Part shown: positions 1-34,904 of the stretch, piece after piece
Numbering within the stretch: position 1 is the stretch's first letter
Layout of the letters: each line of letters begins with the position of its first letter
DNA from: Lentimicrobium sp.
GTDB taxonomy: Bacteria > Bacteroidota > Bacteroidia > Bacteroidales > Lentimicrobiaceae
Assembly: GCA_024709105.1 (NCBI GenBank)
Contig: JANJXJ010000090.1
Span: forward strand, 1-34,904
DNA: 34,904 bases
Reading direction: 5' to 3'
The notes under the pieces: generated by a model
Told to the model about the DNA's origin: nothing
The model's database searches: none
Seen by the model: the letters and a program-made list of their open reading frames with translations, nothing else
Position numbers and translations under genes: made by a program

Positions 1-813
1 TCACTCCCCCCTCAATAATTTCCCGCTTCCGGTAATATTGCTTTTCATCTGGTATGGATCACCATAATAATAGATGTTTCCAACCGAAGATATTTCCACT
101 TCAAGGATATGCAGAGCATGTACGTAACAATGCTGGGTGCCGTTGTGCCGGATGTATAAAATATTGGAAACCAGATCGCGGCAATAAAAGGGTCCGTAGC
201 TGTTTGAAAAAATGGTGGTAATCAGCGACCTTCCTTTACAGCTGAAATCAGCGGTACCATAATGCATTTCGAGTGTAAGCTTTTGCACATTTACATCCAT
301 ATTTATGGAACCACCACCACCCCAAACACTTACCTTGAGGGAGTCGGTCTGCAGGGGTCCACTGCAGTTTATATCGCCCGAACTTTCATAGCGAATATGC
401 CTGAGCGCAGCAACAGTGGCATACACAGTAATTTCGCGGTCGTAGTTACGAACCCAGTTGCATTTCAGGGTACTTTTAATGGTTAAAGTGCTGTCGCTGA
501 CTTCGGTCTTTATCGCATCGAGCAGATTTTTGCCACCCTCAATCCTGAGTTCCTGCTGCGAACCTGGGATAAGCACCAGATTGACATTGTTGTAAAGTTC
601 AATACTGTGAAAAGCTTCAACACTTCTTTCAAGGGTAACATCAGGTCCGGTTTTGGTAAAACAATCATCCAACTGCTCTCCGGTGCAAGAAAAAAGAAAT
701 ATCACCGGCAAAATGAAACCCGGAAACGTTAATCTGCAAGAAAAGCAGACGGCGCACTTACAGCGCAGCGCATCTGAATAATTAATAAAAACATTACGCA
801 GCTTTGATTTCAT
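1..813 (-). CDS. Head-GIN domain (DUF2807) putative lipoprotein
   Basis: This is a 270-residue secreted protein with a complete stop (TGA) at the window's first three bases. A hydrophobic stretch ends in a lipobox-like LFSC near residue 43, so it is probably a lipoprotein facing the periplasm or outer membrane. After it, an EAFHSIELYNNVNLVLIPG-like segment followed by many short beta-repeats fits the head-GIN auto-transporter adhesin family (DUF2807), which is very common in Bacteroidota and has no firm biochemical role. The roughly 40-residue stretch before the lipobox is long and cysteine-rich for a signal peptide. No internal ATG offers a shorter start, so the true start may be a rare codon. 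It is transcribed divergently from lpxK. A 7/8 match to the -7 consensus lies at 888-895 on its strand. The family call is fairly secure; the function is unknown. Confidence 0.75.
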   Translation of the reverse strand: MKSKLRNVFINYSDALRCKCAVCFSCRLTFPGFILPVIFLFSCTGEQLDDCFTKTGPDVTLERSVEAFHSIELYNNVNLVLIPGSQQELRIEGGKNLLDAIKTEVSDSTLTIKSTLKCNWVRNYDREITVYATVAALRHIRYESSGDINCSGPLQTDSLKVSVWGGGGSINMDVNVQKLTLEMHYGTADFSCKGRSLITTIFSNSYGPFYCRDLVSNILYIRHNGTQHCYVHALHILEVEISSVGNIYYYGDPYQMKSNITGSGKLLRGE

Positions 814-1161
814 GCCGGTGTAAAAGGTGCTGTAAAATTACAGAAAAATTGTGGTGGCCCCGGGCTGAAGTGTAAACTGTTTTAAGGCAAATATGCTGCA
901 TTATGTATAAAACGTTGTCAAGCAAAGTCTTTTTCAGCCAAAACTTAGTACAGAAAATTTACAGCCTGACACTAACCAGCTCATATCCATGTATTTATTT
1001 TATACCGGATAAAAGGTATACCCTTGTTTGAGAAGGCTGCTCCATTTGCTGAAGTGGTATATTTCCTTTGAACTTTAAATGATTTTCAGCCTTTATCACA
1101 ATTAACAAATTTATAATGTAAAAATACTTGCACTACAAAAATATTTTGATATTTTTATGCC
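814..1161. other. Divergent intergenic region, no gene
   Basis: This 348-bp AT-rich spacer lies between the divergent head-GIN gene and lpxK. No coding frame with family character was seen. It holds a weak leftward -7 candidate (888-895), a short inverted repeat TATACC/GGTATA (1001-1006 and 1015-1020), and a rightward promoter candidate at 1128-1157. Confidence 0.6.
1128..1157 (+). promoter_or_regulatory. Candidate lpxK promoter
   Basis: A TTG (1128-1130) is followed after 19 nt by TATTTTTA (1150-1157), a 7/8 match to the Bacteroidota -7 consensus TAnnTTTG. If it is used, transcription would start almost on the GTG codon at 1162, giving a nearly leaderless mRNA. The match is weak in very AT-rich DNA. 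Confidence 0.3.
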
Positions 1162-2229
1162 GTGGAATTTCTCAGGATACTTTTGTTCCCGTTTGCGCTT
1201 TTGTATGGTCTGATTACTGCCATACGAAACCTTTTTTTCGATTTAAAAATCCTGCCTTCCCAAAGTTTTGACCTTCCGGTCATTTCTGTTGGAAACCTTT
1301 CGGCAGGCGGAACAGGTAAAACGCCTCACATCGAATATCTCATCAGGTTGCTGGGGCGTCACTATTCTGTGTGCACACTTAGCCGTGGTTACGGCCGAAA
1401 GACAAAAGGCTTTGTTGCAGCAGGCGAAGGCGAAAATTCGGCAACTTTGGGAGATGAACCCATGCAGTATTACCGCAAATTCGAATATGCAAAGGTTTTT
1501 GTTGACAGCAACCGCAGGCGCGGTATTGTTAAAATTCTTGAAACCGGCACTGATCCTCAGGCAATACTGCTGGATGATGCTTTTCAGCATCGTTATGTAA
1601 AACCCGGTTTGTCTGTACTTCTTTCTGATTACCATCACCTTTACACCCGCGATTATCTGTTGCCCGCAGGAATGCTTCGGGAAAGCATCAGAGGTGCCCG
1701 CAGAGCTGACATTATTATTATCACAAAAACTCCAAAAATTCTTTCACCCATTGTCAGGCGGCAACTGATCTCCGAAATCAAGCCCCGGGCTCATCAGCAT
1801 GTTTATTTTTCCTACATCAGATATGGCGAAATAACTTCTTTGTGGAACAAAAGCTGCAAATCAAAACAAGAAAAACTTTATAGTTCAATATTGCTTTTTG
1901 CAGGCATTGCCAATACTTATCCGCTTGAAGATCATTTGCGTAATCAATGTCAGGAGCTGGAAGTAATCCGCTACCCCGATCATCATCAATATTCTGTTGA
2001 AGATCTCAATCGGATTAAAAGAAATTTTGACGATCTTTACAGCCGGAATAAACTGCTTGTGACTACCGAAAAGGATGCCATGCGGTTATTACAGCCCGAT
2101 TTGGTAAGTATAGCTGAAAAATTGCCGGTGCATTACATCCCCATTGAGATTGAATTGCACAGGGAGGACAAGCAGGCATTTGATGAACAAATATTGAATT
2201 ATGTTGCAAAAAATCAAAGAGAGCGCTGA
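1162..2229 (+). CDS. lpxK: Tetraacyldisaccharide 4'-kinase LpxK
   Basis: LpxK uses ATP to phosphorylate the 4' position of the lipid A tetraacyl-disaccharide precursor at the inner face of the cytoplasmic membrane (Raetz pathway). The 355-residue length fits the family. An N-terminal hydrophobic segment (about residues 5-25) is followed by the P-loop GNLSAGGTGKTP (44-55), the family hallmark. A downstream LSRGYGRKTKG motif and an ILLDDAFQHR motif, carrying the Asp and His of the kinase, are both visible. The start is GTG at 1162; the nearby ATG at 1157 is out of frame. Its 3' end overlaps the next gene by 29 bp, so the two are probably co-transcribed. A second lipid A gene, lpxH, lies about 2 kb downstream on the same strand. 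Confidence 0.96.
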   Translation: MEFLRILLFPFALLYGLITAIRNLFFDLKILPSQSFDLPVISVGNLSAGGTGKTPHIEYLIRLLGRHYSVCTLSRGYGRKTKGFVAAGEGENSATLGDEPMQYYRKFEYAKVFVDSNRRRGIVKILETGTDPQAILLDDAFQHRYVKPGLSVLLSDYHHLYTRDYLLPAGMLRESIRGARRADIIIITKTPKILSPIVRRQLISEIKPRAHQHVYFSYIRYGEITSLWNKSCKSKQEKLYSSILLFAGIANTYPLEDHLRNQCQELEVIRYPDHHQYSVEDLNRIKRNFDDLYSRNKLLVTTEKDAMRLLQPDLVSIAEKLPVHYIPIEIELHREDKQAFDEQILNYVAKNQRER

Positions 2230-3019
2230 TTTTATCAGAAAACAGGCAACCACACTTCCCGAAGCAGGGATAATACTTGGCACAGGTTTAGGCGGTCTGG
2301 TCAATGAAATAAAGGACAAAGTTGAGATTCCTTACAGCACCATCCCCAATTTTCCGGTTTCTACCGTTGAGGGTCACAAAGGCCAGCTGATTCTGGGTAC
2401 TTTGGGCGGAAAATACATTGTTGCCATGCAGGGCCGGTTCCACTATTACGAAGGTTACACCATGCAGGAACTTACTTTTCCCATTCGGGTAATGAAAGCC
2501 CTGGGTGTAAAATTACTGGTAGTCTCCAATGCCAGCGGCGGACTTAACCCGGGGTTTGAAGTGGGTGATGTAATGTTTATTACCGACCACATCAATCTGA
2601 TGGGCGACAACCCTCTCATTGGCCGCAACCATGAAGAACTGGGCCCCCGTTTCCCTGATCTGAGCGAAGCTTACGATCGCAAAATCCTCGATCATGCTGC
2701 CAGCATTGCCAGCCGCTCTCATATTCCATTCCGCACCGGCGTTTATGCTGCTGTTACCGGGCCTACTTTTGAAACTCCTGCCGAATATCGCTACCTGCAC
2801 ATCATTGGTGCCGATGCCGTAGGTATGTCAACCATTCCCGAGGTGATTGTGGCCAGGCATATGGACATCCCGGTTTTTGCAGTTTCGGTGATCTCTGATC
2901 TTGGCGTTCCCGGAAAAATTGTAGAAATTTCACACAAAACAGTAATTGACGCAGCCAGCAAAGCTGAACCCCGCATGACTTCCATCATCAGTCAGCTGCT
3001 GAGCGAAATTCAACTCTGA
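2201..3019 (+). CDS. punA: Purine-nucleoside phosphorylase, trimeric family
   Basis: This enzyme cleaves purine nucleosides with phosphate to the free base plus (deoxy)ribose-1-phosphate in the cytosol, for purine salvage. The 272-residue protein has the trimeric PNP signatures: GTGLGG phosphate loop (27-32), VEGHKG (56-61), QGRFHYYEGY (77-86), SNASGGLN (109-116), GPTFETPAEYR (187-197) and a GMSTIPEV base/ribose loop around Met209. Where the human enzyme has the base-recognising Asn243 (ITNKV), this one reads ISDLG, putting Asp233 at about that site. The family's MTA phosphorylases also have Asp there, which hints at some 6-aminopurine acceptance. The start ATG overlaps the lpxK 3' end. Family confidence is high; exact substrate range is uncertain. 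Confidence 0.93.
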   Translation: MLQKIKESADFIRKQATTLPEAGIILGTGLGGLVNEIKDKVEIPYSTIPNFPVSTVEGHKGQLILGTLGGKYIVAMQGRFHYYEGYTMQELTFPIRVMKALGVKLLVVSNASGGLNPGFEVGDVMFITDHINLMGDNPLIGRNHEELGPRFPDLSEAYDRKILDHAASIASRSHIPFRTGVYAAVTGPTFETPAEYRYLHIIGADAVGMSTIPEVIVARHMDIPVFAVSVISDLGVPGKIVEISHKTVIDAASKAEPRMTSIISQLLSEIQL

Positions 3020-3054
3020 GTTTGATTTTTACCCTTCCCCCCCAATCAGGGCCA

Positions 3055-4227
3055 ATGATGAATCTTAAGAAAATCATAACGCCGTTGCTTTGTGCAACCC
3101 TGTTTTTCTTTGCTTTGGGGTGTAAACGCCATATCAGTTCAGATTTTGTAACAATTCAGGTAGAAAACGGGTTGAATACGAGAGAGAAAGTTGTTCTGAA
3201 AATAGTGGATACTACCCATTTCATGTCTTTCGATTCTGCTTCACTTAAATCCGGAAATACTGTCATTTTTAATGTTCCTTCGCAAACCGGAAATCTTTAC
3301 TTCTTAGAATACTCCGGAAATCGCAGTAATTTATTTGCTGCTTTTCCGGGGGATAGTATTGCTGCTTCTGTTACATCAACAGGTGTTCAACTGAGCGGGA
3401 ATGGCTGTGAAACAACCGAAACCAGCTTTTTCTGGAGAAAACTGAATCTTGCAGCCCGGCAAGTTGATTCCATTACACAACAACTTATGGAATTGCGCCA
3501 TCTGCCGGGGTTTATGGAAAGCAGGCAGCAGGCTAATGCCAAGGTATCGGCCATTTTGGGAACTTTACGCAACGAAGCACTTGATTTTATTGAAAAAAAT
3601 GAAACTTTTCTTGGAATTCTGCCGGTAATGAATGCCCGGGTGGGGAATCAGCCTCTGTTTGAGGAAACGGTTCATCCCGGAATTTTTCTTGAAGTTGATA
3701 CCTTGTTGCAATTGCATCATCCGGGAAATCCGCATACCATTTTTTATCACAACCGGATGAATCAGCTCAGGGAGCGACTCAACAAAGAGCAACAGGCGCA
3801 ACTCAGGCTGGCTCCCGGCAGCAAGGCTCCGGATATTGAACTGCCGGGCGTTTCAGGGAAGAACATAAGTTTGTATTCGCAAAAAAACAAGCTGACCTTG
3901 CTGTATTTCTGGTCACCCGCAGATGCCATAAGCCGAAAAAGTAATCAGCAAATCAAGCTGTTGCACGAAAAATATAAAGACAGAGGGTTTGGAATATTTG
4001 CTGTGTCGCTGGAATCTTTTCCCGAACGATTTGCTGCTGCCGTTCAATTGGACAAAATGTGGTGGCCCAATGTAAACGATACTGCCGGTATAGATTCTCC
4101 AATTAAGGAAACCTTCGGCATTGATGAAATACCGGCCTTTCTGCTGCTTGACGAAAACCATAGGCTCAAAGCCAGATTTTTATCGGTGCAGGCATTGGAG
4201 TTGTGGCTTGCCGAAAATCAGGAATAG
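3055..4227 (+). CDS. Thioredoxin-fold lipoprotein lacking CXXC (TlpA/AhpC-TSA-like)
   Basis: A putative lipoprotein of about 390 residues. The ATG pair at 3055/3058 gives a clean signal MMNLKKIIT... ending in the lipobox ALGC (Cys23 from 3055). A longer TTG-start reading from 3022 adds 11 residues that spoil the signal, so it was not used. The N-terminal half resembles the DUF4369-type beta domain of Bacteroidota thioredoxin lipoproteins. The C-terminal 150 residues form a thioredoxin-like AhpC/TSA domain (PGSKAPDIELPG, LTLLYFWSP, a cis-Pro loop IDEIPAFLLLD). At the redox site, where relatives have WCxxC, this protein reads FWSPADAISR with no cysteine, so thiol-disulfide chemistry is unlikely. 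It may be a scaffold or binding protein. It follows the phosphorylase gene closely on the same strand. Confidence 0.8.
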   Translation: MMNLKKIITPLLCATLFFFALGCKRHISSDFVTIQVENGLNTREKVVLKIVDTTHFMSFDSASLKSGNTVIFNVPSQTGNLYFLEYSGNRSNLFAAFPGDSIAASVTSTGVQLSGNGCETTETSFFWRKLNLAARQVDSITQQLMELRHLPGFMESRQQANAKVSAILGTLRNEALDFIEKNETFLGILPVMNARVGNQPLFEETVHPGIFLEVDTLLQLHHPGNPHTIFYHNRMNQLRERLNKEQQAQLRLAPGSKAPDIELPGVSGKNISLYSQKNKLTLLYFWSPADAISRKSNQQIKLLHEKYKDRGFGIFAVSLESFPERFAAAVQLDKMWWPNVNDTAGIDSPIKETFGIDEIPAFLLLDENHRLKARFLSVQALELWLAENQE

Positions 4228-4300
4228 CTGAAATAAGTCACCGTAAAGCGTTGGTTGGCAGATTAATACTCATTTAAGTGCACTTGTTGATTATTTATTC

Positions 4301-4331
4301 TTGTGTTTTTAAATGATTTCATGTAGGTTTG
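4301..4331 (+). promoter_or_regulatory. Promoter for lpxH-ppx/gppA
   Basis: A TTG at 4301-4303 and a perfect -7 element TAGGTTTG at 4324-4331 are separated by 20 nt, matching the Bacteroidota sigma promoter pattern. The expected start point lies about 15 nt before the lpxH start codon at 4352. Confidence 0.55.
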
Positions 4332-4351
4332 AACTTTAAAAAACGGGCAAC

Positions 4352-5146
4352 TTGAACATATACTTTGCTTCTGATTTTCACCTGGGTGTCCCCGACCACG
4401 ATGCGAGCCTCAAACGCGAGAAATTGCTGGTAAGCTGGCTTGATTTTATCAGGCAGGATGCCTCGGAAATCTTCCTGATGGGCGATGTATTTGACTTCTG
4501 GTTTGAATACAACACCGTAATCCCCAAAGGATTTGCCCGCCTTTTCGGGAAACTTGCCGAGATTACAGATTCAGGAATTCCTGTTTACCTCTTCAGGGGT
4601 AATCACGACATCTGGGCTTTTGATTATTTCAGTAAAGAACTGGGGGTGCAACTCAAGCGGGAGCCAATTACACGTGAATGGAACGGAAAGCGCTTTTTTC
4701 TGGCACATGGCGATGGCCTGGGTCCCGGCGACAATGGCTATAAGTTTCTGAAAAAAGTTTTTGAATTCAGACCCAATCAGTGGTTGTTCAACTGGCTGCA
4801 TCCCGACCTGGGAACACGATTGGCACTCTACTTTTCGCGCAAAAGCAGATACGCCAATATTGCCCGCGATGCCAAAGACATCCGCGAAAACGGAAACATC
4901 AAACTTTCGCGCGAGCGGCTTTACAGATTTGCATCAGAGTATCGCAAAACCAATGAGGTTGACTATTTTATTTTCGGGCACCGTCACATTCCGGGATTGA
5001 TTCCTCTGGAAGAAGGCGGGCATTTTGTAAATCTCGGCGACTGGATAACCAATTACTCGTATGCCTGTTTTGATGGTACTAAGCTGGGATTGTTTACTTT
5101 CCGGAATGGCCGGCCTGAGCCTTTATTTCAGGAAAACAACATCTAA
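4352..5146 (+). CDS. lpxH: UDP-2,3-diacylglucosamine diphosphatase LpxH
   Basis: LpxH hydrolyses UDP-2,3-diacylglucosamine to lipid X and UMP at the membrane in lipid A synthesis. The 264-residue protein shows the calcineurin-like metallophosphatase motifs in order: SDFHLG (Asp8, His10), GDVFDFW (Asp45), FRGNHDIW (Asn84, His85), LAHGDG (His119) and FGHRH (His210, His212). It starts with TTG at 4352. This places the DFHLG motif at the expected distance from the N terminus, and there is no in-frame ATG nearby upstream. The next gene begins 3 nt after its stop, so the two form an operon. A good promoter candidate sits at 4301-4331. Close relatives are LpxH2-type hydrolases, but the motif order and the presence of lpxK nearby support the assignment. 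Confidence 0.92.
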   Translation: MNIYFASDFHLGVPDHDASLKREKLLVSWLDFIRQDASEIFLMGDVFDFWFEYNTVIPKGFARLFGKLAEITDSGIPVYLFRGNHDIWAFDYFSKELGVQLKREPITREWNGKRFFLAHGDGLGPGDNGYKFLKKVFEFRPNQWLFNWLHPDLGTRLALYFSRKSRYANIARDAKDIRENGNIKLSRERLYRFASEYRKTNEVDYFIFGHRHIPGLIPLEEGGHFVNLGDWITNYSYACFDGTKLGLFTFRNGRPEPLFQENNI

Positions 5147-5149
5147 CAT

Positions 5150-6040
5150 ATGCTCTTTTCAAGTATTGATATAGGTTCAAACGCTGTCAGGCTTCTTTTT
5201 GCCAATGTTTACGAAACCAAAAACGGGCCGGTTACTGAAAAAGCCTCCCTCATCAGGATTCCGTTAAGGCTTGGGCTGGATGTTTTTTACGATGGCCGCA
5301 TCTCTGATCAGCGTACCGAAGACCTGGTGAAAACCATGCGCGCTTTTAAACTCCTGATTGATGTTTATAAACCCATAGGATACAGGGTAGCTGCTACCTC
5401 GGCCATGCGCGAGGCATCGAATAACCATGAGGTGCTTGAAATTGTAAAGAACGAAACCGGGCTTGAAATCGGAATGATTGATGGCATTGAGGAAGCCAAC
5501 ATCATCAGTTCGCTTGGGCGGATTTTTGTAAACAGAAACTACAGCAAGTCACTTTATATTGATGTTGGAGGTGGATCAACAGAGCTTTCATTGCTCGATG
5601 GCGACCGCTTTGTTACCTCCAATTCGTTTAAAATCGGAACCATCCGTTTGCTTGCCGATAAAGTTGAAGATTCCGAATGGAATCATCTGAAGGACTGGCT
5701 TCAGCAGTTTCGCGCCGACTTTGGCCGTATGAACTGTATTGGCTCTGGTGGCAACATCAATAAAATTACCAAAATGTACGGCCATCCCATCAACAACCTC
5801 ATCACTTTTGATCAGCTGGTTTTTGCATACAAACAGCTCAACAATATGCCGCTGATTTCGCGCATTGAGCAAATGGGCCTGCGCCCCGACCGTGCCGACG
5901 TAATTGTTCCTGCAGCCCGCATCTTTGTGCGAATTCTTAAATGGACAGGCATTGGCACTGTGGTGGCTCCCCGGGTCGGTTTGGCTGATGGCCTGGTGCT
6001 GCTGCAGTACAAGGAAATGAAAGATAAAGGGTTGATTTAG
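5150..6040 (+). CDS. Ppx/GppA family exopolyphosphatase/pppGpp phosphatase
   Basis: A 296-residue member of the ASKHA-fold Ppx/GppA family, which removes terminal phosphates from polyphosphate or converts pppGpp to ppGpp in the cytosol. Motifs are DIGSNAVRL (7-15), AATSAMREASN (81-91), the IEEA catalytic-Glu segment near 113-116, IDVGGGSTE (137-145), a KIGTIRL loop and a GSGGN nucleotide/phosphate loop. Only the core two-domain phosphatase is present; the C-terminal HD-type extension of E. coli Ppx is missing, which is common in this phylum. Sequence alone cannot tell Ppx from GppA. It is translated from an ATG 3 nt after lpxH and is likely co-transcribed. ppk1 in the same window makes a polyphosphate role plausible. 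Confidence 0.88.
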   Translation: MLFSSIDIGSNAVRLLFANVYETKNGPVTEKASLIRIPLRLGLDVFYDGRISDQRTEDLVKTMRAFKLLIDVYKPIGYRVAATSAMREASNNHEVLEIVKNETGLEIGMIDGIEEANIISSLGRIFVNRNYSKSLYIDVGGGSTELSLLDGDRFVTSNSFKIGTIRLLADKVEDSEWNHLKDWLQQFRADFGRMNCIGSGGNINKITKMYGHPINNLITFDQLVFAYKQLNNMPLISRIEQMGLRPDRADVIVPAARIFVRILKWTGIGTVVAPRVGLADGLVLLQYKEMKDKGLI

Positions 6041-6075
6041 AATTTCTAATGTCAAATGTCAAATTCCTAATTGTT
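6041..6075. repeat. Degenerate heptamer tract 3' of ppx/gppA
   Basis: Starting at the first base after the stop codon, the sequence divides into 7-bp units AATTTCT, AATGTCA, AATGTCA, AATTCCT and AATTGTT, each beginning with AAT. A similar tract follows the carbonic anhydrase gene at 18923-18964. Confidence 0.5.
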
Positions 6076-6134
6076 TAATAATTGGGGGTTGGTTTTTGTA
6101 AAAAGTCTCTTGTAGAAGTTTATAAATCTGTGGT

Positions 6135-6167
6135 GACCTAACAAGTTTTCTATCAACTTGTTAGGTC
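6135..6167. terminator. Perfect 13-bp stem-loop, terminator or intergenic palindrome
   Basis: The arms GACCTAACAAGTT (6135-6147) and AACTTGTTAGGTC (6155-6167) are exact inverted repeats with a 7-nt loop. It lies 95 nt after ppx/gppA, with no long T-run (TTCTTAT follows). It could terminate the lpxH operon or be a dispersed palindromic repeat. Confidence 0.5.
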
Positions 6168-6325
6168 TTCTTATCCGAAGTAGTCCAGATTCATCTTTCT
6201 AAAGTATGTCCTACCATCCGCCCGGGGCGGACAAACATGAAGGTCTCTAGTTATTACCTCATTTGTACATTATTTCTTTCCTGCCATGCTATCCAAAAAA
6301 AACCGGAAAAAGAGCGCGAATTTCT

Positions 6326-6333
6326 TAAATTTG
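6326..6333 (+). promoter_or_regulatory. -7 element for phosphofructokinase gene
   Basis: TAAATTTG is an exact match to TAnnTTTG, 48 nt before the pfk ATG. I see no good -33 TTTG at the right spacing. Confidence 0.4.
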
Positions 6334-6381
6334 CGCGTTTAAAAAATTACAGAACACACAAACACCAAAAGAGAAAAGCGC

Positions 6382-7599
6382 ATGAAAGGTTCAATAGCAA
6401 TACTTGCCGGAGGTGGTCCGGCTCCCGGAATCAATTCGGTTATCGCATCGGTTGCCAAAGTTTTCCTTAAAGACGGATACAGGGTACTTGGTCTGCACGA
6501 AGGGTACAAAACACTGTTTACCGATGAGCCCGATATAATTGATATTGACTTTGCTATGGCCGATCGCATTCATAATCAGGGAGGTTCGGCATTGGTGATG
6601 AGCCGCCATAAACCCAAAGATCATGACTTTAACACAAGCTTCTTCGTAAAAAACGACGTAAAACTGCTCGTAACCATCGGCGGCGACGATACTGCTTCTA
6701 CCGCCAACCGTATTTCAAAGTTTCTGGCAGCCAATAATGTTAAAATTCAAAATATTCACGTTCCCAAAACCATAGACAACGACCTGCCACTGCCCGACGG
6801 TATTCCTACTTTCGGTTATCAGAGCGCTAAACAGGAAGGGGTGAGGCTGGCTACTACCGTTTACGAAGATGCCCGTACCAGCGGTAACTGGTTTGTGGTT
6901 TCGGCCATGGGCCGCGAAGCCGGTCACCTGGCTTTTGGCATTGGCGCTGCCTGCCATTATCCAATGATCATCATCCCCGAAATGTTCAATAAGGCCGAAG
7001 TAACCTTCGATCGCATCCTCAGGCTGGTGATTTCTTCAATGATCAAACGTAAGATTTTGGGAATCAGTTATGGAGTAGCCATCATCAGCGAAGGCGTTTT
7101 CCATTTTATGACCGATGAGGAAATCAAATCCACCAACATTCATTTTACCTTCGACGACCACGGCCATCCCGAACTGGGCAACGTGAGCAAAGCCCATATT
7201 TTTAATACTCTGCTGCAGCAACGCACCAAAGAAATCAGTCTTAAAGTGAAAAGCCGTCCGGTAGAACTGGGCTATGAACTGCGTTGTGTGCAGCCCATTG
7301 CTTTCGACATGCTCTATTGCGCTCTTATGGGTATTGGTGTTAAACATCTTTTTGATCAGGGATTAACCAGCTGTATGGTAGTGAGTGGCCCCAACGGTGA
7401 CATCAGCCCACTGTATCTTAAAGATGTGGAAGACGAAAACGGCAAAGTGAAACCCCGTTTGGTGAATATGGATGGACAAAAATCGAAGATGGTATTCGAC
7501 GACAGCCTTCAGTACATTGAGCCAGCTGATTATGAGGCTGCACGCAAATATGTGCCAGATCCCGAAAACTACGACTTCAGAAAAATCCTCAACTGGTAA
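6382..7599 (+). CDS. pfp: 6-phosphofructokinase, PPi-dependent type
   Basis: This enzyme phosphorylates fructose-6-phosphate at carbon 1 in glycolysis. The 405-residue protein has the PfkA fold: GGGPAPGIN (10-18), then GGDDT (100-104) and PKTIDND (128-134), and a C-terminal sugar-phosphate-binding half. ATP-dependent enzymes such as E. coli PfkA read GGDG and PGTIDND at these sites. The Asp and Lys here are the residues known to exclude ATP and favour pyrophosphate. It is therefore predicted to be a reversible PPi:fructose-6-phosphate 1-phosphotransferase. PPDK, another PPi-linked enzyme, is encoded in the same window. It appears monocistronic, with a -7 element at 6326-6333 and a strong hairpin 23 nt after the stop. 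The family is certain; donor specificity is inferred. Confidence 0.93.
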   Translation: MKGSIAILAGGGPAPGINSVIASVAKVFLKDGYRVLGLHEGYKTLFTDEPDIIDIDFAMADRIHNQGGSALVMSRHKPKDHDFNTSFFVKNDVKLLVTIGGDDTASTANRISKFLAANNVKIQNIHVPKTIDNDLPLPDGIPTFGYQSAKQEGVRLATTVYEDARTSGNWFVVSAMGREAGHLAFGIGAACHYPMIIIPEMFNKAEVTFDRILRLVISSMIKRKILGISYGVAIISEGVFHFMTDEEIKSTNIHFTFDDHGHPELGNVSKAHIFNTLLQQRTKEISLKVKSRPVELGYELRCVQPIAFDMLYCALMGIGVKHLFDQGLTSCMVVSGPNGDISPLYLKDVEDENGKVKPRLVNMDGQKSKMVFDDSLQYIEPADYEAARKYVPDPENYDFRKILNW

Positions 7600-7622
7600 G
7601 AATAAATCTTTAACCCATTTGT

Positions 7623-7664
7623 TTTGTCCGGATTGTCTGACATGGTTCAGAAAATCCGGACAAA
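7623..7664 (+). terminator. Hairpin terminator after pfp
   Basis: The perfect 12-bp arms TTTGTCCGGATT (7623-7634) and AATCCGGACAAA (7653-7664) continue, after one mismatch, into a TCTGA/TCAGA stem with a 6-nt loop. CTTTTG follows. It sits 23 nt after the pfp stop. Confidence 0.6.
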
Positions 7665-7773
7665 CTTTTGCTATTCAATGACTAAGCAAAAAAAATGTTG
7701 ATTTTTTTTCTTCAGAAAGTAAATCCGATTAAAATATTGCCGAATTTTGGCGCAGGGACTTTTCTGTTTTTTT

Positions 7774-8454
7774 ATGATTATTGTTGACAACCCATTGCTC
7801 AGGCTGCTGAAATTTATATTGCTGGCTTTTTTCTTTCTGATTGACGTTCAGAGATTTCCGGTGGAAGTATTTGCCGGTAAGCCTGTGGAAGAATCAAATT
7901 TTATTGAAGTGCTTGCCAGGGTTACACACAGCACAGCCATTAATCCTGAACTGATCAGCAGCTTTGCCAACAAAGCGAAGGATTTTTTACCATTGGCAAA
8001 AACCAGTATCGTAACATTGATTGATTTTTCGCTGCCCAGCACTGCCCGCCGTTTATGGACCATCAACCTCGAAACCGGTGAAGTGCTGTACAATACCTGG
8101 GTGGCACACGGTAAAAATTCGGGGAACAACGAAGCGCAGAGTTTCTCCAACAAACCTCAGTCTTATCAGAGCAGCCTGGGATTTTATCTTACCGACCAAA
8201 CCTATACCGGCAAACACGGACATTCACTCCGCTTAAAAGGGCTTGAGAAAAATATCAACGACAAAGCCTGGGAAAGAGCCATAGTAATTCATGGTGCCGA
8301 TTATGTTACTGAGTCCTTTATTAAAACCCATGGCCGGCTGGGCAGGAGTCACGGATGTCCGGCAATTCCACCCGAAATAACCGATGAATTTATCAACACT
8401 GTAAAAGACGGCTCGCTGCTCTTTATTTATCACCCGGGTTATAAAAAGGGCTGA
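7774..8454 (+). CDS. Murein L,D-transpeptidase catalytic-domain family protein (YkuD_2-like)
   Basis: A 226-residue exported protein if started at ATG 7774; a TTG at 7747 would add nine residues before the signal. A hydrophobic segment (KFILLAFFFLI) forms a signal peptide or anchor ending near a VFA/GK junction. The C-terminal half has the YkuD_2 pattern: LWTINLETGEVLYNTWVAHG, then LGFYLTD, an HGADYV segment and GRSHGCPAIP, whose Cys195 is the predicted nucleophile with its adjacent His. Such proteins are related to the L,D-transpeptidases that cross-link peptidoglycan, although this subfamily is little studied. It is separated from pfp by a terminator and lies tail-to-tail with the next gene, so it probably has its own promoter, which I could not place. 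Confidence 0.82.
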   Translation: MIIVDNPLLRLLKFILLAFFFLIDVQRFPVEVFAGKPVEESNFIEVLARVTHSTAINPELISSFANKAKDFLPLAKTSIVTLIDFSLPSTARRLWTINLETGEVLYNTWVAHGKNSGNNEAQSFSNKPQSYQSSLGFYLTDQTYTGKHGHSLRLKGLEKNINDKAWERAIVIHGADYVTESFIKTHGRLGRSHGCPAIPPEITDEFINTVKDGSLLFIYHPGYKKG

Positions 8455-8507
8455 GAAAAGCGAAAGATTTCTTAAAATGTGATCTGAATAAAGTGTGCTG
8501 AAGCCCG

Positions 8508-9137
8508 CTAATTCTGTTTGTTGATTATTCTTCGTTTCAGGGTATTTTTCTTAAACGAGAAGTTTTTATTTTTGGTTTTCAGATAAAGATTCTCGTAAAT
8601 GGAAATGGCCTCCAGGCAATGTTCCCCGTTTTTTATACAGGTATTGTACAGCGCATTCGCCAGTGTTTCGCTGGCTTCATCCCTTTCGGGGAATAAGCTC
8701 ACCGCCTGCCGGTACTCTGTGATGGCCTCTTCGTATCTGCCGGCTCTATAATGCTGATGGCCTGTCCTGATACAAACAACATAGGCTGCTTCCTTGTCTG
8801 CTTTTTCTCTGGCCAGCTTTTCCGATTGTTTGATTTTGAATAAATCAAGTTGTCCGGCAAATGATATAATTATCCAAAGAACAATTCCTGCAATGATTAA
8901 TGCAAAAGCCATATTTCTGTAACTGTAATTCAGCCATTGCCGCCGCAGCCTTTGTTTGCCGGTTTCAATCCTTTCATCAAGATTGTCACCGCCTTCAGAT
9001 ACAATGCCTGCGTTAGTGAATTTTTTGCCACCCGGCAGTTCAATGGTGTTATAACCTGCCTGTGTTTCTTTTGAAAATGGCTTTCTGGCTCTGCGCTGGT
9101 ATATCCATTTTTGTAATCCAAATCCCATGTAGCCCAT
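8508..9137 (-). CDS. Membrane-anchored tetratricopeptide repeat protein
   Basis: A 209-residue protein with one clear transmembrane helix (about 76-94, AFALIIAGIVLWIIISFAG). A basic, charged N-terminal region (about 1-75) presumably faces the cytosol. A short charged, coiled-coil-like stretch (KIKQSEKLAREKADKEA) then leads to TPR-like helices (HYRAGRYEEAITEYRQAVSLFP and following) and a Lys/Asn-rich tail. It is probably a scaffold for protein contacts; no enzyme motif is seen. The alternative start Met4 cannot be excluded. It lies downstream of the antiporter gene on the same strand with a gap of 109 nt, and a weak -7 match (9177-9184) lies in that gap. I recognise no named family beyond TPR. 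Confidence 0.7.
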   Translation of the reverse strand: MGYMGFGLQKWIYQRRARKPFSKETQAGYNTIELPGGKKFTNAGIVSEGGDNLDERIETGKQRLRRQWLNYSYRNMAFALIIAGIVLWIIISFAGQLDLFKIKQSEKLAREKADKEAAYVVCIRTGHQHYRAGRYEEAITEYRQAVSLFPERDEASETLANALYNTCIKNGEHCLEAISIYENLYLKTKNKNFSFKKNTLKRRIINKQN

Positions 9138-9246
9138 AAAATATAGTTATTGGTTGACGCTAAATGCTGTATTTTGTAAAGATAATAAATTTCCGGAAAG
9201 ATAAAACCAGACGAAAATAAATGTTTGCCAGAAATAAAAAATCTGG

Positions 9247-11379
9247 TTACCTGCTTATCAGCAAAACTGAGGTGTTCCCATCAACCCAGGCAGCCCCGGC
9301 GTCGCGCTGATCGCGGTAACATTCAGGAGTTGTAACAATCAGGTCGTATTTGCTGTAGCTTTCCGGATTGTCAGCTGCACTCAATTGCCTGAGCACCTTC
9401 ACCTCTGCACCGTTTACAGGCACCGAAGGAGGGAGTACACATGCCGATTCAATGCTGCAGCCGGGATTAAATCTTTTAGCAATTTCGTAAAGAAAACGTT
9501 CGTCACCCGATTCGGTGATGATCAGTATTTTCGATAATGTATCTGTACCTTTGTCAATAAGCAGGCCCACTGTGCATCTGGCATTTTCAAAGAAGTGGCG
9601 CGCTCTTCCGCCGGTTTCATCCTGGCTCAGCAGCGGCCGCGAACTCCCTACCAGCAGCAGGTCGTATTTGCCGCGGTTGGCTGTTTTGGTAATTTCGGCA
9701 GATACATTTTCGGCTGTGCGGTAAATGGTTTTGATGTCTGTGTCAAATTCATAAGCCACCTTTTTCACCTCGCTGAATGCCTCATCTTCGTATTGTTTGG
9801 CATTTTTAATTGAAATCTCTGTGTTTGGGGTGAGGTGCAGCGCCGAAATTTTAAGCCCTTTGCTGTTGTTCCCAAAGAGCCGGTAAACCAGAGAAGTGAG
9901 TTTTCCGCCTGCTTCGGGTGGGCCAAAAGCAACCAGCACCTTTAGTGTTCCCGATGAAATTACCTCTGTTTCGTCTGAAGGCATCAGATAATTGATAAAG
10001 GCCATCAAAGGGCCTGTCATAAAAGTGGTTACCAAAGCAACCAACACCAGAATGGTAAAGATTTCGGGCGATAATACCCCAATGTCATAACCTATGTTCA
10101 GCGCCACCAGCTCAATGAGTCCGCGGGTATTCATCAGTGCACCCAGCAGCAGACTGTCTTTCCAGCTCTGGCCGGTGATGCGGGCGGCAAAAGCACTGCC
10201 GGCAAACTTTCCGGCAACGGCAACAGCGATAACTATTACAGCAATGAGCCAAAGCCCGGGCTCATTCAGCAGGCCTATTTGTGTGCGAAGCCCGGTGTAT
10301 ACAAAAAAGAGGGGAAGCAGCAGAACCAGACTCACATCTTCAATTTTTTCTGACATGATTTGTTTGAATCTGGCATTGTCAGGGATAATTACACCAGCCA
10401 TAAATGCCCCGAAAAGTGCATGAATACCGATCACCTCTGTTGCCCAGGCTGAGATAAGCATTGTGCTTAAAACCAATGCAACCACAGGTTTGCTTATGGT
10501 CTCCCTTACTGTGTATTTGAGTGCTACTTTGTTAAGCAGGGGCTTGATTATCAGCAGCATAAACGTAATGTAAAGCAGAGAAAGCAATATTGTAAAAAGT
10601 GCACCCTGAATGGCTGACGAATTGGCAATGGCGACAACCAGCGCCAGAATACCCCAGGCAGTTATATCGTTGATGGCGGCGCAGGTGATGGCGGTCATGC
10701 CCAGCGGAGTGCGGGTCATACCTCTTTCCTGAACTATCCTGGCCAACACCGGAAATGCTGTAATGCTCATGGCGATGCCCATAAAGAGGGCAAATGGTAA
10801 AAACCTGGTTGTTTCAGGGGCAAAAGATTTGTACAGAAACAAAGCTAGTGCCGCTCCCATAACGAACGGAATTACAATGCTGACATTACTTATGAATACT
10901 GCTGAACCCGCCCTTTGTCTGATAACGCCCATGTCGAGTTCCATGCCAATGATGAACATAAAAAGAATCAGGCCAATCTGACTGAGAAATTCAAGGTTTC
11001 CCAGCGATTCAACGGGGAAAAGAAACTGTGTAAATTCAGGGAAAAACATCCCCAGCAGTGAAGGCCCCAGGGCAATGCCGGCAAGTATTTCGCCAATAAC
11101 TGTGGGTTGGTTGATCAATGACATCAGCCAGCCCAATAATCTGGAAACCACAATGATTACCAGTATCTGCAGAATTAATACCGACAGGGAGTGCTGAAAG
11201 TGTAATCCTGCGAAAAGGCCTTCAGTAAAACTTCCTGAGGAGCCGGATGGTTGCAGTTGCGGAACGCTGGTATTCAGCTTTTGCCCGGCCGAAAGTATAA
11301 ACCATAGCAAAAGTGCTACTCCTGCTGCTACAGTCAGATTTAGTATGGTATTTTTGTTGTTGCCGGCTTTGGTCTTCAT
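9247..11379 (-). CDS. Cation:proton antiporter (CPA2/KefB-type) with C-terminal cytosolic domain
   Basis: A 710-residue integral membrane protein. Residues 13-32 and about 65-465 form the transmembrane antiporter domain. Typical CPA2 features are QPTVIGEILAGIALGP (91-106), GLILFMFIIGMELD (136-149), the ion-binding AINDITAWG region (Asn237-Asp238) and a MNTRGLIELV motif (416-425). Residues 478-710 are hydrophilic, with alternating beta/alpha segments and a LLLVGSSRPLL loop (574-584), resembling a universal-stress-protein-like regulatory module rather than a classical RCK/TrkA-N domain. It probably exchanges Na+ or K+ for protons at the cytoplasmic membrane in pH or cation homeostasis. It begins 22 nt after xseB and is likely read through from xseA-xseB. 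The exact ion is unknown. Confidence 0.9.
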   Translation of the reverse strand: MKTKAGNNKNTILNLTVAAGVALLLWFILSAGQKLNTSVPQLQPSGSSGSFTEGLFAGLHFQHSLSVLILQILVIIVVSRLLGWLMSLINQPTVIGEILAGIALGPSLLGMFFPEFTQFLFPVESLGNLEFLSQIGLILFMFIIGMELDMGVIRQRAGSAVFISNVSIVIPFVMGAALALFLYKSFAPETTRFLPFALFMGIAMSITAFPVLARIVQERGMTRTPLGMTAITCAAINDITAWGILALVVAIANSSAIQGALFTILLSLLYITFMLLIIKPLLNKVALKYTVRETISKPVVALVLSTMLISAWATEVIGIHALFGAFMAGVIIPDNARFKQIMSEKIEDVSLVLLLPLFFVYTGLRTQIGLLNEPGLWLIAVIVIAVAVAGKFAGSAFAARITGQSWKDSLLLGALMNTRGLIELVALNIGYDIGVLSPEIFTILVLVALVTTFMTGPLMAFINYLMPSDETEVISSGTLKVLVAFGPPEAGGKLTSLVYRLFGNNSKGLKISALHLTPNTEISIKNAKQYEDEAFSEVKKVAYEFDTDIKTIYRTAENVSAEITKTANRGKYDLLLVGSSRPLLSQDETGGRARHFFENARCTVGLLIDKGTDTLSKILIITESGDERFLYEIAKRFNPGCSIESACVLPPSVPVNGAEVKVLRQLSAADNPESYSKYDLIVTTPECYRDQRDAGAAWVDGNTSVLLISR

Positions 11380-11401
11380 CAGTCCTGATCAGAGGTTAGG
11401 T

Positions 11402-11617
11402 TTATTCCTGAATATTTTCGTCGTTGCCCAAATTGTTTAGTATCGAATTAACCTCTTTTTCGGTGGCAGTAAGTCTGCCCCGGCAGTATCTGATAAGTTC
11501 AGCTGCCCGTTTTACCTTTTCTGAGAGTTCATCCACACCAATGGAAGCATTTTCAATCTCCGAAACTATGGCCTCCAGTTCGGTAATGGCCTGTGTATAG
11601 TTTATTTCTTTCTTCAT
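11402..11617 (-). CDS. xseB: Exodeoxyribonuclease VII small subunit
   Basis: XseB is the small regulatory subunit of exonuclease VII, which degrades single-stranded DNA to short oligonucleotides. The 71-residue protein has the family helical-hairpin pattern: YTQAITELEAIVSEIENASIGVDEL, then KRAAELIRYCRGRLTATEKEV. Its ATG overlaps the xseA stop by 4 nt (ATGA), which suggests translational coupling that would help match subunit amounts. The Cys-Arg-Gly-Arg-Leu segment corresponds to the common CR..L motif. The antiporter gene follows after only 22 nt, so the three are likely on one message. Confidence 0.93.
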   Translation of the reverse strand: MKKEINYTQAITELEAIVSEIENASIGVDELSEKVKRAAELIRYCRGRLTATEKEVNSILNNLGNDENIQE

Positions 11618-13014
11618 GATAATTCTTTGTTAAAAACAGTGCTGAAAATTTTCCCTGACAGGGTTTCGGTTTCAAGTTCGTCGCCGGCTGCTGGTTTTGC
11701 ATTTCCATTCAAGGCTTTTCCATTTAGCCGGGTGATGCTGAAACCCCGTTTCAAAACGTTAACCGGATCAAGCAGTTTGACTTTTCCCTCGGTGTGATTC
11801 AACTGGTCAATCTGCTGTTTGATGAAATGGTTTTTGTGTACCTGAACCAGTCTGTGTAATTCTGCGATTTTCGAGTCGGACTGCATTAAAATGCGGGCAG
11901 GTCCGGTTGATATGCCTGTTTCGTAGCGGCTGAGTGCAATGCGGTGGTTAAAAACCGTGGCATTTACATTGTCGCGGATTTCGCGCCCAAGCATATCGGT
12001 ATGTTGTTGTTCGTTTTTAATCAACTCAAAAGCGGCATCAACAAAATCTTCGCTGGCTTTTGCAAATCTGTCGGACGCTGTCTGCAAAATCAGCCGGGCT
12101 GATACTTCAAGCATGGCAGCTGCATTCCCGATACGGTGGCTGAACTCGTCAAAACGCCCGATCAGGTAATGAGCTACGGCTGTTGGGGTTATTTTATTGA
12201 TGGCTGCTACCATTTCTGCAACTGTTTCGTTGGTGGAATGCCCGATGCCAGTGATGACCGGTATTGGAAATCCTGCCACAAGAGAGGCAAGTGCATAATT
12301 GTCGTAACACGACATGCCGGTTTCATCGCCTCCGCCGCGTATAATGAGCACAGCATCAAACAAATGTTTTTGTGCCTGTATGGCAAGCAATTGCCTTCGG
12401 ATAGACTCTACAGCCCCATCGCCTTGCAGCAGGGCATGAAACATGGTCAGGTGAAAACGATATCCGGAAACATTGTTTTCGAGGGTAACTCTCAGGTCGC
12501 TGTAACCTTTACTGGTTTCAGCCGAAATAACCGCCAGCCTTGAGGGCAGCAATGGCATTTCCAGCAATTTATTCTGGTTAAACAGCCCCTCTTTTTTAAG
12601 CCGCTCAATGGTAAGGAGTTTTTCGCGCGCCAGTTCACCCAGGGTAAAAAGTGGCTCTATGTCTATAATTTGGAGCGAAAGTCCGTATTCCGACGAAAAA
12701 CGTACATAAGCCAGAAACATAATATTTATGCCTTCGCGGAAAGACTCGCGGGTAACCGATTCAAATTTGCGGGTGATCTCAAAAAGGTCGTCGCGCCAGA
12801 TGATGCCCCGTACCTGAGCACGAACCTTGCCCTGTTGCCGGTCAACCAGATCGGGATAACAATGCCCGCTGTGGGGGTAGAGGTTGAGTTTTGAAATCTC
12901 GGCTCTGATCCAGAAAGGCATGGCATAATGCTTCCGGAACATCCTGGTGATGCTCTCGGTGATATCGAACAACGAATAAACCTGCCTTTCTGACTGAGAA
13001 TGTGCCTGTTCCAT
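11614..13014 (-). CDS. xseA: Exodeoxyribonuclease VII large subunit
   Basis: XseA is the catalytic subunit of exonuclease VII, acting in cytosolic DNA repair and degradation of single strands. I place the start at ATG 13014 (466 residues), where MEQAHSQSERQVYSLFDITES begins like the family. An upstream in-frame ATG at 13143 adds 43 residues unlike XseA, and a near-consensus -7 element (13033-13040) lies inside that extension. Residues 10-120 form the OB-fold domain; the catalytic core holds RGGG (226-229) and GIGHSTN (256-262); a long helical C-terminal part binds XseB. E. coli has GHETD where this protein has GHSTN, which I believe is the usual Bacteroidota variant. The stop overlaps the xseB start. 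Confidence 0.93.
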   Translation of the reverse strand: MEQAHSQSERQVYSLFDITESITRMFRKHYAMPFWIRAEISKLNLYPHSGHCYPDLVDRQQGKVRAQVRGIIWRDDLFEITRKFESVTRESFREGINIMFLAYVRFSSEYGLSLQIIDIEPLFTLGELAREKLLTIERLKKEGLFNQNKLLEMPLLPSRLAVISAETSKGYSDLRVTLENNVSGYRFHLTMFHALLQGDGAVESIRRQLLAIQAQKHLFDAVLIIRGGGDETGMSCYDNYALASLVAGFPIPVITGIGHSTNETVAEMVAAINKITPTAVAHYLIGRFDEFSHRIGNAAAMLEVSARLILQTASDRFAKASEDFVDAAFELIKNEQQHTDMLGREIRDNVNATVFNHRIALSRYETGISTGPARILMQSDSKIAELHRLVQVHKNHFIKQQIDQLNHTEGKVKLLDPVNVLKRGFSITRLNGKALNGNAKPAAGDELETETLSGKIFSTVFNKELS

Positions 13015-13032
13015 AACTGCCGGCTGACTTTG

Positions 13033-13040
13033 CAAAGTTG
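13033..13040 (-). promoter_or_regulatory. -7 element for xseA-xseB-antiporter
   Basis: On the minus strand this reads CAACTTTG, a 7/8 match to TAnnTTTG, about 19 nt upstream of the ATG at 13014. Its position supports that start over the longer reading. No clear -33 element was seen. Confidence 0.4.
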
Positions 13041-13195
13041 CGAAATCTTGTGTAAACCTACATGTTTTTGTGCTGATAAGCAAACAATTTTCAATGGGGA
13101 ATGTTGCCTCTGTATAGCATTTGAATCGGCTTTGCGCAGTCATATTAAATAAATGTTAAATCGTTGAAGTGCTGATTCAGGTGCGGATTAATCGT

Positions 13196-13203
13196 TAATT
13201 TTG
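13196..13203 (+). promoter_or_regulatory. -7 element for sixA-ppk1
   Basis: TAATTTTG matches TAnnTTTG exactly, 36 nt before the ATG at 13240. A -33 TTTG at proper spacing is not evident. Confidence 0.4.
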
Positions 13204-13239
13204 AGTTAAATTTTGAAATTCTGATTAAACGCGTTGATT

Positions 13240-13734
13240 ATGAAAACCCTCAGCCTGATGCGTCATGCAAAATCCTCCTGGAAAGACGCCGAGTTGAATG
13301 ACCTTGACCGGCCTTTGCTCGAAAAAGGTTTGCGGCGCACCCGCACAATTATTGCCCACTTGAAGGAAAAATCCTTCAGCCCCGAATATATACTGTGCAG
13401 CCATGCCCGCCGATCACTCGAAACTGCCAGAATTATGGCTCATGCTTTCGGTATTGAAGATGAGTTTTTCAGAATTGAAAAAAACCTTTACACCGACAGC
13501 GCCGATAACTATTTCGACCGTTTGTTTGACCTTCCCGAAAAAATAAATCATGTGCTCATGGTCGGGCACAATCCATCAATTACCAACTTTGTAAATGCCT
13601 ACCTGAAACAAAAGATTGATTATCTGCCTACTTCGGGGATTGTAATTCTTTCTTTCGATACCGGTAATTGGGAAGAACTGCCCATGGCTCAAAGCAGGAC
13701 TATGCTGGTGGCCTATCCAAAGATGCTGAAATAA
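13240..13734 (+). CDS. sixA: SixA-like histidine phosphatase
   Basis: A 164-residue histidine-phosphatase-superfamily (phosphoglycerate-mutase fold) protein. The catalytic RHA motif is at residues 8-10 (LSLMRHAKSSW), a second Arg lies in the CSHARRSLETA segment, and the second catalytic His lies in MVGHNPS. SixA proteins remove phosphate from phosphohistidine on signalling or phosphotransfer proteins; the physiological target here is not known. The start ATG at 13240 gives the family N terminus; a TTG two codons earlier is less likely. ppk1 follows on the same strand 58 nt downstream, or 1 nt downstream if its TTG start is used. This is a suggestive pairing, because PPK1 works through a phosphohistidine intermediate. 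Confidence 0.88.
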   Translation: MKTLSLMRHAKSSWKDAELNDLDRPLLEKGLRRTRTIIAHLKEKSFSPEYILCSHARRSLETARIMAHAFGIEDEFFRIEKNLYTDSADNYFDRLFDLPEKINHVLMVGHNPSITNFVNAYLKQKIDYLPTSGIVILSFDTGNWEELPMAQSRTMLVAYPKMLK

Positions 13735-13792
13735 GTTGAAACTTAAGGCATTTTTTAATCATTTCAAAACCAACAAATACTTTACAGGTCTT

Positions 13793-15838
13793 ATGGCCAA
13801 AACTCCAGGATCATTAATCAACCGCGAAACCAGTTGGCTTGAGTTCAACGGCAGGGTGCTTCAGGAAGCTGAAGATAAATCTACCCCGCTGATTGAGCGC
13901 ATTAAGTTTTTAGGTATTTTTTCAAATAACCTCGATGAGTTTTACCGCGTTAGGGTAGCAACGCTCAACCGCATGATGGATTATAATCAACGCAGCGGCG
14001 AAGGTTTTAATCCGAAAAGAATCCTGAAAGAAATAAATAGGATTGACAAGGAACAACAAAAGGATTTTTCCCGGATCTTCAGGGGAATTGTACGCGAATT
14101 GGCGCAGGAAGGTATTTTTATTATTAATGAAAAGCAGCTAAATGCAGATCAGGGAGCGTATGTTCGTAAATTTTTTAACGACCACGTAAGGGGTTTGTTG
14201 TTCCCGATTATGCTCAACAACCTGAAGTCTGCGTCGCTGGTTGATAAATCCATTTACCTTGCCCTGAAACTTGAGTCTTCATCCAGTCAGATTCCCCGGC
14301 AGTTTGCGGTTATCAGAGTCCCTTCAAAACCATTATCCCGTTTTGTAAGCCTGCCCTCAGTTGATAATCATAAATATATTATTCTGCTTGATGATGTGAT
14401 CAGGTATTGCCTCGACGAAGTGTTTTCGATGTTCGGATATGATGTTTATAATGCTTATACTTTCAAGTTTACCCGCGATGCTGAGCTTGATATTGACAGC
14501 GACGTTTCCAAAAGTTTTCTTGAGATAATGACAGAAAGCCTGAAACAACGCAAACTTGGTGCTCCGGTAAGGTTTATTCACGACAAAACCATGCCTGCCG
14601 AGTTGCTGAATCTCCTGAAATCAAAACTTGACATCAGCGAAGCAGATACCTTGTCGAAAAGCGGGCGATATCACAACTTCAAGGATTTTATGTCATTCCC
14701 CGATGTGGGCCGCCCTGATTTGCTGTTTACAAAAGTACAGCCACTTGAGCATCGTAAACTTCCGCGGTTTGAAAGTATATTAAGCACTTTGCGTCATCAG
14801 GATATTATGTTGCATTATCCTTATCAGTCGTTTCACTACATCATTGACCTGTTGCGCGAAGCCTCCATTGATCCACAGGTAAGGGCCATAAAAATGACCT
14901 TGTACCGCGTTGCCAGCGATTCAAAAGTGGTGAATGCGCTTATCAACGCTGCACGAAACGGGAAAGCTGTTACGGTTTTTATGGAACTGCAGGCACGATT
15001 TGACGAGGAGGCAAACATCTACTGGGCAGAAAAAATGCAGGAAGAAGGAGTTAAACTTATTCAGGGAATTCCGGGATTTAAGGTTCATTCCAAATTATTG
15101 CTGATCCGCCGTAAGGAGGGAAATAAGAATGTTTATTACGCCAATGTGGGAACCGGAAACTTCAACGAACAGACCGCACGGATTTATGCCGACGACAGCC
15201 TGCTCACTTCCGACCCCGATATTACTTCAGATGTAAACTCTGTATTTCATCTTTTTGAAAGCAAGTATAATCCACCAAAATTCAGGAAACTGATTGTTGC
15301 TCCGTTTCATATGCGTAATTTCTTTATCAGGATGATTAATAATGAGATAAAGATTGCAAAAAGTGGAAAGGATGCCTGGTTTATTGTTAAACTCAACAAT
15401 CTGGTAGACGATAAAATGGTGAAAAAGCTTTACCAGGCCAGTGAAGCCGGGGTAAAAATAAAGATCATCTGCCGTGGCACCTGCACCCTGGTGCCAGGCG
15501 TAAAAGGACAAAGCGAAAATATTGAAGTAATCAGCATCGTTGACAAGTTTCTTGAACATTCACGGGTATTTGTCTTCAACAACGGGGGCAAAGAAAAATA
15601 CTACATATCTTCGGCCGACTGGATGGTTCGGAATCTTGATAACCGCATAGAAGTAGCTTGTTCGGTTGAAGATACTTCGCTGCAGCAGGAATTAAAAACT
15701 ATGTTGCTGATTCAGCTGAAAGACAATACCAAGGCAAGATTTGTGAATTATCCCACGGTAAATGAATACAAAGAGCGTGATAAAGTCCCTGAAATCAGGT
15801 CGCAGGTAGCCATTTACGACTATTTAAAAAGTATTTAA
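13793..15838 (+). CDS. ppk1: Polyphosphate kinase 1
   Basis: PPK1 reversibly polymerises the gamma-phosphate of ATP into inorganic polyphosphate. The protein is 681 residues from ATG 13793. A TTG at 13736, one base after the sixA stop, would add 19 residues ahead of the conserved LINRETSWLEFNGRVLQEA start, so I prefer the ATG. The N-terminal helical domain (FLGIFSNNLDEFYRVRV), head domain and two phospholipase-D-like C-terminal domains are recognisable. The autophosphorylated His is residue 432 (KVHSKLLLI), and the second conserved His is residue 589 (FLEHSRVFVF), matching E. coli His435 and His592. A hairpin terminator shared with the convergent kinase gene follows at 15866-15895. sixA is directly upstream. 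Confidence 0.95.
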   Translation: MAKTPGSLINRETSWLEFNGRVLQEAEDKSTPLIERIKFLGIFSNNLDEFYRVRVATLNRMMDYNQRSGEGFNPKRILKEINRIDKEQQKDFSRIFRGIVRELAQEGIFIINEKQLNADQGAYVRKFFNDHVRGLLFPIMLNNLKSASLVDKSIYLALKLESSSSQIPRQFAVIRVPSKPLSRFVSLPSVDNHKYIILLDDVIRYCLDEVFSMFGYDVYNAYTFKFTRDAELDIDSDVSKSFLEIMTESLKQRKLGAPVRFIHDKTMPAELLNLLKSKLDISEADTLSKSGRYHNFKDFMSFPDVGRPDLLFTKVQPLEHRKLPRFESILSTLRHQDIMLHYPYQSFHYIIDLLREASIDPQVRAIKMTLYRVASDSKVVNALINAARNGKAVTVFMELQARFDEEANIYWAEKMQEEGVKLIQGIPGFKVHSKLLLIRRKEGNKNVYYANVGTGNFNEQTARIYADDSLLTSDPDITSDVNSVFHLFESKYNPPKFRKLIVAPFHMRNFFIRMINNEIKIAKSGKDAWFIVKLNNLVDDKMVKKLYQASEAGVKIKIICRGTCTLVPGVKGQSENIEVISIVDKFLEHSRVFVFNNGGKEKYYISSADWMVRNLDNRIEVACSVEDTSLQQELKTMLLIQLKDNTKARFVNYPTVNEYKERDKVPEIRSQVAIYDYLKSI

Positions 15839-15865
15839 ATTGGTTTTAAAGGGATCTATGTAAAA

Positions 15866-15895
15866 GCCCCCGGAAATTATTTTTTTCCGGGGGGC
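15866..15895. terminator. Bidirectional terminator between ppk1 and PfkB-family kinase
   Basis: The arms GCCCCCGGAAA (15866-15876) and TTTCCGGGGGGC (15884-15895) pair, with one bulged G. An A-rich flank (TAAAA) lies on the left and TATTTATTTT on the right, as expected between two convergent genes. Confidence 0.75.
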
Positions 15896-15951
15896 TATTT
15901 ATTTTGTGGAAAATGCTTTGTGCTTTCCGGCAGCAGATTCCGAAATAAAAC

Positions 15952-16875
15952 TTAATCCAGTTCTATGTCGAACTGCATCATTTCTGAGAATTGATTCAGG
16001 CGTTCATTCAATTCGGAGGAGGTAAGATCAAGTAATCCTTCGGTGCCAAATTTTTCAACAGTAAACGAAGCCATGGCTGAACCATAGATGATGGCACGTT
16101 TCATATTCTCGAATGATACATCGCCGGTTTTTGCCAGATAACCTATAAATCCTCCTGCAAAAGTATCTCCTGCTCCGGTAGGATCGAAAACTTCTTCTAA
16201 GGGAAGTGCAGGAGCGTAGAATACACTGTTTTCATTAAACAGCATAGCGCCATGCTCTCCTTTTTTTATAACCAGGTATTTGGGTCCCATCGCAATAATT
16301 TTGCGGGCCGCCCTAATTAATGAATACTCTCCCGAAAGCTGGCGGGCTTCTTCATCGTTGATGGTAAGCACATCCACCATGCCAATCACCTCTATCAGAT
16401 CATCCATGGCGGTGTTCATCCAAAAGTTCATGGTATCCATTACAATAAGTCTGGGCCTTGCCGGCAGCTGCTCAATCACACTCTTTTGTATCTGTGGGGT
16501 AAGGTTGCCCAGCATCAGGAATTTACAATCCATGTAAGATTGCGGAAGCACCGGATTAAAATCTGCAAGTACATTCAGTTCAGTAGCCAGTGTGTCGCGG
16601 GTGTTCATGTCGTTGTGATAACGACCTGCCCAAAAGAAGGTTTTTCCATCGGGAATTACTTTTATGCCCTCGGTATTAACTCCATTGTCATTTAATAGTT
16701 TCAGGTATTCTTCAGGGAAGTCGCCACCCACTACAGAAACAATTCTGGCGTCAACTCCCAGTTTACCGGCTGCAAGTCCGATAAATGTACCAGCTCCGCC
16801 CAATATTTTATCGGTTTTGCCAAACGGTGTTTCAATGGCATCAAAGGCAACAGTGCCTACTACAACAAGACTCAT
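15952..16875 (-). CDS. PfkB/ribokinase-family carbohydrate kinase
   Basis: A 307-residue cytosolic kinase of the ribokinase superfamily, which phosphorylates a sugar or nucleoside hydroxyl with ATP. Signature 1 is the GGAGTFIGLAAGKLG region (26-40). Signature 2 is DPTGAGDTFAGGF (231-243), with the anion-hole GAGD and catalytic base Asp237. A TINDEEA segment (171-177) is also typical. The substrate cannot be read from sequence; adenosine kinase-like and fructokinase-like relatives share these motifs. It lies 70 nt downstream of the transaldolase gene on the same strand and probably shares its transcript, which would suit a pentose or hexose phosphate role. It ends at the terminator shared with ppk1. 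Confidence 0.88.
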   Translation of the reverse strand: MSLVVVGTVAFDAIETPFGKTDKILGGAGTFIGLAAGKLGVDARIVSVVGGDFPEEYLKLLNDNGVNTEGIKVIPDGKTFFWAGRYHNDMNTRDTLATELNVLADFNPVLPQSYMDCKFLMLGNLTPQIQKSVIEQLPARPRLIVMDTMNFWMNTAMDDLIEVIGMVDVLTINDEEARQLSGEYSLIRAARKIIAMGPKYLVIKKGEHGAMLFNENSVFYAPALPLEEVFDPTGAGDTFAGGFIGYLAKTGDVSFENMKRAIIYGSAMASFTVEKFGTEGLLDLTSSELNERLNQFSEMMQFDIELD

Positions 16876-16945
16876 TTTAAGGTTTTAGTATTTGTTAATC
16901 AGTTAATTACATTTCTGGTTGTCAGCTGTACCGACTTTTTTGACT

Positions 16946-17908
16946 TTACTGAAGAAACTCCTTTTTCAGAAACTCTTCCAGTTTTAATAAGTCAGCAGTA
17001 AACTTTCTGATGCCTTCGCTAAGTTTTTCAGTGGCCATGGCATCTTCGTTCATCAGCCAGCGGAACGATTTTTCGGTGAGGTTGATTTTTTCAATGTCCA
17101 TCGCTTGTGCATGATTTGCATCCAGCATCAGCTGCAGCGTTTCATTGGATGATTCCAGCTCATGAAGCAGCGAAGGGGCAATGGTAAGCAAGTCGCAGCC
17201 GGCAAGAGCTGTAATTTCGCCTTTGTTTCTGAAACTGGCACCCATCACTTCGGTGGTATAACCAAATTTCTTGTAATAATTAAAAATCTCGGTCACCGAT
17301 TTTACACCAGGGTCATCCAAAGGGTTGGTGGATGAAAATTGCTGTTCCTTTTTATACCAGTCGAGAATTCTGCCAACAAAAGGCGAAATGAGTTTTACTC
17401 CCGCTTCGGCGCATGCAATGGCCTGGATTTTTGAAAAAAGCAGTGTCAGGTTACAATGTATCCCTTCTTTTTCGAGCACTTCGGCTGCTTTTATGCCTTC
17501 CCAGGTGGCTGCTATTTTTATAAGAATTCTTTCGCGGTTTATGCCTGCTTTCTCGTACATACTGATGAGCTGCCGGGCTTTTTCAATGGTAGCTTCGGTG
17601 TCGAACGATAACCTGGCATCCACTTCGGTGCTTACCCTGCCGGGGACAATCTTCAGGATTTCGAGTCCGAAAAGAACAGCCACCCTGTCGAGGCACAACG
17701 CCAGCTGCTCCCCGTTGTTTTGACTCAGTTTTTTTGCTTCAGCAGCAGCGGCAGCAGCAAGATGACGATATTTCGCATCTTTTGCGGCAGCATAAATCAG
17801 CGAAGGATTGGTGGTAGCATCCACAGGCAGATAGGCTTTCATGGATTCAAAATCACCGGTATCGGCAACAACACGGGTAAACTTCTTCAATTGCTCAAGC
17901 GCATTCAT
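16946..17908 (-). CDS. tal: Transaldolase
   Basis: Transaldolase moves a dihydroxyacetone unit between sugar phosphates in the non-oxidative pentose phosphate pathway. The 320-residue protein is the full-length TalB type (E. coli 317). [11 protein letters not shown] (29-39) carries the conserved Asp/Thr/Asn of the active site. Lys131 in [11 protein letters not shown] forms the Schiff base, equivalent to Lys132 of E. coli, and [11 protein letters not shown] and [12 protein letters not shown] follow. An alanine run (51-56) is a minor oddity. The gene heads a probable two-gene unit with the PfkB-family kinase, and a perfect -7 element (17928-17935) lies 20-27 nt before its ATG. Confidence 0.95.
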
Positions 17909-17927
17909 ATCTTCTTATTTTGAGCTG

Positions 17928-17935
17928 CAAAGTTA
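17928..17935 (-). promoter_or_regulatory. -7 element for tal
   Basis: On the minus strand this reads TAACTTTG, an exact TAnnTTTG match close to the tal ATG (17908). The -33 region has a T-run rather than a clear TTTG. Confidence 0.5.
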
Positions 17936-18195
17936 GGGTAAATATCAGAAAAAGAGTTTTAAAAATGTATTCCGATCCTCACTTTTTGCCGATTGTCCGT
18001 GATAAAATGCATGTTTGTCAGCATTCAGCGATAAAGAATGTGAATAATTATTACTTCTGATTCAGAATAAGTTATGAATATTGTTAATTATGAAAAAAAG
18101 GAGCTTGTAATTTTTTGATTACGAAGATTGCAGTTGATAATTCAATTATTAATGATTTTTAACATAATGCTGAAACCAAAACAGCGGTCACTTTG

Positions 18196-18225
18196 TTTGA
18201 ATTACTGACATTTGGGTTAATTTTA
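18196..18225 (+). promoter_or_regulatory. Promoter for carbonic anhydrase
   Basis: TTTG (18196-18199; a second TTTG at 18192-18195) is followed after 18 nt by TAATTTTA (18218-18225), a 7/8 match to TAnnTTTG. Transcription would begin about 55 nt before the ATG at 18286. This also argues against a longer TTG-start reading from 18193, which would begin inside the promoter. Confidence 0.45.
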
Positions 18226-18285
18226 CCAATCCGGGATACTTGCGGGCGAAATCCGGTTGATTGTCCTGATAAAAACAGAAAACAT

Positions 18286-18912
18286 ATGCCAGACTTCAAA
18301 AACAGCGTAATCAAATTCAGGCAGACAGACTTTGAAGCCAACCGGGAGCATTTCGAAAATCTTGGTCGTCAGCAAAAACCTCATACCTTGTTTATCGGTT
18401 GCTCCGATTCGCGGGTGGTACCTTCTCTCATCACCCAATCGAAGCCAGGAGAGCTGTTTATTGTAAGAAACATTGCCAATATAGTTCCGCCATACCGCGA
18501 ATCAGTTGAATTTCTGGCCACAACTTCAGCCATTGAATATGCTGTTCAGGTGCTGAATGTAGAAACCATTATTGTTTGCGGCCATTCCAATTGCGGAGGC
18601 TGCGCTGCACTTTACACCGATCCCGGACAACTTTCCCACATTCCGCATACCCGCCGCTGGCTCGAACTGGCACTGCCTGTAAAGGAAAAAGTGTTAAAAA
18701 TTGTTCCCGAAACCGACCTCGCCGCCCGCGAATGGCTCACCGAACAAATGAATGTGGTGGAACAACTCAAACATCTGATGACATTTCCTTATATTGCTGA
18801 AAAAGTACTTGCCGGAGATCTGAAGCTTTGCGGATGGCACTACATCATTCCAACAGGAGATATTTACCAGTACGAAAAAGAAAGCGGACAGTTTGAGTTG
18901 CTGGGGCATTAG
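18286..18912 (+). CDS. can: Beta-class carbonic anhydrase
   Basis: This enzyme interconverts CO2 and bicarbonate, supplying bicarbonate for carboxylations and pH balance in the cytosol. The 208-residue protein has the beta-class zinc ligands Cys39 (IGCSDSR), His100 and Cys103 (CGHSNCGGC), and the Asp41-Arg43 dyad. The hydrophobic ATTSAIEYAVQVL helix between them is also conserved. I start it at ATG 18286 (MPDFKNSVIKF); an upstream TTG would add 31 residues unlike the family. It has its own promoter candidate. A heptamer-repeat tract begins 11 nt after the stop. Confidence 0.94.
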   Translation: MPDFKNSVIKFRQTDFEANREHFENLGRQQKPHTLFIGCSDSRVVPSLITQSKPGELFIVRNIANIVPPYRESVEFLATTSAIEYAVQVLNVETIIVCGHSNCGGCAALYTDPGQLSHIPHTRRWLELALPVKEKVLKIVPETDLAAREWLTEQMNVVEQLKHLMTFPYIAEKVLAGDLKLCGWHYIIPTGDIYQYEKESGQFELLGH

Positions 18913-18922
18913 GAAGGGGGAG

Positions 18923-18964
18923 AATTACTAATTACCAATTACTAACTTCTAAAATCTAAATATC
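18923..18964. repeat. Degenerate heptamer tract 3' of carbonic anhydrase
   Basis: Six consecutive 7-bp units, AATTACT, AATTACC, AATTACT, AACTTCT, AAAATCT and AAATATC, run in one phase. The first three differ at a single base. The tract resembles the one after ppx/gppA (6041-6075). Confidence 0.55.
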
Positions 18965-19155
18965 TGTAAAGTTTGACAGGTGGTGTTGTATTGGTAAATT
19001 TCATGGATTTTAATAGTATAATTTTGCTGGAATAAGCGGATGTGTGCAATTGATAATGTTGAAATTTTAGATTTTGCTTACATGCGAATTTATTCCCTGC
19101 CCTGTTAGTTTCATTTGCACATAAAATTTTCTTTGCCTTATTTTGCCGGAAAAAA

Positions 19156-20388
19156 ATGAGGACTCCCCTTTGTATTGCATCTGCTTTTATTTTATTGATA
19201 TTTAATAATATACCAGCATTTTCGCAGGAAGCTACTTCTGCATACAAGTTAAATGTTTCAGGTTTTGTGCGTGCCGATGCTATTTTCGACAGCCGTCAGG
19301 TGGTGGAAGCGCGTGAAGGTTTTTTGCTGTTTTATCCCAAAAAGCCAGAGTTTGATAAAAATGGCAGGGACGTCAACGCTCATCCATCTTTCAATCAGTA
19401 TGCCATGACTACCCGCCTCACAGCCAAAGTTACCGGCCCCGATGTACTGGGTGCCAAAATGTTGGCTGTTGTGGAAAGTGATTTTACCGGTGCTTCCAAT
19501 GCCGAAAATAACAGCCTCAGGCTTCGTCATGCCTATATTTCCATGAAGTGGCCCAAAACCAGAATCATGGCCGGGCAATATTGGCATCCACTGGATGTAC
19601 CTGAAATGATTCCCAATGTGTTGTCGCTCAATACCGGTGCACCTTTTCATAGTTTCAGCCGGCAACCACAGGTCAGACTCGATCAGCAGCTGGGTGGATT
19701 AAACCTGGTTCTGGTAGCTGCTTCTCAGCGCGATTATGTAAATACCGGCCCGCTTAGCGGTTCTTCAATTTATCTCCGCAACAGCGTTATCCCCAACCTC
19801 CACAGCCAGATTCAGATTAAAAAAGGGAAACTTTTTGCCGGTGCAGGTATTGATTTTAAACGGCTTACCCCAAGGTTGGTATACGATAGCATTTACACAG
19901 GAAATGTACATGCCGACTTATTCTCCTATACCGGATTTTTGTCATGGACTGCTGAAAACTGGTCATTAAAAACTCAGTATACATTGGGCAGGGCACTCAA
20001 CGATCATTTGATGATGGGGGGCTTTGGCGAAATAATTCCTGATACACCCGGTAGCCCCGTCTCATACAGCCCAATTACTCATCATTATTTTTGGGTGAAT
20101 ATCGCCAAAACCAGTGGTAACTGGCAACCCTCATTTTTTGCCGGATACCTGTACAATGCCGGAGCTGCTGAAACCTTGCGCACACCTACCTATTCCAGAG
20201 GCGAAGATATTGACTACATTTACAGGCTGGCACCCATGATTACTTACGTGAATGGCAAATTCAGCTTTATTGCCGAGGTTGAGTATACTGCCGCAGCCTT
20301 TGGCGAAGTTGGGGAGAAGAATAAAGTGTACAACACCTCCGAAACCGGAAACCTTAGGGTTGGCCTTGGTGCTGTTTACAGTTTCTGA
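19156..20388 (+). CDS. Outer-membrane beta-barrel porin-like protein
   Basis: A 410-residue secreted protein with a signal peptide (MRTPLCIASAFILLIF...) cleaved near AFSQ/EA. The mature part starts with a barrel-like strand (YKLNVSGFVRADAIFDSR). It continues with alternating hydrophobic/aromatic strands, for example LRLRHAYISMKWPKTRIMAGQYWHPLD, as in DcaP-like or phosphate-selective porin relatives, and ends in Phe (LRVGLGAVYSF), the usual outer-membrane insertion signal. It probably sits in the outer membrane as a diffusion channel; the substrate is unknown. Its stop lies 2 nt from the stop of the convergent ykgJ gene, so the transcripts overlap. A -7-like TTATTTTG lies upstream near 19138-19145 with a TTTG before it, but the match is imperfect. 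Confidence 0.8.
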   Translation: MRTPLCIASAFILLIFNNIPAFSQEATSAYKLNVSGFVRADAIFDSRQVVEAREGFLLFYPKKPEFDKNGRDVNAHPSFNQYAMTTRLTAKVTGPDVLGAKMLAVVESDFTGASNAENNSLRLRHAYISMKWPKTRIMAGQYWHPLDVPEMIPNVLSLNTGAPFHSFSRQPQVRLDQQLGGLNLVLVAASQRDYVNTGPLSGSSIYLRNSVIPNLHSQIQIKKGKLFAGAGIDFKRLTPRLVYDSIYTGNVHADLFSYTGFLSWTAENWSLKTQYTLGRALNDHLMMGGFGEIIPDTPGSPVSYSPITHHYFWVNIAKTSGNWQPSFFAGYLYNAGAAETLRTPTYSRGEDIDYIYRLAPMITYVNGKFSFIAEVEYTAAAFGEVGEKNKVYNTSETGNLRVGLGAVYSF

Positions 20389-20390
20389 TT

Positions 20391-20636
20391 TCAGGTTCCC
20401 AGCAGCCAGCGGAATATCTTTTCTGCTTCTTCGCGGTTTTTGCCACATACAATTTCTTCGGGCTGAAATCCTATGCAAACCTGAGGCCGCTCAGGCTTGC
20501 CGAACAACTTGCACTTCAAATCCTCAGTAAGCTGCACACAGGGTACCATAGCCGGTTTGCCGCCGGGCATGCCCGGAATGGGTGTGCTTATGGATGGAAA
20601 TATACAGCAGGCAGCACAATTGGGTCGGCATTCCAT
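20391..20636 (-). CDS. ykgJ: YkgJ-family cysteine cluster protein
   Basis: A small 81-residue protein with eight cysteines (3, 7, 10, 11, 33, 42, 54, 64), in the order CxxxCxxCC then C, C, C, C. It closely resembles E. coli YkgJ, including PSIS-PIPGMP-GKPA and the CKLFGKPERPQVC region. The family is thought to bind a zinc or iron-sulfur centre; no function has been settled, so none is claimed. It starts at ATG 20636 and converges on the porin gene with a 2-nt gap. The 237 nt upstream of it hold only the pckA terminator and a short unassigned open stretch. Confidence 0.85.
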   Translation of the reverse strand: MECRPNCAACCIFPSISTPIPGMPGGKPAMVPCVQLTEDLKCKLFGKPERPQVCIGFQPEEIVCGKNREEAEKIFRWLLGT

Positions 20637-20844
20637 TTTTTTTACCGGATTTTAAAACTGCAAAATTAAGCGGAATTTGTGTTGTTCATACCCTTTCTGA
20701 CCTCTAAAGCATCTTTAAATGACAAAGTCAGCGCCTTTTTCGGAGGCTTTAATCAAGTCTGCCAGATTGAGAATAACTTTATGTCGAATATCTTCATTAA
20801 AGAAAAAGCTTCATCTGTTTAGCCGGGAAACTCTACCGGGGCTG

Positions 20845-20870
20845 AAAAAAAAATAGGGGCCGAAGCCCCT
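20845..20870. terminator. Terminator of pckA (UUCG tetraloop hairpin)
   Basis: On the minus strand a GGGGC-UUCG-GCCCC hairpin (20855-20870) is followed by a run of nine T (20845-20853). It begins directly after the pckA stop at 20874-20876. The plus strand also has a T-run (20870-20875), so it may work both ways. Confidence 0.78.
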
Positions 20871-20873
20871 TTT

Positions 20874-22253
20874 TTATAATTGTGGTCCTGCAGCAACCAG
20901 GCGTTTGCCTTCGTCGTTGTCGGTGTATTTTTCAAAATTATCAATAAACCTCTTGGCCAGATCTTTTGCTTTGACATCCCAATCGGCGGCAGTGGGGTAG
21001 GTGTCGCGGGGATCAAGCACAGCCGGGTTAACGCCATGTAATTCAGTAGGAACTTCAAGATTGAAATATGGAATCATTTTGGTTGGAGCGTGGTCAATTG
21101 AGCCATCCAGAATTGCATCAATGATCGCACGGGTATCTTTGATGGAGATGCGTTTGCCTGTTCCATTCCATCCTGTATTTACCAGATATGCTTTTGCTCC
21201 TGATTTTTCCATACGTTTTACGAGCTCAACACCATATTTGGTTGGATGCAGAGTTAAGAACGCATTTCCAAAACAAGCTGAGAAAGTAGGCTGGGGAGTG
21301 GTAACTCCGCGCTCGGTACCTGCCAGTTTGGCTGTGAATCCGGAGAGGAAGTGATATTTGGTTTGTTCGGCAGTCAATTTTGAAACCGGAGGCAACACAC
21401 CAAAAGCATCGGCAGTAAGGAAAATAACCTTGGTTGCATGTCCGCCTTTTGAAACCGGTTTAACAATGTTGTCAATGTGGTAGATGGGATAAGATACCCT
21501 GGTATTCTCAGTTTTGGAGGCATCAGCAAAATCAATGGTTCCATCGGGGAGAACTACCAGATTTTCGAGCAATGCATCGCGGCGGATGGCATGATAGATG
21601 TCTGGTTCGTTTTCTTCGCTTAAATTAATGCATTTGGCATAACAACCGCCTTCAAAATTGAAAACGCCCTCGTCGTCCCAGCCATGTTCATCATCTCCGA
21701 TAAGTGCACGTTTAGGATCGGCCGAAAGGGTGGTTTTTCCGGTTCCTGAAAGCCCGAAGAAAATGGCAACATCGCCTTCCTTGCCCATATTGGCGGAGCA
21801 ATGCATAGAAGCTATACCTTTGAGCGGCAGGTAGTAATTCATCATAGAGAAAATGCCTTTTTTCATTTCCCCGCCATACCAGCTGCCACCAACAATCTGA
21901 ACTCTTTCCTTAAGGTTGAATGCAACAAAATTTTCAGAATTTAATCCCTGTTCCTTCCACTGCGGGTTGATGGCCTTGGCGCCATTGATCAGCACAAAAT
22001 CGGGATGAAAATTTGCAAGTTCTTCTTCGGTTGGCCTGATAAACATGTTTTTTACAAAATGAGCCTGCCATGCAACTTCCATAATAAACCTGACACTCAG
22101 GCGGGAATCATGGTTTGCACCGGCAAAAGCATCAACCACATACAATTTTTTGCCCGACAACTGTTTGGCAACAATCTTTTTCAAATGTGCCCATATCTCA
22201 GGCGTGATGGGCTTGTTGTCGTTTTTACCGATGGTGCTCCACCAAACGGTATT
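20874..22253 (-). CDS. PckA C-terminal part after the stop
   Basis: This is the downstream open part of pckA in the same frame, 460 codons including the stop. It holds the ATP-binding P-loop, metal and substrate loops, but lacks the N-terminal oxaloacetate-binding Arg. A TTG at 22184 ([12 protein letters not shown]) could in principle restart translation, but the product would begin inside a conserved domain, so function is doubtful. Treat it as a fragment of the gene above. Confidence 0.6.
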
Positions 22254-22508
22254 TTAGCTCACTTCGTCGCGAACGATGTACTTGTCTTTGGGCGAACGGC
22301 CGGTGAAAATGCCGGTATCTACCGAAACGGCTCCCGATTTGGTTAAAACTCCTCTTTCAAATCCCTCAAGCGAAGGGTCCATTTCATGCTCAAAAAGCAA
22401 TTCAAACGAAGGATTGTAAATAATTTCTTTGACATCAACAATGCCGTAAAGACTGAGATCTATTGCCTGGCCGGAAGCAATGGCAACGGTGTTTGACTGG
22501 TTGGTCAT
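22254..22508 (-). CDS. PckA N-terminal fragment (84 residues)
   Basis: This is the upstream open part of pckA, from ATG 22508 to TAA 22254. It contains the start and the [12 protein letters not shown] substrate motif, but no nucleotide-binding site. Alone it cannot be an active carboxykinase. Confidence 0.6.
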
Positions 22509-22580
22509 TGGAATTTAATTTAGATTATGGTTGGTGGTATTTAATTATCTAAATATGAATGACTGCGCCATAAGGTGCAA

Positions 22581-22594
22581 TGCAAACGTTTGCA
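22581..22594. promoter_or_regulatory. Perfect palindrome, LacI/CcpA-type operator candidate
   Basis: TGCAAACGTTTGCA is an exact 14-bp palindrome with a central CG. With its flanking bases it fits the Gram-positive cre consensus WTGNAANCGNWWNCAW. It overlaps the end of the pckA -7 element and would cover the expected transcription start, a natural place for repression of a gluconeogenic gene. The cognate regulator is unknown; CcpA itself is a Firmicutes protein, so another LacI-family protein would be expected. Confidence 0.5.
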
Positions 22595-22600
22595 AAAGTA
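22593..22600 (-). promoter_or_regulatory. -7 element for pckA
   Basis: The minus strand reads TACTTTTG, an exact TAnnTTTG match, about 85 nt upstream of the pckA ATG. No clear -33 TTTG was seen, which may mean an activator is needed. Confidence 0.5.
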
Positions 22601-22702
22601 AGAATTTATTGTAATTACTACCTTCATATGTAAAAAAATGATTACGTTTTTTTTGAAAGGGTAGTGTTTTTGCAATAAGCATGGATTGAAAACCAAAATA
22701 AA

Positions 22703-22739
22703 CAGCCGTTAAATCTGTAAATTCCGGAAATTACGGCTG
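22703..22739 (-). terminator. Probable terminator of the thiolase operon
   Basis: The 7-bp arms CAGCCGT (22703-22709) and ACGGCTG (22733-22739) flank a 23-nt loop. On the minus strand the stem is followed by TTTATTTTGG, 25 nt after the thiolase stop. The loop is long, so this is only a moderate candidate. Confidence 0.4.
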
Positions 22740-22763
22740 CTTATTTTAATTCTTAAGATGTAA

Positions 22764-24002
22764 TCAGCATTTTCGGTAAACAATTGCAACCACTGTGCGG
22801 TCGTCGCCTCCCATATTAACAGTGAGCCCGTAAGGACGCTCTGCGGGGATGTTGATTTGTGCTTCGCCGGCATTTCCGGTGAGTTGTTCCCAGATGGTAA
22901 CTGCCTGATGCACACCTGTAGCTCCGGTAGGGTGGCCCCAGCCAATCAGTCCTCCGGTAGTATTAACCGGAATTTTGCCCTTGCGGGAAGTATGTCCTTC
23001 AATAACAAAATCGGCACCTTTGCCCTCTTCGGCCAGGCCAATGGCTTCCATCCCCAGAATTCCGGCTATGGTGAAGCAGTCGTGTGTTTCAACTGTAGCC
23101 AGATCTGATGCTGTAATTCCTGCCGAATCAAGTGCCTGCTTTACGGCAAAAGCCACCGTACTCAGGCGGGTGAGGTCGTCGGGCAGTGCTGTAATATCAT
23201 CGGCAGCATGTCCAACTCCAACTACTTCAACGGCCTGATTTAAAGCTACTCCGCAGCGTTGCAAACCTTCTTCGCTCACAATGGCAATGGATGAAGCCCC
23301 ATCTGACACCTTGGAGCAATCAAAAACATTCAGATGGTCGGTAAAGCTGCGCGGATTGGGTTCTGTAAGTCCTTGTGACTCAAGGTCGGCTACCTGGTTG
23401 GTATATTCCTGCGCAGTAGGGCAGAGGCGGGCATTTTCAATGGCATTTTTATACCATACTGCAAAGGCTTTGCGGGCCTTATCGCGCCCGACTTTTTCGA
23501 AGTAAGCACCGGCTCTGTCACTGAACTGACCCGGAAAAAAATAGGCATGGCCTTCTTTCCTGCGTTTAAACCATCCGGCACCTGCTAGTATGTCAGCACC
23601 GTAAATGGCCTTGACCGTATTCTGAACTTCTACACCCAATGCAAGTACAACCTCTGCACTTCCTGAAAGTACTGACTTTATACCTGTGGCAAGTGCCAGC
23701 CCGCCGGAAGCGCAGGCCCCTTCAACCCTGATTGAAGGTTTTAGTCTTAGCTGCGGGTCAATCATGCCCAGAAAAGCACCCAGATGAGCCTGCTTGTTGA
23801 AACGCGAGGCCATAAAATTGCCTACAACGCCTTCATCAACATGAGCAGCACCGCCAATTTGAGCCAAAGTGCCTTTGCCTGCTTCCTCAATATAATGCTC
23901 CAGCCCGGGCCTCTCTTTCTTGGGATTGAACTCTTTGCGGCCTGTTCCCATGGATACAGTGTTGTATCCGGCAATCATATATATTTTTTTGTGTGGTTTC
24001 AT
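22764..24002 (-). CDS. SCP2/SCPx-type thiolase (acetyl-CoA C-acyltransferase)
   Basis: A 412-residue thiolase that would cleave 3-ketoacyl-CoA with CoA, or condense acyl-CoAs. The nucleophile is Cys97 in VEGACASGG. His307 lies in ETHDCF and His357 in GWGHPTGATG, after NTTGG. The C-terminal CGG cysteine of classical thiolases is replaced by NMGGDD, as in the SCP2-thiolase branch, whose reaction direction and chain-length preference vary. The start is ATG 24002; Met9 is an alternative. It lies 54 nt downstream of the 3-hydroxyacyl-CoA dehydrogenase gene on the same strand and completes a hydratase-dehydrogenase-thiolase set, so acyl-CoA oxidation is the likeliest role. Confidence 0.87.
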   Translation of the reverse strand: MKPHKKIYMIAGYNTVSMGTGRKEFNPKKERPGLEHYIEEAGKGTLAQIGGAAHVDEGVVGNFMASRFNKQAHLGAFLGMIDPQLRLKPSIRVEGACASGGLALATGIKSVLSGSAEVVLALGVEVQNTVKAIYGADILAGAGWFKRRKEGHAYFFPGQFSDRAGAYFEKVGRDKARKAFAVWYKNAIENARLCPTAQEYTNQVADLESQGLTEPNPRSFTDHLNVFDCSKVSDGASSIAIVSEEGLQRCGVALNQAVEVVGVGHAADDITALPDDLTRLSTVAFAVKQALDSAGITASDLATVETHDCFTIAGILGMEAIGLAEEGKGADFVIEGHTSRKGKIPVNTTGGLIGWGHPTGATGVHQAVTIWEQLTGNAGEAQINIPAERPYGLTVNMGGDDRTVVAIVYRKC

Positions 24003-24056
24003 GCTTGTGTTTTTGATTATTTGAAAAGATGAAAAAGATGATTCTTCAGCTGAGAA

Positions 24057-25394
24057 CTAAACAACAAACTCGTTAACCGGTCCGTAGGCATGGAAAAATC
24101 CGGTAAGCATTACCGTGTTGACATCAGCTGAATTGGCCGCAACTCCGTCAGAAACTAATTTTAGCCCGATTTCGCGACTGCGCTTACCATATTCCAGCGC
24201 CAGAGCAGCTCCTTTTTCACTCATCCCTTTGTAGTGCTGATAAGCTTTTGCGGCAAGGCTCTCTTTTTCGGAGGATTTGACAAGATTTTTCCAGGGCAAA
24301 GCTACCGCCGGCAATTCTCCCAGCCATGCATCGGCACTTGCCGAAAACTCTGAAAATGCAACATAGCTGCCTGTATCTGCTGAGTAAACAGCAACTGGCC
24401 TGCCTTTTTCGTATTTAAGGAAGCCATCTTTCTGGCTGCCATCAGCATACTGACCTCCTTTGACTCCTTTTTCAAACATTTCATCGAGCAGGGAAGAGTG
24501 CAGAGTTTCGCCTTCCATATATGGGTCCATTACTTTCATGATGAATCTAACCACATCAATTCCAACATAGTCAATCAGCTGAAAGATACCCATGGGGCGC
24601 ATCATCCAGTCCTGACTTACTTTGTTCATGCAATACACTGCTTCGTGCAGCGGCATAAGGCTTTTTAATTCAAGCGCCTTGTTGATTCCATGCAGTGCAT
24701 CGCGCATAAAGTGGCCGTTGCCGATAAAGCCTGCAATATCGTTGGATGGTACCACCACCTTACGCATATTTTTTGCGAGTTGAAGTGCAAATTCTTTCAT
24801 TTCTGAACTGTTTTCACTGATGGTGATCAGTTCTACCAGCTTTTGAACAGCAGGAGGATTGTAAAAATGAAAGCCCAGTATCCGCCCTTCGAGCGAAGCC
24901 GATTGGTTAAGCCCGCCAATGGGAACCGAAGAGGTGTTGGTGAAAAACCAGGGCTGGTTGGGGTTGTTGCTGTTGATCTGGGTAAACAAACGGGTCTTTA
25001 AACCTGCATCTTCGCTCACTGCCTCAAAAATCAGGGTGCTGTCGTAAGCGGCTTCAAGGCGGGTGCCAGGCCTGATCACCGACATCACATCCGAAATATA
25101 GGCTTCAATAATATCGCTGTTTTCAATAAGGTCGGCACGATCGGCATACAACTTGCGCAATTGTACTGTTTTCTTTTCGGCAGCTTTCAGTACCTGTGCC
25201 CTGATGTAGCTGAGCAAACCGGGCAAAGCAGATGAAGTAACATCAATGGCATTTACAACAAAATGGCGGCCTTTGTTGGCGGGAAGAAGCATCTGATCGG
25301 CCACTTCAAGTGCCGATAGCAGCAAAATGCCGCTTCCCATTTTGCCGGCAGCGCCTAAAACGCTAACATTTGTGAGTCTGTCTGTGTAATTCAT
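24057..25394 (-). CDS. 3-hydroxyacyl-CoA dehydrogenase
   Basis: This enzyme oxidises (S)-3-hydroxyacyl-CoA to 3-ketoacyl-CoA with NAD+. The 445-residue protein opens with a Rossmann motif VLGAAGKMGSGI (12-23). It continues with FEAVSEDAGLK (123-133), TNTSSVPI (152-159) and GFHFYNPPAVQKLVEL with the catalytic His176. DIAGFIGNGHFMRD leads into the C-terminal dimerisation domains, present as an extended helical region. The length exceeds the short HbdA type (about 280) and lacks a fused hydratase; the hydratase is a separate gene upstream. The upstream gap of 208 nt contains a 7/8 -7 match (25590-25597), so it may have its own promoter with a long leader. The thiolase follows 54 nt after its stop. 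Confidence 0.88.
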   Translation of the reverse strand: MNYTDRLTNVSVLGAAGKMGSGILLLSALEVADQMLLPANKGRHFVVNAIDVTSSALPGLLSYIRAQVLKAAEKKTVQLRKLYADRADLIENSDIIEAYISDVMSVIRPGTRLEAAYDSTLIFEAVSEDAGLKTRLFTQINSNNPNQPWFFTNTSSVPIGGLNQSASLEGRILGFHFYNPPAVQKLVELITISENSSEMKEFALQLAKNMRKVVVPSNDIAGFIGNGHFMRDALHGINKALELKSLMPLHEAVYCMNKVSQDWMMRPMGIFQLIDYVGIDVVRFIMKVMDPYMEGETLHSSLLDEMFEKGVKGGQYADGSQKDGFLKYEKGRPVAVYSADTGSYVAFSEFSASADAWLGELPAVALPWKNLVKSSEKESLAAKAYQHYKGMSEKGAALALEYGKRSREIGLKLVSDGVAANSADVNTVMLTGFFHAYGPVNEFVV

Positions 25395-25602
25395 TGGGTT
25401 GGTTTTATCGTTTTATGTGATTTTTTGTTGAAGGAAGAAAGCCGATGCACCAAATGGGCTTTGTTTTAAGCAGTTTGTTTTTAGCTAAAGTCATGACAAC
25501 AGGTGTTGCCGGCTGTAAATATATAGCATTATTTAAATATGTGCATACGTTTCCGGTGGAAATTCTGCGCCATACAAGAAACGAATGCACAAAGGAAAAT
25601 AT

Positions 25603-26370
25603 TTACCAGTTTGGTTTGCGTTTTTCGAGAAAGGCTTTCATACCTTCGAGGCCTTCGTTTCCAAATGGGTCGCCAAAGTGTTTTTGTTCCAGCAATTCAC
25701 CTTCCTGATAATGCATTTCCACTCCTTTACGGGTAACTTCTTTAACAAGTTTAACTGCCATCGGGCCTTTGGCTGCGATATTTTCAGCCATTTTCATGGT
25801 TTCGGGAATCAAAGCTTCCGGTTCTGTTACTTTTTGTACCAACCTCATCTGCAGTGCAGTATTGGCATCAATTACCTCGGCGGTGGTGAGCAGCCAAAGG
25901 GCATCGGCCAGGTTGGTAAGCCGGGGCAGGCGCTGGGTTCCGGCGTAACCGGGAATAAGGCCCAGATTTACCTCGGGTTGCCCGAATCTGGCTGTTGCCG
26001 ATGCAATCCTGAAATCGCAGGCCATAGCCAGTTCCATACCTCCGCCAAGCGCAAAGCCGTTGATGGCAGCGATCACCGGAAAAGGTAAAGTGGCGAACCG
26101 GTTAAAAACTGCTTGTCCACGTGCCGAAAATGCTCGCCCTTCATCAGGTGACATATTAACCATTTCGGCAATGTCGGCTCCGGCGACAAACGCTTTGCCT
26201 TCTCCTGTTATAATCAGGGCTCTTATTTCGCTGTTGCCTGAAATACTGGTAATAAAGTCGTCCATTTCGTTGAAAAAAACTGAGTTCAGCGCATTGAGTG
26301 CTGACGGACGGCTGATGGTAAGCAACATAACAGGGCCCTTTTGCTCAGGCCTCAGGATGGTGTAATCCAT
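25603..26370 (-). CDS. Enoyl-CoA hydratase (crotonase)
   Basis: This enzyme adds water across the trans-2 double bond of enoyl-CoA. From ATG 26370 the protein has 255 residues, the usual crotonase size. A longer in-frame reading to 26427 adds 19 residues unlike the family and would run into the promoter. The oxyanion-hole AGAD lies at 64-67. The catalytic glutamates are Glu113 (GGGMELAMACD) and Glu133 (QPEVNLGLIPGYAGTQRLPR), as in rat crotonase Glu144 and Glu164, so hydratase rather than isomerase activity is expected. It leads a three-gene acyl-CoA oxidation group. A -7-like element lies at 26417-26424. Confidence 0.92.
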   Translation of the reverse strand: MDYTILRPEQKGPVMLLTISRPSALNALNSVFFNEMDDFITSISGNSEIRALIITGEGKAFVAGADIAEMVNMSPDEGRAFSARGQAVFNRFATLPFPVIAAINGFALGGGMELAMACDFRIASATARFGQPEVNLGLIPGYAGTQRLPRLTNLADALWLLTTAEVIDANTALQMRLVQKVTEPEALIPETMKMAENIAAKGPMAVKLVKEVTRKGVEMHYQEGELLEQKHFGDPFGNEGLEGMKAFLEKRKPNW

Positions 26371-26416
26371 AAAAATTACTTTAGGTGGGTTAAGGCTTTT
26401 AAACAGTTTCCTGCTG

Positions 26417-26424
26417 CAAAGGTT
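26417..26424 (-). promoter_or_regulatory. -7 element for the enoyl-CoA hydratase operon
   Basis: The minus strand reads AACCTTTG, a 7/8 match to TAnnTTTG, 47 nt upstream of the ATG at 26370. The ppdK terminator lies just upstream, consistent with an independent transcript. Confidence 0.4.
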
Positions 26425-26451
26425 CAAGCGGGGGGAGTGGTGTAAAGATAA

Positions 26452-26483
26452 AAAAAAAGACTGCCCGGAGACAGTCTTTTTTT
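26452..26483. terminator. Terminator of ppdK
   Basis: The arms AAAAAAAAGACTG-like (26452-26463) and CAGTCTTTTTTT (26472-26483) pair over 12 bp around an 8-nt loop, with T-runs on both strands. It sits 15 nt after the ppdK stop on the minus strand. Confidence 0.78.
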
Positions 26484-26498
26484 ACAGTTACAATTTAA

Positions 26499-29309
26499 TT
26501 ACTTCTTTTTTGAAGCTTTTTTCTTGCCGTCGTCTTTCTTTGCCTTTTTGGTTTTGCCTGCAGCTTTTGCAGCGGCTTCTTCCTTAATGGCAGCGTGAGC
26601 AGCAGCCAGACGTGCGATGGGAACGCGGTAAGGTGAACAACTTACGTAGTTCATTCCCACACTGTGGCAGAACTCAACTGATGAAGGCTCTCCACCATGT
26701 TCGCCGCAGATACCTACTTTGAGGTTGGGGCGGGTGATGCGTCCGCGCTCAACGCCCATACGTACGAGCTGTCCAACACCTTCGCGGTCGAGAACCTGGA
26801 AAGGATCGTGTTTCAGGATGCCTTTGTCAAGGTAAACGGGCAGGAATTTGCCGGCGTCGTCTCTTGAATAACCAAAGGTCATCTGGGTAAGGTCGTTGGT
26901 TCCGAATGAGAAGAACTCAGCTGACTCGGCGATTCTGTCGGCGATAAGCGCTGCACGTGGAATCTCGATCATGGTACCTACAAGGAAATCAATTTTATCC
27001 TTGCGTTCATCAAATACTTTCTGAATGGTATCGCGAACGATTTTTTCCTGCATCTTCATCTCTTCGAGGGTTCCTGTGAGAGGAATCATAATCTCGGGAA
27101 CAGCTTTGATGCCTTTTTTCTTCAGGTTAAGGGCTGCTTCGATGATGGCGCGTGCCTGCATTTCCGAAATTTCGGGATAGGTATTTCCCAAACGGCAGCC
27201 ACGGTGGCCAAGCATGGGGTTGAATTCGGCAAGATCGTGAACTTTCTGTTTAACTTCCTCAACAGAAATGCCCATTTCTTTTGCCATCTCAAGCTGATTG
27301 GCTTCTTCGTGGGGAACAAATTCATGTAAAGGAGGATCGAGCAAACGAACAGTTACAGGGAGATCCTGCATGGCTTCGAAAATACCTTCAAAATCTGAAC
27401 GCTGAATGGGGAGGAGCTTCTCGAGTCCTTTGCGGCGTCCGGTTTCGTCGTCGGCAAGAATCATTTCGCGCATGGCTTTGATGCGGTCGCCTTCGAAGAA
27501 CATATGCTCTGTGCGGCACAATCCAATACCCTGTGCACCAAAGTTGCGGGCAACTTTTGAGTCGTTGGGAGTATCAGCATTGGTGCGAACCAGCATGCGT
27601 GAATATTTGTCAGCCAGTTTCATCAGCTTGCCAAAGTCGCCGCTGAGCGAAGGATCCATGGTCTGGATTTTGCCTTCATAAACTTCGCCGGTGCTTCCGT
27701 TGAGTGAAATCCAGTCGCCTTCGTTGAAAGTTACGCCATCAATAACCAGCTTGCGGTTTTTGTAGTCAATCTTGAGGCTGCCGGCACCTGAAATACAGCA
27801 TTTACCCATACCACGGGCAACAACAGCAGCGTGTGAGGTCATACCGCCACGGGCAGTAAGGATACCCTGTGCAACATTCATACCTTTAAGGTCTTCGGGA
27901 GAGGTTTCGATACGAACCAAAACCACTTTGTTTCCTTTGGCAACCCATTTTTCAGCTTCGTCGGCAAAAAATACAATCTGTCCGGTAGCTGCTCCTGGTG
28001 ATGCGGGAAGTCCTTTGGCAAGAATTTTGGCTTTCTTGAGGGCGGCAGTTTCAAATACAGGGTGCAGTAACTCGTCGAGTTTTGCGGGTTCGCAGCGGAG
28101 AATGGCTTCTTTTTCAGTGAGAATGCCTTGTTTGAGCATATCCATGGCAATTTTTACCATGGCAGCGCCGGTGCGTTTTCCGTTGCGGGTCTGAAGCATC
28201 CACAGTTTACCATCCTGAATGGTGAACTCCAGATCCTGCATATCGCGGTAATGATCTTCAAGTTTCTGCTGAATTTCGAGCAGTTCCTTATAGATGGCCG
28301 GCATTGCTTCTTCGAGTGAAGGAAATTTTGAAGCACGCTCCTTTTCAGAAACATTGGCAAGTTTTGCCCAGCGTTTTGAACCTTCTTTGGTGATTTGCTG
28401 AGGTGTGCGGATACCGGCAACAACGTCTTCTCCCTGAGCATCAATCAGGTATTCTCCATTGAACAGGTCTTCTCCGGTTCCGGCGTCGCGGGTAAATGCA
28501 ACCCCGGTTCCTGAATTTTTACCCATATTGCCGAATACCATAGCCTGTACGTTAACGGCTGTTCCCCATTCTTCGGGAATGTTGTTGAGCTTGCGGTAGT
28601 ATACAGCGCGTTCGTTCATCCAGCTGTCGAAAACTGCAGTAACTGAACCCCAGAGCTGTTCCCATGGATCGGTGGGGAAATCGTGGCCGGTAACTTTTTT
28701 AACCGCTTTTTTGAAGCGTTTTACAAGTTCTTTAAGGTCTTCAACGGTAAATTCGGTATCTAATTCAATGCCTTTCTCTTCTTTCATGTGTTCCATGATT
28801 TCTTCGAAAGGATCAATGTCTTCTTTTGATGCGGGTTTCATGCCGAGAACCACATCGCCGAACATTTGAACAAAACGGCGGTATGAATCCCATGCGAAGC
28901 GCTCATTGCCCGATTTTTTGGCAATACTTTCAACGGCTTCGTCGTTAAGACCAAGGTTTAACACGGTGTCCATCATGCCGGGCATTGAAGCACGCGAGCC
29001 GGAACGAACCGAAAGCAGCAGCGGATTCTTTTTGTCGCCAAAGCCTGAACCCATAATTTTTTCAACATACTTAACGGCAGCTTCCACTTCGCCTTTAATC
29101 ATGGCGATGGTTTTTTCAGCTCCCAGGTTGTTGTAGTCGGTACAAACTTCGGTGGTGATGGTGAATCCCGGAGGTACCGGCACCCCAATCAGGTTCATTT
29201 CGCAGAGGTTGGCACCTTTACCGCCAAGCAGGTTTCTCATACTGGCATCGCCTTCGGCTTTTTTATTCCCGAAAGTGTAAACCGATTTTCTGGTCTTCTC
29301 TTTTCCCAT
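26499..29309 (-). CDS. ppdK: Pyruvate, phosphate dikinase
   Basis: PPDK interconverts pyruvate, ATP and phosphate with PEP, AMP and pyrophosphate in the cytosol. The 936-residue protein has the N-terminal nucleotide-binding domain (LLGGKGANLCEMNLIGVPVPPGF). The swivelling central domain carries the phosphorylated His493 in GGMTSHAAVVARGMGKCC. The C-terminal PEP barrel has RTEHMFF, FGTNDLTQMTFG and GICGEHGGEPSSVEF, with the catalytic Cys. The last about 30 residues form a Lys/Ala-rich tail (KTKKAKKDDGKKKASKKK) beyond the usual end of the enzyme, which is unusual. The gene stands alone between a strong -7 element and a strong terminator. With PPi-type Pfk in the same window it fits a PPi-linked glycolysis. 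Confidence 0.96.
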   Translation of the reverse strand: MGKEKTRKSVYTFGNKKAEGDASMRNLLGGKGANLCEMNLIGVPVPPGFTITTEVCTDYNNLGAEKTIAMIKGEVEAAVKYVEKIMGSGFGDKKNPLLLSVRSGSRASMPGMMDTVLNLGLNDEAVESIAKKSGNERFAWDSYRRFVQMFGDVVLGMKPASKEDIDPFEEIMEHMKEEKGIELDTEFTVEDLKELVKRFKKAVKKVTGHDFPTDPWEQLWGSVTAVFDSWMNERAVYYRKLNNIPEEWGTAVNVQAMVFGNMGKNSGTGVAFTRDAGTGEDLFNGEYLIDAQGEDVVAGIRTPQQITKEGSKRWAKLANVSEKERASKFPSLEEAMPAIYKELLEIQQKLEDHYRDMQDLEFTIQDGKLWMLQTRNGKRTGAAMVKIAMDMLKQGILTEKEAILRCEPAKLDELLHPVFETAALKKAKILAKGLPASPGAATGQIVFFADEAEKWVAKGNKVVLVRIETSPEDLKGMNVAQGILTARGGMTSHAAVVARGMGKCCISGAGSLKIDYKNRKLVIDGVTFNEGDWISLNGSTGEVYEGKIQTMDPSLSGDFGKLMKLADKYSRMLVRTNADTPNDSKVARNFGAQGIGLCRTEHMFFEGDRIKAMREMILADDETGRRKGLEKLLPIQRSDFEGIFEAMQDLPVTVRLLDPPLHEFVPHEEANQLEMAKEMGISVEEVKQKVHDLAEFNPMLGHRGCRLGNTYPEISEMQARAIIEAALNLKKKGIKAVPEIMIPLTGTLEEMKMQEKIVRDTIQKVFDERKDKIDFLVGTMIEIPRAALIADRIAESAEFFSFGTNDLTQMTFGYSRDDAGKFLPVYLDKGILKHDPFQVLDREGVGQLVRMGVERGRITRPNLKVGICGEHGGEPSSVEFCHSVGMNYVSCSPYRVPIARLAAAHAAIKEEAAAKAAGKTKKAKKDDGKKKASKKK

Positions 29310-29680
29310 TTTACTTAGGTTTTATAGGATTTTGGTTAATAATATCAATGCTTGATTTCTTGCAGGTTAGCCCCGCTGAAACGCGGGTGCAAAGGTACAA
29401 AAAAAAATTTTTCACGACATATCAAAATACATGGCCATGAAAAATTGATAATTCCTTAACAGATGTAATTTGGTTTAACCAACTGAAGTTCATTTTTTAT
29501 GAATCAGCTGATTATAATTGTATTGATTATAGCTGATAACAGGGAGTTTGTCGTTTCGTAGTTTTATAGTTTTTCCATGGCTATTCAAAGAATTTCTTTT
29601 AATTAATTGATGATTACTCTATAGTTCGCCTTTAGTACTCAGTCTTCGACCAGGTATTGTAATTATTTGAAAAACTGGTT
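29310..29680. other. Intergenic region, ppdK promoter and AT-rich border
   Basis: The right edge of ppdK is followed by its promoter (29390-29397), a short CCCGC/GCGGG hairpin in the leader (29372-29387), and then visibly AT-rich DNA up to the abiEii-like gene. An imperfect inverted repeat lies around 29503-29540 (ATCAGCTGAT and TATAGCTGAT). No coding frame with recognisable content was found. Confidence 0.6.
29390..29397 (-). promoter_or_regulatory. -7 element for ppdK
   Basis: The minus strand reads TACCTTTG followed by CA, the typical Bacteroidota -7 element. A TTTG candidate for -33 (29423-29426) is 25 nt away, slightly farther than usual. The leader to the ATG is about 75 nt and contains a small hairpin. 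Confidence 0.6.
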
Positions 29681-30595
29681 CTATTTGTTTATGTATCCTA
29701 GTTTTTCTTCTAATGTGGAACAAATTTTACGATGTTTTACAGGATTTTGTTCTTTGAGAAGTTGAATGTTTAATAATTTCCATTGTACTGCCGGAAAAAT
29801 ACTGAAGTCATATAAACCCCAGTCGGGCAATCCTTGCTCAAATTTTAATAGAAAGTTCTTATCTGCAGCGGAAAGTGAGTTATGTATCTTTTCGATCAGA
29901 AATGATCTGGCACTCTCAAAGTCGGAGTAGGTAAATTTTTGTTGGGTCATTCCTGTAAATTGGTTCTCAAAAGCCTGTTTCATGCTGGTAAGGTTTGGAA
30001 ACAGCAATTCTGATACTGGCCTGCCCGAGCTTAACAGGTAAAAAAGAAATCCTTTCTTTAAGTTCTCGTCTATTTGTTGTGTTTTAAACATTTGCTGTAT
30101 ATCAAACAAATCTCTCGGATGCTGTCTGTCAAGTGCTGCACAAATTTTTCCTCCATACAAGTGTGATTTTTCAACTATCTGGATTTCACAAAAGGCATCA
30201 TATTCCTTTTGTGCTTTATCACAGAGTGTCTTTATTTCAGGAGGACTATAACATCCGCGTTTTACAAGATTCACCTCTACTTTAATAGTGGCCTCACTAT
30301 TTGAAACAATTATTTTGGCTTCCGATTTTTTATGCTGTGCAAAAATGCCAGGTAAAGTTTTATTAATTTGTAACGCTATAAGCTGCAATGCTTCACTAAT
30401 TCCTGCCAATGAGTTTTCCCGGCTGGTAACCGGAAGGTATGTTAAGTCAATGTCAACCGACAAACGTGGCATGTTGTTGTAAAACATATTGATAGCTGTT
30501 ACTCCATGAAGGGCAAAGTTCTTTTCTTTAGCTACCAGAGGTAAAACCGAAAGCAGCAGGCTTACTTGTTTTTTATAATCTGTGCGTTCCATCAT
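29681..30595 (-). CDS. AbiEii-type nucleotidyltransferase toxin
   Basis: A 304-residue member of the AbiEii/AbiGii toxin family (DNA polymerase beta-like nucleotidyltransferase fold). These are the toxins of AbiE bacteriostatic toxin-antitoxin and abortive-infection systems. Visible motifs are LHGVTAINMF (29-38) in the GG/S position, SVDIDL with Asp48 and Asp50 as metal ligands, KVEVNLV (105-111), and a KICAALDRQHPRDLFDI block (150-166) with Lys150 and Asp162. In relatives the toxin transfers nucleotides to an RNA target. It overlaps the upstream antitoxin gene by 23 bp, the classical bicistronic layout with the antitoxin first. Surrounding DNA is noticeably AT-rich compared with the metabolic genes, hinting at acquisition. 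Confidence 0.85.
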   Translation of the reverse strand: MMERTDYKKQVSLLLSVLPLVAKEKNFALHGVTAINMFYNNMPRLSVDIDLTYLPVTSRENSLAGISEALQLIALQINKTLPGIFAQHKKSEAKIIVSNSEATIKVEVNLVKRGCYSPPEIKTLCDKAQKEYDAFCEIQIVEKSHLYGGKICAALDRQHPRDLFDIQQMFKTQQIDENLKKGFLFYLLSSGRPVSELLFPNLTSMKQAFENQFTGMTQQKFTYSDFESARSFLIEKIHNSLSAADKNFLLKFEQGLPDWGLYDFSIFPAVQWKLLNIQLLKEQNPVKHRKICSTLEEKLGYINK

Positions 30596-31355
30596 TTTCC
30601 AGTTCTTTGGGAACAGTCATATTGTAAGCAGCTACAAAAACTCCGTCGGAAACCAGACTCCGCTTGCCACTTCCCATATCTATATTTTTAGTATTCAGGT
30701 GTTTAAACCAAGCATGCCCTGCCTTTTCAGCCAGAAAAAGGAACAGCCGTTTTACTTTTACCGAATTGCAATTCTCTAAAAGCTCCTGTACGTTTGCAGG
30801 ATTCAAATTATTAAGGCTTTCCATGATCTCAAAACACTCCACAAGGTCTTGTTTATTCGGTGACAGATACAAACATTCCATCATTGCCCTTGCTGGTGAA
30901 GAAATCTTTATTACTATATTTTTTTGCTCAGTTTCAACCAAGCCTTTGCCAGCAGGTAAAATATTTGAGGTTATATACCGGATATCTACACCCCAGTCAT
31001 GTTTTATAAACCATGAAGGTAGGCGTTCCCCATGATTGCCAAAAAGATAAACCACATTTCTGCCAAAACTCAGATAATGGCTTTTTCCCATAAGAGCCAA
31101 CGCAGTTTTAGCTGCAGGATGTATACTTAAATTCAACTGCTGTTGTAAAGAGTATACAGCTCCCATATATTCAACTTTATCTCCATACCTTGTCATAGCA
31201 CCGTTGCCTATTGAGTGCAACCAATGACTGTTGCGATAGGTTCGCAAGAGCTCAGAGCTGTATCCCTGTTTGAACAACCAACTGCTTGTCAGTACAACTC
31301 CGGGAGGCTGAATTTGCATCAACTTGTTTATTTTTGACCCATTTTCTGTATGCAT
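30573..31355 (-). CDS. AbiEi-type antitoxin/transcriptional repressor
   Basis: A 260-residue protein matching the layout of AbiEi antitoxins. The N-terminal winged-helix-like region (about 10-60: PPGVVLTSSWLFKQGYSSELLRTYRNSHWLHSIGNGAMTR) should bind DNA, and a larger C-terminal domain (80-250) resembles the AbiEi_3 type. These proteins both neutralise the toxin and repress their own promoter. The start is ATG 31355; Met13 at 31319 would give a longer leader after the candidate promoter and cannot be excluded. Its 3' end overlaps the toxin gene. A near-perfect inverted repeat sits immediately upstream (31362-31379) as the expected operator. The family call is moderately firm. Confidence 0.78.
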   Translation of the reverse strand: MHTENGSKINKLMQIQPPGVVLTSSWLFKQGYSSELLRTYRNSHWLHSIGNGAMTRYGDKVEYMGAVYSLQQQLNLSIHPAAKTALALMGKSHYLSFGRNVVYLFGNHGERLPSWFIKHDWGVDIRYITSNILPAGKGLVETEQKNIVIKISSPARAMMECLYLSPNKQDLVECFEIMESLNNLNPANVQELLENCNSVKVKRLFLFLAEKAGHAWFKHLNTKNIDMGSGKRSLVSDGVFVAAYNMTVPKELENDGTHRL

Positions 31356-31361
31356 AATTCA

Positions 31362-31379
31362 TAAATTTGCACAAATTTA
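31362..31379 (-). promoter_or_regulatory. abiE promoter with overlapping inverted-repeat operator
   Basis: TAAATTTG-CA-CAAATTTA is an 8+8 perfect inverted repeat with a 2-nt centre, 7 nt before the antitoxin ATG. Each arm is itself an exact -7 element, pointing in opposite directions. The minus-strand one would serve the operon. The symmetry suits a repressor such as AbiEi. Confidence 0.5.
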
Positions 31380-31580
31380 AACTAAAATTAGGTAACTGGT
31401 TTAAAAATATCCATGAAAATGTAGTTTTAATGCATTATTTTGAATGAAAATAAACTATACTGGCCTTTTTAAGGTTTTGGGAGAAGCGAATCGCATTATT
31501 TCACATAACAGCGAAACCAGTCCATTTATGCATCAGCGCTTAAATTATTTTTAAGGATTTTCACAATTCCGCAACTGCCA

Positions 31581-31615
31581 AAAAAAAGACCGGAATAATT
31601 CCGGCCTTCTTTTTT
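31581..31615. terminator. Bidirectional terminator after the DUF4476 gene
   Basis: The stem CCGGAA (31590-31595) and TTCCGG (31599-31604) has a 3-nt loop, extends through A-T pairs, and has A-runs and T-runs on each side. It lies 15 nt past the stop of the DUF4476 gene. Confidence 0.75.
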
Positions 31616-31629
31616 CGGTTTATTTGCTT

Positions 31630-32619
31630 TTACCTGCGGTACCCGCTGATGTATTCGTCGAGTTCTTCGATGGTTGACTCAAATGTAAATGCATCATTCA
31701 GTTTGTAGTAATTGCCTATGTCGTAGGTATAACCGTAGGCATATTTTGCCAGGTCGAGGCGGGTGTCTTCAAAAGAGAATAACAGCATAATTTCTTTAAC
31801 CTGAGCACTTAGCAGACAGTTTGAGGCTATTACCTGTTTGGCAATTTTGAGTTTGGTATCGTCGAAAGATTTACTTTCTATGGACATTTTTACTTCCTGG
31901 AATTCAGATGGATGCATCGGATAGGGGCATCCAACAGGGCCATTGTAGCCGGGCATCACATATGCCTGCTGCTGAGGCATGGGCTGCTGAACCGCGGGTT
32001 CCTGATAATATCCGCCCTGTGTGGTGGTGGTAGTTGAGTAGGTTGTCGTGGTCTGCGAAGTGGTAACCTGCGAACCCTGAGGGATAGCTCCACCCACGTT
32101 TATGTTCATGTTTACGCCCAGTTCGGGGTCGTTGTTGTTGATGCCCATGGAAACATTGCCCGGTGGCTCACCATATGTTTCGGTGTAGGTGGTAGTGGTT
32201 TGGGTAACAGTGGCCGGGGCCGGTGCTTGTGTGGTATAAACCACAACCTGCTGGCCGGGAGCTGGTGGTAAGGCTTGTGCAATGGGCACTTCGTTCATCC
32301 AGCGCATTACATACTCATTTTTATTGTTACGTTTGATAACAAAAGTAGTTTCTGTGCCCTGGTTGAATGTAAGAGTCTTGTCGAGATCGGGAATGGCAGT
32401 GTTGTCGAAAATGATCTTCACCTTGTAGGTTGGAGCAATCAGATCGGTGATTTTAACGTTGGTTTCAGGGGCGGCATTTTGCCTGATCCCGTTTAAAATT
32501 ACTGTAAAACGCTCTCCCTGTTCAGAGAAGAAAATAAGTTTGGTGTAAAGCTGGGCGAAGGCATTCGTAGTGAAAGCCATGGCTGCAATCAACAGCAGCA
32601 TTGGTAGTTTTCTTTTCAT
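31630..32619 (-). CDS. Secreted DUF4476 protein with Thr/Pro/Gln-rich linker
   Basis: A 329-residue exported protein started at ATG 32619, where MKRKLPMLLLIAAMAFTTNAFAQ forms a classical signal peptide cut after AFA (about residue 22). An upstream in-frame start would add 42 residues before the signal and is unlikely. Mature residues 23-130 form a beta-rich N-terminal domain (LIFFSEQGERFTVILNGIRQN). A low-complexity middle (about 135-235) has two TTTT-rich stretches and a Pro/Gln-rich segment. The C-terminal 95 residues match the helical DUF4476 domain (FQEVKMSIESKSFDDTKLKIAKQVIASNCLLSAQVKEI). The role is unknown; its envelope location is inferred. A 7/8 -7 element lies at 32654-32661. Confidence 0.82.
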   Translation of the reverse strand: MKRKLPMLLLIAAMAFTTNAFAQLYTKLIFFSEQGERFTVILNGIRQNAAPETNVKITDLIAPTYKVKIIFDNTAIPDLDKTLTFNQGTETTFVIKRNNKNEYVMRWMNEVPIAQALPPAPGQQVVVYTTQAPAPATVTQTTTTYTETYGEPPGNVSMGINNNDPELGVNMNINVGGAIPQGSQVTTSQTTTTYSTTTTTQGGYYQEPAVQQPMPQQQAYVMPGYNGPVGCPYPMHPSEFQEVKMSIESKSFDDTKLKIAKQVIASNCLLSAQVKEIMLLFSFEDTRLDLAKYAYGYTYDIGNYYKLNDAFTFESTIEELDEYISGYRR

Positions 32620-32653
32620 GTCGCGAAAATTGGTTGATTCGTGTTTGTTGTAG

Positions 32654-32661
32654 CAAAGATT
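32654..32661 (-). promoter_or_regulatory. -7 element for the DUF4476 gene
   Basis: The minus strand reads AATCTTTG, a 7/8 match to TAnnTTTG, 35-42 nt upstream of the ATG at 32619. It supports the short start. Confidence 0.35.
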
Positions 32662-32800
32662 GGTTCGTAAAAACTTTGTTCTTAATCCCGGGAATGATAA
32701 AAAGTAATTCACATTCCCGGTTTCAAATATAATGCCAACAAACATCTGTCGACCATATGGTCTATAATTTATAACCGGTATAAATAAGCAATGCTTATGA

Positions 32801-34732
32801 TTACTTTTTTACCAGCTTTGAGGTTAGCGTTTCCCTTCCGTAAAGAACCTGAACAAAGTACAATCCCGGCTTAAGAGATTTGATGTTTATGGTTTGACTT
32901 TCTGCCCCTTTAAACTGGCCGGAAAGTTTTAATCTGCCGCTTACATCAAAAATACGGTAGTGTGCCGGTTTTTCTGTGAGGTTTGTTTTGACTGTAACTT
33001 CTTCTTCGGCCGGATTGGGAATCAATGTTAAATGAGATTCCTTAGCCGGAGTTCCGGCTTCTTCAAAACCCGGCGCCACATCAAAGCAGGAAGCCGGGAA
33101 GTTTTCGTTGTAAAACTCCTGAACCTGAGCAGCATACTCTTTCAGAAGTACAAAACTATCAATATGGTTGCCGTTCATATCACGAGCAGTGGTCAGCGCC
33201 AGATCAATGCACACCGCATCTCCTGGCCTGAAATCATAAACTGGTTCAACCAACAGCATTGAGCTGCGGTAATTCGAAATATTTCCTTGCTGCAGTTCGC
33301 TCCAGGAACCTGCAACAGAAGGGTCGCCGGTATAAACAAAACTTACCGTGTCGCCTTGTGCGCAGGAAGGATGGCCACAGCCATTGCCGATTAGCGGTGC
33401 ACCGTCTAGCCAAAACGCATTCAGATTATAAATCAGGTCTTCATTCGTTTGCGGGGAAAATGATGTGATTGTTTCATGTGTGAAATATGGCAAATAACCA
33501 CTTAATTCTCTGTTCAGTAATTTCATTGAAAATGCAGGTGGATGATTTCCATATCCCGGGTAAAAATAACCCACTCCTTCGGTGTCTTCATCAAAATCGT
33601 CCCCGTTGTAATAAAAACCCATATTCAGTTCCGGAGAGCAGCCTGCAAAGTTATCATACAGATTACCAAGGCCAGCCGTGGAAAAAATGCCTGGTTTTAG
33701 CTCATCCAGTGTGTTTTGCCCCCGATTGTATATCAAATAGTTGATAAAGATGGTATTGTTTATTGCTTCATTGTCAGGTGATTCGAATGCATAAACCATA
33801 CAATGGATTTCTGCACCCATACCGATCCCTGAAAAAAGCTGGTGAGGATATCTTACATCATTGTAAACAAAATATATTGCCTGATCTCCTCTTATTAAAG
33901 GGTAGTCTCCGTTTTCAGGGTCATACATGCCATTTTCATTAAAATCATGGTATGGAGCCAGCTGAGCGGCCTGCCCCTGAATCACATTGCCATTTGCCGG
34001 CCAATGTCTCAGGTTGTCAGGCATGTTGTACCCTTCTTTGTTATAATTCTGTATGTGCAGTTGAATCTCATTTTTGTTAAGTTTCCATACCTTAACCCAG
34101 GCAGAGTCAAGTTGGTAGCTGTAGTTTTCAGGAGTAGTCACCGGGCCTGGATAATAGACCGTATTATAGCCGTAGTTATCAACACTGCCTGAAAGATACT
34201 CAGTTTCTCCTGATATGACACCAGCCAGATTAAGCCCGACATTATATAACATATTTTGACTGCTTCCTTTTGGAAACTCAAAATTTGAATTTGAATATCC
34301 CCCGAAAGAATTAAAAAGATAGCCTGAAGGATTTACCTTGGCATTTATTTGATTGATGTCAATAGAATCAAAAGCAAAATTGCTAACATTAAAGGTAATC
34401 GTAGCCCATTCCGAAATAAGCCCGTTCTGCTGATCCCTGATGCGGTATCGAAGTGAGTCAATGCCGCTGAACCCAAGGTATGTCTGATAAAAAATAATGC
34501 TATCATTAAAAGTTATAGTATTGAAAGACAGACCTATAACCTGAAATAATTTTGTTGTATGGCCGGCTTCAACTATGTCATTAAACATAGGTTTGAGCTG
34601 GTAATTCACGTAGGCATTTACATTATAAAAGTCAGGAATTGCTTCTGGTCTTTTATCTTGAGCTTTGACTGTTTTTAGGGAGAAAGCGGCTAAGAGACAT
34701 AGCAGAAAAATTGAAATTGTTCTGGTTCTCAT
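32801..34732 (-). CDS. Type IX secretion system cargo protein with C-terminal sorting domain
   Basis: A 643-residue secreted protein. The signal peptide is MRTRTISIFLLCLLAAFSLKTVKAQ, cut near KAQ. The N terminus has an RPEAIPDFYNVNAYVNYQL stretch resembling cell-surface beta-sandwich repeats. A large central region is rich in Asn, Tyr and Gly with calcium-loop-like DFNENGMYDPENGDYP. The last 75 residues form a type A sorting domain: LIPNPAEEEVTVKTN, then YRIFDVSGRLKLSGQF, LKPGLYFVQVLYG and LVKK at the end. Such domains direct export through the type IX secretion system and removal at the surface. The function of the central part is unknown. It begins 4 nt after the stop of the next upstream cargo gene, so they are co-transcribed. 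Confidence 0.88.
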   Translation of the reverse strand: MRTRTISIFLLCLLAAFSLKTVKAQDKRPEAIPDFYNVNAYVNYQLKPMFNDIVEAGHTTKLFQVIGLSFNTITFNDSIIFYQTYLGFSGIDSLRYRIRDQQNGLISEWATITFNVSNFAFDSIDINQINAKVNPSGYLFNSFGGYSNSNFEFPKGSSQNMLYNVGLNLAGVISGETEYLSGSVDNYGYNTVYYPGPVTTPENYSYQLDSAWVKVWKLNKNEIQLHIQNYNKEGYNMPDNLRHWPANGNVIQGQAAQLAPYHDFNENGMYDPENGDYPLIRGDQAIYFVYNDVRYPHQLFSGIGMGAEIHCMVYAFESPDNEAINNTIFINYLIYNRGQNTLDELKPGIFSTAGLGNLYDNFAGCSPELNMGFYYNGDDFDEDTEGVGYFYPGYGNHPPAFSMKLLNRELSGYLPYFTHETITSFSPQTNEDLIYNLNAFWLDGAPLIGNGCGHPSCAQGDTVSFVYTGDPSVAGSWSELQQGNISNYRSSMLLVEPVYDFRPGDAVCIDLALTTARDMNGNHIDSFVLLKEYAAQVQEFYNENFPASCFDVAPGFEEAGTPAKESHLTLIPNPAEEEVTVKTNLTEKPAHYRIFDVSGRLKLSGQFKGAESQTINIKSLKPGLYFVQVLYGRETLTSKLVKK

Positions 34733-34736
34733 AATG

Positions 34737-34904
34737 TTATTGTTTTATAAATTTTGCTGATAACCTTTGGTTGCCCGTTTGAACGGAAATAATGTACATG
34801 CCGGGTTGAAGCTGGCTTACATCAATGGAAACAGCTGTATTGCTGAATTTTGCTGATTTTACGATTCTGCCGGTCAAATCAAGGATGAGGTATTCTCCTG
34901 CTTT
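34737..34904 (-). CDS. Type IX secretion cargo protein, C-terminal end only (partial)
   Basis: Reading leftward from the window edge, 55 residues end at TAA (34737-34739). They include LILDLTGRIVKSAKFSNTA, LQPGMYIISVQTG and the final KFIKQ. This is the end of a type A sorting domain and closely parallels the end of the neighbouring protein. The rest of the gene lies outside the window. The 4-nt gap to the downstream gene indicates an operon. Too little is present to say what the protein does. Confidence 0.8.
   Translation of the reverse strand, partial: KAGEYLILDLTGRIVKSAKFSNTAVSIDVSQLQPGMYIISVQTGNQRLSAKFIKQ

Follow-up and report, generated by a model that had tools for sequence, protein, structure and literature searches.

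A single in-frame stop codon in an otherwise undecayed phosphoenolpyruvate carboxykinase gene of Lentimicrobium

Natural inactivation of pckA, the gene for phosphoenolpyruvate (PEP) carboxykinase (PEPCK), has a described precedent in Brucella: passages of three papers report an inactive pckA in B. abortus, B. melitensis and B. ovis (PMC5896264; PMC2677664; PMC7427901), name pyruvate phosphate dikinase (PpdK) as the remaining source of PEP (PMC5896264; PMC7427901) and describe B. abortus 2308W as dependent on PpdK alone for PEP synthesis (PMC5896264; PMC2677664; PMC7427901). A second comparison comes from Trypanosoma brucei, for which a passage of one report describes PEPCK and pyruvate phosphate dikinase (PPDK) as redundant in gluconeogenesis from proline, with glucose 6-phosphate still labelled in each single null (PMC6312356). 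The locus described here resembles the Brucella case, as those passages present it, in that a small natural lesion interrupts pckA while the dikinase gene is intact. However, the Brucella lesion is a frameshift in the 3' part of the gene, reported there as common to every sequenced strain of B. abortus and B. melitensis, whereas ours is a nonsense codon near the 5' end and occurs in one genome only. With T. brucei the likeness lies in the redundancy of PEPCK and PPDK, although those nulls were made by gene deletion and in a eukaryote. Given these two precedents, the idea that PPDK stands in for PEPCK in our organism is a reasonable one, by analogy.

The window, that is, the whole stretch of 34,904 nucleotides analysed, is one complete contig (C37) of the source genome, a 4.47-Mb assembly of 239 contigs that is 96.8% complete. 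On its minus strand, positions 20874-22508 encode an ATP-dependent PEPCK of 544 codons and a stop, broken at codon 85. Translation of this interval gave a single internal stop, the TAA at 22254-22256, and a terminal TAA at the natural end of the gene; an N-terminal fragment of 84 codons (22257-22508, minus) is thus followed by a frame of 459 codons and its TAA (20874-22253, minus). This bears out the earlier note, in which reading was said to continue for 460 codons, stop included, after a TAA at codon 85. The fragment and the downstream frame align with successive stretches of the pckA model NF006819 (profile positions 8-76 and 79-538), the gene read through the stop scores 688.3 bits against PF01293 over its whole length, and the part after the stop scores 790.7 bits against TIGR00224. 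Since a 459-codon frame matches PEPCK along its full length, this is a gene, and chance is no issue. The length is also as had been claimed, close to that of the Escherichia coli enzyme (544 against 540). Lys258, the P-loop lysine, lies in the downstream frame and corresponds in the alignment to E. coli Lys254 (structures 1aq2/1ayl), whereas Arg71, in the motif TGRSPKDK, lies 14 codons ahead of the stop and aligns with E. coli Arg65. The stop therefore parts two residues that we take to be functionally important in PEPCK, and the gene lacks the one unbroken frame from which the enzyme could be made. It is the only ATP-dependent PEPCK that we found; a search of the genome for a second PEPCK returned no further ATP type and no GTP type. 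The stop is a real feature of the sequence and of an ordinary kind; the event is not exotic and, judged from the sequence, does not look like a new way of reading genes.

Codon 85 was compared across the genus. The genus set comprises 19 genomes, ours included, and a family-wide search returned the same 19; pckA was present in every one (21 match rows, with the copies in G008, G016 and G017 cut by contig ends), and a stop was seen in the row of our genome only, none being found in the other 18. The comparison with relatives that the earlier note had proposed thus reveals no accumulating stops in the genus. At codon 85 the 19 other congeneric loci from these 18 genomes carry GAA (13), AAG (2), GAG (1), AAA (1), CAA (1) or AGG (1), and the two genomes closest to ours by protein, G010 and G013, both carry GAA. 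Because GAA stands in 13 of the 19, a single G-to-T change explains the TAA and is the simplest history of the codon, and the recent GAA-to-TAA change that had been suggested is upheld by these codons together with the intact state of the rest of the gene. Over a wider set of 99 other loci, partly non-independent (UBA5537, L021, is probably the same genome as G005, L008, and a single genome supplied both L018 and L020), residue 85 is Arg in 47, Lys in 24, Glu in 22, Gln in 4 and Ala in 2, and a stop in none. The best named match of the part after the stop was Bacteroidales bacterium UBA5537 (92%). Among viral contigs, a degenerate 30-base pattern for other alleles of this pckA gave no match, and a search for relatives gave three loci at 46-72% identity. 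Separately, in the pckA of Methylococcaceae UBA975 (L060) a stop falls at aligned position 10, probably ahead of the true start of that gene.

The remainder of the gene is undecayed, as expected of a very young allele or of an error but not of an old pseudogene. Our pckA departs at none of the 182 columns that are invariant in the other loci (at least 90 of them present), so the PEPCK motifs, Lys258 among them, are as intact as was first noted, and after the stop it shows zero private changes at columns constant in the genus. Against congeners, codons 86-544 gave dN/dS values of 0.026-0.047 (computable in 11 of 17 comparisons), which lie inside the spread of 64 intact pairs (0.015-0.060, median 0.031). 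As synonymous sites are near saturation against the congeners (pS 0.64-0.81 over the same codons), the age of the lesion is only loosely bounded; 170 invariant codons after the stop with none changed set a 95% upper bound of about 1.8% per codon (rule of three). The one disabling change speaks for an ordinary older pseudogene in decay, yet no second lesion and no relaxation of selection was found in the rest of pckA, and the segment upstream of it is conserved in the six aligned sequences; we give that explanation next to no credence. The gene instead presents, on sequence, what is expected of a fresh nonsense allele: a lone stop, a single step away from the ancestral codon and missing from relatives, in a gene otherwise intact.

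We therefore consider that pckA in the sequenced lineage is a null allele of very recent origin, with the intact PPDK as a backup source of PEP, and we put the probability of this at about 0.55. A G-to-T change in the GAA of codon 85 would have created the TAA; translation would then end after 84 residues and yield no active PEPCK, and any product restarted downstream would be without Arg71, which speaks for a null. The rest of the gene and its promoter segment would still look as they do under selection because too little time has passed for decay. PPDK would make PEP from pyruvate, so that the cell tolerates the loss, and a PEP carboxylase and two biotin-dependent carboxyltransferase frames may offer other routes round the PEP-pyruvate-oxaloacetate node. 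The stop, the intact remainder, the absence of the stop from relatives and the intact PPDK are observed; the reality of the base, the null state of the allele and the compensation by PPDK are our inference.

Against the young allele stands the fact that an error in the assembly predicts the same picture: a wholly undecayed pckA fits it equally well. Here a wrong base would have been assembled, through low depth, damaged DNA (G-to-T changes being the class that oxidation produces) or a mixed population, and the pckA of the organism would be intact. The lack of any other lesion in pckA and the fragmentation of the assembly into 239 contigs are in keeping with this, and oxidative damage is described as a source of false G>T changes (PMC12390751). 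In the opposite direction, stops are absent from all 41 ABC-transporter matches in the genome and from the seven other window genes for which the relatives' stretches contain a counterpart, so errors cannot be frequent. Consensus error in short-read assemblies is typically about 1e-5 or less, a rate that would yield few stops per genome. Overall, a consensus error is a serious contender, though we hold it somewhat doubtful. All readings besides a null allele and a consensus error we consider improbable even when taken together.

How common are isolated stops in this assembly? We screened 388 kb of the genome plus the window for genes split by one in-frame stop, with frameshifts screened in the window only, and 27 of 742 same-frame pairs were retained. 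The first ATG lies nine or more codons past the stop in 11 of these, pckA among them, and nearer in the other 16. Family searches of five of the 11 identified four as ordinary neighbouring genes and one as a split gene; two more were accounted for within the window, as a dehydrogenase-thiolase boundary and as a frame antisense to phosphofructokinase. The resulting count of one further split gene thus covers, besides pckA, seven of the 11 pairs with a distant ATG (all but those in L115, L119 and L122). In this second case a TGA at L118:3934-3936 (contig C187) parts a PF00144 serine hydrolase from its C-terminal DUF3471. Close homologues form one frame of 513-539 amino acids in 15 of 18 congeners, against 438 in our genome; the frame in G005 has 401, and G011 and G016 gave no close match. 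The stop site is a glycine codon in five aligned relatives (GGA in three, GGT in two). In-frame stop lesions thus occur elsewhere in the assembly, which we count in favour of the young allele, and one event per 388 kb extrapolates to about a dozen for the whole genome, an estimate whose interval is very wide. The L118 stop, too, is one first-position G-to-T step from the codon of its nearest relatives. This mutation class makes up 22.5% of the one-step routes to a stop here, and two of two would arise with odds of about 5%, a weak point in favour of error.

We also counted stops in pckA among 149 Bacteroidales genomes drawn with every row visible, of which 122 had a PEPCK over the cut-off. Exactly one stop was seen in three: ours (TAA, codon 85), G030 (TAG, position 90) and G066 (TAG, position 106). 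The latter two (L181, on contig C119, and L182, on C194) resemble our locus in having a single in-frame stop in a pckA that is otherwise open, but belong to other families and to another mutation class, as each TAG replaces a Trp that is invariant in the 99 other loci. In G030 the gene has no departures from invariant columns beyond those shared with its intact congener G146; that of G066, cut by a contig end and covering 176 columns, has one further departure. Could young, isolated nonsense mutations strike pckA repeatedly in Bacteroidales, as the three families here would suggest? If so, a null would repeatedly be favoured and then lost where PPDK gives PEP, or codons 85-106 would be special in some way. 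Excluding our genome, two of 121 PEPCK-bearing genomes (about 2%) carry a single stop, which against a background of about 1 in 250, itself rough since it stems from one split among some 264 sampled genes, has odds of about 0.085 and is not clearly above background. Both stops lie within 22 codons of ours, and three random positions would fall so close (85, 90 and 106 of 544) with odds of about 0.007, a figure judged after the fact. We regard a recurrent target as quite unlikely.

Two further explanations would have the gene still yield an enzyme. In the first, the TAA is read through or translated as an amino acid, giving full-length PEPCK, in line with the unchanged frame and selection past the stop. 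However, recoded or readthrough stops should be conserved in relatives and have a tRNA to decode them, whereas a stop occurs at this position in none of the 99 other loci, and all 39 tRNA genes found with the Rfam model were read by ARAGORN without an anticodon TTA, CTA or TCA appearing (150 of 303 first-look candidates were scored in a genome 96.8% complete, so that a suppressor may have been missed). Furthermore, TAA terminates 141 of 245 sampled long genes, ahead of TGA (58) and TAG (46), and the base following the TAA is A, which is not known as a leaky context. Readthrough, which had been put forward earlier, therefore finds no backing in the relatives or among the tRNA genes found, and we think it very improbable. 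In the second, a shorter protein is restarted downstream and might associate with the 84-residue fragment to form a split enzyme. Start-like codons are present in frame, the earliest being TTG 109 (22184) and the earliest ATG codon 143, but the stretch from the stop to codon 143 holds no ATG, and restart would lose 17 of the 182 invariant columns at TTG 109 or 22 of 182 at ATG 143, with Arg71 lost in both. We believe this less still than readthrough.

The PPDK gene (26499-29309, minus) is intact and offers an alternative route to PEP, and the suggestion that it could supply PEP agrees with this. One match ended at PPDK residue 898, which proved to reflect a variable Lys-rich tail. PPDK had also been placed beside pckA, which is not so in this genome: genes for a thiolase, a 3-hydroxyacyl-CoA dehydrogenase and an enoyl-CoA hydratase (22764-26427, minus) lie between the two, upstream of the conserved pckA promoter segment. 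Adjacency does hold in the six congeners compared, where PPDK lies directly upstream of pckA without the three genes (G010, G013, G012, G009, UBA5537 and, by its coordinates, G001); in G010 the thiolase and dehydrogenase genes sit at distances of 11 kb (to PPDK) and 14 kb (to pckA). G030, too, has PPDK directly upstream of pckA, and in G066 no PPDK was found on the 11.9-kb contig that carries pckA. Our genome also has two more PPDK_N frames, one PEP carboxylase frame and two PYC_OADA (biotin-dependent carboxyltransferase) frames. An AbiEi/AbiEii type IV toxin-antitoxin pair adjoins PPDK at window positions 29681-31355.

A null pckA had been called striking in such an organism, which we consider too strong. 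An ATP-dependent PEPCK match was obtained in 334 of 393 sampled Bacteroidales genomes and none in the other 59, two other genomes carry a single pckA stop, and the passages on B. abortus report reliance on PpdK (PMC5896264; PMC7427901). If real, the allele would be a natural pckA null in Bacteroidales and a modest test of PPDK as a replacement for PEPCK, set in an order most of whose sampled members retain PEPCK. Mostly, however, the case is a caution that single in-frame stops of this kind need reads before biology is built on them.

The conserved segment upstream of pckA contains TACTTTTG (22593-22600, minus), which fits TAnnTTTG, the Bacteroidetes -7 box consensus, and which reads TAC-N-TTTG in all six aligned sequences. 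This promoter-like box overlaps a 14-base palindrome, TGCAAACGTTTGCA (22581-22594), that is perfect in our genome only. Shuffled sequences held a match to the palindrome with at most two mismatches in 30 of 100 cases, so by itself it is weak evidence. Its core, TTTGCAA-CG-TTG-A, is identical in all six. The motif is of a type that we take to be LacI-like, and the palindrome is a possible operator for a LacI-type regulator.
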